Assembly (NCBI GenBank): GCA_903877135.1
Contig: CAIRCN010000069.1
Span: 1-49,796, forward strand
Length of the DNA stretch: 49,796 bases
DNA from: an uncultured Opitutia bacterium
GTDB lineage: Bacteria; Verrucomicrobiota; Verrucomicrobiia; Opitutales; Opitutaceae
Direction: 5' to 3'
Position numbers and translations under genes: made by a program. Shown here one piece after another: positions 1-49,796 of this stretch. The notes beneath the pieces are model-generated. The model did no database searches, had not been told where the DNA came from, and worked only from the letters and a program-made list of their open reading frames with translations. Position 1 is the first letter of the stretch. The number at the start of each line of letters is the position of its first letter.

Positions 1-1
1 A

Positions 2-328
2 GGTTTCACCCTCGTCGAAATCATGATCGTCGTTGTCATCATCGGTCTTCTGGCCGCCATGGCGATTCCGGCGTTCCAGAAGGTCCGCCAGTCCTCGCAG
101 GACAAGGCTGTCATGAACAACGCCCGTCAACTCGCGGCGGCTGCCGATCAGTATTACCTGGAAAACGGCGTGTCGTCTGTCTCGCTCGGCAATCTGGTCG
201 GTTCGACCAATTACGTGAAGGCGTTGAACCTCGTGGCCAATGAGGCTTATCCCTCAGGCTTCTCGCAAGGAGAGACGATCACGATCTCCGCCATCGCTGG
301 GGCGCGCACCGTCACTTATGCGCCGTAA
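2..328 (+). CDS. Type IV pilin-like / type II secretion pseudopilin, 5' end cut off by the window
   Basis: The frame is open from base 2 and begins with Gly-Phe-Thr-Leu-Val-Glu-Ile, the class III prepilin motif: cleavage after Gly, N-methylated Phe, and the conserved Glu at position 5. A continuous hydrophobic helix follows (about mature residues 6-25), then a short polar domain of about 80 residues ending at the TAA. An ATG at base 23 lies inside the hydrophobic helix and cannot be the true start; the leader peptide and start codon lie upstream of the window. Such proteins are processed by a prepilin peptidase at the inner membrane and assemble into pilus or type II secretion pseudopilus filaments. 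The mature domain is small (about 108 residues in all), as in the many short prepilin-type proteins of this phylum. Which machine it serves cannot be told from here. Confidence 0.88.
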   Translation, partial: GFTLVEIMIVVVIIGLLAAMAIPAFQKVRQSSQDKAVMNNARQLAAAADQYYLENGVSSVSLGNLVGSTNYVKALNLVANEAYPSGFSQGETITISAIAGARTVTYAP

Positions 329-515
329 AGATTTCGGCTTTGGTAATCCTCGCAAACCCGCCCGGTTTTCTGTGTGGCCTTTACTTTCCCCCCGTCCGAT
401 GGCACGCGGTTGGCCGTGCAGTCAGAGCGGGGTATGCTTCCAGCCTTGTTACTGGGTGACTGGATGATTGGCGCCGCCCACAAGCGCGAACGAAACAGGA
501 AGAGTGGCATTTACT

Positions 516-540
516 CTTCACCAATGGATACTTGGTGAAG
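516..540. repeat. Perfect 9-base inverted repeat
   Basis: The arms at 516-524 and 532-540 are exact reverse complements (CTTCACCAA / TTGGTGAAG) around a 7-base loop. The element could be the distal terminator of the pilin transcript or a protein-binding palindrome; it has no T-run directly after it. Confidence 0.55.
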
Positions 541-574
541 GCGCCGAGGAGCGACGGCGCCAAACTCGTTTTTT
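540..574 (+). terminator. Weak terminator-like hairpin with T-run
   Basis: GGCGCC at 540-545 can pair with GGCGCC at 556-561, and a run of six T lies at 569-574. The stem is only six base pairs and the T-run starts seven bases after it, so this is a weak candidate for ending the pseudopilin transcript. Confidence 0.3.
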
Positions 575-781
575 AGGTGTCCCGAAAACGAACCTCAGAG
601 AAACGTCGCGGCCCTTACCCGCTGGCGCAAGAAATGGTCCACCCTAAGCCCCGTTCCGGGTAAAAGGCGGGCTTCGCGCGCTTAGCGCACTAGCTTACCG
701 GCCCGCATATTGCCTTGCCGTTGCTTCCGGCTAGTTTCAGCGTTCCTTCCGTTCCAAGACCCACGATTCCGGAGGAAGGAA

Positions 782-1654
782 ATGACCATGCACCCGAAGG
801 CGTTTCGATCCATTGCTTCAGCGGCCGCGCTATTGGCCGTCGCAGCGGCTCCGGTGGCGCAGGCGCAACTGACCTACACCCAGACCGTAGAGAGCACGCC
901 CGGGCTCCTCGCCTACTACCAGTTCTCCGGTTCCACGAACAGCAACGTCAACGGCTACACGGGAGCCCTCACTACGGGCGCCTCCCTTGACGCCACCGGT
1001 TCGGGCCCCGCCTTGGCGGATGATCCCTCCAACCAGGCGCTGCGGCTCAACGGCACCTCGGGCAATGAGCTGCAGTCCAGCCTGCGCAACGGGGTCGCCA
1101 CCTCCGGGAGCATTGTCGCCTGGGTCAACCTGTCCGTGCTGCCGTCGAGCGCGGGCCGCATCTTCTACGTGGCCGGCCAGTCCGCCTACACGGACGACTT
1201 CGACCTCCAGTTTCAGACGGACAACTTGCTGTATTTCTACACCGACAGCGGCGGCCATGTCGCGTCGCTGACGCCGCTGACCTTCGCTAGCTTGGGCACT
1301 TGGATCTTCGTGGCAGCCACCTTCACGGCCGGTCTTGACCGAAATCTTTACATCAACGGGGTGCTGGTAAACTCGAACATCCCTCCCGGCCACACCGACA
1401 GCGGGAGTCCCTTCACCATCGGCTACTCGGACGTGTTTGGCGGCCGCGCATTTTCCGGGGACATCGACGAAGTGGCTTTCTACGGCACGGACTTGAGCGC
1501 GAGCCAGGTTGCGGCGATCTATTCGTCGTCGCTCGTAGCGGTGCCCGAGCCCGCCGCCGGCGCCTTGATGCTGGGCGTCGCGTCCCTGGGGTTCGCGGCT
1601 ACCCTCCGCCGGCGTGGCCCACGCTCCAGTCCGAAAATGAGCCGTTTCAGATAG
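782..1654 (+). CDS. Exported LamG/concanavalin-like protein with PEP-CTERM sorting signal
   Basis: The start at 782 is chosen because GGAGGAAGGA lies directly upstream, the only strong Shine-Dalgarno sequence in the window; a longer frame from 710 lacks this. The product is about 290 residues. Residues 1 to about 29 form a signal peptide (basic start, Ala-rich core ending Ala-Gln-Ala). The middle resembles a LamG/laminin-G-like jelly roll: an N-terminal 'LLAYYQF' strand, 'GSIVAWVNL', 'WIFVAATF', 'LYINGVLV', and a final 'GDIDEVAFYG...LSASQVAAIY' motif typical of this fold. The C terminus carries Val-Pro-Glu-Pro, a hydrophobic helix and an Arg cluster, the PEP-CTERM signal used by exosortase. 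Such proteins are usually surface or matrix proteins that bind glycans or are linked to exopolysaccharide. The ligand is unknown. Confidence 0.9.
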   Translation: MTMHPKAFRSIASAAALLAVAAAPVAQAQLTYTQTVESTPGLLAYYQFSGSTNSNVNGYTGALTTGASLDATGSGPALADDPSNQALRLNGTSGNELQSSLRNGVATSGSIVAWVNLSVLPSSAGRIFYVAGQSAYTDDFDLQFQTDNLLYFYTDSGGHVASLTPLTFASLGTWIFVAATFTAGLDRNLYINGVLVNSNIPPGHTDSGSPFTIGYSDVFGGRAFSGDIDEVAFYGTDLSASQVAAIYSSSLVAVPEPAAGALMLGVASLGFAATLRRRGPRSSPKMSRFR

Positions 1655-1670
1655 GAACGTCTGAAACGGC
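1641..1670 (+). terminator. Perfect 11-base stem-loop overlapping the stop codon
   Basis: GCCGTTTCAGA (1641-1651) and its exact reverse complement (1660-1670) flank an 8-base loop that contains the TAG stop codon of the PEP-CTERM gene. No T-run follows, so it may act as an RNA 3' stability element as well as, or instead of, an intrinsic terminator. Confidence 0.5.
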
Positions 1671-1850
1671 AGCGTCAGTGAAAACCTCAATCAATGAGTT
1701 GCGCGAACGGAGCGTTGCGTAAGACGTTGAACGCGCAATCGCGCCAAATACGGTGCTATTTGAAAGGCGACAAGACGGCAGCAGCCCGCCGGAGATTTTG
1801 TGATTACGAATCTACTGCCGCCTTCAACGAGACCGCCGCAGGTTGCGAGA

Positions 1851-4664
1851 TCAGGCCCCAGTCAGCCGCTGGTGCACGGTTTCAAGCAGCGTCTGAGCGG
1901 TGAACGGCTTTGCCAACATATCGGAAATTCCAAGCCCCACAAACTCTCGGGCTTCGTCCGTCTCAACCATTCCGCTCATGACGGCGATCTTGAGAGCCGG
2001 GTTGATCGCTCTGAGCGCCCGGGCCAGGGTGACGCCGCTCATCACGGGCATCAGTAAATCAGTGAGGACGAGGTCGATTTTTCCCCGGTGCGTGAGATAT
2101 TGCTCGAGCGCATCTTTGCCATCGACAGCCGTCATCACCTTAAAGTGCTGCTTTTCGAGCATCAGCCGAACCCCATCGCGGATGCTAAGGTCATCGTCCA
2201 CCACCAGAATGGTCTGGCCGCCTGCGGGCAGGCTCACTGGGACTTGCGGAACCTCGGCGGCGGCTACGGTGCCATCGACAATAGCTGGGAGATAAATCCT
2301 GAAGGTGGTCCCCACCTTGGGCGTAGAGTCCACGTTCAAAAAGCCGCCATGGTTCTTCGCGATGCCAAACACGGTTGAGAGGCCGAGGCCTGTCCCCTTG
2401 CCGAGCGGCTTGGTGGTGAAGAATGGGTCGAATATCCGGTGCCGGATCTCGAGTGGAATGCCATGGCCGGTGTCGCTGACCGAGATCACCACATAAGCCC
2501 CAGGCTTGGCACCCGGCAGTAGCTTCGGGTCCCCTTCGGCCAGCGTGACGTTGGCGGCTTCAATCGTGAGGCGGCCTCCCGTGGGCATGGCGTCGCGCGC
2601 GTTCACGCACAGGTTCAGGAGCACCTGGTGCAATTGGGTTGGATCGGCCAGCACCGTCCAAAGCGAAACCGGCAGCCGCTGCCGTATGTCGATGTCCCGC
2701 GGAAAGGTCTCGCTCATCAGCTTGATCATCTCGTGGATAAGATGCCGGGGTTGCACGGGAGCCCGCTCGCCCTCTTGGCCGCGGCTGTAAGTCAACAGCT
2801 GTTTGATGATATTGGCACCCCGCTGGGCGCTGGTATGCGCCATCGCCAGTATTTCCAAATCGCCCTTGTCCGTCAGCTTGTCTTTCAGCAGTCCGGTCAG
2901 CATCATGATCGGCGAGAGGATATTGTTCAGGTCATGGGCGATGCCGCCGGCGAGAGCCCCGATGGCCTCCATGCGCTGACCCTGCAGGAACTGGGTTTCC
3001 ATCATCTTCTGTTCGGTGATGTCCTGCTTGATGGCGATGAAGTGCGAAATCTCCCCATTCGCGTTGCACAACGGCGTAATGGTCATGTCCTCGGTGCGCA
3101 GTTTGCCATCCTTGCGGCGGTTGACGATCTCGCCCTGCCAGACCTTGCCCGCGATGATCGTCTGCCACATCTGCCGGTAAAATGCGGCATCGTGCTCGCC
3201 TGATTTCACAAGATCGCGCGGGTTCTTGCCCAGCGCCTCGGTGGTTGCCCAACCGCTGAGCTTGGTAAACGCGGGATTCGCCCACTCGATGGTGCCCTGT
3301 CGGTCCATGATGACGATGGCGTTGGCTGCGGCCTCAAGCGCCGCTCCCTGCAGGCGCAATGTCTTCTCGGAGGCTCGACGCTCGGTAATGTCACGCACGG
3401 CCGCGATTCGGCCTGGTCGGCCATGATAAGTGCAGGCTTTGCCTGCCGTCTCGATTATGATGCGCGTGCCATCTTTCCTCAGTCCCACCGTCTCGTAGGA
3501 TCCCGTAAGGTTCGCTCTGACATTCGGCCCGACCTTGTCCCTAACTTCGGGCGCGAGCAAATCGAGCACCGGCCGGCCAAGTAACTCATCGATAGTGTAA
3601 CCAAACATGCCGGCATACGAGGCGTTGACCGCCTTGATGTTTCCATCCTGCTGGATCACCGAGCCGTCAAACGCAGATTCTACTAGCCCGCGATAGCGTT
3701 CTTCGGCCTCGCGCAAGGCGGTCGCTTGGATGGCACGCTGGGCCAGCATCCGGCGTTGCCAGCCGATGACGAACACGACGGCGAGCAGGATAACTGCCGT
3801 AGGGAGAAAATACCGACGAAGATCGGTGATTTGAACCGAGTGCGGTTCAATAGGGCCGATCCACCGGTCGTAGATCCGTTCAAAGGAGCCATCCTGCCGG
3901 ACCGTGGCCAACGCCTCGTTGAGTCGAGCCAGCGTCGCGCTGTCGCCCTTATGCACAGCGATGTGATACTGAAAGACGAGGTCACGCAAATACTCGCTCT
4001 TCAATCCCCGCGCTTTGACGGTCTTTTCGCTGAGGCGCCGGGTGAACAGGGCCACATCGCTGTCCCCTCGCACCACGGCATCGAGCAGCTCATCCACACC
4101 CCGTGCGGGAGAAATCGTGCCGCCCCAGCCTTTATTTCTGACCGCATTGGAATACTCGACCGTGCCAGATATTATTCCAATTTTTTTCCCGGCCATGTCA
4201 GCCGTTCGTTGGATCGCAGGCTGGCCAGAGCGGAAATACACGACTCCGTGCATATAGGCATGGGTGATGGAGAAATCCATGAACCCACGGCGCTCTTCGG
4301 TTATCATGACGTTGGCCAGCGCATCCAAACGGCCAGCTTGAAATTCGGACGAAATTTTACTCCACGAGGCGGGCACGATCTCGAACTCAATCCCGCTCAC
4401 GCGCGACATTTCTTCTAGCAAATAACGCGTGAAACCAGACAGCTGACCTTTGTCATCCACAAAAGACAGCGTGCTATCACGTCTAGATTCGACCCCGATC
4501 CGCACATGCGGGTCAGCAAGAACCGTAGCCCTGCAACTCAAAAAAAGGAATAGCAATGCCACAACCTGGATCAGCCGGACAGAGCATAACCACGATAATG
4601 CCCGCCAAGCCTCTTTGCGGGGTTGAAGGGGGTAAACGCGAGGGGGTCTAATGAATCGTCCCAT
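1851..4664 (-). CDS. Hybrid sensor histidine kinase: periplasmic solute-binding domain, two PAS, HisKA, HATPase, receiver
   Basis: The frame is open from a TTG at 4712 (953 residues); the ATG at 4664 is a more likely start. In the 953-residue numbering there is a signal/membrane segment at about 43-66, a bacterial extracellular solute-binding (family 3) domain at about 68-290, a second membrane helix at about 301-318, and PAS domains at about 335-445 and 455-570. The HisKA box has phospho-accepting His593 (in IAHDLNN), followed by the N box near 698-710, the G1/F/G2 boxes at about 747-790, and a receiver domain at about 834-950 with phospho-acceptor Asp885 and Lys935. It should sense a small ligand, such as an amino acid, in the periplasm and pass phosphate from His593 to its own receiver. 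No output regulator is fused; the small LuxR-type protein upstream could be a partner, but that is inference. Confidence 0.9.
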   Translation of the reverse strand: MGRFIRPPRVYPLQPRKEAWRALSWLCSVRLIQVVALLFLFLSCRATVLADPHVRIGVESRRDSTLSFVDDKGQLSGFTRYLLEEMSRVSGIEFEIVPASWSKISSEFQAGRLDALANVMITEERRGFMDFSITHAYMHGVVYFRSGQPAIQRTADMAGKKIGIISGTVEYSNAVRNKGWGGTISPARGVDELLDAVVRGDSDVALFTRRLSEKTVKARGLKSEYLRDLVFQYHIAVHKGDSATLARLNEALATVRQDGSFERIYDRWIGPIEPHSVQITDLRRYFLPTAVILLAVVFVIGWQRRMLAQRAIQATALREAEERYRGLVESAFDGSVIQQDGNIKAVNASYAGMFGYTIDELLGRPVLDLLAPEVRDKVGPNVRANLTGSYETVGLRKDGTRIIIETAGKACTYHGRPGRIAAVRDITERRASEKTLRLQGAALEAAANAIVIMDRQGTIEWANPAFTKLSGWATTEALGKNPRDLVKSGEHDAAFYRQMWQTIIAGKVWQGEIVNRRKDGKLRTEDMTITPLCNANGEISHFIAIKQDITEQKMMETQFLQGQRMEAIGALAGGIAHDLNNILSPIMMLTGLLKDKLTDKGDLEILAMAHTSAQRGANIIKQLLTYSRGQEGERAPVQPRHLIHEMIKLMSETFPRDIDIRQRLPVSLWTVLADPTQLHQVLLNLCVNARDAMPTGGRLTIEAANVTLAEGDPKLLPGAKPGAYVVISVSDTGHGIPLEIRHRIFDPFFTTKPLGKGTGLGLSTVFGIAKNHGGFLNVDSTPKVGTTFRIYLPAIVDGTVAAAEVPQVPVSLPAGGQTILVVDDDLSIRDGVRLMLEKQHFKVMTAVDGKDALEQYLTHRGKIDLVLTDLLMPVMSGVTLARALRAINPALKIAVMSGMVETDEAREFVGLGISDMLAKPFTAQTLLETVHQRLTGA

Positions 4665-4900
4665 TAGAAAGCTTTCACCCGCGGCGAAACTTATTGCGAA
4701 ACCATTTTTCAAGGTTGTGCGCCATGGCGCTCTCGGTCACAGACACCGAACTGGAAGTTCATTGAGGGTCAAGGGCGAAGGGAAGTTGAGAACTGTGGGT
4801 TGTGCGTCCGAAATTATCTACTTAGTGCGGTTTTATTCCGCTAAAGCGCGATATTGAGTGTCACGCCAAGCCGCCAGCGCGTAGCGAGGTCACCACTGAA

Positions 4901-5155
4901 TCACCGTAGCCGGGCGATGAGCCGGGCGCGCGGCGGGACGGCAAACTTGCCCAGAATGGCGCTAACCTGGTTCTTCACCGTCGCCTCAGATTTGCCGAGC
5001 GCCACCGCGATCTCGCGGTTGCTCAGGCCTTCGGCGAGGTGCACCGCTACCATCCGCTCGGCCGGCGAAAGCACCCGAAGCAACGGACACGCGCCTGGCA
5101 GTCGCGCCGAGATTTCGGACCACGGCGCTGTCGCCGAGAAAGTCTCGAGGATCAT
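4901..5155 (-). CDS. Small stand-alone LuxR-type HTH regulator
   Basis: This 84-residue protein is almost only a GerE/LuxR C-terminal DNA-binding domain. 'LSPAERMVAVHLAEGLSNREIAVALGKSEATVKNQVSAILGKF' (about residues 29-71) matches the LuxR four-helix pattern, shown here in full only to residue level: Leu-Ser-Pro start, Gly-Leu-Ser-Asn-Arg-Glu-Ile in the scaffold, and Ala-Thr-Val-Lys-Asn-Gln-Val in the recognition helix. There is no receiver domain. The ATG at 5155 lacks a ribosome binding site. It lies about 240 bases upstream of the hybrid kinase and on the same strand. It is either a real single-domain regulator or the remains of a longer response regulator. Confidence 0.7.
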   Translation of the reverse strand: MILETFSATAPWSEISARLPGACPLLRVLSPAERMVAVHLAEGLSNREIAVALGKSEATVKNQVSAILGKFAVPPRARLIARLR

Positions 5156-5268
5156 GGGAAAACAGGTCGTTTCAGTTCACCGGGCGGGCCGGCACAACCC
5201 GGCCCGCCTGTTCACAACACACAAGAACTTGCTCCGGACTCATGATTCGCCCTTGGCGGCGCCATCGC

Positions 5269-5832
5269 CTAGTTGCCGCGCCCCTTCAGATCCACAGCAC
5301 CTTTCGCGACGAGAGCCGGGTCGACGCTGATGCCAGCCTTGGCGAGCGCGGCGTCGAGAATGGCCTCGCCCTCGAGGTAGCCGGTGACTGTGGCCACCAC
5401 CTTGCCTTGGCGGTCAATGATGAACTGCTTCGGAATCCCCACGACGCCGTAGAGTTTGAGCGAAACCCTGACTGGACTTTTCCCGGCCGCGTCGTGCGTC
5501 CAGACGATGTCCGGATATTTCGACTGGTTCTGCTTCACCCATTTTTCAAAAGCGGCACGAGTGTCGCTGGTGCAGGAGCCGAGCGTGACCACGCCCTGAT
5601 CCTTGTAACGGAGGGTGACCTGCTGGGTGTGGGGCATGGAGGCCTGACAAGGCCCACACCACATCGCCCAGAAATCGAGGATGACGACTTTGCCGCGATA
5701 ATCGGAGAGCTTAACGGGCTTGGCGGCGGCATCATCGGCGTCATCACCCGCACTCCTCCGACGCCAGCCAACTGACGGGCCCGATCCTGTCTTGCATTTA
5801 GCCAGCCCGGCTTTCCCGCCGGGCTTTTCCAT
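5269..5832 (-). CDS. TlpA/ResA-like thioredoxin-fold protein without visible signal peptide
   Basis: The protein (187 residues from the only ATG in frame, 5832) has a thioredoxin-like fold. 'KPVKLSDYRGKVVILDFW' leads into Trp-Cys-Gly-Pro-Cys at about residues 58-62, the redox centre, and 'GVVGIPKQFIIDRQGKVV' carries the cis-proline loop. Members of the TlpA/ResA group reduce disulfides, for example in cytochrome c maturation, and are normally exported or membrane-anchored. Here the first 35 residues are polar and Gly/Lys/Arg-rich, with no signal peptide, and the DNA encoding residues 3-10 forms a strong hairpin. The N terminus may be lost or miscalled through a frameshift. Its divergent neighbour is glnS. 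Confidence 0.75.
   Translation of the reverse strand: MEKPGGKAGLAKCKTGSGPSVGWRRRSAGDDADDAAAKPVKLSDYRGKVVILDFWAMWCGPCQASMPHTQQVTLRYKDQGVVTLGSCTSDTRAAFEKWVKQNQSKYPDIVWTHDAAGKSPVRVSLKLYGVVGIPKQFIIDRQGKVVATVTGYLEGEAILDAALAKAGISVDPALVAKGAVDLKGRGN
5804..5825. repeat. GC-rich hairpin at the glnS / thioredoxin boundary
   Basis: AGCCCGGC (5804-5811) pairs exactly with GCCGGGCT (5818-5825) over a six-base loop, with four T in a row from 5825 on the plus strand. It resembles a terminator reading rightward, yet no plus-strand gene lies directly upstream. It overlaps the first codons called for the thioredoxin-like gene. Confidence 0.45.
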
Positions 5833-5906
5833 TCCCTTGGCCGAGCGCTGTTCTCGCGCAATTGCAGCGTTGCATCGCTTCCGCTCCCATCGCAGTTTTT
5901 CCCGCT

Positions 5907-7703
5907 ATGACTGCAGAGTCCGTCCCTCCCACCGCCGCTCCGGCCCCCACCGATTTCATCCGCACCATCGTCGCGGCGCACGTCGCCGAGAAACGCTACA
6001 GTCAGATCGTCACGCGCTTTCCGCCCGAGCCCAACGGTTACCTGCACATCGGCCACGCCAAGTCGATCTGCCTAAATTTTGGCATCGCCCGCGAGAACAA
6101 TGGCCGCTGCAACCTCCGCTTCGACGACACCAACCCCGCCAAGGAGGACGTCGAGTTCGTCGACTCCATCACGGCCGACGTGAAGTGGCTCATCGCCGGC
6201 TGGGCCGACCACTGCCTCGGTTTCAAGCCCAAGGGCACCCACCCCGCCAAGGTCACCTCAAGCGGCCAGCCCGACTACTACCTCGCCGCGGTCAATCCAG
6301 GCCCCGATAGTGAGCCGTTTTTCGCCAGCGATTACTTCGACGCGCTCTACGACTACGCCCTCGAACTCGTCCGCCGCGGCAAAGCCTACGTCTGCGATCT
6401 CAGCCCCAAGGAAACCGAAGCATACCGCGGCGCACCGGACAAACCCGGCCGCAACTCGCCGTTCCGCCACCGCTCCATCGCCGAGAATCTCGATCTCTTC
6501 CAGCGCATGCGCGCCGGTGAGTTCCCCGACGGCGCCCGCACCCTCCGCGCCAAGATCGACATGGCCTCGCCCAACGTCTGGCTGCGCGACCCCCTGCTCT
6601 ATCGCATCCGCCACGTCCCGCACTACCACGCGGGCGACAAATGGTGCGTTTACCCGCTCTACGACTATGCCCATTGCCTAAGCGACTATCTCGAAGGCAT
6701 CAGCCACAGCGCGTGCTCGCTCGAATTCGTCCCGCATCGCGCGCTCTACGACTGGATTCTCGAGGCCCTCGATCTGCCGCGCCCGCTACCGCGCCAATAC
6801 GAATTCGCAAAGCTCGTGCCGAGTTACATGCTGCTCAGCAAGCGCAACATTCTCCGCCTCGTGCAGGAGAAAGTCGTCGCCGGCTGGGACGATCCGCGCC
6901 TGCCCACGATCTCCGGCCTTCGCCGTCGCGGCATCCCAGCCAGCGCCATTCGCTGCTTTGTGATCAGCGTCGGCGTCACCACGTTCAACAGCGTCACCGA
7001 CATCGCTGTTTTCGAGCACGCCATTCGCGACGAGCTCAACACACTCGCCGTCCGCCGCCTCGCCGTGCTGAAACCCATCAAGCTCGTCTTGACCAACCTC
7101 ACGCCGGGCGAGGTCATCGAGTGCAACGCGACTAACGACCCGCAGAGCGAAACTCCCTCCACGCGCAAGATCGCGCTCACCCGCGAAGTCTTCATCGAGA
7201 GCGATGATTTCGCCGAGTTTCCCCCGTCGAAGTATTTCCGCCTAAAACCCGGCGGCGAGGTTCGACTGAAATACGCCTGCATCATCAAGCTCGATGAAAT
7301 CGTGAAGGATGCCGCCGGCGCCGTCACCGAACTCCGCTGCACCGCCCAGCTCGATACGCGCTCCGGCCAGTCCAACGCCGACAAAAAGGTCAAGGGGACC
7401 ATCCACTGGGTCAGCGTCACGCGCTGCCTCGACGCCGAAGTCCGCCTCTACGACCGCCTCTTCACTGTCCCCGAGCCCGGCGCCGAGGAGGATTTCATGA
7501 AGGTCGTGAACCCGCATTCCCTCGACGTCGTCACCGCGAAGCTCGAGACCTCCCTCGCTGGGGCGCAGCCCGGAGATTACTACCAGTTCGAGCGGCTTGG
7601 CTACTTCACGCCCGACGCGAAAGACAGCACCCCGGGCCAGCCTGTCTTCAACCGCACAGTCTCGCTGAAAGACACATGGACGAAACTCCCGGCCCAGTCG
7701 TAA
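5907..7703 (+). CDS. glnS: Glutamine--tRNA ligase
   Basis: GlnRS charges tRNA-Gln with glutamine using ATP, in the cytosol. The ATG at 5907 gives 598 residues; a longer frame from 5862 adds 15 residues that do not belong to the family. Visible signatures are the class I 'FPPEPNGYLHIGHAKS' motif (HIGH box, about residues 37-52), 'RFDDTNP' binding-site residues, and 'LLSKRN' as the KMSKS-like loop, in the form usual for GlnRS. The C-terminal part, about 220 residues, is the two-barrel anticodon-binding domain. The stop codon overlaps the following DUF480 gene by 28 bases, implying a shared transcript. Its presence means Gln-tRNA is made directly here. Confidence 0.97.
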   Translation: MTAESVPPTAAPAPTDFIRTIVAAHVAEKRYSQIVTRFPPEPNGYLHIGHAKSICLNFGIARENNGRCNLRFDDTNPAKEDVEFVDSITADVKWLIAGWADHCLGFKPKGTHPAKVTSSGQPDYYLAAVNPGPDSEPFFASDYFDALYDYALELVRRGKAYVCDLSPKETEAYRGAPDKPGRNSPFRHRSIAENLDLFQRMRAGEFPDGARTLRAKIDMASPNVWLRDPLLYRIRHVPHYHAGDKWCVYPLYDYAHCLSDYLEGISHSACSLEFVPHRALYDWILEALDLPRPLPRQYEFAKLVPSYMLLSKRNILRLVQEKVVAGWDDPRLPTISGLRRRGIPASAIRCFVISVGVTTFNSVTDIAVFEHAIRDELNTLAVRRLAVLKPIKLVLTNLTPGEVIECNATNDPQSETPSTRKIALTREVFIESDDFAEFPPSKYFRLKPGGEVRLKYACIIKLDEIVKDAAGAVTELRCTAQLDTRSGQSNADKKVKGTIHWVSVTRCLDAEVRLYDRLFTVPEPGAEEDFMKVVNPHSLDVVTAKLETSLAGAQPGDYYQFERLGYFTPDAKDSTPGQPVFNRTVSLKDTWTKLPAQS

Positions 7704-8392
7704 AAGATTTTCCCGGTGACACAGTCGGCCCAATCGTGCTGAGCGATGTCGAAGTACGTATGCTGGGCTCGCTCGTCGAAAAGCAACTCACCACCCCCGA
7801 CTACTATCCCCTCACCCTCAACGCGCTCACACAGGCCTGCAACCAGCTCTCCAACCGCGAGCCGGTTGTCAGCTACGACGAAGTCACCGTGGTGCGCGGC
7901 CTGAATCGTCTGCGCGAGCTGAAGCTAGCCTTTGCCTACAGCGGCGCCGAGAGCCGCACCCAGCGCTACGGTCACAAGCTCGACGAGCGGTGCGAACTCG
8001 CACCCGCCGAGCTCGCTGTCGTGACCGTGCTCCTACTGCGTGGCCCACAGACCGTTGGTGAAATCCGCGGGCGCACCGGCCGCATGCACAGCTTCGCCTC
8101 GCTCGAAGCAGTCGATGCCACGTTGCAGGCGCTCGCGACGCGTTCGCCGCAGGCGTTCGCCGTCAAGCTGCCGCGCCAGCCCGGTGCGAAGGAACCGCGC
8201 TATGCGCACCTGCTCTCGGGCGAGATTTCGGTTCCCACCGCCACGCCGGAGCCGCCGCTGGAGCCGGCGACAATCGCCGTCCGCCAAGAGAGCGACCGGA
8301 TTGCGCAGTTGGAAAAAGAAGCCACCCAGCTCCGCCAGGAGCTGACCGAACTCCGCGCCCAGTTCGCCGAGTTCCGCAAACAATTCGAGTAG
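7676..8392 (+). CDS. YceH-like DUF480 protein
   Basis: The protein has 238 residues. It shows the DUF480/YceH signature: 'VRMLGSLVEKQLTTPDYYPL' followed by Leu-Asn-Ala-Leu-Thr, Ala-Cys-Asn-Gln and Ser-Asn-Arg-Glu-Pro-Val, with a second repeat starting near 'LAPAELAVVTVLLLRGPQT' and 'GEIRGRTGRMHSF'. The family is two winged-helix domains in tandem and is of unknown function, probably nucleic-acid binding. The last 40 residues are a Gln/Glu/Leu-rich coiled coil. The ATG lies 28 bases inside the end of glnS, so the two are probably translated from one message. Only 10 bases separate its stop from that of the convergent asnS. Confidence 0.9.
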   Translation: MDETPGPVVKDFPGDTVGPIVLSDVEVRMLGSLVEKQLTTPDYYPLTLNALTQACNQLSNREPVVSYDEVTVVRGLNRLRELKLAFAYSGAESRTQRYGHKLDERCELAPAELAVVTVLLLRGPQTVGEIRGRTGRMHSFASLEAVDATLQALATRSPQAFAVKLPRQPGAKEPRYAHLLSGEISVPTATPEPPLEPATIAVRQESDRIAQLEKEATQLRQELTELRAQFAEFRKQFE

Positions 8393-8402
8393 GCCGCGAC
8401 GC

Positions 8403-9791
8403 TCAGAACGCCGCGTTGCCGGGGGTCCGTGCAAACGGGATCACGTCTCTGATATTGGAGACGCCGGTGACGAACATCAGCATGCGCTCGAAGCCGAGCC
8501 CGAAGCCCGCGTGCGGCACGGTGCCGTAGCGGCGGAGATCGAGATACCAGCCGTAGTCCTTCGGATCGAGGTGGTGCCGGCGCATGTTCGCCTCGAGCAC
8601 TTCGAGCCGCTCCTCGCGCTGGCTGCCGCCGACGATTTCGCCGATACCGGGCACGAGCACATCCATCGCCGTCACGGTCTTGTCGTCGTCGTTCAGGCGC
8701 ATGTAGAACGGCTTAATTTCCTTCGGGTAGTTGTAAACGGTGACCGGGCACTTGAACATCACCTCGGTGAGATAGCGCTCGTGCTCCGACTGCAGGTTCA
8801 CGCCGTATTCCACGGGATACTCAAACACCTTGCCGCTGTTTTTCAGCAGCTCCACCGCCTCGGTGTAGCTCACGCGCTGGAACGGCCGCTCGAGCACGAA
8901 GTCGAGCCGCGCCAGCAGCTCCTTGTCCACGAACTTGGCAAACAATTCCAGGTCCTCCGCGCAGTTGGTGCGCACGTCGCGGATCAGCGATTTCACGAAA
9001 TCCTCCGCGAGGTCCATGTCGCCCTGCAGGTCGCAGAACGCCACCTCGGGCTCGATCATCCAGAATTCGTTCGCGTGGCGCGAGGTGTTGGAGTTCTCCG
9101 CGCGAAACGTCGGCCCGAAGGTGTAAACCTTCGACAGCGCGCATGCGAACGCCTCGGCCTCGAGCTGCCCGCTCACCGTCAGATAGGTGCGCCGCGCGAA
9201 AAAGTCCTTCGCGTCGTCGATCAGCCCATCCTCGCGCTTCGGCGGGTTGGCGAGATCGTGCGTCGTCACGCGGAACAGCTCGCCCGCGCCCTCGCAGTCG
9301 CTACCGGTGATGATCGGCGTGTGGACGTAAACGAAGCCGCGCTCGTTGAAGAATTTGTGGATGGCGAACGCCAGCCGGCTGCGCGTCCGAAAGACGGCGC
9401 CAAACAGATTCGACCGCGGGCGCAGGTGCGCGATCTCGCGGAGAAACTCCGGCGTGTGCCCTTTCTTCTGCAGCGGGTAGGTCGCGTCCGCCGTGCCGAT
9501 GACGGTGACCTCCTCGGCGGCCACTTCCCACTTCTGCCCCTGACCCTGCGAGGCGATGAGTTTTCCGCGCACCGCCACCGAGGCGCCGGTCGTGAGGTGC
9601 TGGATCTCGGCGTAGTTCGCCAGCGTGCTGGGCGCGATGACTTGGAGGTTCTTCAGACACGAGCCGTCGTTCACCTCGATGAACGAAAAGGTTTTGGCGT
9701 CGCGCCGGGTGCGCACCCAGCCCTGGACAAGAAAGGCGTCCTGCGCGGACGGACTGTTCAGCGCGTCTTTGACGGAAGTGGATTTCAGCAT
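8403..9791 (-). CDS. asnS: Asparagine--tRNA ligase
   Basis: AsnRS (462 residues from the ATG at 9791; a 13-residue longer frame looks spurious) charges tRNA-Asn. It has the N-terminal OB-fold anticodon domain ('[20 protein letters not shown]', about residues 20-40). The class II catalytic core follows: motif 2 around '[21 protein letters not shown]' (first 20 residues shown are the key Arg-Ala-Glu-Asn stretch) and motif 3 '[20 protein letters not shown]'. The C terminus '[14 protein letters not shown]' is typical of AsnRS. It converges on the DUF480 gene and lies downstream of gltX on the same strand, with a palindromic repeat between them. Confidence 0.97.
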
Positions 9792-9859
9792 GGCGCCATG
9801 CAAAGCACAGGCCCGCCGCCGGCCAAGCAAAACCGGCGGGCGTGGTCGGTTTGCCGTAG

Positions 9860-9911
9860 GGCGGACTTCAGTCCGCCTCTATCGTGGAAAAATGAAACGG
9901 GCTGAAGCCCG
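9860..9911. repeat. REP-like pair of short palindromes
   Basis: GGCGGACT-TC-AGTCCGCC (9860-9877) and CGGGCT-GA-AGCCCG (9898-9911) are two near-perfect hairpins 20 bases apart, both with two-base loops, between gltX and asnS. Their form (8- and 6-base arms, complementary TC/GA loops, a fixed short spacer) is that of dispersed extragenic palindromes. They may also serve as a 3' hairpin for the gltX message. Confidence 0.6.
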
Positions 9912-9923
9912 CTTTACTCCCAA

Positions 9924-11315
9924 TTACGTAATCGTCGTCAGGAACCGCCCGAACCGCGCCAGCACGCGCTCGCGGCCGAGCACGCGGAACAGCCCCGTGA
10001 TGCTTGGGCCGACGTTGATGCCCGACACCGCCAGCCGCGCCACCGACTGGTAGTCGCCGAAGCCGAGGGCGTTCTTCGCCGCCAGCGCCTTGATGCCCTC
10101 CTCGATCGTAGTGTCGCTGGAGAAATCGAAGCCCGGCAGCGCCGCCGCGAGCTCGCCGAGCCGCGCCTTCGGGTCGCCCTTCGCCAGCACTTTCTCGCGC
10201 ACTTTCGCGTCCACCGGATAGTCCTCGGCGAACAGGTAGCCCGTGTAGGCCGGCAGTTCCTCCAGCCCCTTGATCTTCGGCTGCGCGAGCAGCATCACCT
10301 CGCGGAAACACTCTGGCGCCGCCGCCAGCGCGGGCGAGCCCGGCTGGGTTCGCTGAAAGTAGTCGCGGGCCAGCGCCACGAACCGGTCGGCCGGCTGCGC
10401 CAGCAGGTAGGCCATGTTGACGTGCGCGAGTTTCTTGTCGTCGAACCGCGCGTTGCTCTGGTTGACGCCGGGTAGGTCGAAGAGCCGGATGATCTCCTCG
10501 AGCGGCATTTTCTCGCGGTCGTCGCCGGGATTCCAGCCGAGGAGGCTGAGGAAGTTGACGAGCGCCTCGGGCAGGTAGCCGCGCCGCTGGTATTCCTCGA
10601 TCAGCGCGCCCTGGTCACGCTTCGACATCTTGCCCGGACCATTCTGTTTCAGGATCAGCGGAATGTGCGCGAATTGCGGCACGGGCGCGCCAAAGGCCTG
10701 GAAAAGCTCGACGTGCTTGCTGGTGTTCGAGAGGTGATCCTCGCCGCGGATCACATGCGTGATCGCCATGGCGATGTCGTCCACGACGTTCACGAAGTGG
10801 AAGACCGGGTTGCCGTCGGAGCGGAAGATCACGAAGTCCTCGTCCTCGACCCGCTCCACGCGACCGCGGATGCGGTCGTCGATGAGCGCGGGGGCGTTTT
10901 TGACCTTGGTGACGGTCTTCTTGCGGTGCTCGTCGTAAACCTCGTGGCGCTCGCCGAGGAGCTTGAACCAGATCGCGCCGTCCTTCTCGTAGGCGCGGCC
11001 GGCGTCGAGCAGCTTTTTCAGATAGGCTTGGTAGATGTCGGCCCGCTCGCTCTGCCGATATGGCCCGTGGGCGCCGCCGCCGCACGCGCCGACCTGCGGG
11101 CCCTCGTCCCAGTTGAGCCCGAGCCAGGTGAGCGAATCGTAGATGACGTTGAGGAACTGCTCGCTGTTGCGCTCCTTGTCGGTGTCCTCGATGCGCAGCA
11201 CGAACGTCCCGCCGGTGTGGCGGGCGTAGAGCCAGTTGAACAGCGCGGTGCGGGCGCTGCCGATGTGAAAAAACCCCGTGGGACTCGGGGCGAAACGGAC
11301 GCGGACGTTGGACAT
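9924..11315 (-). CDS. gltX: Glutamate--tRNA ligase
   Basis: GluRS (463 residues) charges tRNA-Glu, which is also the precursor of haem in organisms using the C5 pathway. The ATG at 11315 starts '[20 protein letters not shown]', the class I HIGH motif at the very N terminus; the longer open frame to 11636 is an artefact of high GC. 'KMSKRDQGA' is the KMSKS loop. The region after it ('[18 protein letters not shown]') and the alpha-helical anticodon-binding C-terminal domain are standard. A divergent M14-type gene begins 66 bases away. Confidence 0.97.
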
Positions 11316-11381
11316 AAAGGGGGAAAGGGACGGAAGGAACAGAATCGACAGGGCCACTCGGCCTGAGCGAAAACACATTCC

Positions 11382-12140
11382 GTGGATTCCGCCCAACCTG
11401 TCAAAGCCTCCGTGATCGACCCGCCCGCGCTGGCCACGCGCCTCCAGGCCGCGGGCCGCGCCGCCGGCTTCCGCGTCGAGCCCTTCGGCGCGATCGCGGG
11501 CTGCCCGCTGTTCGCCCTGACGAAGCGCACGCCGGGTCCTCGGCCCCGCATTTACCTCTCGAGCGGCATTCACGGTGACGAACCGGCCCCGCCGCTCGCG
11601 CTGCTCGAGCTGCTCGAATCCGGCACGTTCGACCACCGCGCCACGTGGTTCCTCTGCCCGCTACTCAACCCGGCCGGGCTCAGCCGCGGCATCCGTGAAA
11701 ACGCCGGCGGCCTCGACCTCAACCGCGACTACAAAGCCCTGCGCTCCGCCGAAATCGCCGCGCACGTCGGCTGGCTGGCCCGCCAGCCCAACTTCGATCT
11801 CACGCTCTGCCTGCACGAGGACTGGGAGGCGAAGGGGTTTTACCTCTACGAGCTCAACCCGCAGCAGCGCCCCACCCTGGCCGACGCGATGATCGCAGCC
11901 GTGGCGCAAGTCTGCCCCATCGAAACCGCCGCCGTGATCGATGGCCGCGAGTCCGCCGCACCCGGCATCATCCGGCCAGTCAGCGATCCGCTCCTGCGCG
12001 AAACCTGGCCCGAGGCGCTCTACCTGCGTGCGCACCACACGCCGCTCAGCTACACGCTGGAAACGCCCTCCGCCCTGCCGCTCGCCCGGCGCATCGCCGC
12101 GCACCGCTCCGCCGTCGAGGCGGCGGTCGCGCACAAGTAA
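11382..12140 (+). CDS. M14-family zinc carboxypeptidase-like / succinylglutamate desuccinylase-like protein
   Basis: The 252-residue protein keeps the M14 zinc triad: His64 and Glu67 in '[10 protein letters not shown]', and His145 in 'LCLHEDW'. Glu227 in 'YTLETPS' sits where the family's catalytic base lies. '[20 protein letters not shown]' carries the substrate-binding Asn-Arg region. No signal peptide is present, so it acts in the cytoplasm. Related proteins cleave murein peptides (MpaA-type) or deacylate amino acids; which applies is not clear. It is transcribed divergently from gltX and converges on the DUF3300 gene with a six-base gap. Confidence 0.8.
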
Positions 12141-12146
12141 AGCGGG

Positions 12147-13289
12147 CTAGTTCTGATTCTGGTCGCGCCGCTTGTCTGCGTTCGGATCGGCTTTGGGCTG
12201 AACAGCCGGGGCGGCGCGGGGCGCGGCCTCGCGCTCGCGAGTGACCGGGCGCGCCGGCACCGCAGCCGGTCTCGCTGGCGGAGGAGTCGTATTCATGGGC
12301 GCCGGATTCCGGAGATGATTCCCCGCCGGATTGTCGGCGGACGGCGGTGCGCTGTTCGGACGGACCGATGGGCCGTGCGAAACATTTTCCGGCCGGCTGT
12401 CGCGTTTGTCCTGCACGTTGCGTCCAACTTGGCTTTGGCGGGGCCAGCTCGGACGTGGAGAAACTTCCGCGTAGGGGCGCGGACGCACCACATCCTGGCG
12501 TGGGCGGTAAAAGTCGGGAGGCCTGACTTGCACCCGGGCCGAAGGCTTCCAGCGTCGCCAGTTGGGATCGCTGACATAGCCCGGGCGCATTGACAGCACC
12601 GGGGGTCGCCAACCGTTGGAGCGGTGCCCAGCCCAGATGACTCTCTGACCCCAGTCGCAATCGTAGGCGAGCCATGAGCCAACCGCAAAACCCAGACCAA
12701 AACTCAGCAACGGCTCTGAGTAGTAGGTTGAACTTTGCACATAGACAATTTCTGGGTCGTAGGATGGCACATAGATCACCGTGGGCTGCGTCGGCACGAT
12801 GCAGATGTTCTCACCTTCCATCACTACCTGCTGCTGCGGAGTATCGACCAGCGATCCGGCCGCGCGAGCCCGTGTCCGCAACCGCTGCAACGAGTTCATG
12901 ATATCGGCGGGCTGGGTGACGAATGTTTCACCCAATTCCTTCGTCCACTCAAGATTGTCGTCCATCCACTTTATGACCTCAGGATAATGTGCGAGCGCCT
13001 TCACGCTTTCGTCCCAGGGTTGATTTGATACGGTTTCCGGCGTGCCGTTAGCCGCCAGAAATCGCGAGGCCAGAACGATGTCCGAGGGCACGGTGGCGGC
13101 CGGCAAAATCAGCGCCATCAGTGCGTCCGGATAAAGTGCGATCGGCCCGAGCAACTGGTCGAGTTGGTCCGGTGGACGCAACGCCGCAGTCGCGGCCTCA
13201 GGCTGAGGTGCGGGCGCGCCCGTCTGGGCCTGCATCGCGGTCAAGGCGGCCAGGCAGCTGGAGAACAGAAGGAAGTAGCGGACTTTCAT
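12147..13289 (-). CDS. DUF3300 exported protein
   Basis: The protein has 380 residues. A signal peptide covers about residues 1-21 (ends Met-Gln-Ala-Gln). The DUF3300 core follows at about 40-240: 'LLGPIALYPDALMALILPAA' is the typical opening, then 'PWDESVKALAHYPEVIKWM' and 'VIYVPSYDPEIVYV'. The last 130 residues are Pro/Arg-rich, low-complexity and probably disordered. DUF3300 proteins occur in the envelope of many Gram-negative bacteria and have no established function. It stands alone: the upstream 328 bases hold no clear gene. Confidence 0.88.
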   Translation of the reverse strand: MKVRYFLLFSSCLAALTAMQAQTGAPAPQPEAATAALRPPDQLDQLLGPIALYPDALMALILPAATVPSDIVLASRFLAANGTPETVSNQPWDESVKALAHYPEVIKWMDDNLEWTKELGETFVTQPADIMNSLQRLRTRARAAGSLVDTPQQQVVMEGENICIVPTQPTVIYVPSYDPEIVYVQSSTYYSEPLLSFGLGFAVGSWLAYDCDWGQRVIWAGHRSNGWRPPVLSMRPGYVSDPNWRRWKPSARVQVRPPDFYRPRQDVVRPRPYAEVSPRPSWPRQSQVGRNVQDKRDSRPENVSHGPSVRPNSAPPSADNPAGNHLRNPAPMNTTPPPARPAAVPARPVTREREAAPRAAPAVQPKADPNADKRRDQNQN

Positions 13290-13617
13290 GGTTGGAGTGG
13301 TTTGAGCTGTCTATTACGACCAGCGCTAAAGTCGATAGTGCCCCAATTTTGCATCGCGCCTGCTGGCTAAGGAAGCCTGCTCTTCTACGACTCCTGATCA
13401 AGTCTAGCCACCACCAATCCATGATTCATCAACAACTGCTGAAGGAGCAAGTTCGCACCTGAATTCGCTCCCCAAAAGGCCAACGTTGGTTTGAGCACAT
13501 CTACAAAGGACGTGAAAGCTGCGAGCTGATCTGCGCGGTATAATCGCCGGCGCCGCCGGCCGCGTTTAGCGCCGACCACCCTGACCATGCTTAGTTGCAG
13601 TGTTAGGCGGTTGGCAT
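13290..13617. other. Intergenic region downstream of the ten-gene operon
   Basis: These 328 bases lie between the end of the E1 beta gene and the start of the DUF3300 gene. They contain a GC-rich palindrome at 13546-13560 (GCCGGC-GCC-GCCGGC) that could end the long minus-strand transcript, although no T-run follows in that direction. A 67-codon minus frame (13385-13588) has no recognisable domain and I do not call it. I see no RNA gene. Confidence 0.5.
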
Positions 13618-14634
13618 TTACGTTTGCGCGAGCCGGCGCGCCGCCTCGACGATGCGGGGCACGTCGGGCCGGTAGGCGTTTTCCAGCACCGGACTGAACG
13701 GCACCGGCACATCAGCCGACGCCACCCGCACGACAGGCGCCATCAGACTGTCGCCGCAATGTTCCATGATCCCCGCGGCTATCTCCGCGCTGACGCCGCC
13801 CGTCTTCGGGCCCTCCTCGACGATGACAACCCGACCGGTTTTGCGGATCGACGCCCCGATGGTCTCGTAGTCGATGGGCGACAGGCTGCGGACATCGATC
13901 ACCTCGGCCTCGATCCCCTCCCCGGCGAGAATCTCGGCGGCGGCGGCGGCGAAGTGAGCCATCAGCAGCCAGCCGAGGATCGTGATGTGCCGGCCCTCGC
14001 GTCGCACGGCGGCGCGGTCCAGCGGCACGACGTAATCGTCTTCGGGGATCTCGCTGGTGGCATCGACGGCGCCGGGTTCGGCGCGCGCGCCCTTCGAGCC
14101 GTAGAGCAGCTTGTGCTCGAAGATCATCACGGGGTTGTCGTCGCGCACCGCGGCCTTGAGGATGCCCTTCGCGTCGTAGGCGGTGGAGACCGCGACGACC
14201 TTCAGGCCGGGCACGCCGGTGAAGTAGCGCTCCATGCTCTGCGCGTGCTGCGAACCGCGGCCGGTCGCGCCGATGGGCGCGCGCATCACCATCGGCACCT
14301 TGACGGTGCCGCCCGACATGTAGCGCATCTTGGCCGCGTTGTTGATCAGTTGGTCGCTGGCGAGAAAGAGAAAATCGCCATATTGCACGTCGGCGATGGG
14401 CCGCATGCCCATCATCGCCGCGCCAACGGCGATGCCGGTGAGGCCCAGTTCCGCGATGGGCGTGTCGATGATGCGTCCCGGAAATCGCTCGGACAGCCCG
14501 AGCGTGACGGTGAAGGCGCCGCCCCATCCGCCGGGCACGCCGATGTCCTCGCCGATGCAAAACACCCGCTCGTCGCGGGTCATTTCCTCCGCGATGCCGT
14601 CGCGGAGCGCCTCTGCTATGCCTTGTCGTTTCAT
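13618..14634 (-). CDS. 2-oxo acid dehydrogenase E1 component, beta subunit
   Basis: The protein has 338 residues. It matches the beta subunit of thiamine-diphosphate-dependent 2-oxo acid dehydrogenases (pyruvate, branched-chain or acetoin type). Signs are 'ERVFCIGEDIGVPGGWGGAF', 'DTPIAELGLTGIAVGAAMMG', 'QYGDFLFLASDQLINNAAKM', and the C-terminal transketolase domain with 'EVIDVRSLSPIDYETI' and 'VVIVEEGPKTGG'. With E1 alpha it would decarboxylate a 2-oxo acid and transfer the acyl group to the lipoyl E2 protein. It is the last gene of the operon, 14 bases after the dioxygenase gene, and is split from E1 alpha by that gene. The substrate cannot be read from the sequence. Confidence 0.93.
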   Translation of the reverse strand: MKRQGIAEALRDGIAEEMTRDERVFCIGEDIGVPGGWGGAFTVTLGLSERFPGRIIDTPIAELGLTGIAVGAAMMGMRPIADVQYGDFLFLASDQLINNAAKMRYMSGGTVKVPMVMRAPIGATGRGSQHAQSMERYFTGVPGLKVVAVSTAYDAKGILKAAVRDDNPVMIFEHKLLYGSKGARAEPGAVDATSEIPEDDYVVPLDRAAVRREGRHITILGWLLMAHFAAAAAEILAGEGIEAEVIDVRSLSPIDYETIGASIRKTGRVVIVEEGPKTGGVSAEIAAGIMEHCGDSLMAPVVRVASADVPVPFSPVLENAYRPDVPRIVEAARRLAQT

Positions 14635-14648
14635 GATGGTGGTTCTGG

Positions 14649-15470
14649 TTATTCGCGGTAGCAGACGGGACAACCCTGCGGGTCGGCGAAGTCGTTCAGG
14701 TAGCCGGCGTCCTGCCAGCGGACGCCGTCGCGCAGGCCGGATTTCTCCGTGCGCAGGTGGATCGCAAAGCTCACGCGCGGCCCCGCCGCCAGATTGGGCC
14801 CGCTGCCGTGGACGCTGAGCCGGTGGTGAAAACTCACTCCGCCCGGCGGCAGGACTGCGGCAACCTCCTGCCACGCGCTGGTGCCGTTCTTTTCCATGAT
14901 GCGCTGTTTGATCGCATCGAGATTGTGGCCGAAAAAGTCTCCAGCCTTGAGCAGCCCCCAGTGGTTCGAACCGCGCACAAAGCGCATCGGGCCGGACTCG
15001 GCCGTGACGTCGCTGACCGCCACCCATGCAGTGAAAAGTTCACCCTGCAACGCGCCCTCCCAATACTCGTAGTCTTGGTGCCAGCCGACATTCCCGCTGC
15101 CCTGGCTACCGGGCGGTTTGATCAGCATCTGCGTCGCGAACACCTGCACCATCCTCGATCCGTTCAGCGCGGCCGCCCACCGTCCGATGGCCGGATGGCT
15201 CACGAGTTCGTGAATCGTTCGGTCGGAGCGGTGGGCGTTGTCGATCTTCACCAAAGCGCTCGGTGGCTCCTTGGCGCCTGGCGGATTGCCGTTGGGCGGG
15301 ATGCCTGTTTCGTAATCGCCCGCGTAGACAGCCGCAATGCGCGGTCGCACGCGGGCGAGCAACTCCGGGGGAATGAGCGGCGGCGCGATGAAAAAGCCTT
15401 CGCGCTCGAACTGCGCGGCGGCGGCGCGTTCTTCGGCCTCGGTGAGGGGGGCGGGGTCGGAGGTATTCAT
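14649..15470 (-). CDS. PhyH-type Fe(II)/2-oxoglutarate dioxygenase
   Basis: The 273-residue protein belongs to the phytanoyl-CoA dioxygenase-like family. The iron ligands are visible: His131 and Asp133 in 'GWHQDYEYW' and the distal His221 in 'SVHGSGPN'. Arg232 in 'GPRVSFAIHL' is well placed to bind 2-oxoglutarate. Bacterial members hydroxylate, or oxidatively open, a wide range of small molecules. It sits between E1 alpha (11-base gap) and E1 beta (14-base gap), so it probably acts in the same pathway, for example to oxidise an intermediate before cleavage; that is inference. The active site looks intact. Confidence 0.9.
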   Translation of the reverse strand: MNTSDPAPLTEAEERAAAAQFEREGFFIAPPLIPPELLARVRPRIAAVYAGDYETGIPPNGNPPGAKEPPSALVKIDNAHRSDRTIHELVSHPAIGRWAAALNGSRMVQVFATQMLIKPPGSQGSGNVGWHQDYEYWEGALQGELFTAWVAVSDVTAESGPMRFVRGSNHWGLLKAGDFFGHNLDAIKQRIMEKNGTSAWQEVAAVLPPGGVSFHHRLSVHGSGPNLAAGPRVSFAIHLRTEKSGLRDGVRWQDAGYLNDFADPQGCPVCYRE

Positions 15471-15481
15471 GGAATTTACGA

Positions 15482-16474
15482 TCAGGCGAACACGTCCTCG
15501 GTCAAATCCGTCAGCGTGGGCTGTGGCGCCTGCTGGGCCTGCACGACGGCGGCCTGAATCCGCTGCTCAAGGCGGGCCTTGATCGCATCGAGATCCGTTT
15601 GTGAAATGTCGCCGCGGGCGAGCAGTTGCTCCGCGAACCGGGTAATCGGGTCGCGCGCAAACCACGCCTCACGCTCATCCTTCGGCTGGTAGTGGCAGGC
15701 GTCGCGCCGCGAGTGCCCGGTGCGGCGGTAGGTCAGCAGCTCCAGCAGGACCGGGCCCTGCCCCGCGCGGCTCTCCGCCACAGCGCGCTGCGCGGCGGCG
15801 TGGACCGCCAACACGTCGTTGCCATCGACGGTTTCGCCGCGAAAGCCGTAGGCTGCCGCGCGATCAGAGATGCGCGAATTTTTCATGACTTTCTCGATGT
15901 GTGTGGAGGCGCCGTAGAGGTTGTTCTCGCAGACGAAGACCACGGGCAGGTTCCAGATCGCGGCCATGTTGACGCCTTCGTGAAACGCGCCCTCGGCCAC
16001 CGCGCCATCGCCGAAGAAACAGGCGACGACCTGCGGCTGCCTCCGCAGCTTGAACGCGAGGGCCATGCCCGCGGCGAGCGGGATGCCGCCGGCGACGATG
16101 GCGATGCCGGGCACCATGCCCCTGGCCATGTTGCCCATGTGCATGGAGCCGCCCTTGCCCTTGCAGCAACCGGTGGTGGCGCCGAACAGTTCGTCCATGA
16201 GTTCCTGCACGCTGAGTCCCTTCGCCAGCGCGTGTCCGTGACCGCGAAACGTCGAGGTGATCCAGTCGTCGGCTCGCAGCGCGGCGCACACGCCCACTGC
16301 CGTCGCCTCCTGGCCCTGGCACTGGTGGATCGTGCCGGGCATCGTGCCTTCAAGGAAAAGAAACTTCACGCGCTCCTCGAATTCACGGATGAGCACGATG
16401 CGCTCGTAAAGTCCGAGGAGAAATTGCCGGTCATAGGTTGAGGCTGGCGGGGTCGTGGTCGGTGTCGTGTTCAT
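15482..16474 (-). CDS. 2-oxo acid dehydrogenase E1 component, alpha subunit
   Basis: The protein has 330 residues from the ATG at 16474, whose ATGA overlaps the stop of the GH38-like gene; an upstream frame extension of ten residues is unlikely. The thiamine-diphosphate motif runs from Gly-Asp-Gly-Ala-Val-Ala-Glu-Gly to Glu-Asn-Asn ('FFGDGAVAEGAFHEG' ... 'VFVCENNLYG'). Family signatures are 'TFRGHGHALAKG', 'GKGGSMHMGN' and the 'TYRRTGHSRRD' loop. It should pair with the E1 beta protein encoded 0.85 kb downstream. The sequence style resembles acetoin/pyruvate dehydrogenase alpha subunits, but substrate assignment by eye is not safe. Confidence 0.93.
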   Translation of the reverse strand: MNTTPTTTPPASTYDRQFLLGLYERIVLIREFEERVKFLFLEGTMPGTIHQCQGQEATAVGVCAALRADDWITSTFRGHGHALAKGLSVQELMDELFGATTGCCKGKGGSMHMGNMARGMVPGIAIVAGGIPLAAGMALAFKLRRQPQVVACFFGDGAVAEGAFHEGVNMAAIWNLPVVFVCENNLYGASTHIEKVMKNSRISDRAAAYGFRGETVDGNDVLAVHAAAQRAVAESRAGQGPVLLELLTYRRTGHSRRDACHYQPKDEREAWFARDPITRFAEQLLARGDISQTDLDAIKARLEQRIQAAVVQAQQAPQPTLTDLTEDVFA

Positions 16475-19062
16475 TTCTGCATTTTGAAGTTTTTGATTTC
16501 CCAAGGGCGCAAAGCAATGTCGTCCGACGGTGGAAGGCCAACGTCCGACGGTTGGCCCAATGCATCGGTCGGTTGCGGGGAATCAAAGGTCAGCGAGGTC
16601 ATGATGCGGGCGCGGCTCGTCTCGCCTTCGCACTCGATCAGTCGCAGTTCGCAACTGTCATCGCCCGCGGTCGGACGGCGAAAAGCGGAAAGCATGGCGC
16701 CGTGGCCTTCGACCCCGATGAATCTCTGGCGCTTCGGCAGCGTGCCAGTGTGCGGGGCCGACACGACGCAGCGAGGCTTCTGATCGAATGCCGCTGCGGC
16801 CTGCACGCGGTCGGTGTTCGTGAAATCGGACCCGTGCGGTCGCAGCGCGTAGCGGTAGTTGCAAGCGCGTGGCCAGCCGAACTCGCCGGTGAAATGCGAC
16901 TCCCACTCGCGCATCACGAGATTCGCGATGGCGCCGCCGGCGCGCCGTTGGAAGAACTGCGTGCCGCCGTGGAGCAGCAGGAGCCCGCTGCCATCCGGCG
17001 CCAGCAGGTCGAGCCACGAGAGCGCGGTGAAGGCGTCTTTCCGGCTCGGCTCAACGCCAAACGGAAAGTCGCGGAGGAGGGTCGCAACGGCGAACGCCGG
17101 CACAAACTCCAGCCAGTAACCCTCCGTGATCTCGAGCGGAAACTGCCAGCCGTTGATCTTCGCCTCGCCCACCTTCGGCGGTAGATCGGCGAAGACGCGC
17201 ACCTGCACCTCGACGTCCGGCGACGACGCCGTGAGCGCGACGGTGATCTCTATCCGCAGCCCGCGCGTGTCGGGATGTGTGGCGCGCACCCGGGCGCGCA
17301 CTGGCCCGGTTTCGAGCCAGGCAAACGTCGACTGCGTCAGCGCCGAGTTGTAGGGTGCGACCGGTGTGTGGGGCGGACGCGCCAGCGGCGACGAACCGTT
17401 GGCCTCGCCGGTCAGTGTGGGAAAGGGCCGCGTGGTGGCGGCCAACATTTCTTTGCCGCTGCGCCGGTCGAAGAGGCTGCACACCGCGCCGCTCACCGGA
17501 TCGAGCGTCACGCGCACGAGACTGTTTTCGAGGACCAGCGCGCCTTGGTCGATCCGCAGGTCGGTCGCGGGCGCTTCGCCGCCGGAGGAGTTGGTCGCGA
17601 GAAATAACGTGTCGTAGCCGACCGAGGGCAGCGCGGGAGCGACAAACACCACCTCGGCGCACACCAACCGGCCGTCGGAGGCACGCTCGCTCGACAACAC
17701 TTGGCTCGGCACGCGCTCGCCAGCACCATTAACGATCTGTACAGCTCGATAGTTCAGTTCCTCCAGTTGCAGGTTGCCGGTTGTGACCAGCGCGGCGCGC
17801 TCGAAACCGCAGGGGTTGAAGACCACTGCGGCGAGGCCGCCCGACGGCGCATCGTTCGCCGAGCCAACTTCCTGGGCGATGAGTTGGAGTGACCGCGTCA
17901 GCACCTGCCGGCCAGTCGCCACGGCCTCGTCCATGAAGCGATAGCCGTAGGAGCCCCAGGTCTGGAAATGCGCGTCGAGCACGGGGTCAGCGGGTGGCGC
18001 TGCGCCCTGGTGGCGGGTATATTCGCACAGCGAAACGTCGTGGCTCTGCGCAGCCAGCAGCCGCCGCCACGCCGCGTGCAGCTCCCCGGCCTCGTCGAGG
18101 TCGAGCCGCAGAGTATGCGCGACCGCTTCGAATCGCTCCGCAGCGAGCAACACCGCCTCCACCTCGCGCCCGAAGCGGCGGATTTGGTCGCCGCCGATCC
18201 CCCACGGCAGCAGTTTCGCAAAATCGTCCACGACGAACCGCCTGGACGCCACCGCTGGCGCGTCCACCTCCGCCATCTGCCGGTCGAGATATTGCTCCAC
18301 CGTCACATACTCGACGTTGAATTTCTCCGAAAGGGACTTGAACAGCTCCGGATCGAACTTGTTGATGGATTTTCCGGTGAGTTTCTCCCAGCCGAACTCG
18401 GTCCACTTCAGCGCCAGCGGCGCACGCCCGCCCTGCATCCGCGCCAGCGTGGCGCGCCCTTCGTCCGTCCAGAGCCAATCGATATCGTGCGTGACCATCG
18501 GCGGGTGAAACACGAGCGGACCGAACGGGACCGAAAGCATCCGCGTGCCATCCGCGCCCTCCCACCAGATGACGGACTCCTCCATACTGGGCGCGCCGTG
18601 CCGGCCCCAAGTGTCGCACTGGGCCATGCTCGCGTAACGATAGCCGGTCAACGCAAGCATCTGGGGAATCTGCGGGTGACTCATCTCCTCCTCCTCGAGA
18701 AACACCGCGACCGGCCCGCCCAACACACGCGTGATCGTTTGCTGGCCCACTGCCAGCTGGCGCAGGTTCGATTCGCCGGAGACCATCGAGCCCATCGGCT
18801 GGCCAAAAGTGCCGCCGACGATTTCGACACTCCTCGCGTCGAGGTATTTTCGGAGCCGCCGGATGAGGTGCGGATAATGTTCCGCCACGAGTTCGTAGGT
18901 CAACGCGTCGAGGTTGATCCCCGTCTTCACGCTCGGTTCGTAGTCGGCCATGTCGAGGCTGTCCGCGATGGACTGCGCGCACGACTCGAGCCCGAGGTTC
19001 CAGCCGATGCCGGTGTAGCTCCAGTGATTGAGCAGCGTGAAGCAAAGGTCGGGTTTGCTCAT
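16471..19062 (-). CDS. GH38 alpha-mannosidase-like protein with altered catalytic residues
   Basis: The ATG at 19062 overlaps the stop of the preceding gene (ATGA) and gives 863 residues; the longer frame to 19182 runs inside that gene. GH38 features are visible: 'YPHLIRRLRKYLDARSVEIV' then Gly-Gly, 'SGESNLRQL' (about residues 95-103), 'HPQIPQMLALTGYRYAS', and 'WWEGADGTRMLSVP', followed by a beta-rich C-terminal half. In active GH38 enzymes an N-terminal His-x-His-x-Asp motif and a Glu-Pro-Asp-x-Asn nucleophile motif bind zinc and catalyse. Here the N terminus reads 'NHWSYTGIGW' and the nucleophile segment reads Gln-Pro-Met-Gly-Ser (88-92), so both are missing or changed. There is no signal peptide. 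It may hydrolyse an unusual substrate by another mechanism, or be inactive and bind glycans. Confidence 0.75.
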   Translation of the reverse strand: MSKPDLCFTLLNHWSYTGIGWNLGLESCAQSIADSLDMADYEPSVKTGINLDALTYELVAEHYPHLIRRLRKYLDARSVEIVGGTFGQPMGSMVSGESNLRQLAVGQQTITRVLGGPVAVFLEEEEMSHPQIPQMLALTGYRYASMAQCDTWGRHGAPSMEESVIWWEGADGTRMLSVPFGPLVFHPPMVTHDIDWLWTDEGRATLARMQGGRAPLALKWTEFGWEKLTGKSINKFDPELFKSLSEKFNVEYVTVEQYLDRQMAEVDAPAVASRRFVVDDFAKLLPWGIGGDQIRRFGREVEAVLLAAERFEAVAHTLRLDLDEAGELHAAWRRLLAAQSHDVSLCEYTRHQGAAPPADPVLDAHFQTWGSYGYRFMDEAVATGRQVLTRSLQLIAQEVGSANDAPSGGLAAVVFNPCGFERAALVTTGNLQLEELNYRAVQIVNGAGERVPSQVLSSERASDGRLVCAEVVFVAPALPSVGYDTLFLATNSSGGEAPATDLRIDQGALVLENSLVRVTLDPVSGAVCSLFDRRSGKEMLAATTRPFPTLTGEANGSSPLARPPHTPVAPYNSALTQSTFAWLETGPVRARVRATHPDTRGLRIEITVALTASSPDVEVQVRVFADLPPKVGEAKINGWQFPLEITEGYWLEFVPAFAVATLLRDFPFGVEPSRKDAFTALSWLDLLAPDGSGLLLLHGGTQFFQRRAGGAIANLVMREWESHFTGEFGWPRACNYRYALRPHGSDFTNTDRVQAAAAFDQKPRCVVSAPHTGTLPKRQRFIGVEGHGAMLSAFRRPTAGDDSCELRLIECEGETSRARIMTSLTFDSPQPTDALGQPSDVGLPPSDDIALRPWEIKNFKMQK

Positions 19063-22000
19063 GCGGTTTGGAGGCTCAGGCCCATGAGGCCGATTACCAC
19101 GTCTTCGGACAAGGTCTCGAGTGTTACGCTCGCCAGCACTACGCCGGGCCGCAGCTTCCACGACAGCACCATGGCTCGGCAATTTTCACCCAGCTGCACC
19201 TGAGGCGGCGGCTGCGGTGGGAAACAAAATCCATCGAGCTCGTAACTATAATCGACGCCACCCCACGAACAGAGCATCCAGAAATTGAACGGTGGCACGA
19301 GTTCCAACCGCTCGGTCTCGCCATCGGCATAACGGAAACGAAATTCCGCGTTCGCGATCCGCGTCTGCATGGGAAAGGTCGAGCCGCAGACGAGCAACCA
19401 GACGGTGTCCGCGGTCCGGTTGACCGAGATTTCCACGCACGCGGGCCAGTTGTCCCAGAGGGACGTGAAGGCGATGTTCCGCTCGTCGGCGAACCGCGCG
19501 AACGGCACCTGCTGCGGCGTCATGATCCGCCCCGCCTCATCGACCAGCGCCGGCACCTGGCTAAGATCGATCGGTGGCGGCGGCAGATTCCAATAGGGGA
19601 ACGTCCACGCCGAGTAGCCGTCGGTGCCCAGCCGCACCGAGCAGGTCGGCGGCCGCGGCGACAGGTAGCGATGCTGAAAGATGGCACGGACGTCGCCGTT
19701 GCAGTGCGGGGCAAGGTCGAGGCAGTCCCATGCGGCGTTTTTCGCGGCGACGTGCGGCGTCCGCACCGCCAGCGCGAGCGTCGCCGCCGGATCGGTGACG
19801 TGAAGTTTGAAAACCTGCCAGCGGGGTAGTTCGCCACAGACACACCGGACCAGCACGAGGTGATGCCCCGTCTTGTGGGCCAGATGAGCGCGTACTCCGG
19901 TCTCATCAGAGCGCGGGCGATGGAGCACGCCATGGAGATCGCGAACCTCCCCCACCCGACCGTGCGTGCAGGGGAGATGCACCTCCTCGCCGACCGACGC
20001 CTCAATTGCCACCGGCGCGCTGTGCGGCAACCGCGAGCCCAGCTCGATAATCAGCTCGGCCGCCCGCCCCGCGGGAGCCTGCACGGTGAGCTGCGTGCAG
20101 CCAAACCCGGGCTCGATCTGTCCTGAGATTTCCCGGCCGTCGAGCGTGAGGCGGAGGATTTTGTCGGCGCGCACCGCCAACTGAAAGACCACCGCGGCCG
20201 GTTGCGTGAGCGAGAGCCGGTAACGGTCTGCGTCGCTGTCCTGGCGGTAATCGAGTGTGAAGTCCGGCGTGTGGATCGAAGCGCTGGGCCAGGCGGACGG
20301 AAATGCCGGGCGTATCGTCACCACACCGTTCGGGTAATCGGGCGCGTAGCCGAACAGTCCCTCGACGACGGCGCGGGCGAACATGTGCGTGTTGTCCGCG
20401 AAATCGGTGCCCGCGCCGATGTGGCTGAAGGCCCCCGGGACGACCGAGGCATACGCGCTCTCCAAGGTCGCCCCGAGCAGCAGTTCGTAGCCCTCGTCGC
20501 CCAGGCCCGTTTGAAAATATGCGAGCGCGAGGTGCGCGAGGTCGCCGCCAAACATGTCGCGCACCGACCATTTCCACGGCACCCAGTTCGACGGCTGGCA
20601 AAGCACGCCGCCAAACGGCAGCGGTATCCGCTCAAGCGCCCACTCCGTGTAGTAGAGCGACTCGAGCGCCTCCTCGGGATTCGTCAGGCCGGAATCGATC
20701 GGCAGAAACACGCTGTAGACCCAAGCGTCGGCATGCACGCGGCGGTGACCGCCTTGCTCGACGTAGAGCCCAAAATGCCCGCGGTCCTTCAGCCACAAAA
20801 TCTCCCGCATGGCCCGCTGGATCTTCGCGGCACGCGCCTCGTGCCGGGCCGAACCGTCGCGGTCGCCGGCGCGCCGCGCCAGGTCCGCGGCCGCGCGATG
20901 CGCGGTGTAGGCGTAGGCCGACTCCTCCGCACTGCCGCCGCCGTTATACCAGACCGTGTCGGTCGGCAGCGTGTTGATGTAGCTCTCGTAAAGTCCGTCG
21001 TCATCTGGGTCGAAACACTCCCGCATCCACTCAAGGTGCAGCTCCAGCGCGGGGCGCAGCAACCGCTCCATCTCCGCGTCCGCCGTCCAGCGCCAGTCGC
21101 GCAGCGTCTGGTCGAAGAACTGCGACTGCACGTCATACATCGTGAAGTATTGGCGCTCGATGCTGCCGCGCCCATAGAACCGCGACATCGGGCCCTCGTG
21201 GCAGAGAAGTTTGGTTGCGTCAGGGTCAGGCCGCGGCCGGAGCGGGTCGGTCTGCTTTTGCCGCGCAAGGTAGAACGCGGTATTTTCCCGCACGCGCCCG
21301 TGCCATCCAAACGCCGTAGCACCGCAGATCACCCTCCACCCGATGAAGCGAATACTGAACGCCATGCAGCCATGCCGGAAAATCGCCGGGTCGCGCTCGC
21401 AGTTTCCATCGACGGCATGGCACACCGCGGCAACACTAGCATCCAGCCGCGCCTCGGGTGTTTCAATCTGCACACACTCCACATCGTGCAGTCGGTCGGC
21501 GGCCTCCGCGAAGGCTCGGGCGGGGTTCGCGCTGGCGATGACGCCGCCTGCCGCCGTGGCGTCCACCGCCTCTACCGCCCAGAAGACTTCATCGTCACCG
21601 ACACCAAATGCCGCCGTGCCACAGAGGATCGGGCGCGTCGTCGCCTTCGAGGCAGCAAGGTCGAGCGGATTGGCAAACGCGTCCGCATCGGCCGCGTGAA
21701 TCGTTCCCGCGCGATCAATTTTTCCCACCGCCAACCGCGAGGCACCGGCCACGGCCGACAGCCGAAAATACAACCCGTCGAAGGCGTCGACATTGCTCTC
21801 GCACCATTCGGCGATCGGCCCGTGCCTCAGGAGCGGCCGGCGGGGATCTCCCGAACGGCTGATGTGCGGGTTGCCCCTCATGACCGGGTCCCAGTTCAAG
21901 CGCGGATCCTCGTCCGCCTTGGCTCCACCGAAAGCCCAGATCAGCCGATCTCCGGCACGCAGACCGCTCGCGGTCAGCCGCGCCGCAAACCCCGCAGTGA

Positions 22001-22415
22001 CCGCCAGTGGCACGACGGTGAACGTCACGCTCAGGTCTGCCAGAAAAACGTCGGTGCAGTGCCACTCCATCCGTCCACAACGGTAGCGCGCCTCAATCTC
22101 GCCGAAATCATGGAGCCACTTCGCCCTTCCGCCCCGAGCGATGGCGACCGAGAGTGCGCCATGCACAAAGGGCTTTGCGATCAGGCGCACGAACGGCCGG
22201 TCGCCCGCCAGCACGGCGCCCTCGGTGCACGGATTGCAGTAGAGCGGGCGGTTGTTGAAGTGCGGACCATTGAGCCCGACAATCTCGCGGCCCTCGGCGC
22301 CGAACCGCAGGACGCCACGGCGGCGATAGTCGGCGTCGACGACCTGGCCTGGCTCACGGCAGGGCCGGTCGTCAGCCGCCACGTGGGCGACCCGAGGCGC
22401 GGCGGTTTCTTTCAT
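19059..22415 (-). CDS. Large DUF4450-like (alpha/alpha)6 glycoside hydrolase-like protein
   Basis: The ATG at 22415 overlaps the stop of the gene before it (ATGA), giving 1118 residues. The N-terminal half is beta-rich ('GLNGPHFNNRPLYCNPCTEG', 'LAGDRPFVRL', 'GDRLIWAFGGAKADEDPRLN') and resembles DUF4450 proteins. The middle is an alpha/alpha toroid: 'FDPDDDGLYESYINTLPTDT', then a Gly-rich Asn-Gly-Gly-Gly-Ser stretch, Glu-Ser-Ala-Tyr, and 'HADAWVYSVFLPID'. A C-terminal beta domain follows. Acidic residues in 'WYNGGGSAEESAY' are candidates for catalysis. The lack of a signal peptide suggests action on imported oligosaccharides. The family assignment is by eye and the substrate is unknown. Confidence 0.65.
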   Translation of the reverse strand: MKETAAPRVAHVAADDRPCREPGQVVDADYRRRGVLRFGAEGREIVGLNGPHFNNRPLYCNPCTEGAVLAGDRPFVRLIAKPFVHGALSVAIARGGRAKWLHDFGEIEARYRCGRMEWHCTDVFLADLSVTFTVVPLAVTAGFAARLTASGLRAGDRLIWAFGGAKADEDPRLNWDPVMRGNPHISRSGDPRRPLLRHGPIAEWCESNVDAFDGLYFRLSAVAGASRLAVGKIDRAGTIHAADADAFANPLDLAASKATTRPILCGTAAFGVGDDEVFWAVEAVDATAAGGVIASANPARAFAEAADRLHDVECVQIETPEARLDASVAAVCHAVDGNCERDPAIFRHGCMAFSIRFIGWRVICGATAFGWHGRVRENTAFYLARQKQTDPLRPRPDPDATKLLCHEGPMSRFYGRGSIERQYFTMYDVQSQFFDQTLRDWRWTADAEMERLLRPALELHLEWMRECFDPDDDGLYESYINTLPTDTVWYNGGGSAEESAYAYTAHRAAADLARRAGDRDGSARHEARAAKIQRAMREILWLKDRGHFGLYVEQGGHRRVHADAWVYSVFLPIDSGLTNPEEALESLYYTEWALERIPLPFGGVLCQPSNWVPWKWSVRDMFGGDLAHLALAYFQTGLGDEGYELLLGATLESAYASVVPGAFSHIGAGTDFADNTHMFARAVVEGLFGYAPDYPNGVVTIRPAFPSAWPSASIHTPDFTLDYRQDSDADRYRLSLTQPAAVVFQLAVRADKILRLTLDGREISGQIEPGFGCTQLTVQAPAGRAAELIIELGSRLPHSAPVAIEASVGEEVHLPCTHGRVGEVRDLHGVLHRPRSDETGVRAHLAHKTGHHLVLVRCVCGELPRWQVFKLHVTDPAATLALAVRTPHVAAKNAAWDCLDLAPHCNGDVRAIFQHRYLSPRPPTCSVRLGTDGYSAWTFPYWNLPPPPIDLSQVPALVDEAGRIMTPQQVPFARFADERNIAFTSLWDNWPACVEISVNRTADTVWLLVCGSTFPMQTRIANAEFRFRYADGETERLELVPPFNFWMLCSWGGVDYSYELDGFCFPPQPPPQVQLGENCRAMVLSWKLRPGVVLASVTLETLSEDVVIGLMGLSLQTA

Positions 22416-23638
22416 GCGTTTTTTCCTTCGAGCAGGAACCGGTGCACGATGCGGATGAAATTCGCCGGATACTCGCAGTAAGTGTTGATGCGATAGCTGC
22501 TCAGGTCGCCGGTCTTCTCCGAGTAATAGCGTTCGTGCCAGCTCCAATTGTTGGCCCGGCCGACGCGAGCGACATGACGGAGTGATTCAATCACGCCATC
22601 GCGGTCTCCCATTTTCCAGCGTGCCCAAGCTTCGAGATACCAAACCCGGCCCATCGCAGCCAGATCGTGCCGGTCGAGGAATTGCATTTCCCACGCCTCG
22701 TATGTCTCCGGCCGTGTGGCGATACCCGTGGGAATGCCATGGTAGAGAAATCCGCGATTGTCGCGCAGCTGCGCCCACAATCGCCCCACCTGCATTGGGC
22801 TCACCATGTCGGTGGCGATCGCCGCCCAGTCCACGTCAGTCAGACCGTGGTGTGAAATCGGCCCGCGCTCCGGATGGATGTATTCCACGCAGTGATCGCC
22901 TGCCCAGAAACGGTCGCGGAAAGCCGCCGTCATGCGCTCGGCCAGCGCAGCGCACGCCGGATCGTCGAGCAGCCTCGCGGCGAGCCGCAGCGCGTGCGCC
23001 ACATAGCATTGCGCGATCCCGTCATGGTCGAGCCGGCTCGGACGTTCGAGGTAGAACGCACCGCCTGGCACAAACCCCTCGGCGTTCACCTGCTTCATCA
23101 GCCAGTCAGTAGCAGGTTGCAGGATCGGTCGCTGCGCGGACAGCCACGCTTCGTCTCCCGTGTGCCGGTAGATCACATCGGCCATCTGCAGAAAAGTGGT
23201 GTTGGCGAGGACGAAAAGCGGGTTCCCCGGAAACCAGTGTCGGTAAATGCCGCCGTTCGGCTCGATGACCAGCGGAAATTTTTCCTTAAACGTCGGCAGC
23301 TCGCAGTAAACAGTCTGGCCGGCGAGGCCAGGGTTGATTGCGAACGGAATCAACCCGTCCGGGCGCAGAAACGACTTCACATAGTCCCAGCTCGCCAGCA
23401 CCTCCGCCTTGCGCCCGAGCCACAGTAACGCCTCGGCCGACTGGCCCCAGTCCAGCCCCGGATAAGTGGTGTCGGCGCCGTGACCCTGCGTGGGATCAGC
23501 ACACACCGAAAAATAGCCGAAGAAAACCTTCGGATTCAGCGCGGCGAGCACGTTGCGGTCGGCGCAGGCGACGTAGGCTTCGGCCAGCTCCGCATCGAGA
23601 GTGTCGGGAGCGACTGTGGGGACGGGTTTAGGGGCCAT
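22412..23638 (-). CDS. Putative (alpha/alpha)6-toroid glycosidase
   Basis: The protein has 408 residues from the ATG at 23638, ten bases after the E2 gene. Repeated helical segments with aromatic and acidic residues ('YPGLDWGQSAEALLWLGRKA', 'NGGIYRHWFPGNPLFVLANT', 'RLDHDGIAQCYVAHALRLAA', 'TDVDWAAIATDM') are the pattern of six-hairpin glycosidases such as trehalase- or amylo-alpha-1,6-glucosidase-like enzymes. I cannot place it in a named family. There is no signal peptide. Its stop overlaps the next gene's start (ATGA). It probably removes or rearranges sugar units together with the neighbouring glycosidase-like proteins; that is inference. Confidence 0.65.
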   Translation of the reverse strand: MAPKPVPTVAPDTLDAELAEAYVACADRNVLAALNPKVFFGYFSVCADPTQGHGADTTYPGLDWGQSAEALLWLGRKAEVLASWDYVKSFLRPDGLIPFAINPGLAGQTVYCELPTFKEKFPLVIEPNGGIYRHWFPGNPLFVLANTTFLQMADVIYRHTGDEAWLSAQRPILQPATDWLMKQVNAEGFVPGGAFYLERPSRLDHDGIAQCYVAHALRLAARLLDDPACAALAERMTAAFRDRFWAGDHCVEYIHPERGPISHHGLTDVDWAAIATDMVSPMQVGRLWAQLRDNRGFLYHGIPTGIATRPETYEAWEMQFLDRHDLAAMGRVWYLEAWARWKMGDRDGVIESLRHVARVGRANNWSWHERYYSEKTGDLSSYRINTYCEYPANFIRIVHRFLLEGKNA

Positions 23639-23648
23639 GTTGGAAAAA

Positions 23649-24647
23649 TCAGAGTGACTCGAGTTCCTGAACGACCGCATCAAGGAAGCCGGCGGCATAT
23701 TTGCCATTCACGACGCGATGATCCGCCGACAGCGTCAGCGTCAGGCGCGTCTGCGCCACGACGGCACCCTCGCGCACCACCGCCACCGGCGCCGCGCGAC
23801 CGAACGCCAAGATCGCCACTTCGGGCGGGTTGACGATGGCGGCAAAGGTCTCGACGCCGGTGCCGCCGAGATTGGTGATAGTCAGGTTGGCCGGACGCAG
23901 CCGCCGGGCCTCGGCGTCGCCGGCCCGCACGCGGGCGACCAGCGAACGAAGCTCGTCGGAGATCTGTTCCGGCGTCTTGGCGGCCGGATCGGTGATCGTC
24001 GCCACAAAGAGCTCACCCTCAAAATCGACCGCGACGCCCACCGCATCGATCTCCGCCGGGACGAGCCGGTCCGCCTCGAACCGGCAGCAGAGGCGCTCGA
24101 ATTTCTTCAGCGCCTTACCGGCCGCATGCATGAAGAACGCATCCCAGGCCACGTTGCGCGCCGGCTCGGCGTTGCGGCGCTTCAGCATCGGCTCGGCGTT
24201 CGCCGAAGTCTGGAGATAAAAATGCGGAATCGTCTGCTTGCTCTGCTGCAGGCGGCGGGCCGCGGTCTGTTGCGCCGCACTGAGCGGAATGGGCTGTCGC
24301 GCCAGCTTGGTGGCGGGCGTGGTCGCAGCCGCGCGATTCCGCGCAAACATTCCGCCCGCCGGCTTCGGTGTGGCGGGCGCCGGTGTCACTGGTGCGGCGG
24401 CGGATGGGGCCTCGTCGCCGATGACCGCCAGCAGCTGGCCGGCCGAGAGCGCATCGCCCGGCCGGGCGCAAATCGCCTTCAGCCAACCCGTGGCGATCGA
24501 CTCGACCTCCATCGTCGCCTTGTCGGTTTCCACCTCGAGCAATACCTGGCCGCGCTTGACGGGCTGCCCGGTTTCCACGAGCCAGCGGATCACCTTGATC
24601 TCAGAATCAGTGGTCGCGAGGTCCGGCATCTTGAATTCGATTTCCAT
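23649..24647 (-). CDS. Short dihydrolipoamide acyltransferase (E2)-like protein
   Basis: The protein has 332 residues. Residues 1-77 form a lipoyl domain with lipoylated Lys43 in 'ETDKATMEVES'. An Ala/Pro linker follows at about 80-110, and the acyltransferase domain starts near 'AAQQTAARRLQQSKQTIPHF'. The catalytic His310 lies in 'SADHRVVNG'; the usual motif is DHRxxDG, so the Asp is Asn314 here. The peripheral-subunit-binding domain that normally tethers E1 and E3 is not visible in the short linker. It should receive the acyl group from E1 alpha/beta and pass it to CoA. It is encoded 7 kb upstream of the E1 genes, with three glycosidase-like genes between. No E3 gene is in the window. Confidence 0.88.
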   Translation of the reverse strand: MEIEFKMPDLATTDSEIKVIRWLVETGQPVKRGQVLLEVETDKATMEVESIATGWLKAICARPGDALSAGQLLAVIGDEAPSAAAPVTPAPATPKPAGGMFARNRAAATTPATKLARQPIPLSAAQQTAARRLQQSKQTIPHFYLQTSANAEPMLKRRNAEPARNVAWDAFFMHAAGKALKKFERLCCRFEADRLVPAEIDAVGVAVDFEGELFVATITDPAAKTPEQISDELRSLVARVRAGDAEARRLRPANLTITNLGGTGVETFAAIVNPPEVAILAFGRAAPVAVVREGAVVAQTRLTLTLSADHRVVNGKYAAGFLDAVVQELESL

Positions 24648-24659
24648 GGTGGTTGGTCG

Positions 24660-26711
24660 CTAATTGTTTGCCCGGTCCGCAATCCAGCATTCGAGCGCGG
24701 CGAGGCTGTTGCCCGTCGCCATGCCGGTGTCAATCTGGCCGGCGAGCGCCGGTCCCCAGTGCTTGCCGCAGAATTGCCCAAGCGCGTGGACCATGCCACC
24801 ATGCCACGGCTGCCCTGGAGCATCGAGCTGCCAGTTGCCTATGAACGCCGCCATTTCATCCGCCATCCGCCGATAGTAGGGATCCCCGGTGACGCGCGCG
24901 AGCGTCAGGACCGGCTCCATCGCCTTGGCGGGTCCAATCGGGTAGAGCAGCGGATAGTCGTCGGTCCGACAGCACTGACCGCCCCGCGCGATACCCCGAT
25001 GCGCAAGCGGCAGGTCGTAAAAATAGGTCCACGCCAAGGCGAACGCCGCCGCCTTGTGGCAAAGCGCCAGCACGGCGGGCGACCGCGTCGCGACGTAGAG
25101 CGGCACGAGGCCTTCGAGCACGTAGCACGCTGCCTCCGCATCGACGTATTCCTTGTCGGCCGCGAATATGCCATCAAGCATCTGGTTGAAATACTCGTAG
25201 CGGTTGATCGATGGCGCGACCGCCGCCGCGAGACGCGTGGCGCGGTCGACCCAGATGCGGTCGTCCGTCATTTCGCCGAGGCGCGTCCAGAGCCCGCAGA
25301 CCACTGCGCGCGCCGTGATCCGGTGCGGCTTGCGGTTCGCCTCCCGGTTCTCGTCGTCGAGGATGTCAGGGAGATCGCCGTCAGGCCGCTGCTGTCGCGC
25401 CAGAAATTCGCCGATCGCCGTCGCCGTCGCGAGCCACCGCTGTCGCGTCGCGGTGCCCGGGTAGCTCGGTGCCTCTTGGTAGAGCTGGATCAATTGGCTG
25501 CCCGTGTGCCCCAGCGAGTGTGTCCAAATCCGGCGACCGGGCACATGGTCCATTAGAAAATCGCCGTATTTCACGCCATCCGAACGGTCGTAATACGCGC
25601 CGTCGTCGCCGCCGCGGCGCCGGTAGAGTTCCATGTTGCGCGTCATCTCGTCGACATAGGGCAACAGGCTGCGCTCCCCCGTCCGACGCCAGTGCCGCAC
25701 GGCGCCCATCCAGATTTCCACGGCGATGCCCTCGCCCCAGCCGAAATCGAAGTAGCCGCTCATCTCCCCGCGCTTCTTCGCCGGCCCGGTCTGCGTCCGC
25801 ACCCACATGTTGCTGAACCAGCCGCGGTCCGGACCGAGCGCATTGGGCTCCCAAAGTTCGCAATGTTGGAAAAACTTCACGATTCCGGCCGCCACCGCTT
25901 GCGGGTTCACGGCGTGCGGCGGCGTGCGGAGCAGAATCGCGGCCGCCATCCGCTGCGCCTCGATCCAAGGCTCGTCGCCAGTCGCGAGCGGCTTTGCAGC
26001 GAAAACTTCGGTCAACGTCACCTCGTCACCCGCCGCATGCTCGGTCACATCCGGACGCACGTGCGGCACTCCGCCTTCGTGTTGGACCGCGGTGTCCGGA
26101 AGGTAAATTCGCAACACCGCGCCGCCGTCGGAGTCAGGCGTGAGGTCGAGCGTTCCTGCCGAGCGACTGCGGTCCACGCCGTAGATCGCTACCATGCTGC
26201 CGTCGTGCCAGACGTGAAATGGGAACGGCAGCGCCCAGTCCACCGCAGGACGCATGGCTTTGAGCCCGACCAACGGCTCCTCGTGGGCCTGTAGCGGCAT
26301 CGTGTAGCGAAGTGCCGCGTTCGCGCTGAGTTTGAAGCCGGGATGAATCGCCGCCGCGCACGACTTCAAAAAGCGGTAGGTCTGCGTCCGGCGGATCACC
26401 GCCTCGCCCGCCGCCAATGTGATAACCTCCGCCGCCGTCCACCATTCGCAGGCGCCGCTGAGCCGGATTTCCCAGCCCCCATCCGCCGTCTGGGATATAT
26501 CGCAATTGGTGGCGTCAGCCGAACCAATCGACGACGAAAATTCGCCACTATCGATCCCGCACAGGACCGACCGCCAGCCCTCCACGGTCTTCATGGCGAG
26601 CGCGCTCACGCGAAAGACCGGTCGGTCCTCCGCCCCACCAGTTTCGATGGCGACGGCCAGCCGGTCGTTGGCCACCAGTTTGCTGCCGCGCGGTGGAAAT
26701 TCAGGTGCCAT
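24660..26711 (-). CDS. Uncharacterised protein with beta N-terminal part and helical toroid C-terminal part
   Basis: The protein has 683 residues and no signal peptide. The first ~250 residues are beta-rich ('PVFRVSALAM', 'AAIHPGFKLS', 'FPFHVWHDGSMVAIYGVDRS'). The rest is a series of long helices with aromatic/acidic loops ('NMWVRTQTGPAKKRGEMSGY', 'FGWGEGIAVEIWMGAVRHWR', 'THSLGHTGSQLIQLY', 'PLLYPIGPAKAMEPVLTLAR'), as in (alpha/alpha)6 glycosidases and polysaccharide-processing enzymes. I do not recognise a family. It overlaps the aldolase-like gene by 11 bases and precedes the E2 gene by 12. Its place in the operon suggests a role on the same imported glycan or glycoside. Confidence 0.7.
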   Translation of the reverse strand: MAPEFPPRGSKLVANDRLAVAIETGGAEDRPVFRVSALAMKTVEGWRSVLCGIDSGEFSSSIGSADATNCDISQTADGGWEIRLSGACEWWTAAEVITLAAGEAVIRRTQTYRFLKSCAAAIHPGFKLSANAALRYTMPLQAHEEPLVGLKAMRPAVDWALPFPFHVWHDGSMVAIYGVDRSRSAGTLDLTPDSDGGAVLRIYLPDTAVQHEGGVPHVRPDVTEHAAGDEVTLTEVFAAKPLATGDEPWIEAQRMAAAILLRTPPHAVNPQAVAAGIVKFFQHCELWEPNALGPDRGWFSNMWVRTQTGPAKKRGEMSGYFDFGWGEGIAVEIWMGAVRHWRRTGERSLLPYVDEMTRNMELYRRRGGDDGAYYDRSDGVKYGDFLMDHVPGRRIWTHSLGHTGSQLIQLYQEAPSYPGTATRQRWLATATAIGEFLARQQRPDGDLPDILDDENREANRKPHRITARAVVCGLWTRLGEMTDDRIWVDRATRLAAAVAPSINRYEYFNQMLDGIFAADKEYVDAEAACYVLEGLVPLYVATRSPAVLALCHKAAAFALAWTYFYDLPLAHRGIARGGQCCRTDDYPLLYPIGPAKAMEPVLTLARVTGDPYYRRMADEMAAFIGNWQLDAPGQPWHGGMVHALGQFCGKHWGPALAGQIDTGMATGNSLAALECWIADRANN

Positions 26712-27606
26712 GATGGGATCTCGCCTTCCCGCAGCAGCCCAGCGTTTCGATACGCTCCAACACCGCGTCGCGCATGGCGAGCCGGCCTGCGACCATCACA
26801 TCGTGCTCGCCGCCGATTCCGAGCAACTCGTGCGGATTGGCCGTCTCATCCCGCAGCGCCGCGCGCAGCGCCCGCAGGTAGCGCTGTTTCAGATAGGTCC
26901 CGTAGTTCACCTTCGCGACGCCCAGCTTGATCGCCTCGCGCAACGAGCCCGTGGCGATGCCGGTGCCCCCGTGCAGCACGAACGGCAGCGCTACCCGGCG
27001 CCGGATTTCCGCCAGCCGGTCGAGGTTCAACGCCTGCTCGCCGCTTAATCGAATGTGGACATTGCCCACGCTCACCGCGAGCAGGTCGACACCCGTCGCA
27101 GTGACAAACCGCGCCGCCAGCTCCGGATCGGTCAGGGTGCCATTTTCCTCAATTTCGCCCGACGCCCCGCAGGGCAGCCGGCCAATCTCCGCCTCGACCG
27201 CCACGCCCAGCCCGTGCGCATGCGCCGCAATCGCCGCCACGCGCCGTTCATAATCTTCGTAGGGCGCCGCGGCATCCGCCGGCATGACGAGGTTGAACCC
27301 CGCGGTCGCGGCCGCGCAGACCCACTCATCGTTCGGGCACTCGTTGAAGATCAGACCGCAGGGCACCGCTGCCGACTCGGCTGCGGCGCGCCCGAGCGCG
27401 GCATACCACGCCAGCCGCTCCTTTGCCCGCCGGTCTGGACCGCTGAGAAATTCACCATTGAAGCCGAGGATCACCGGTGAGCGCGTCGCCTCAGCGGCAT
27501 CCACCGCGCCTTGCAACGACTCGAGGTTCCAGCTCTCGAAATAGCCCAGCGCGTAGCCGCCCGCGCGCGCCGCCGCCATCAGTTTCCCGATCGGTTCAAG
27601 CGGCAT
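26701..27606 (-). CDS. Class II aldolase-like (GatY/KbaY/Fba family) protein with altered metal site
   Basis: The ATG at 27606 gives 301 residues. The fold is clear from 'GLGVAVEAEIGRLP' (132-145), 'LLAVSVGNVHIRLSGE' with His184, 'LPFVLHGGTGIATG' with His212, and 'GVAKVNYGTYLK'. Class II fructose-/tagatose-bisphosphate aldolases carry a His-x-Asp-His motif after the second strand: the Asp is catalytic and the second His binds zinc. Here this segment reads Leu-Ile-Phe-Asn88-Glu89, so Asp became Asn and His became Glu, while both later zinc-binding His remain. It may be an aldolase with changed chemistry or substrate, or a lyase/isomerase on this scaffold. It follows the DeoR regulator with an 11-base overlap. 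Confidence 0.82.
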   Translation of the reverse strand: MPLEPIGKLMAAARAGGYALGYFESWNLESLQGAVDAAEATRSPVILGFNGEFLSGPDRRAKERLAWYAALGRAAAESAAVPCGLIFNECPNDEWVCAAATAGFNLVMPADAAAPYEDYERRVAAIAAHAHGLGVAVEAEIGRLPCGASGEIEENGTLTDPELAARFVTATGVDLLAVSVGNVHIRLSGEQALNLDRLAEIRRRVALPFVLHGGTGIATGSLREAIKLGVAKVNYGTYLKQRYLRALRAALRDETANPHELLGIGGEHDVMVAGRLAMRDAVLERIETLGCCGKARSHHGT

Positions 27607-28408
27607 GGGCGCTTCCCTTCTGCGCAATGCGGTTCACCGGAGCGACGAGGACGTTTTTCACCTTCTTTGCCAACAGCGTGAGATCAGCGCGCGAGGTGCG
27701 GTCGTCGGTGACCACGGTGTGGATTTGCGCGACGTCGAGCACCTGAGAGAGCGCCCGCTGGCCAAACTTTGAATGGTCTGCCAACAGCACCAGCACCCCG
27801 CAGCGCTGCGCCACGATCTGCTTGATGCGGAAGGTGGGCAGCGATGACTCAAACGTCCCCTTCGCCGGCAAAAATGCCTTGGTGCCGACGAAGGCTAGAT
27901 CGAAGAACAGCGTCTTCGCCCAATCCTCCGCCTGCGGGCCAACATAGGACAGGCTGTTCGCGTCATAATGCCCGCCGATCCCCACGACGCTCAGTTCGCT
28001 GTTCTTGCCGAGTTCCAGGCAGACGAGCGCCGAATTCGTCACCACGGTGACCGCCCGCTTCTCCTTCGCGAGCGCGCGAGCGAGTTCGAGACAGCTGCTG
28101 CTGCCGTCGAGAAAGACCGTCTGCTGCGCCTTGATCAACCCCAGCGCCGCCCGGGCGATAGCCCGTTTCTCCTGCCGGTTCACCGCGAGCCGCGAGTGGA
28201 GCGCCGTTTCGTAGAGATAGGACGGCGCATGCGCGCGCTGCACGCCGCCAACGGATTTGATGACCGCCCCCCGCCGGATCAGCTCCCCGAGATCCCGCCG
28301 CACCGTCATGCTCGAGACGCCCAGCGTCGCCGCGAGCGCGTCGTAGGAACAAGCTCCATCCTGCTCGAGCCGGTCGAGGACAAACTGCCGACGGTCGTTC
28401 GCGGTCAT
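27596..28408 (-). CDS. DeoR-family transcriptional repressor
   Basis: The protein has 270 residues. Residues 1-60 are the DeoR winged-helix domain ('RRQFVLDRLEQDGACSYDAL', 'LGVSSMTVRRDLGELIRRGA'). The C-terminal sugar-phosphate-sensing domain shows 'VFLDGSSSCLELARAL', 'VVTNSALVCLEL', and 'LLADHSKFGQRAL'. Members typically repress sugar catabolic operons and release DNA when a phosphorylated sugar binds. It is the first gene of the operon. An inverted repeat 10-25 bases upstream of its start is a good autoregulatory operator. It overlaps the aldolase-like gene by 11 bases. Confidence 0.95.
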   Translation of the reverse strand: MTANDRRQFVLDRLEQDGACSYDALAATLGVSSMTVRRDLGELIRRGAVIKSVGGVQRAHAPSYLYETALHSRLAVNRQEKRAIARAALGLIKAQQTVFLDGSSSCLELARALAKEKRAVTVVTNSALVCLELGKNSELSVVGIGGHYDANSLSYVGPQAEDWAKTLFFDLAFVGTKAFLPAKGTFESSLPTFRIKQIVAQRCGVLVLLADHSKFGQRALSQVLDVAQIHTVVTDDRTSRADLTLLAKKVKNVLVAPVNRIAQKGSAHAA

Positions 28409-28417
28409 GTTTATTTA

Positions 28418-28433
28418 TAACAGATGCCTGTTA
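28418..28433. promoter_or_regulatory. Palindrome, candidate operator of the DeoR-type repressor
   Basis: TAACAG-ATGC-CTGTTA has exact six-base arms around four bases. It lies 10-25 bases before the deoR-type start codon, in an AT-rich patch unlike its GC-rich surroundings. That is where a repressor would block the start of the ten-gene transcript. Confidence 0.6.
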
Positions 28434-28610
28434 ATACTTAACACTGGCAAGCCGAAACTGTCCTCCGTCTGCTGTCTGCCGTCCACCGCCCTCTGTCTCA
28501 GCGCGGCATTGGCCGCCATCCAGCTGGGCCAAGGCAGCAGCCGTTGCTGGGGAAATACAATTTCTAGCTAGCGTTACTCAGCTCTAATCCATAATTAATT
28601 GATGGGTAGT

Positions 28611-28616
28611 TATAAT
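28611..28616 (+). promoter_or_regulatory. Perfect -10 box (TATAAT) directly before hemE
   Basis: TATAAT ends six bases before the hemE ATG at 28622. A transcript starting about seven bases after the box would begin at or next to the ATG, giving a leaderless message. No convincing -35 box stands 16-18 bases upstream. The surrounding 40 bases are AT-rich. Confidence 0.45.
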
Positions 28617-28621
28617 TCTTC

Positions 28622-29653
28622 ATGACCTCCCGCGAACGTTTCCTCGCCGCCTGTGCCTGCACTCCGCTCGACCGACCGCCCCTCTGGGTGATGCGCCAGG
28701 CCGGCCGCTACCTGCCCGAATACCGCGCCCTCAAGGCCAAGTCCTCGTTCCTTGAAATGGTCCGCACGCCCGCGCTCGCGACCGAAGTGACGCTCCAACC
28801 GCTGCGCCGCTTTCCGGGGATCGACGCCGCCATCCTTTTCTCCGACATCCTCGTCATCCCCGAAGCGCTCGGCCAGAGCTACAAGTTCCGCGATAACGGC
28901 GGCATCGCGATGGAGTATCGCCTCGATACCCGCGCCCAGATCGACGCGCTCGCGCCAGCCGCTGCCGTGCCCGACCGCCTCGCCTACGTCGCCGAGACCC
29001 TCGCACTGCTCAAGAAGGAACTCGCCGGCCAGAAAATGCTCCTCGGCTTCGGCGGCTCGCCGTGGACCCTCGCCACCTACATGGTCGAGGGCGGCAGCTC
29101 GGAGGACTTCGAGCGCATCAAGCAGCTCTTCTACACCGACCGCGCCACGTTCGACGCGCTGCTCGAGAAAATCACCACCGCGCTCATCGCCTATTTCCAG
29201 ATGCAGATTCGCGCCGGGGCCGATGCGATCCAGATTTTCGACTCGTGGGGTGGCATCATCGCCGGGCCGGACTACGGGGCGGCCTCGCTCAAGTGGATTC
29301 GCACGATCATCGAAGCGCTCCCGAAGAATTTTCCCGTGATCCTCTACGCCAAGGGCACGTCTCCTCAGCTCACGGACCAGGCGTTTACCGGGGCACGTGT
29401 GGTAAGCGTCGATTGGACCTGCGACATCGCGGTGGTCCGCCGCATCCTACCCGGCAACGTCGCCGTGCAAGGGAACCTCGATCCCGTCCTGCTCAACACC
29501 ACGCCCGCCATCGTGCGCCACGAGACGACCCGGCTCCTCGACTCGATGCGCGGCGCGCACGGCCATATTTTCAACCTCGGCCACGGCATCATGCCCCACG
29601 CCAAACTCGAGTGCATGCAGGCGCTCATCGACACTGTCACCGGCTGGCACTGA
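28622..29653 (+). CDS. hemE: Uroporphyrinogen decarboxylase
   Basis: HemE (343 residues) removes four carboxyl groups from uroporphyrinogen III to give coproporphyrinogen III in haem synthesis. The family signature 'PPLWVMRQAGRYLPEYR' lies at about residues 20-36 and carries the conserved Arg residues; 'DAAILFSDILVIPEALG' (about 69-85) follows. 'GFGGSPWTLATYMVEGG' and the C-terminal 'GHIFNLGHGIMP' are also typical. Length and start are normal. The gene for protoporphyrinogen oxidase follows 71 bases later on the same strand. Confidence 0.97.
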   Translation: MTSRERFLAACACTPLDRPPLWVMRQAGRYLPEYRALKAKSSFLEMVRTPALATEVTLQPLRRFPGIDAAILFSDILVIPEALGQSYKFRDNGGIAMEYRLDTRAQIDALAPAAAVPDRLAYVAETLALLKKELAGQKMLLGFGGSPWTLATYMVEGGSSEDFERIKQLFYTDRATFDALLEKITTALIAYFQMQIRAGADAIQIFDSWGGIIAGPDYGAASLKWIRTIIEALPKNFPVILYAKGTSPQLTDQAFTGARVVSVDWTCDIAVVRRILPGNVAVQGNLDPVLLNTTPAIVRHETTRLLDSMRGAHGHIFNLGHGIMPHAKLECMQALIDTVTGWH

Positions 29654-29724
29654 GGCAAGATCGGGCACAACTTCGCCAACCGTTGCGCAGCCAGAACTCC
29701 TGCCCTGACCTAGACTCATCGCAC

Positions 29725-31113
29725 GTGCATACTACCGCTCCGACCAGCCCGAAATCCATCGCCGTCCTCGGTGCCGGCGCCACCGGTCTGGCCGCCGCCC
29801 ACCGGCTTGTCCGGCTCGGCCACCAGGTGCGGGTGTTCGAGCAATCCGCCCGCGTGGGCGGCGCCATCCGCACCGAGCGGACCGACGGCTGGCTTGTCGA
29901 GGGAGGCCCCAACTCCCTCCTCTCCGGCGACCCCGGGCTCGACGCCCTCATCGCGGAAATCGGCCTCGCCGGTGAGCGCCAGTCCGCCAATCCCGGCGCG
30001 AAAAACCGCTACATCGTCCGCGGCGGCCGCCCCGTTGCGGCCCCGGTCTCGCCCCCGGCGCTTTTCAGTTCACCGCTGTTTTCCGCCGGCGCCAAGTTTC
30101 GCCTGTTCGCCGAAGTCTTCTGCCGCCGCCGCATCCGCCCCGCCGACATCAGTCTCGCGAAATTTGTGCGCGCGCACTTCGGCCAAGAGCTGGTGGACTA
30201 TGGGCTCAACCCGTTCGTGAGCGGCGTCTATGCCGGCGATCCCGAAAAACTCTCCGCGCGCCACTCGTTTCCCAAGCTGTGGGAGATCGAGCAGACCCAC
30301 GGCTCCATCATCCGCGGTCAGATCGCCGAGGCCCGTGCGAAAAAAGCCCGCGGCGAAGCGCGGGGTGGCATCATCTCCTTCCAGCGCGGCTTGCAATCAA
30401 TCCCCGACACCCTCGCCGCACGCCTGCCGACCGGAGCGCTCGTCCTCAATGCGCCGATCGAGGCCCTCCTCCCCGGCGAAAAATGGACCGTCGTCTGGCA
30501 GGATAACGACCGGCAAACGCACACGGAAACCTTCGACGGCGTCGTCGCGGCATTGCCGGCTACGGCGCTCGCGCAATTGCGCTTCACCACTCTCGGCGCG
30601 CGGCCGCTCGCGGCTCTCGCCGGGGTCGAACACCCGCCCGTCTCATCGCTGTTCCTGGGTTACCGGCGCGACCAAGTCGCGCATCCGCTCGACGGCTTCG
30701 GCGTGCTGGTGCCCGAGGTCGAGAAACGCTCCGTCCTCGGAATTCTTTTTTCTTCGAGCCTGTTCGATGGTCGCGCACCCGAGGGCCACGTCGCCCTCAC
30801 GGTCATGGTTGGGGGGGCCCGGCAGCCCGAACTCGCCCGCCTGTCCACCGGTGAACTCCTCGCCGCGGTCGACCGCGACCTGCGCGAACTGCTCGGCGTC
30901 AGCGGCGCACCCGTCTTCCAGCGCCACAATTTCTGGCCGCGGGCGATTCCGCAATACAACCTCGGCTACGAACGATTTCTCGAGGAAATGTCCGCGTGTG
31001 AGCGGGCTTATCCGGGTTTCTTCCTCGGCGGTCAGGCACGTGACGGCATCGCGTTGCCGGCCTGCCTCGCCGCCGGCGAAAAACTGGCGATGCGCGCCGC
31101 TGGCGGGGAATAA
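29725..31113 (+). CDS. hemY: Protoporphyrinogen oxidase, oxygen-dependent (HemY type)
   Basis: The protein (462 residues) oxidises protoporphyrinogen or coproporphyrinogen using FAD, late in haem synthesis. 'SIAVLGAGATGLAAAHRLV' at about residues 10-28 is the FAD Rossmann motif. 'RVGGAIRTERTDGWLVEGGP' is the substrate/FAD loop of this amine-oxidase-like family. The C-terminal 'FFLGGQARDGIALPACLAAG' closes the FAD site. I chose the GTG at 29725; the open frame extends much further upstream only because it runs through hemE in another phase, and no ATG stands nearby. The gene follows hemE, so the two are probably co-transcribed. Confidence 0.92.
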   Translation: MHTTAPTSPKSIAVLGAGATGLAAAHRLVRLGHQVRVFEQSARVGGAIRTERTDGWLVEGGPNSLLSGDPGLDALIAEIGLAGERQSANPGAKNRYIVRGGRPVAAPVSPPALFSSPLFSAGAKFRLFAEVFCRRRIRPADISLAKFVRAHFGQELVDYGLNPFVSGVYAGDPEKLSARHSFPKLWEIEQTHGSIIRGQIAEARAKKARGEARGGIISFQRGLQSIPDTLAARLPTGALVLNAPIEALLPGEKWTVVWQDNDRQTHTETFDGVVAALPATALAQLRFTTLGARPLAALAGVEHPPVSSLFLGYRRDQVAHPLDGFGVLVPEVEKRSVLGILFSSSLFDGRAPEGHVALTVMVGGARQPELARLSTGELLAAVDRDLRELLGVSGAPVFQRHNFWPRAIPQYNLGYERFLEEMSACERAYPGFFLGGQARDGIALPACLAAGEKLAMRAAGGE

Positions 31114-31148
31114 CCGGCCTGCGTTGGGGTCGCCCGAAGTGCGGGAAA

Positions 31149-31172
31149 TGCGCGAAATTTCTCATTCGCGCA
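31149..31172. repeat. 8-base inverted repeat between hemY and ileS
   Basis: TGCGCGAA (31149-31156) and TTCGCGCA (31165-31172) pair exactly around an eight-base loop. The repeat lies just before a promoter-like sequence for ileS. It may mark the end of the haem transcript, but no T-run follows. Confidence 0.4.
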
Positions 31173-31179
31173 ACAGCCC

Positions 31180-31207
31180 TTGACTCACCGAAGGCACGGC
31201 CTAACCT
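31180..31207 (+). promoter_or_regulatory. Sigma70-like promoter for ileS
   Basis: TTGACT at 31180-31185 and TAACCT at 31202-31207 are separated by 16 bases. Transcription would start near 31214, about 12 bases before the ileS ATG. The -10 box matches the consensus only partly. Confidence 0.35.
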
Positions 31208-31225
31208 CGCGCACTTTTCTTTGGC

Positions 31226-34081
31226 ATGGCCCACGATCTGAAAGACACTCTGCTGCTCCCAAAAACGGATTTCCCGATGCGCGCCGGCCTCGCGCTGCGC
31301 GAACCGGGCCGCGTGGCACATTGGGAGAAAATCGGCCTCTACGAGGCGATCCAGCATCGGCATGCGGGCAGCGACAAGGTTTTCGTTCTCCACGACGGCC
31401 CGCCGTTCACCAACGGCGACGTCCACATCGGCACCGCACTGAACAAGACCCTGAAGGACCTCATCCTGCGCTACAAGTCGATGCGCGGCTACCGCACGCC
31501 CTACGTGCCCGGCTGGGACTGCCACGGCCTGCCCATCGAGCAGAAAGTTTCCCGCGAGATCCGCGACGAAAAGCTCACGCTCACCACCGCCGAACTCCGC
31601 GCGCGCTGCGATGCATTTTCCGAGACATGGATCGCCAAGCAAACCACCCAGTTCCAGCGCCTCGGCGTGCTCGGCGACTGGGGCAACGCCTACAAAACCA
31701 AGGCCCCCTCCTTCGAAGCCGACGTGCTGCGCACGTTCGCCGCCTTCGTCGAGCAAGGCCTCGTCTACCGCAGCAAGAAGCCGGTTTACTGGTCGATCCC
31801 GTTCGAGACCGCGCTCGCCGAGGCCGAGATCGAATACAAGGATCATACCTCGCCCTCGATCTGGGTGAAGTTCGCCGTCTCGGCCAGCGAAGCGCAGAAA
31901 TTCGGACTGCCCGCCGACAAACCGCTATTCTTCGTCATCTGGACCACCACGCCTTGGACCATCCCGGCCAACCTGGCTATCGCGCTCCATCCTGAGGTGG
32001 ACTACGTCGTTGCCGATCTTGGCGAAACCCGCATTATCGTGGCGCAGGCCCTGCTTGGCCAAGTCGCAACCGCGGCCAAACTGGAGTCCGTGCCTGCCAT
32101 CGTCCACACGGTCACCGGCAAGACGCTCGAACACCTCCAGACCCGCCACCCTTTCATTGACCGCGCCTCGCCGATCGTCCTCGCCGACTACGTCACGACC
32201 GACAGCGGCACGGGTTGCGTTCACACGGCGCCGGGCCACGGCGCCGAGGACTACCAGACCGGCCTAAGATACAAGCTGCCGATTTACTGCCCCGTCGGCG
32301 ACGACGGCCGCTACCTCAACGACGGTCAGGTACCCGCCGATCTCGTCGGCTTGACCACGCTGGAAACAGTTGAGGATCTCGCCGCCAAGAAAACCTCGCC
32401 CGCCAACATCGGCGTCCTGAAAAAACTAGACGCGACGGGCGCGTTGCTGGCGAAGCAGCGTTACCAGCACCAGTATCCGCACTGCTGGCGTTCGAAAACA
32501 CCCATCATTTTCCGCGCCGTCGACCAGTGGTTCGTGTCGCTCGACCAGGCCGGCCACCGGGCACTGGCCCTCGACGAGATCGCCAAGATCGCCGCCGCAC
32601 AGGGCTGGATTCCCGCGTGGGGCGAAGCGCGCATCCGCGGCGCCGTCGAGTCGCGCCCCGACTGGTGCATCAGCCGCCAGCGCTCGTGGGGCGTGCCCAT
32701 CCCGGCGTTTTACGACGCGAACAAAAAAGCCTACCTTGATGGCGGCGTCACTCGCGCTATCGCCGACAAGATCGCCCTGCGCGGCACCAATTTCTGGTAT
32801 GACGCCACCCCGGCGCAGATTCTTGCCGGCATCACCCTGCCCGCCGGCTGGCCCGCGCCCGCTGATCTCGTGTGCGGACGCGACACGCTCGACGTGTGGA
32901 TCGACTCCGGCTCGACGCAGGCCGCCGTGCTTAAGCGCGGTCAGGGCGGCACGCACTGGCCCGCCGACCTCTACCTCGAGGGCAGCGACCAGCACCGCGG
33001 CTGGTTCCAGTCTTCGCTCTGGTGCAGCGTCATCGCCTTCGGTGGCGCACCCTACAAGGCCGTCCTCACCCACGGTTTCATCGTCGACAAGAACCGGCAG
33101 AAAATCTCCAAGAGCTCGACCTACCAGAAACCGCAGACGGCCGACGCCTACATCGCCCAGCACGGCGCCGACGTCATCCGCCTCTGGATCGCCTCGCAGG
33201 ACTTCCGCGACGACATCCCCGTCGACGACGAAATCCTCAAGCACGTCGGCGACGCCTACCGGCTCTTCCGCAACACGCTCCGCTTCCAGCTTTCCAACCT
33301 GTTCGACTTCGACGCCACGCGCAATGCCGTGCCCGTCGCGCAGATGGACGTGCTCGACCGCTGGGCACTGCACCAGACCGCCGTGCTCATCGCCGATTGC
33401 ACCAAGGCCTACGACGCCTACGAGTTCCACCGCGTTTACCAGCTCTGCAACCAGTTCTGCTCGGTCACGCTCTCGGCGACGTATCACGACATTCTCAAGG
33501 ACCGGCTCTACACGTTCGGCGCGCACTCACCCCTGCGCCGCTCCTCGCAGACTGCGCTGCATACCATCTTCGGCGTCCTCGTGAAAATTCTCGCCCCTGT
33601 CCTTACTTTCACAGCGGACGAAGCCTGGTCCTATTTCACCGCGCAGTCGGAATACAGCGCCGCGTCCGTCCACCTGCAGGACTGGCCGGGCGCGCCCGCC
33701 GCATGGATCGACGCCGCAAGCGTGGCCGACATGGCCATGCTCCTCAAGGTCCGCGCCCAGGTCACCGAGGCCATCGAGCCGCTCCGCGCCGCGGGCAAGC
33801 TCGGCAAATCGCTCGATGCGGCCGTGACGCTCTGTGGCGACGCCGCGGACCCGCACTTCGCGGCGCTCGTGCGCCACCGCGAGTTTCTGCCGGAACTTTT
33901 CATCGTCTCCCAAGTCACCGTTACGCCCGCCACCGGGCTCGCGCTGACCGTGAGCATCCAGCCCTGCGACGAGCTTGGCCATGTTCGCTGTCCGCGTTGT
34001 TGGCGCTGGGTGCCCGCCCTCGTCTCCAGCCCCCTGCACCCGGAGATTTGTCCGCGTTGCATTGCCGCCCTGGCAACCTAA
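31226..34081 (+). CDS. ileS: Isoleucine--tRNA ligase
   Basis: IleRS (951 residues) charges tRNA-Ile. 'DGPPFTNGDVHIGTALNK' (about residues 56-73) contains the HIGH motif, and 'PGWDCHGLPIE' is family-typical. The editing (CP1) domain lies at about 200-390 with 'WTTTPWTIPANLAIA' and 'GTGCVHTAPGHGAEDY'. 'KISKSSTY' is the KMSKS loop. The last 45 residues hold a zinc-binding knuckle, 'CPRCWRW' paired with 'CPRC' at the end. It is followed, 22 bases later, by the TraR/DksA-like gene and then lspA, a layout close to the ileS-lspA pairing known from other bacteria. Confidence 0.98.
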   Translation: MAHDLKDTLLLPKTDFPMRAGLALREPGRVAHWEKIGLYEAIQHRHAGSDKVFVLHDGPPFTNGDVHIGTALNKTLKDLILRYKSMRGYRTPYVPGWDCHGLPIEQKVSREIRDEKLTLTTAELRARCDAFSETWIAKQTTQFQRLGVLGDWGNAYKTKAPSFEADVLRTFAAFVEQGLVYRSKKPVYWSIPFETALAEAEIEYKDHTSPSIWVKFAVSASEAQKFGLPADKPLFFVIWTTTPWTIPANLAIALHPEVDYVVADLGETRIIVAQALLGQVATAAKLESVPAIVHTVTGKTLEHLQTRHPFIDRASPIVLADYVTTDSGTGCVHTAPGHGAEDYQTGLRYKLPIYCPVGDDGRYLNDGQVPADLVGLTTLETVEDLAAKKTSPANIGVLKKLDATGALLAKQRYQHQYPHCWRSKTPIIFRAVDQWFVSLDQAGHRALALDEIAKIAAAQGWIPAWGEARIRGAVESRPDWCISRQRSWGVPIPAFYDANKKAYLDGGVTRAIADKIALRGTNFWYDATPAQILAGITLPAGWPAPADLVCGRDTLDVWIDSGSTQAAVLKRGQGGTHWPADLYLEGSDQHRGWFQSSLWCSVIAFGGAPYKAVLTHGFIVDKNRQKISKSSTYQKPQTADAYIAQHGADVIRLWIASQDFRDDIPVDDEILKHVGDAYRLFRNTLRFQLSNLFDFDATRNAVPVAQMDVLDRWALHQTAVLIADCTKAYDAYEFHRVYQLCNQFCSVTLSATYHDILKDRLYTFGAHSPLRRSSQTALHTIFGVLVKILAPVLTFTADEAWSYFTAQSEYSAASVHLQDWPGAPAAWIDAASVADMAMLLKVRAQVTEAIEPLRAAGKLGKSLDAAVTLCGDAADPHFAALVRHREFLPELFIVSQVTVTPATGLALTVSIQPCDELGHVRCPRCWRWVPALVSSPLHPEICPRCIAALAT

Positions 34082-34103
34082 TCCATTCTCCCCCAAAACT
34101 CCC

Positions 34104-34991
34104 ATGGCCAAGAATAAGAAACCCGCCGCTAAGAAACCTGCCACCTCGCACGCCCCGAAAAAATCCCCGCCCCCACCAGCCAAGGTGAAAGCGGCGCCGG
34201 CGCCAAAGACTCCCGCCAAATCCGCGAAAGCATCTCCTCCCATGGAAAAGCCCTCCAAGAAAAACGCCCTGCGCGACAGCATCCTGAAGCGCAAGGCCCC
34301 CGCCAAACCCATCGCATTCAGTCTCGACGAAGTGCGCGCCATCGCAAAGACCGTGCCCGCGAAGCACACGGCTTCAGGAGACCACGCTCCGAAAGCCGCT
34401 GCCAAACCCAAGACTGCATTATCGATTGAGAAACCTGCCAAGCCCAACCACATCAAGGCCGCTTCGCTCAGCGACATTTTGGGCTTCAATCCAAAACGCT
34501 CGCATCATCCCGCTCCGGCCGAGGCGAAAGACGTTCCAGAGAAATTCAAACGGTTTTACAAACTTCTGCTCGATTTGCGCTCTCACCTCACTGCCGGCAT
34601 CGAACTCCATTCGGAGGAAACGCTCAAACGCTCCAGCAAGGACGATTCGGGTGACCTCTCCGGCTATGGCCAGCACATGGCTGATGCCGGCACGGACACC
34701 TTCGACCGCGATTTCGCCCTGAGCCTCGTGTCCAGCGAGCAGGAGGCGCTGACCGAGATCGATTCCGCCATCAAACGCGTCCACGACGGCACCTACGGCG
34801 TGTGCGAAATCACGGGCAAACCGATCGCCAAGGAACGCCTGCTTGCGGTGCCGTTCACGCGCTACTCCGCCGAGGCGCAAAAGGATTTGGAGAAAAACCG
34901 CTACCGCTCCCGCGGTGGCGGCGGCCTGCTCAGCGAACTCGGTGAAGAGGGCGGCAAAATCGCCGAAGAAGACAGCGGCGGCGAGGAGTAG
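34104..34991 (+). CDS. TraR/DksA-like protein with degenerate zinc finger and Lys/Ala/Pro-rich N-terminal tail
   Basis: The ATG at 34104 gives 295 residues. The first ~140 residues are Lys, Ala and Pro rich, probably disordered, and resemble the tails of histone H1-like proteins. The C-terminal half is of DksA/TraR (YteA-like) type: coiled coil around 'GDLSGYGQHMADAGTDTFDR' (about 183-202), 'IDSAIKRVHDGTYGVCEITG' (219-238), then 'RLLAVPFTRYSAEAQ'. A classical member has four Cys binding zinc. Here only Cys234 remains: Thr237 replaces the second, and no Cys follows. It should still bind RNA polymerase through the secondary channel or act on DNA through the tail; both are inference. It lies between ileS and lspA. 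Confidence 0.85.
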   Translation: MAKNKKPAAKKPATSHAPKKSPPPPAKVKAAPAPKTPAKSAKASPPMEKPSKKNALRDSILKRKAPAKPIAFSLDEVRAIAKTVPAKHTASGDHAPKAAAKPKTALSIEKPAKPNHIKAASLSDILGFNPKRSHHPAPAEAKDVPEKFKRFYKLLLDLRSHLTAGIELHSEETLKRSSKDDSGDLSGYGQHMADAGTDTFDRDFALSLVSSEQEALTEIDSAIKRVHDGTYGVCEITGKPIAKERLLAVPFTRYSAEAQKDLEKNRYRSRGGGGLLSELGEEGGKIAEEDSGGEE

Positions 34992-35008
34992 GCCCCCCTC
35001 TGCGGACC

Positions 35009-35545
35009 GTGGTTCCCGCAACGCCCAGCCCAGACCTGCCACCCACACCGCGACGCTCGCGATGGGCGCGGTGCTGCGCCTACCGGCTGCTCCTGCTCCT
35101 GGCGGGTTCGACTTTCGCGCTCGACCAGGCGAGCAAGGCCTGGATCGCCGCCCACCTGCCTTTTCCGACCTACGGCGGTCCCGCCACCGTCATCGTAATC
35201 CGTGGTTTCTTCAACCTCGTCCACGTCGGCAACACGGGCGCAGCGTGGAGTATGTTTTCCGGCGCCAGTGTGCTGCTCGCCGGGCTCGCCGCCGCCACAC
35301 TGGTCGCGATCTTTATCTGGCGCCACTCGCTGGGCCTGCGCGACCGCCTCAGCCAGATCAGCTTTGGCCTGCTATGCGGCGGCATCGTCGGCAATCTTAC
35401 CGACCGTTTGTTGCACGGGCATGTGATCGATTTTGTCGACCTGCACTTCGGCAGCTACATTTACCCAACGTTTAACATCGCCGACTCCGGCATCTGTGTG
35501 GGCGTGATCCTCTATCTCTGGCAGTCGCTGCGCGCGCCACGGTAA
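35009..35545 (+). CDS. lspA: Lipoprotein signal peptidase
   Basis: LspA (178 residues) cleaves signal peptides from diacylglyceryl prolipoproteins in the inner membrane. Four hydrophobic helices are visible. The catalytic Asp pair lies in 'VGNLTDRLLHGHVIDF' (conserved Asn-x-x-Asp-Arg) and 'FNIADSGICVG'. 'LVHVGNTGAAWSMFSG' is the family box 'N-x-G-A-A-F', with Trp in place of Phe. I use the GTG at 35009, 17 bases after the TraR/DksA-like stop; the first 25 residues are polar and partly Pro-rich, so the true start might be further in. Confidence 0.95.
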   Translation: MVPATPSPDLPPTPRRSRWARCCAYRLLLLLAGSTFALDQASKAWIAAHLPFPTYGGPATVIVIRGFFNLVHVGNTGAAWSMFSGASVLLAGLAAATLVAIFIWRHSLGLRDRLSQISFGLLCGGIVGNLTDRLLHGHVIDFVDLHFGSYIYPTFNIADSGICVGVILYLWQSLRAPR

Positions 35546-35621
35546 CGCTGCGCCAATGCACGGTAGGCATGGCGCCAGCTCCGCGTGCGCCATTCGTATC
35601 CGGCACGGCCGGACCGGGGTC

Positions 35622-35993
35622 TCATCGCGCCGGACCGATGAGGCGGGCTACGCTCACAATAATTTCCGAGAGCGGTCCGGTCTTCTCAATGTAGTCGGAA
35701 ACCAGTTTACCCACCGTCGCTTCGACGACCTGCGGGTCAATGAGCACGCCCGTGAGCAAAATGACCGGAACCGAGGGCTTGATCTCCCGCAGACGGGCGA
35801 CGGTTTCGAGCCCGTCCGCCTCCTGCAGTTGCAGGTCCGAAATGATCAGATCCACCGATTCCTCTCGCATGGCGGCAATGGCCGCGGCCGGTGTGGCGAC
35901 CGAACGCACCCGGTAGCCCTGATTGGTGAGCACGGCGGCCAGGATATCCCGGATGCTCTCCTCATCATCGAGGTGAAGGACGGTTTTGCTCAT
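35622..35993 (-). CDS. Single-domain response regulator
   Basis: The 123-residue protein is one receiver domain: acidic pair in 'VLHLDDEESIRD' (Asp9, Asp10), phospho-acceptor Asp53 in 'DLIISDLQLQ', switch Thr81 in 'VILLTGV', and Lys104 in 'DYIEKTGPL'. No output domain is attached. Its ATG overlaps the stop of the sensor gene (ATGA), so they are translationally coupled. Such proteins relay phosphate or bind a partner. The matching histidine kinase is not in this cluster. Confidence 0.92.
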   Translation of the reverse strand: MSKTVLHLDDEESIRDILAAVLTNQGYRVRSVATPAAAIAAMREESVDLIISDLQLQEADGLETVARLREIKPSVPVILLTGVLIDPQVVEATVGKLVSDYIEKTGPLSEIIVSVARLIGPAR

Positions 35994-37198
35994 TGGAGTA
36001 GTTTCTTTTCAGAAGTGGCAGCGGAAAAGGCAACCTGCACGATGGCGACGGCGCCGACAACCATGTTCTGGTCGCGCAGCGGGACGAGGGTCAGCCAAGC
36101 GGGGATCCGGCGCTCGTCCTGCCCCAGAACCACTGCGGCGTGGTTGATCAGTTCGCGCCCATCGGCGAGGGCGCGAACAATGGGATCGAGGCCGGTAACC
36201 GGGTCAGGGGCGACTTCCACGATCAAACCCAGCGGTTTCATCAGGATGGCCTCGTTGTTAAGCCCAGTCTGGTGCACGACCGCAGGGTTGATCCGGGTGA
36301 TATTCCGAGCCTTGGTGATGACGAATACGAGATCGTTGACCGATTCGACGATCAGCCGGTTGTAACGGAGCTGGTGTTCCTGGGAGGCGATAGTCCATTT
36401 CCGTTCCCAATTTTCCACCTGGAGCCGGGCGTTCGCCGCCTCGATTTCGGCGGTGCGGGCGCGCACTTTCTCCTCCAGTTGGACGTTCGCCTCGGCCAAC
36501 GCCGTGGCCGCGCGCCGGCGGGCCGCCAAATCGTCCCGCAGGAGCCAGCCGACGCCCACCAGCAGGCAAAAGTTGAGCGCGATGCCCACGCCCACCACCC
36601 AGCGGGTGGTCTGCGCCTGCACGTAGGCGACGTGGTCGCGCTCGCTTAGCAGTTCGAACTGCGCAGCGCGTAGTTTGCCCAGCTCGCGCTCGATGGCAGT
36701 CACCACCGGCGAACCGGCGTCGGCCTCGAGCAGAGCCCGGATTTTTTCGGGTTGGTTTGCGCTTCTTGCGGTCCACACGGCTTGCGCCAGCACCTCGCGC
36801 GCCTGAGTCTGGGCTTCAATCCTAAGGAGAGTCTTGGCGGCGGCCGTATCGTCACGCATGAGCGCCTTCACCGTTTCGAAGTGCTCTTCGAGCCGGGTAA
36901 AGGAGTTCCGTGAGGCCACAAGGTCGCGGGGATCGCCGGTCTGCGCGTAGGTGTGCATGTAGCCTTCGCCCACCTGCAGCGACGAAACCACCCCCTCAAG
37001 CTCGTAGATCGTGGCGTAGGAGTGGTTCACCCAGTCGCTGCTCGCCACCGAACGGTTGATGGTTCCTAGCGCATATACCGCCACCAGCACAATCACTACG
37101 AGGATGACCAAAAACAGGGTGAATACGCGACTGAGGATGTTGTCTTTCACGGAAACGGAGAAACGGGGGTCAGCGGGAGGAGATGCGGTCGGGATCAT
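35990..37198 (-). CDS. Membrane sensor with CHASE3-like and PAS domains but no kinase or cyclase output
   Basis: The 402-residue protein has a first membrane helix at about residues 22-44. A helical CHASE3-like sensor region follows at about 50-195 ('LQVGEGYMHTYAQTGDPRDL'), then a second helix at 200-220, a coiled coil at about 222-275 rich in Ala/Glu/Arg, and one PAS domain at about 280-395 ('IVESVNDLVFVITKARNITR'). The protein ends right after the PAS domain. No His-kinase, GGDEF, EAL or methyl-accepting domain is present. It overlaps the transglutaminase-like gene upstream by 29 bases and the receiver gene downstream by ATGA. It probably passes a signal to a separate protein. Confidence 0.85.
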   Translation of the reverse strand: MIPTASPPADPRFSVSVKDNILSRVFTLFLVILVVIVLVAVYALGTINRSVASSDWVNHSYATIYELEGVVSSLQVGEGYMHTYAQTGDPRDLVASRNSFTRLEEHFETVKALMRDDTAAAKTLLRIEAQTQAREVLAQAVWTARSANQPEKIRALLEADAGSPVVTAIERELGKLRAAQFELLSERDHVAYVQAQTTRWVVGVGIALNFCLLVGVGWLLRDDLAARRRAATALAEANVQLEEKVRARTAEIEAANARLQVENWERKWTIASQEHQLRYNRLIVESVNDLVFVITKARNITRINPAVVHQTGLNNEAILMKPLGLIVEVAPDPVTGLDPIVRALADGRELINHAAVVLGQDERRIPAWLTLVPLRDQNMVVGAVAIVQVAFSAATSEKKLLQ

Positions 37199-37829
37199 GG
37201 TCCGGTGGGTCGGTCTTTACGACCGTTCTGACCGGTTGCGCTCGGTTGTCCTTGTAAGAGTAGGTATACTCGGTGGCGCTTGTCCAATTCTTCCCGAAAG
37301 AATCTGCCACCTCGGTGGCGATCTCCCGGATGCTCGGCCCGCTGCGCTCCAAGTTGAAAAAATACTGTCGGCTGTTGTAGTCGAGATAGGCCTTTTTCTC
37401 GGTGACGTAGCAAATAACATGGCTGATGTCCGTGCCGGCGAGTTCCACCCGGATCAGCCGGGTTTTGTAACCACCGCGGCTGAGAATGTAGTCACCAAGG
37501 AGCGCATAATCCTTACAGTTCCCGGAGCGGTTCCGCAAGAAATTGTCCGGTGATTGCACATATGGGAAATACTCGAAGGCGAAGTCCTCAAACAGGTCCG
37601 CAAAATGCCCCGGAGTCAGGTTGGGTTCATTTTCCAGGTCGCTCATTCCAAACGGGTCGGTCGGCTTTAGCGCTAACGCGTCGGGCAGACCCAGCCACAT
37701 CCCAGAGAGCAAGAGACACCATCGCCAACCGCGGACGGTGGCGTGAATCCGGGGGGCCGGCCCGAAAAACCGCGATGTTGAATGGGTGCTCACGATTGGG
37801 CGGGCACATTCGCATAAGGCTCTGGCCAT
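37170..37829 (-). CDS. Exported transglutaminase-like cysteine proteinase (LapG-like)
   Basis: The open frame runs from a TTG at 37940 (256 residues); the ATG at 37829 is a better start and gives 219. After a signal peptide ('WRWCLLLSGMWLGLPDALA') comes a domain with a Cys-His-Asp triad of the bacterial transglutaminase-like cysteine proteinase type: Cys in 'RSGNCKDYALLGDYIL', His in 'DISHVICYVTEKKAY', Asp in 'LDYNSRQYF'. LapG of this group cuts surface adhesins and is controlled by a membrane receptor. The following gene encodes a membrane sensor and overlaps by 29 bases, so a functional pair is plausible. The target is not in the window. Confidence 0.78.
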   Translation of the reverse strand: MARALCECARPIVSTHSTSRFFGPAPRIHATVRGWRWCLLLSGMWLGLPDALALKPTDPFGMSDLENEPNLTPGHFADLFEDFAFEYFPYVQSPDNFLRNRSGNCKDYALLGDYILSRGGYKTRLIRVELAGTDISHVICYVTEKKAYLDYNSRQYFFNLERSGPSIREIATEVADSFGKNWTSATEYTYSYKDNRAQPVRTVVKTDPPDHDPDRISSR

Positions 37830-37970
37830 GGGCGAGGATGATTTCTTTGAAGGAGCTTGCTGCGAAAGCGCCGTTGCAAGCCGGGCCTCAGCCGTCGCTA
37901 ATTTCGTAAGTTGGTGCAGGGGTTTAATTTGAAGCAACAACCTTCAGGTTAAGAGGATGAAATTGAAAAT

Positions 37971-37996
37971 CGCTAGTCAATTACTAGCGCATTTTT
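37971..37996. terminator. Hairpin with T-run, probably bidirectional
   Basis: CGCTAGT (37971-37977) pairs exactly with ACTAGCG (37983-37989) over a five-base loop. Five T follow on the plus strand (37992-37996), and an A-rich patch (ATTTTC read on the minus strand) lies on the other side. It stands downstream of the toxin gene, where a minus-strand transcript would need to end, and before the transglutaminase-like gene. Confidence 0.5.
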
Positions 37997-38114
37997 GACT
38001 TCTAGAAATGGGGGTGATTTTGGGCTAACTTTTGGCTAGCCGAGCCTCCGTCCGGCAATTTGTTACGCTGTATTCGCGTTAGCTGTTGGTGCCAGCAATT
38101 CCGGTGGAATTTGG

Positions 38115-38576
38115 CTAGGGACGCGTGAGTCGGGTATCGAATTGGAAGGGAGTTGGCCCTGAAATGACCCAGCGGATGTCGAATTTCGGGTGAGCCGGGT
38201 TGATGAGACAGTTGAGATCGCCGGGCACGAGGGCGCTGGGCACAAGATGTGCGACGGAGGTTTTGGCCGTGAGCCAAGCGTCGCCAAAGGCCTGCGTGAA
38301 AGGAACGTCGTGCTTCCACCCTGCGGGCAGGACCGGGGCGTCCAAGATGAGCGCATCGGGGACATCGATTTCCCAATGATTGAAAGCTTCAATGCTGTTG
38401 GATCGTTGGATATGGACGAGAGCTTCGGCCATCGCGAGCGCCATGTGGTCGGCGGCGTAGACGATCAGCTTGCCGCGGACATGCCAGCGTCCGTGGCCGT
38501 AAAGTCCGCCCCGGCCATCGAAGGCTGCGGCGGCCGTGGCGGAATGTTTCGCGAGCGCAATTCGGTGCAATCGCAT
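38115..38576 (-). CDS. RES-domain toxin (NAD+ phosphorylase type)
   Basis: The 153-residue protein has the RES family motifs: Arg5 in 'LHRIALAKH', Tyr40 and Glu51 in 'LIVYAADHMALAMAEALVHI', and Ser114 in 'HLVPSALVPGDLNCLINPAH', followed by 'PFQFDTRL'. Members of the Xre/RES type deplete NAD+ when free of antitoxin. The partner gene lies six bases upstream on the same strand. Length and order (antitoxin first) are normal for the type. Confidence 0.92.
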   Translation of the reverse strand: MRLHRIALAKHSATAAAAFDGRGGLYGHGRWHVRGKLIVYAADHMALAMAEALVHIQRSNSIEAFNHWEIDVPDALILDAPVLPAGWKHDVPFTQAFGDAWLTAKTSVAHLVPSALVPGDLNCLINPAHPKFDIRWVISGPTPFQFDTRLTRP

Positions 38577-38582
38577 GGCAAC

Positions 38583-38987
38583 TCACATGACATTGCCGTA
38601 GGCTATACCGTGGAGGACGGCCTCGATCTCGCGCGCCCCGGTGTCGGTGTCGAGCAGGTCGATAGGTTTGATGCCCTTGAGCGCCGGCGCGGGGGCGCGG
38701 AGCCATTCAGCGACCGCCTCATCGGTCGAGAAGATGGAGCGACCCAGCGTCTGAATCCGGGCGATGCGGACAAGTTTCTCGGTGTTTTCAGACGAAAGCC
38801 GGACCTTTCTTTTCCGTTGGTCCCGAATGGTCCGGGGGGAGATGCCAAGTTTTGCGGCGAGTTCATCGACCGTGAGAAAGAGGGCTTTCGCGGTGGTGTC
38901 GAAGGCGCCCGCCGGCAAACCTGTTCGGATGTGATCGACAGCCGAAGCGGGCGTCATCTGGGCAACCTGGAAGGCGGTGGGTGGCAT
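38583..38987 (-). CDS. Xre/MbcA/ParS-type antitoxin (DUF2384)
   Basis: The ATG at 38987 gives 134 residues; the open frame reaches 39152 but those upstream residues do not fit the family. It has an N-terminal HTH ('LTVDELAAKLGISPRTIRDQ') and a C-terminal DUF2384 domain ('SENTEKLVRIARIQTLGRSI', 'DEAVAEWLRAP'). It binds the RES toxin and, by family precedent, represses its own promoter. The inverted repeat at 39037-39069 just upstream is a likely operator. Confidence 0.9.
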   Translation of the reverse strand: MPPTAFQVAQMTPASAVDHIRTGLPAGAFDTTAKALFLTVDELAAKLGISPRTIRDQRKRKVRLSSENTEKLVRIARIQTLGRSIFSTDEAVAEWLRAPAPALKGIKPIDLLDTDTGAREIEAVLHGIAYGNVM

Positions 38988-39350
38988 AGAAACAATAATC
39001 GGCAGTTCTGCCGTCATTGCAAGCAGAAATGCCGAATTCGCGTTACGGTGCATCAACCGATAACGCGAACACAGCGATTTGTTAACCGGTAGATTTTGCC
39101 ACAAAGAGGACATGGAGTGATCGGTGGGCCAGCACGCGGGCCGTGGCACCACCCGCCAGTTGTAGCACGCTCAGTAACCCTGAATTATGAACCAACGCGC
39201 CGGGAAGAGGGTGATTGTCGTCGACCTCTCGACCGCCATTGCGTTCAAGCTACATTCGCAACCGAGCGCAAGATGCTCGCTTGAAATCCACGCCTGCTGT
39301 CCGCGCCAAGGTTTCTGGAAAAAACGCTTTCCGAGTAGCGGACTTCGGGC
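38988..39350. other. Intergenic region between the Xre/RES pair and the exopolysaccharide genes
   Basis: The first ~80 bases hold the operator-like repeat (listed separately) and an AT-rich patch. The rest, 39070-39350, has no clear gene: open frames on both strands lack recognisable domains, including a minus-strand frame of 472 codons that overlaps the membrane-protein gene antisense. Confidence 0.55.
39037..39069. promoter_or_regulatory. Inverted repeat upstream of the Xre/RES pair, candidate operator
   Basis: TTCGCGTTA (39037-39045) and TAACGCGAA (39061-39069) are exact reverse complements 15 bases apart, 50-82 bases before the antitoxin start. This is a suitable site for the HTH antitoxin. 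One arm is also found at 38073-38081, past the toxin gene. Confidence 0.6.
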
Positions 39351-40859
39351 ATGCTTCGCCGCGTGGAGCCATCCCGGACGCCGCCGAGCATCACCGATCT
39401 GCAAAAACCGCTGGAGCATTTTCGCGCCAAGACCCAGCGGCTGCGCATTCATCCACTGGAGCTGTCCCTGCTCGGAGTGGTTTGCGCCCACCTGATCTTC
39501 CTGGTCTGGGCCCTCGGGGGACGCCCATTCTGGGCCCAGCTCACGAGCTTGGGTTTCGGTGTCGTGGAATTGGCCCTCGCCCTCCGGTCCCGACATTACA
39601 CGGCGGAGTTCAGCGCCGAGGGCACCTTCAAGCTGGTGATGTGGCCAAAGCTCGTCCGCTTCCCCCTGTTCGGGACCGGCCTGGCCCTCCTGGTTTACAT
39701 CCTCATCCAGGCGCTCAATCCGGCCTGGCGCTACGTCTCCGATCAACGGGGCTGGTGGATGGAGCCGGCCTCCCATGTAACCTGGCTGCCGTCCGGCACG
39801 ATCGTGCCCTTTGCCATCGCCGGCCAGTGGCGCTCCCTGATTGTCTACACGGCGGTTTGGCTTCTGGTCTGCTCGATTTGGACCGGCTTCACCCGGCGCC
39901 GGACCCTGCAGTTTTTTTTCATCGTGCTCGCGGCCAACGCCATGGTCCTCGCCCTCTTCGGCTTGGTGCAGCGGCTGACCACGAACGGGCTGATTTTTTG
40001 GTTTTGGAAACCGCCGGCCAGTTATTTTTTTGCGAGCTTCACCTATAAAAACCACGCCGGGGCCTACTTCAATCTCATGCTGGCGATCTGCATCGGTCTG
40101 GCCGGGTGGTTTTATCTGCGCAGCCTGCGCCGGCTGGAGAAATCCAACCCGGCGGGCCTGTTTGTGTTTTTTTCCGTCCTGATCGCGATCGATGTCGTGA
40201 TCACGTTCTCCCGCGCCTCGACGATTCTCATGCTGCTTTATCTGACTCTGGCGATGGTGATCATGCTGGTTTACCAATTGAAAAATCCGCAGCTCCTGCG
40301 CCGGCCGGTCGTGACCTTCATTTTGCTCTGCGGTTTTTCGATTTTCGCCTATGTGGGCCTGGATGCCCTGAACGTCGGCCAGGCCTGGGACAAGATGAAG
40401 CAGTCGGAATCCGACGGATCGGTCGTGAACCGCTGGGTCACGACCAAGGCCTCCAGTTACATGCTGAAGGACCATTGGGAATTCGGCACCGGCGCGGGCA
40501 GCTACCGCTTCCTTTTCCCTCCCTACCAAAACCGGTATGCGGAGATCACCATGTCCAGCAACAAGCGCTCTTATTATGAGCACGCGCACAATGACTGGCT
40601 GGAATTTCCCATTGAGTTGGGGCTATTCGGCGGAGTCATGATCCTCCTATCCCTAGGTCATTTGGCCCTGAAGTTGATGCGGAGTTTTTTCTGGGAAAAT
40701 CCCCTGACGCTCATGATCACCCTCGGGGGATTGTTGATCCTGGCCTACAGTTCCTTTGATTTTATTTTCCAAAATGTGGCGATCCTCACGACATGGTGCG
40801 CCCTCTGGCCAGCGGTCCTGCACTGGACAGAGTTTGAGGACATGAATCTTCCCGCCTAG
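39351..40859 (+). CDS. O-antigen ligase/polymerase-like (Wzy_C) membrane protein
   Basis: The protein has 502 residues and about 10-12 predicted membrane helices. The large periplasmic loop contains 'DHWEFGTGAGSYRFLFPPYQ' and 'YYEHAHNDWLEFPIELGLFG', a signature of Wzy_C / O-antigen ligase-family proteins in which the loop His and Arg take part in glycan transfer. Such proteins polymerise or ligate undecaprenyl-linked glycans at the periplasmic side. It faces the sugar transferase and glycosyltransferase genes on the other strand. In this setting exopolysaccharide polymerase is the likelier role. Confidence 0.88.
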   Translation: MLRRVEPSRTPPSITDLQKPLEHFRAKTQRLRIHPLELSLLGVVCAHLIFLVWALGGRPFWAQLTSLGFGVVELALALRSRHYTAEFSAEGTFKLVMWPKLVRFPLFGTGLALLVYILIQALNPAWRYVSDQRGWWMEPASHVTWLPSGTIVPFAIAGQWRSLIVYTAVWLLVCSIWTGFTRRRTLQFFFIVLAANAMVLALFGLVQRLTTNGLIFWFWKPPASYFFASFTYKNHAGAYFNLMLAICIGLAGWFYLRSLRRLEKSNPAGLFVFFSVLIAIDVVITFSRASTILMLLYLTLAMVIMLVYQLKNPQLLRRPVVTFILLCGFSIFAYVGLDALNVGQAWDKMKQSESDGSVVNRWVTTKASSYMLKDHWEFGTGAGSYRFLFPPYQNRYAEITMSSNKRSYYEHAHNDWLEFPIELGLFGGVMILLSLGHLALKLMRSFFWENPLTLMITLGGLLILAYSSFDFIFQNVAILTTWCALWPAVLHWTEFEDMNLPA

Positions 40860-40989
40860 CCCGTTCCAGCGGAACGTGTGTGCTCATCCGGGCATATCTG
40901 CTGAGCCGGTGGGGGCCCCGCGCAAAAAGGCGGACCGCGGTGGAAAATGGTGCCGGCTTGCGAGAGCCTGTGACTCGGCCCGGCGCCAC

Positions 40990-42411
40990 TCAGACCGCCG
41001 ACTTCGGCGGGAAAAACACGAGTCCCAGAGTCGTGAGGGTGATCTGCACATCGAGCCAGATTGACCAGTGCGTGATGTAATGGATGTCAAGCTGCACCCG
41101 CTGCCGCAGCATACTGACTTCCGTGATCTCACCCCGGAAGCCCCGGACCTGCGCCAAACCCGTGATGCCAGGCTTCACCAGCTGCCGGGTCCGGTAAGCC
41201 CGCGCCACCTCTTCAAACTCGCTGTCATGCTGCGGAAGATGCGGGCGCGGGCCCACGATGCTCATCCGGCCAAGGAGCACGTTCCAAAACTGGGGAAATT
41301 CGTCCAGGCTCGATTTCCTCAGGAACCGGCCGAAGGGGTAAATCCGCTCGTCCCCGGGCTTCGCCTGCACCGCCTCCAACTGGGGGTTCGGCGCACTGCT
41401 GCGCATCGAGCGAAACTTGGTCATCATGAATGCATGGCGACCCTGTCCGCCCCGCGGCCGGGAGAAAAACAGGGGGCCGGGAGACTGCCACCGCTGCATG
41501 AGCCAGACCAGAAGGGAAAGGGGCGGCAAAATAAAGAGCACCACCGGCAGCGCCACGACGACGTCATACATCCGCTTGACCATGCGGTTCAGCGGGTCTT
41601 CCAATGGCTCCTCCTGGAGCGCCAGAAACAGGCGCCCCTCCTCCATCACCGGCACCATCGGGACCGGCAGCATTTCGTCCATGTTCGTGTAGATCAGCAA
41701 ACGGCAGCCCGCCGCCTGGCATTTTTCAACGACCCTCGCCGTCACACTCTGGTCCGAAGGAAGTTCGAGCAGGATCACCTGGCTCACGCTCTTGTCCTCG
41801 ATGACCTGTCCCAGCTGATCAATCCGGCCGAGCCAGGGGAGTCCCGCGATGGCGGGGGCCCCAGGGAGCGACGGCACGTCCGAAAGGATTCCAACCGGAT
41901 GATAGCCCAGGTGGCGCTTCTGGGTGATCCAGTCGCCAAAATTCTTAACCGATCCTGACCGGCCGAGAAACAGCGTGGGCACGCGGTGCGCCGTATGGAA
42001 CGCCAGTCCCGCCAGCGTGCGGGACAAGACATGGTTGATGAAATGAAGGATGAACCACAGGAAGAAAAGGTAAGTCGAAAGGAAGATACGGCTGATGCTG
42101 CGATCCTTGGTGGCAACCATGAGCGTAAACACCATCAGCGCCACCAGCACCACCTGACGGGTCGCGATCCGGGCGGCGTCGGCCCAGGAAAGCCGGTGAA
42201 AATGCGTGGCAAACTGACTCAGATGCTTCCCGCTCCCCAGCATACCCGCCACCACACACAGGAAATATAGGGCAAAGTTGACGTCCGGACTCAACTCAAC
42301 CCGCGGAATGTAATGGTAGACCAGCGCATAGAGGAGAAAGAACGCCGCGGCGCACACCGTCGTCGCCAAAAGATGAAGATTGAGGAGTCCTCGGAGTCGA
42401 TAGGTTATCAT
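40990..42411 (-). CDS. Undecaprenyl-phosphate sugar phosphotransferase (initiating exopolysaccharide synthesis)
   Basis: The ATG at 42411 gives 473 residues; the open frame extends to 42651 but those 80 residues look non-coding. N-terminal membrane helices ('MITYRLRGLLNLHLLATTVC' onward) precede a nucleotide-binding-like cytoplasmic domain with 'AHRVPTLFLGRSG'. The C-terminal bacterial sugar-transferase domain shows 'KRMYDVVVALP', 'MMTKFRSMR', 'SSLDEFPQFWNVLLGRMSIV' and 'GPRPHLPQHDSE'. It moves a sugar-1-phosphate onto undecaprenyl phosphate. It lies 64 bases downstream of the WcaI-like gene. Confidence 0.94.
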   Translation of the reverse strand: MITYRLRGLLNLHLLATTVCAAAFFLLYALVYHYIPRVELSPDVNFALYFLCVVAGMLGSGKHLSQFATHFHRLSWADAARIATRQVVLVALMVFTLMVATKDRSISRIFLSTYLFFLWFILHFINHVLSRTLAGLAFHTAHRVPTLFLGRSGSVKNFGDWITQKRHLGYHPVGILSDVPSLPGAPAIAGLPWLGRIDQLGQVIEDKSVSQVILLELPSDQSVTARVVEKCQAAGCRLLIYTNMDEMLPVPMVPVMEEGRLFLALQEEPLEDPLNRMVKRMYDVVVALPVVLFILPPLSLLVWLMQRWQSPGPLFFSRPRGGQGRHAFMMTKFRSMRSSAPNPQLEAVQAKPGDERIYPFGRFLRKSSLDEFPQFWNVLLGRMSIVGPRPHLPQHDSEFEEVARAYRTRQLVKPGITGLAQVRGFRGEITEVSMLRQRVQLDIHYITHWSIWLDVQITLTTLGLVFFPPKSAV

Positions 42412-42475
42412 TTCATCCGGGCCAACAGGCAGAGTGCACGCAGCGCGAAAAGAAGAGAGTTCATTCAACTTCCAG

Positions 42476-43747
42476 TCAGCAGCGGGGCAAGCCGATTTCC
42501 ATAAGCCGGGCCTCAAACTCCGCCAACACCCGCTCCGCGGCAAAGCGGCGCACCCATCCGGTCCCGGCCCGCAGCCGCTCCAGCCGTTCCGGGTCATCGG
42601 CCAATTCCCGGAGGATCCGGGCAATCTGCCACGGCTCTTCGGGCGACACATTCACCCCAAATTTTCCCTCCGCCACCGCGAGCGCAAGTTCGCTTCCCTG
42701 GTCAGCCACCGTGATCACAGGCAGCCCGGCCGAGAGGAGCGCCAATAGTTTGCTCGGGAAAAAAAACTGGCCCGTGCCCGCTGCCTGGGTGATGAGGCCA
42801 AGATCCACGCTCCCGAGCAACTCACGGTATTTCCACTCCGGCTGCAAGGGAAGCAACGTGAGCGGCAATCCCGGCTGCCGGGCGAGCGCCGACTCGAGTT
42901 CGCTCCGGGTTGCACCCTCCCCGGCGATAATGAGATGCACCCGTCTTTCCGACGGCGCCACCGGGGCCTCCGCCAGGAGCCGGGCCGCCTCCACCAGGAC
43001 GCCCAACCCCTGCTTGCGTCCGATGTTGCCCGAATAAAGAGCGATGAGTGCGTCTTCCGGAAGCCCCAACTGTCGACGGCAATCCGCCCGGCGCCGGCAA
43101 TGCTCGAACTCATTCGCGGCCCGAGGCTCCAGCGGAAGAGGCGCACACCAATTGGGGAAATAGAGCTGCCGCCCAACCGGCACTTTCTTACTCGTGAAGG
43201 CAGCGAGCATCCCGGCAGAGATGCCCGAGACGGCCCTCGCCCCGCCATAGGCGCAAGCCTCGAGCCCATATAAGGCGCGAACAAAAAGTCCCGGTTTCAC
43301 CATGCCGAGTCCCACCGCCGCATCCGGCTGCAAGTCTTGCACGTGAAAAACATACCGGCTCCGCCTTAGCCAGGAGACCAGCCGCGCACAGGGCCCGAGA
43401 AAGAGCGGGGGGCTGACGACGACCGTCACTGCTGCCCGCGGGAGCGTGAGGACGCGGACACTCGAGGTAAGGGCAAAGGAAAATTCGTGCAGGATCCGCT
43501 TCAGGGTTGTCACCTGGCGCGGCACATAGTGCCAGCAGCGGTGCACGCTCACCCCCTCCAGCGACTCCGTGCGGAAAATTCGGCCACGATCGCCCGGCAG
43601 CTTCTCCCACGCCGGGTAATACGGGAATGTCGTCACCATCCGCACCTCGTGCCCGCGCCGCGCCAAGTATTCACAAAGCCCGGTGTTGTAAGGCGCGATT
43701 CCGGTCAGCTCGGGTTCATAGTTGATTCCCCAGACAAGGATGCGCAT
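42476..43747 (-). CDS. WcaI-like GT4-type glycosyltransferase
   Basis: The protein has 423 residues. It starts 'MRILVWGINYEPELTGIAPY', the WcaI/GT4 N terminus. 'FHVQDLQPDAAVGLGM' and 'ALYSGNIGRKQGLGVLVEAA' are inter-domain and donor-site segments. 'FFFPSKLLALLSAGLPVITV' has the Glu-x7-Glu-like donor region in altered form. It should add a sugar, mannose or fucose by analogy, to the lipid-linked exopolysaccharide unit. No signal peptide; cytoplasmic face of the membrane. Confidence 0.93.
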   Translation of the reverse strand: MRILVWGINYEPELTGIAPYNTGLCEYLARRGHEVRMVTTFPYYPAWEKLPGDRGRIFRTESLEGVSVHRCWHYVPRQVTTLKRILHEFSFALTSSVRVLTLPRAAVTVVVSPPLFLGPCARLVSWLRRSRYVFHVQDLQPDAAVGLGMVKPGLFVRALYGLEACAYGGARAVSGISAGMLAAFTSKKVPVGRQLYFPNWCAPLPLEPRAANEFEHCRRRADCRRQLGLPEDALIALYSGNIGRKQGLGVLVEAARLLAEAPVAPSERRVHLIIAGEGATRSELESALARQPGLPLTLLPLQPEWKYRELLGSVDLGLITQAAGTGQFFFPSKLLALLSAGLPVITVADQGSELALAVAEGKFGVNVSPEEPWQIARILRELADDPERLERLRAGTGWVRRFAAERVLAEFEARLMEIGLPRC

Positions 43748-44294
43748 GGAGGAAAGGTTTGATGGAAGAGCAATGCTCCCGTCGCCCGGGAGCAGACGGG
43801 CTTGTAGGGCGCGATTTTACCGTTCGCTCGTCAAGCAAGATAGTTGCGGCGCGCACCTGGGCAAGAAGGCAGGAAGGTGGAATGCCGCTGCGGACGGGAT
43901 CTGCGGCTCGTTTTCCAACGCGTAGGACCGGCTCTGGTGTTTCACCGCTGCGGGACCCATGATGAGGTGGGAACCTTTCTACGGAACCGCCGCTGAAGGC
44001 GGCCGGTGTTTTGTGCGTGGTGGCTTGTGGTCTCCCCGCGTTGATCCGAACGGCCAGTTCTCCGGCACGTCGGCCGGCACGTTTCCACCAACACCTCGAC
44101 GCAGGGGACCACCGCAATATTCAGGATCTTGCCCGAGCCGGCAAACCACATGTCCGTCCAGCCGCCCAAATCACAAAAACAAATCGAGGATGAACGAGCC
44201 GTGGCGTCTCCCACAAACGGATTTATCGGCTGGGGGAACCAAGGCCGGCTGGATGCAGCGTCCCGCTGCGTTGGCAATGTCCTGCCTGCCCCGG
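43748..44294. other. Intergenic region without gene
   Basis: This 547-base stretch lies between the WcaI-like start and the end of the clan-A glycosidase gene, both on the minus strand. It contains a small hairpin (CCGCC-GCTGAA-GGCGG near 43988-44003) but no coding frame with recognisable domains. It may hold the promoter for the two downstream exopolysaccharide genes. Confidence 0.5.
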
Positions 44295-46187
44295 CTACCG
44301 CCGGACCGCCTGCATCAAGGACAGGGTCACCTCGACCGGGTCATCCGCCCGCTTGAAGAAGCCCCGGACCTGGACTTCGCGAATGTCCTCGGGATGGAAC
44401 ACCGGGTTCTTGGTGCAGCGGCCCCAAAAATAGGAGGCAAAGTCGCGCAAATTCAGCCACACGTCCGCCGAGGGCCGATAATAGCTCACCCCGAAATTTT
44501 CCCAGATGGTGAACCGCTGTCCGCGCCGGTCGATCAGGTCGACCCGAACGAGGCAATCCTTGCTCATCGGGTGGCTCAGTTGCAGCCTTAGAAAGCCCTC
44601 CGACGGCAGGCGGGAGACATGGGCCAGGGCGAAATTGAAACGCAGGGGATCCTGGGAGACCCGTTGCACCCCCAGGCGCAGCCTGGTCCCGGGGGAACCC
44701 GTAGGCAGCTCCTCCAGCTTCAGGTCGTTTTCTTCCCGCCAGAATTTTCCCTTGTGCCGGAACTCGTCTGTCGGCTCCGGATGCCCGAAACGGCGCCACC
44801 AGTGATCGGGCAACAAGGGAAGTGCCGTTTCCTTGAAATCGGCCACCACCGGCCAGGCTTCGAGGGCAAAGCGCACCGGGGATTGCCCGCCCTTTTCATC
44901 CTGGAAAATGGCGCTCCACTCCTCGCGAAAATAGCCGGCGGGTTCGTTCCGGTGAAATTCGAGCGGGAAGCACTGGCAGGAAAAAGGCGCGAGGATTATT
45001 TCTCCCGGAGCGGGAAGTTGCACTTGGGCAAACTTCGGCGGATCGCACACGAGGTGGCCGCGCACCTCCGCGCCGGAAAAATTGTAAAGACAGAGTTCCC
45101 CCTGGATCACTCCATCGGCGTTGAACCGGTAGCTGCCCGAGACCTTGTGCGGGACCGTGGTCCTGTTGTCGGGGAGCCACTGCAAGACGATGGGATTGGG
45201 ATCAACCGGCGGTCGGGCAAGCGGCCGGCGGGGCCAGGGATTTTCGCGGGTAAACCGGGCGTATGACGTCCAGGACGGCAACGGCTGATTGGGTCCTGAG
45301 GTCATGGCAAACGGGTCACCCTGATGCACCAAAATGAAGGGCATGAAGACCGCCACGTCGGTTTCACGCAGTGCGGTCTGGGCGGTCGCCAGCGTAAAAT
45401 CCGCCTGCCGCGCCCGCCGCTTGGGATTTAGATAATCCGCTGGGGTCACGACATCGGCCCCGCACTCCGTGATCCAAAGCGGCAGGGGCGCCTGGGCCTT
45501 GGCCGGAAGATGCTTCGCCGCGAAATCCCGGTGCGCGGCGATTACGCCCGGCAAATCCCCGGCCAGTCCGTAGAAATGAAAATTTACGGCATCGGTGTAT
45601 TCGAAAATCCCATTGGCCGCCGCCCGGTCGAGCCACGGCCCGGGAGGAAGCGCCAGGGCCCCCATCAGCACCACGGGGGCAGAGTCTGCGCTTTGCCCTG
45701 TGGCACCGCTCCCCTCGCCTGCTCCTGCTTTCAGTCCCAGATAGACTGCCTTCTGAAAGGCCACCACGCGGTCCGGCAAGTCTGTGCAATAACCGACATC
45801 CGGTTCGCCCACCATTTCCCAAGCGTCCACGATGCCCCGATAGTTGGCGGCCAGCCCGCGGGCAGACTGGTAGACTTTGAGCAAGTCCTCGGGCAACTGA
45901 TTGCCGGGGCGTGGTGGCGGCAAGCCGCGAAGATCCACGAAGGCATCGACCGCCAGGCCTGCATTTTTTAATTCCGGCAAGGCTGCATTTGGTCCCCGCT
46001 CACGGAGAATCCTCACGCCCGACTGCTGCAAGAGTAGGAGATAATCGCTCCGCGCCCTCGCGTCCACATGTGCGGTAAGGCAGGCATCGATTCCCCAACC
46101 CGCGGGAGGTTCCGTCTCGGCAGCCGTTAGGCTGACGGCGAAGATCAAAGCCAGGATCGTTCCGGCCGGGTTCACGCCCATGGCCAT
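44295..46187 (-). CDS. Exported clan-A (GH39/GH5-like) glycoside hydrolase-like protein
   Basis: The ATG at 46187 (630 residues) opens a signal peptide 'MAMGVNPAGTILALIFAVSL'. A TIM-barrel-like part follows: 'LLQQSGVRILRERGP', then 'AWEMVGEPDVGY' with Glu128 as candidate acid/base and 'PLWITECGADVVTPADY' with Glu241 as candidate nucleophile, then 'VAVFMPFILVHQGDPFA'. About 290 residues of beta-rich C-terminal domains end in a lectin-like 'SYYRPSADVWLNLRDFASYF'. Two Glu at the ends of the fourth and seventh strands are the clan-A pattern. Its place beside polysaccharide genes suggests it trims or releases the exported polymer. Confidence 0.75.
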   Translation of the reverse strand: MAMGVNPAGTILALIFAVSLTAAETEPPAGWGIDACLTAHVDARARSDYLLLLQQSGVRILRERGPNAALPELKNAGLAVDAFVDLRGLPPPRPGNQLPEDLLKVYQSARGLAANYRGIVDAWEMVGEPDVGYCTDLPDRVVAFQKAVYLGLKAGAGEGSGATGQSADSAPVVLMGALALPPGPWLDRAAANGIFEYTDAVNFHFYGLAGDLPGVIAAHRDFAAKHLPAKAQAPLPLWITECGADVVTPADYLNPKRRARQADFTLATAQTALRETDVAVFMPFILVHQGDPFAMTSGPNQPLPSWTSYARFTRENPWPRRPLARPPVDPNPIVLQWLPDNRTTVPHKVSGSYRFNADGVIQGELCLYNFSGAEVRGHLVCDPPKFAQVQLPAPGEIILAPFSCQCFPLEFHRNEPAGYFREEWSAIFQDEKGGQSPVRFALEAWPVVADFKETALPLLPDHWWRRFGHPEPTDEFRHKGKFWREENDLKLEELPTGSPGTRLRLGVQRVSQDPLRFNFALAHVSRLPSEGFLRLQLSHPMSKDCLVRVDLIDRRGQRFTIWENFGVSYYRPSADVWLNLRDFASYFWGRCTKNPVFHPEDIREVQVRGFFKRADDPVEVTLSLMQAVRR

Positions 46188-46497
46188 TTTCCACCAAGGC
46201 GGCCCCGATGCCTGCAGCCCGCCATGCCTCGCTGCGAGGTCGGTTTTTCTGAAATTTAAGATCGCCGGGAGCACTAATGAGGACGGTTACACCAACATCG
46301 GGGCGATTTCGAGACAGATGAGCGCCACCGGCTGACCAGGAGATCCTTCGGATCCGGCTGCGTTTTGCCCACGCTTCTCGGTGTCCCATCAAGTCCCTAT
46401 TCCGCGGGTTGTTTCGGTATCCAGATGAATTAGTTACTTATTGCTCTCCATCAGGGGTTCTTATTGACAACCGCTCCACTTACCGCTCCTTAAGCCC
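46188..46497. other. Intergenic region between glycosidase and PEP-CTERM genes
   Basis: These 310 bases hold the divergent start regions of two genes. TTGACA at 46464-46469 is a good -35 box for the plus-strand gene, but no clear -10 box follows at 16-18 bases. No further gene is seen. Confidence 0.45.
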
Positions 46498-48222
46498 ATG
46501 CGCTTCTCCCGGCCCCGGTTGGTAGCCGCTCTTGTGGCAACTGCGATTTCGACTTTGGTCGAGGCGCAGACGACCTGGACAGGCACAGGCGGTAATACCA
46601 CTTTTTCCAATACCGCCAATTGGAATAACAATTTGGCGCCCGCCAATACTGGCACGGCTTCCGTTGCCTTTGGGAACACGGGGTTCGGTGCGGTCAACGT
46701 CGATACCAGTTACAGCCTTAACTCGATTACACTTAATAGCACGACCACGAACTATACTTTCTCTGGCAGCGCGCTGAGCATCGCTTCGGCAATTACAAGT
46801 TCCACGCCGTCCGGCATCAGTTCGAATTTCAACGATGCGATCCAGCTCACGGGCTCCAGCGCATTTAGCACTGGATCCTCCAATCTTACGTTCAGCGCAA
46901 TCAACACGGGATCCCATGGTCTCATCCTCAGTTCGACAGGCGGTGCCTTGACGGTGACCGGCAATATTACCGGAAACGGTGCGCTCACGGTCTCAGGCAA
47001 CTCCCCCGGGGTGGTTTTCTTGGGCGGCGCCAGCAACACGTATTCGGGCGGCACCACGATCAATTCAGGGGCCGTCCTTCAATATGGCGACCCTGGAGGC
47101 ACGCTGAGCATCTCGATCCCGGGGAACGTGACCGACAATGGACAGCTCAACATCAAACCGATCAACACGCCCTACACCTACACCGGCGTAATTTCCGGAA
47201 CCGGCACCTTGTATCAGCTCGGCACGAATGTGCTGACCCTTCAGGGAAAGAACACCTACGCTGGGCAAACAGTCATCGCCGCAGGCACCCTGCAAATTGG
47301 AGTGAACAACGCACTGCCGGTGACAACGTCCTTAAGCATGAACGGCACCAACGGCGCCGTCCTGAATGTGGCATACGATCAGGCCATCGATCATTTTGGC
47401 CCAAACAGCGCGGGCTCCTCCATTACGATACAGAGCGGCAAGACTTTCACAGTGAGCGCGGCGAGCAGCGCTACCTCGAGCAGTTATTTCGGGACGATTT
47501 CTGGCAGTGGCCAGCTGGAGATCGAAGGCGTTTCCGGCAGCAAATTCAATCTCACCCAGACCACGCCCTTTGCGGGCGCCACCAACGTCGAGAGCGGCCA
47601 ACTCGGCATCCATAACGCCTCCGGGAACAGTGTAGTGGACGCCCTCTCGGGCGCCGTCACGGTCTACAGCGGCGCCAGCATTGAGGGCAAAGGCGGCATC
47701 TCCGGCTCGCTCATGCTCAATACGGGTGCGACGATTACTGTGGATCCCAAGTTTTCGGTTGGTCCGACTACGTTCAATGGCGGCACGACCTACAATATGC
47801 TGCTCGCCAACGCCACAGGCGCGTCCGGAACAGACTACAGTCTGCTCAGCGTCAGCGGAGTGCTGGCGCTCGGCACCGCCTCCTCAGCAATCGGGAACCA
47901 GATCACGATCAGGCCCGTTTCCTTTAATGGCAGCAGCCCTGGCCAGGCCGCCAACTTCGATACGACGCAAAGCTATTCGTTCATTCTCGCAAGCACGACG
48001 GCTGGCATCACGGGGTTTAACGCGGCAAATTTTGCGGTCGACCTGACGAATTTCCAAAATGCCTTCACTGGCACCTGGTCCGTGGCGCAAGCCGGGAATA
48101 ATTTGGACCTCATTTATACTGGCGGTGCCGCAATTCCAGAACCGGCGATGTCTGAACTGCTCTTCGGCTGTCTCGCGCTCGGGATCGCATTTTGCTGGCG
48201 ATTGACATCCTCCCGGCCCTAA
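46498..48222 (+). CDS. PEP-CTERM protein with autotransporter-associated beta-strand repeats
   Basis: The 574-residue protein starts with a signal peptide (to about residue 23, 'STLVEAQ'). The body is Gly/Ser/Thr/Asn rich, with repeats of the autotransporter-associated beta-strand (PATR) type: 'GNITGNGALTVSGNSPGVVF' then Leu-Gly-Gly, 'NTYSGGTTINSGAVLQYG', 'GTGTLYQLGTNVLTLQGKNT' then Tyr-Ala-Gly, and 'TVIAAGTLQIG'. These build a right-handed beta-helix. The C terminus has Ile-Pro-Glu-Pro, a hydrophobic helix and a short basic tail ('CWRLTSSRP'), a PEP-CTERM signal rather than an autotransporter barrel. It should be exported, processed by an exosortase and held at the surface or matrix. It lies next to the exopolysaccharide genes, which fits the known link between PEP-CTERM proteins and such polymers. 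Confidence 0.92.
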   Translation: MRFSRPRLVAALVATAISTLVEAQTTWTGTGGNTTFSNTANWNNNLAPANTGTASVAFGNTGFGAVNVDTSYSLNSITLNSTTTNYTFSGSALSIASAITSSTPSGISSNFNDAIQLTGSSAFSTGSSNLTFSAINTGSHGLILSSTGGALTVTGNITGNGALTVSGNSPGVVFLGGASNTYSGGTTINSGAVLQYGDPGGTLSISIPGNVTDNGQLNIKPINTPYTYTGVISGTGTLYQLGTNVLTLQGKNTYAGQTVIAAGTLQIGVNNALPVTTSLSMNGTNGAVLNVAYDQAIDHFGPNSAGSSITIQSGKTFTVSAASSATSSSYFGTISGSGQLEIEGVSGSKFNLTQTTPFAGATNVESGQLGIHNASGNSVVDALSGAVTVYSGASIEGKGGISGSLMLNTGATITVDPKFSVGPTTFNGGTTYNMLLANATGASGTDYSLLSVSGVLALGTASSAIGNQITIRPVSFNGSSPGQAANFDTTQSYSFILASTTAGITGFNAANFAVDLTNFQNAFTGTWSVAQAGNNLDLIYTGGAAIPEPAMSELLFGCLALGIAFCWRLTSSRP

Positions 48223-48254
48223 AGGGACCGGGATTCCACTTCTCCCAACTACGG

Positions 48255-48440
48255 TCAAGCGGCTCGGAGGGCGGTTCCTGTTACATGACCGGAACCGTAT
48301 CTGGGTGAAAGCAAAGTAACGAAGGCATGTCCTGCCTCCCGCGCCATTAGAGCGATTGCGCGAGCTAAGATGAACTTGGCGTCATTGACGTCCGTGTTCT
48401 CTGCGTGGCCGCAGGCCATACACTTATTATGCCGCTGGAA
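48255..48440 (-). pseudogene. tnpB: C-terminal remnant of a TnpB (IS200/IS605-type OrfB)
   Basis: The minus-strand frame (61 codons to a TGA at 48255-48257) reads 'FQRHNKCMACGHAENTDVND' then Ala-Lys-Phe-Ile-Leu-Ala-Arg. This is the second Cys-x-x-Cys knuckle of TnpB followed by the RuvC III motif (canonical Asn-Ala-Asp-Val-Asn-Ala-Ala), with the catalytic Asp kept. A stop codon precedes it at 48441-48443, and no TnpB-like residues are found upstream in any frame by eye. Only this end of the gene survives, so it is a decayed element. There is no TnpA in the window. Confidence 0.75.
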
Positions 48441-48530
48441 TCACGAGCCTGCCCACTCTGAACATTGCCGATTTCTCAGCCTTCGGTGTATTCAAAGCGG
48501 CCAGATAGCCCGGGCCGTTTCTGCTCACTG

Positions 48531-48686
48531 ATGGGAATGCCGTCGCCAGTGCCAAAGAATCACGCAGCCGTTGCGCTCGGAAGCCGCGGGGGCCGCGCTC
48601 GCACGAAAGCGAAGCGGCTTGCGGCAAAGCGCAATGGCGCCCGCGGAGGACGCCCGCGAATGCTACAGGCAGTGGCGGGGGTTTAA
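48531..48686 (+). CDS. Small basic Gly/Arg-rich ORF
   Basis: The frame gives about 51 residues from the ATG at 48531 (a second ATG stands at 48537). 'AAVALGSRGGRARTKAKRLA' and 'AKRNGARGGRPR' resemble small basic proteins that carry a terminal Gly-Gly-Arg-Pro-Arg motif; I know no function for them. It lies between the TnpB remnant and the VapBC pair. It may be real or a shortened remnant. Confidence 0.35.
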   Translation: MGMPSPVPKNHAAVALGSRGGRARTKAKRLAAKRNGARGGRPRMLQAVAGV

Positions 48687-49034
48687 CATCCTTAGAGGCG
48701 GACGCTGGATCGCTGGAAGTCGAACGGCGTTTCTGACTCCATACGTTCTTGGGACAATTCGTTTTCGAAATCACCAATCTCCGACTTACGCGTCTAACTA
48801 TGTGGAAAAGGGATATAGTTCGGGATTATCCCACGTCGAGACTGGTAGTCAGTGCCTGACACTCTGGGAGCGCAGGCGTCCCGTATGCCGCCTCCCGATT
48901 ACCGGCGTGAGCGATTATCAACCGTTTCAGAAATGAAGCTATCGGAACGATCTCTTCAAACCCTACGCACTTCTCCAGAAGTTTCACGTTACCGAGTTTT
49001 CGGCAATGATCCTCGGTAATTTCAGGGAGCTGCG
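48687..49034. other. Non-coding stretch upstream of the VapBC pair
   Basis: No gene was found here. A stem-loop lies at 48989-49019 (TTACCGAG / CTCGGTAA, exact, 15-base loop), and a small palindrome CTTCT-CC-AGAAG lies at 48970-48981. The base composition is lower in GC than in the rest of the window. Confidence 0.5.
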
Positions 49035-49062
49035 CTACGTTCGTAGTTGACTACGCTCGTAG
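49035..49062. promoter_or_regulatory. Overlapping palindromes, candidate VapB operator
   Basis: CTACG-TT-CGTAG (49035-49046) and CTACG-CT-CGTAG (49051-49062) are two copies of one palindrome 16 bases apart. A third, GTAGT-TG-ACTAC (49043-49054), bridges them. The array ends 19 bases before the antitoxin ATG, where a dimeric antitoxin would bind cooperatively. Confidence 0.65.
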
Positions 49063-49081
49063 TTTTATTTTTGTCACAGCC

Positions 49082-49294
49082 ATGAAGGAATTTCCTATTT
49101 CCACCCGCTACACTGCTGACGAACTCAAGCAACTCGATCAAACTGCAAGACAGTGTAAGATGTCGCGCGCTGAGCTGATTCACGCCCGTTCGCTCGGCAA
49201 AATCGTCACAACTCACGAACTCGCCGATTGGGCAGAAGCAGCGCTGGCAAAGAATGCTGCCAGAAAGGATCGCCGTGGTTCCCGCGCTGCTTGA
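49082..49294 (+). CDS. VapB-like antitoxin
   Basis: The 70-residue protein starts 'MKEFPISTRYTADELKQLDQ', which fits a ribbon-helix-helix type N terminus, and has a charged C-terminal tail able to wrap the toxin. The evidence is mainly its place: directly after the palindromes and overlapping the PIN-domain gene by 41 bases. No ribosome binding site is seen. Family assignment beyond 'small antitoxin' is inference. Confidence 0.7.
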   Translation: MKEFPISTRYTADELKQLDQTARQCKMSRAELIHARSLGKIVTTHELADWAEAALAKNAARKDRRGSRAA

Positions 49295-49691
49295 TTCGTC
49301 ATTCTTGATCGCTCTCGAGCGCGAGATTGAGTCCGGAGTCGCGGGACCGGCGCTCGCCTGGCTGCGGAAGTGTCGCAGTCTGGCGCAGCGACCGTTGATT
49401 GTCAGCTGCATTTCTGCGGCCGAGTTTCTTGAGGGATACGGCGCGGCCAATGAAGGCATGAAGTTCATCTGTCGTTTCATGCCTCAGAGCATCGGCTTTC
49501 AACACGCGACGAAGTGCGCAGAACTGCAGCGGCGGGCGCGCAAATCCGGTAAACGTTTTGGAGAAAATGATGCTTGGCAGATGGCTTTCGCAGAACGAGC
49601 CCATGCGTCGATTGTCGGTCGTGACCGCAAGGCATTCCTACACCTCGGCGCTCGTTACGAACAATTCGACCGACCTGTAACGGATTCCTGA
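49254..49691 (+). CDS. VapC-like PIN-domain toxin
   Basis: The 145-residue protein has the PIN-domain acidic residues: Asp14 in 'PALLDSSFLIALE', Glu57 in 'ISAAEFLEGYG', Asp106 in 'FGENDAWQMAFAERAH', and Asp124 in 'SIVGRDRKAFLHL'. Such toxins are magnesium-dependent RNases. The ATG at 49254 overlaps the antitoxin gene; a GTG at 49275 is an alternative start closer to the domain. All four acidic positions are present, so it looks functional. Confidence 0.88.
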   Translation: MLPERIAVVPALLDSSFLIALEREIESGVAGPALAWLRKCRSLAQRPLIVSCISAAEFLEGYGAANEGMKFICRFMPQSIGFQHATKCAELQRRARKSGKRFGENDAWQMAFAERAHASIVGRDRKAFLHLGARYEQFDRPVTDS

Positions 49692-49796
49692 ACACTTTGC
49701 TGGCTTTTGCACGATGTGGCACCGTGAGATGTCGAGGTGCATAGTGAGGACTCTGGCTTTGCGAGGACGCCTTCCCTGCTTGCGATTCAGAGCTGA

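Follow-up and report, generated by a model that had tools for sequence, protein, structure and literature searches.

An Asn-Glu homologue of class II aldolases encoded beside genes of a thiamine/lipoate complex: hints of an unfamiliar sugar breakdown

The locus and the altered motif

The window (the whole stretch of DNA analysed, 49,796 nucleotides) carries on its minus strand a co-directional string of genes headed by that of a DeoR-family regulator (27596-28408; PF00455, PF08220), which overlaps by 11 bp the start of the gene discussed here, encoding a class II aldolase homologue that we call ALD-NE (26701-27606). The stop of this gene overlaps, also by 11 bp, the gene of a 683-aa protein (24660-26711), and there follow genes of an E2-like protein (23649-24647), with an N-terminal lipoyl domain (PF00364) and an acyltransferase domain (PF00198), and of a 431-aa protein (22412-23707); neither the 683-aa nor the 431-aa protein matched any Pfam or NCBIfam model at E 0.001. 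Further in the string are genes of a large protein that contains a DUF4450 stretch and gave weak matches of the glycoside-hydrolase type (19059-22547) and of a GH38-like protein (16471-19182), both with uncertain starts, of the E1-alpha subunit of a thiamine-diphosphate-dependent complex of the 2-oxoacid dehydrogenase type (15482-16504; TIGR03182 at 355.9 bits, below the cut-off of 393.85), of a PhyH-family (phytanoyl-CoA dioxygenase-like) protein (14649-15470; PF05721), and of the E1-beta subunit of the same complex (13618-14646; PF02779, PF02780), whose start was placed by homology from the extent of the tblastn match. With E1-alpha, E1-beta and a lipoyl domain, the component set of a 2-oxoacid/acetoin dehydrogenase complex is present. 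The acyltransferase motif HxxxDG is absent from the E2-like protein of the window, which reads HxxxNG, and no match to a PfkB or FGGY kinase was found in the window at E 1e-12.

Translation of the minus strand gives 301 amino acids and a stop (26704-27606 without the stop), with the start codon at 27606-27604 and the stop codon at 26703-26701; on the plus strand of the same interval the reading frame is interrupted by stops. The coordinates and residue numbers of the initial annotation were thus correct, and we add the strand, which it did not give. Residues 85-89 are L-I-F-N-E, of which I86-F87-N88-E89 aligns with the HxDH motif of class II aldolases, L85 immediately preceding it. Alignments bore out the earlier claim that the Asp of this motif is replaced by Asn (N88, codon 27345-27343) and one zinc-ligand His by Glu (E89, codon 27342-27340), and revealed that the first His of the motif is changed as well, to Ile86. 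His184 (codon 27057-27055) and His212 (codon 26973-26971), described earlier as retained, indeed align with the two later zinc-binding His of canonical relatives. The same alignments place no alternative Asp-His pair in the site, which rules out relocation of a different pair into it.

A separate clade of the class II aldolase family

Both sequence and structure prediction indicate that ALD-NE belongs to the PF01116 class II aldolase superfamily: it matches PF01116 at 191.6 bits (curated cut-off 25.5) over residues 8-294, that is, its full length, and its AlphaFold2 model (pLDDT 94.4) has the TIM-barrel fold of these enzymes. The 50 listed Foldseek and 50 listed VIA matches are named as fructose-bisphosphate (FBP), tagatose-bisphosphate (TBP), sulfofructose-phosphate or YdjI aldolases, the sole exception being 9a4l, the title of which lacks the word aldolase. 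VIA Z scores among the 50 matches listed ran from 36.5 down to 28.8, with 36.5 for a sulfofructose-phosphate aldolase, 35.8 for YdjI and 34-36 for the four aldolase types just named. On the other side stand the NCBIfam aldolase models, as ALD-NE fell below the curated cut-off of all 20 listed (including PRK12857, TIGR01859, TIGR01858 and TIGR00167); its best score was 167.3 bits against a cut-off of 423, and it came nearest to the cut-off of TIGR00167 (146.7 against 215.6).

All 79 clade members aligned carry the Asn-Glu pair, among them sequences reading, for example, LLNESDD, which cannot derive from the one of our six scan patterns that contains Asn-Glu itself, whereas all 36 other class II aldolases in the alignment have Asp-His. 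Chance or a sequencing slip is therefore unlikely, and the constancy of the pair, together with the open frame, rules out a one-off mutation or a pseudogene. Besides the two zinc His (each in 78/78 members), ALD-NE keeps from class II aldolases E138, K232 and the HGG and KxN elements. What has mostly been lost in the clade is the Asp/Ser of the strand after the motif and the G-x-Y after the second zinc His: position 185 is mostly I, L or V and 187 is variable, while other class II aldolases have G in 36/36 and Y in 35/36. The clade has, in turn, a conserved set of its own (Y22, E24, W26, S30, G48, G51, R59, G236, K240 and D269), in which the clade-specific E24 occurs in 79/79 and R59 in 78/79 sequences.

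With a tree support of 100/100, it is well supported by these comparisons that the NE proteins form a separate, conserved clade, a branch of the zinc aldolases yet to be characterised. As judged from titles of database records, the clade is spread over about a dozen phyla, gut Bacillota included. Identity of ALD-NE to its matches was 28-34% among the best 5 of 33 phage and the best 10 of 287 plasmid matches. A second NE copy in a Christensenella genome, reached via E1 in a genome that had been picked because of its first copy, keeps Asn-Glu but differs at W26 and S30, two positions that do not vary among the other members.

Gene neighbours and the partner complex

ALD-NE does not usually have the gene neighbours that an FBP or TBP aldolase would lead one to expect. 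An E1-alpha, E1-beta or lipoyl/E2 gene lies within 1.5 kb of ALD-NE in 58 of 75 loci, in contrast to none of 34 loci of canonical class II aldolases, this distance being the fair one for comparison because many ALD-NE loci extend beyond the length of the canonical controls (about 2-4 kb). No E1/E2 component was found in 10 of 77 loci, of which four (L088, L107, L110 and L128) have useful flanks and the remaining six are truncated or short. Locus counts were taken from tblastn, since greedy calling of open reading frames produced antisense artefacts and, in some loci, overlooked the aldolase. Among the 77 loci, homologues of the DeoR regulator occur in 41, of the 683-aa protein in 8 and of the 431-aa protein in 11; PfkB kinases are found in 28, FGGY kinases in 14 and a D-lyxose-isomerase homologue in 8. 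When 387 genomes of the phylum were compared, the NE clade and the closest E1-alpha occurred in the same nine, four of which come from one family. For this match the E1-alpha cut-off (between 1.7e-109 and 8.1e-103) was set once the list had been viewed, and at most 6 or 5 candidates were scored per genome.

The module shares E1-alpha, E1-beta, lipoyl/E2 and, in some cases, E3 genes with acetoin and pyruvate dehydrogenase complexes (E1a-E1b-E2-E3), from which it differs by the aldolase gene inside the operon, by a lipoyl domain that in many loci is fused to E1-alpha or stands alone, and by an E2 that often reads HxxxNG or HxxxSG. Of the 62 loci with a lipoyl match (L057-L131), 27 have no acyltransferase in the vicinity of that domain, which there is often fused to E1-alpha or stand-alone; with such fusions the partner complex is itself out of the ordinary. 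Where the E2 motif could be compared, its Asp was lost in 23 of 37 rows (two of which, L053 and L081, seem to come from a single genome) and kept in 14, as against its presence in 28 of 29 other E2 proteins. Acyltransferase genes are present in all 15 genomes searched, most of which have loci without one nearby. A search of six Bacillota carriers found no other full-length E1-alpha in five, so that in these the partner complex is the sole one of its E1-alpha type. All six carry pyruvate:ferredoxin oxidoreductase (PFOR), and the complex is thus not their only pyruvate oxidiser.

Possible reactions of ALD-NE

The initial annotation proposed that the reaction is probably not that of FBP or TBP aldolase. 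The altered site, the further canonical positions lost, the neighbours and the NCBIfam scores below cut-off all speak for this proposal, which we would retain as probable. Placed beside genes of a thiamine/lipoate complex, ALD-NE hints at an unfamiliar sugar breakdown. The reading we prefer, tentatively and at somewhat less than even chances, is that ALD-NE is a repurposed class II aldolase which makes, from a kinase-made sugar phosphate, a ketose to be cleaved by the thiamine/lipoyl complex. The module would comprise a regulator, a kinase of the PfkB or FGGY family, ALD-NE, and a thiamine-diphosphate-dependent E1 with a lipoyl domain, often together with a sugar importer and an aldose-ketose isomerase. 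The sugar phosphate produced by the kinase would be bound by ALD-NE by way of HGGT/S and KxN, the elements kept at the barrel end, and of a putative metal held by Glu89, His184 and His212. Having Asn for the catalytic Asp, the enzyme may skip the usual retro-aldol step and use enediolate chemistry for a carbonyl shift, an epimerisation or a related rearrangement. Its product could be an alpha-hydroxyketone, such as a 1-deoxyketose phosphate, which E1 would cleave in a manner resembling acetoin dehydrogenase, so that the acyl group goes to lipoate and a triose-type aldehyde is set free.

In favour of our reading is the D109A variant of Escherichia coli FbaA which, according to PMC5434028, loses FBP cleavage and keeps 4-epimerisation of fructose 6-phosphate. 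Against our reading, the FbaA epimerisation residues Glu182 and Asp288 are not clearly retained in the clade, the position of Asp288 (equivalence by motif) being Gly in 77 of 77 members. The ten loci without an E1/E2 component and the lack of a kinase match in the window also count against it.

LsrF, of AI-2 breakdown, is a TIM-barrel aldolase relative in a sugar-phosphate route yielding acyl-CoA; its substrates, like those of RuBisCO-like proteins, are ketose-phosphate or 1-deoxyketose-type compounds. LsrF is a member of the DeoC/LacD family and not, like ALD-NE, of PF01116; its homologues occur in 3 of 77 loci, and the cut-off of the LsrF thiolase model (NF006081) was exceeded in L092. A RuBisCO-like protein lies beside a related E1 complex in L151. 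Four of the 77 loci carry a RuBisCO-like protein and ALD-NE together, which weakens the idea that the former simply substitutes for the latter. The type II DXR/DLO oxidoreductases of rhizobial plasmids, a protein family different from that of ALD-NE, are encoded directly beside an E1a-E1b-E2 set in sugar operons, and PMC3847144 describes DXR-II as acting on a ketose-phosphate or 1-deoxyketose-type compound. A DXR-II-like gene adjoins related E1 complexes in 29 of 60 listed plasmid rows (703 records), many of which are near-copies and for two of which PF21135 was shown; about half of the listed rows have no such gene in the list. The analogy is indirect, as the DXR-II-linked E1 proteins group among other E1 proteins, outside the ALD-NE-linked group. 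No DRL homologue was found in the ALD-NE loci searched for one. Formation of 1-deoxyxylulose by pyruvate dehydrogenase, and its phosphorylation by XylB, have been reported (PMC3424233). We considered 1-deoxyxylulose phosphate or methylerythritol as a candidate substrate; here, too, the DXR-II link concerns a related but separate E1 group.

We regard it as possible, if doubtful, that in this clade the class II aldolase fold has given a non-cleaving sugar-phosphate enzyme feeding a dedicated thiamine/lipoyl ketose dehydrogenase, built partly of acyltransferase-free lipoyl-E1 fusions. If our reading holds, a conserved module joins sugar kinases to a thiamine/lipoyl complex in a new route of oxidative sugar cleavage across the phyla mentioned, gut Bacillota among them, and an aldolase scaffold can retain its metal site yet abandon the aldol step. 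Neither this route nor the NE clade, the aldolase-E1 module or the lipoyl-E1 fusion was found in the open-access literature searched, and PMC11194214 and PMC8119897 added nothing that would decide the matter.

The chief competitor, itself a doubtful one, would be a genuine retro-aldolase whose metal site (Glu89, His184, His212) is altered, in which Glu24 or Glu138, for example, replaces the catalytic Asp, and which splits an unusual ketose phosphate to supply one product to the E1/lipoyl complex. The common fold, with its close matches to sulfofructose-phosphate aldolase and YdjI, and the retained E138, K232, HGG and KxN would suit such an enzyme, and the clade-specific E24 and R59 could serve in it; the position of the residue that takes the C4-OH proton is nevertheless Asn in all 79 members, and the D109A variant of FbaA lacked FBP activity.

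It is improbable that ALD-NE converts a sugar acid to pyruvate or some other 2-oxoacid for a dedicated pyruvate-type dehydrogenase. The best model matches of E1-alpha, E1-beta and E2 are indeed to pyruvate dehydrogenase, the E1-beta of Faecalicatena (L123) scores above the NF006667 cut-off for its E1-beta (339.9 against 321), and a carboxylate substrate would fit a metal site made of Glu and His. Both E1-alpha proteins scanned nevertheless fell below pyruvate dehydrogenase cut-offs, PFOR is present in every Bacillota carrier searched, many lipoyl partners lack an acyltransferase, and those neighbours that are annotated are sugar kinases and aldose isomerases.

The lipoyl-E1 fusions and stand-alone lipoyl proteins without a nearby acyltransferase, as well as the frequent loss of the E2 motif Asp, could also mean that ALD-NE handles the acyl group put on lipoate by E1, either transferring it to another acceptor or hydrolysing it in place of the missing acyltransferase; we consider this quite improbable, as ALD-NE is equally present with an intact E2 motif, for instance in Lachnospiraceae, and acyltransferase genes were found in every genome searched. 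That ALD-NE is a relative without catalytic activity, structural or regulatory in its role, as loss of the catalytic Asp and of one zinc His might suggest, is highly improbable, for 24 strictly invariant columns among 59 clade sequences from many phyla, polar ones included, speak for a working active site.

The link to the partner complex is further supported by two NE proteins that were reached via E1 and not via the aldolase, namely the second Christensenella copy and one encoded on an Arthrobacter plasmid. The gene of the latter is absent from the best 10 of 287 plasmid matches. In a public record it carries the name class II fructose-bisphosphate aldolase, although all clade members examined have other residues in place of the pair characteristic of that activity.

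Active-site replacements and the clade that shares them

The gene of ALD-NE, the class II aldolase homologue of the window, occupies positions 27606-26701 (stop codon included) on the minus strand and its translation gives 301 aa; the frame read on the plus strand of the same interval is interrupted by stops. In a Pfam profile search the product was a PF01116 protein (191.6 bits). As the initial annotation stated, residues 85-89 are LIFNE, and His184 and His212 are kept. The HxDH motif aligns with I86-F87-N88-E89, and the two kept histidines align with the remaining two zinc histidines; all residue roles were assigned by alignment. AlphaFold2 modelling from 59 clade sequences gave a confident structure (mean pLDDT 94.4), and class II aldolases were its closest solved structures, with Z 36.5 and rmsd 2.2 over 278 for sulfofructose-phosphate aldolase 8q59_B, and Z 35.8 and rmsd 1.8 over 259 for YdjI 6ofu_A. 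At a threshold of E 0.001 the window's genome gave one other match (L002), which reads HLDHG.

One scan of genome contigs with the ALD-NE protein yielded 77 distinct loci. By record title, the carriers belong to Verrucomicrobiota, Planctomycetota, Lentisphaerota, Kiritimatiellia, Armatimonadota, Chloroflexota, Gemmatimonadetes, Spirochaetota, Actinomycetota, Atribacteria, Aerophobetes and Bacillota; they are mostly MAGs, and some taxon labels may be mis-binned. ALD-NE-type proteins were found in 17 of 200 genomes of the window's family (18 listed matches, one of them canonical) and in 9 of 387 of its phylum.

Loci from the scan and from genome searches were pooled and, with identical sequences and those below 150 aa taken out, 79 clade members (a few of them fragments) were aligned with 36 other class II aldolases. 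Asn88 and Glu89 were present in 79/79 members, and Asp and His in 36/36 others. Y22, E24, W26, S30, G48, G51 and G236 are invariant and specific to the clade, and R59, K240 and D269 nearly invariant within it. E138, H184, H212 and K232 are retained, N234 mostly so (72/77); D110 (kept in 5/79), S112 (6/79), N119, G185, Y187 and P191 of other class II aldolases are mostly gone. A maximum-likelihood tree was computed from 38 members (alternate long sequences, plus the clade member L001) and 35 others; one branch, supported 100/100, set the clade apart from the rest.

Association with a 2-oxoacid-dehydrogenase-type complex

The named genes of the window, from DeoR (28408) to E1-beta (about 13618), are co-directional, and this string holds E2, E1-alpha (E1a) and E1-beta (E1b) in addition to ALD-NE. 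Among the 77 loci, whose flanks differ in length, tblastn detected E1a in 60, E1b in 53, E2 or lipoyl in 61, DeoR in 41, PfkB in 28, FGGY in 14 and E3 in 11. Any of E1a, E1b or E2 stood within 1.5 kb of the aldolase gene at 58 of 75 ALD-NE loci (singly: E1a 40, E1b 26, E2 49), as against 0 of 34 canonical loci. Where both flanks reached at least 9 kb (n=29), all three components were present at 20 loci, one or two at 7 and none at 2 (L088, L128). By tblastn, 10 of the 77 loci had no E1a, E1b or E2: L088, L128, L107 and L110, plus six that were short or cut (L060, L062, L067, L098, L099, L116). Nine loci of Lachnospiraceae and Christensenella (L120-L123, L125, L127, L129-L131) share the order E1a-E1b-ALD-E2-E3; in eight of them, all but L120, an FGGY kinase comes next, with an ADH gene in between in L130.

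Within the same 387 genomes, the nine carrying the clade (four from one family, five from five families) are also those with the best E1a matches. Their ALD-NE matches had E 9e-65 or better (next 4.9e-40) and their E1a matches 1.7e-109 or better (next 8.1e-103), the E1a cut-off being set afterwards. Two NE proteins were found by way of E1: an Arthrobacter plasmid gene, which reads LFNEA and adjoins a fused E1, and a second module, with D-lyxose-isomerase and PfkB homologues, in a Christensenella genome already known to carry one copy; this second copy reads ILNEA, with W26 replaced by Phe and S30 by Cys. Among 62 E1a proteins placed in a tree, 31 ALD-NE-linked ones (part of those found) and 30 others fell on separate sides of a branch (80/94) without interleaving; L137, which is very long, lay at the root. 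Among 146 genomes of the order of genome G687, none but G687 had an E1a more than 50% identical to the G687 protein, and five further genomes had matches at 36-49%; in this sample, chosen independently of the aldolase, the complex is rare.

Six Bacillota genomes were searched for E1a. In five, the copy neighbouring ALD-NE was the only full-length match, the rest being below 35 bits; the sixth, Christensenella G688 (3.2 Mb), had eight E1a genes above 200 bits (L130, L147-L153), of which L130 and L147 adjoin NE-type aldolases and L151 a RuBisCO-like protein. PFOR, another pyruvate oxidiser, exceeded its cut-off in 6/6, and the partner complex is not the only pyruvate oxidiser in these genomes. 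Beyond its partner E1, the window's genome gave two E1-like matches at 31-33% and a third that was very weak. As a counterpoint, Faecalicatena E1b exceeds a PDH E1-beta subfamily cut-off.

Lipoyl domain and acyltransferase

At loci L057-L131, lipoyl and acyltransferase domains occurred within 1.6 kb in 35, lipoyl without acyltransferase in 27, and no lipoyl match in 13. Of the acyltransferase-less loci, 12 showed a lipoyl-E1a fusion in their sequences (confirmed by Pfam for nine, and for L160), L078 equals L079 in length, 11 had short lipoyl proteins that stand alone (78-153 aa; eight sequences inspected), L074 and L095 have lipoyl genes cut by the contig end, and L105 is a 46-aa piece. The lipoyl domain is N-terminal to E1-alpha, with no acyltransferase domain, in L065, L071, L076, L077, L079, L080, L094, L097, L111, L112, L118, L119 and L160; L111 joins lipoyl, E1a and E1b in a single 801-aa chain. 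A short FA(R/K/E)NR linker motif, possibly a docking peptide, is seen after the lipoyl domain, whether this is fused or stands alone (L058, L064, L065, L076, L077, L080, L087, L097).

Where an E2 is present, its HxxxDG acyltransferase motif is often altered, as in the window (23649-24647): Asp was absent in 23 of 37 rows with a readable motif, which read HxxxNG, SG or GG, and kept in 14, Lachnospiraceae and Christensenella among them. In 15 genomes, 28 of 29 other E2 genes (the window's own copy excluded) had the Asp, the exception being a doubtful pattern match. Since all 15 genomes searched have an acyltransferase somewhere, acyl-CoA may still be formed.

Possible function and further neighbourhoods

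According to PMC5434028, E. coli FbaA D109A loses FBP cleavage and keeps F6P 4-epimerisation, so the class II aldolase fold can perform sugar-phosphate chemistry without this Asp; the epimerisation residues given there are not clearly retained in the clade. The neighbours of related E1 complexes include sugar-phosphate-rearranging enzymes. A DXR-type-II-like gene lay within about 250 bp of E1 in 29 of the 60 matches listed (60 of 703 records; paired by accession by eye, many rows being near-copies), PF21135 was seen for those of L140 and L141, and a RuBisCO-like protein adjoins a related E1 in Christensenella (L151). DXR-II converts deoxyxylulose phosphate to methylerythritol phosphate, and DLO families close to it are described as uncharacterised (PMC3847144). 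According to PMC3424233, mutant PDH E1 gives DXP in vivo, and work on 1-deoxyxylulose formation by PDH is cited there. LsrF exceeded a curated cut-off in L092, with homologues in three of the 77 loci. Taken together, FbaA D109A, the DXR-II and RuBisCO-like neighbours, the PDH-deoxyxylulose reports and LsrF lead us to favour a role in which ALD-NE would supply an alpha-hydroxyketone to E1. Several sugars are likely to serve as substrates of these systems, because isomerases and kinases vary from locus to locus.

Three plasmid operons (L140:7574-12221, L141:7516-12271, L146:6562-11229) carry an E1a-E1b-E2 set and a glucitol-type PTS together with a DXR-type-II-like gene, with methylerythritol or a similar branched sugar as candidate substrate. 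Within the window's string, positions 16471-26711 encode a GH38-like protein and a cluster of large products that fit no family clearly (683 aa, 431 aa, a DUF4450 protein); these may be glycan hydrolases. In the Chloroflexota loci L106, L113, L115 and L118, ALD-NE occurs with UPF0261 and/or PEP-hydrolase-like genes, in three of them also with a RuBisCO-like protein and a xylose-isomerase-like TIM barrel.
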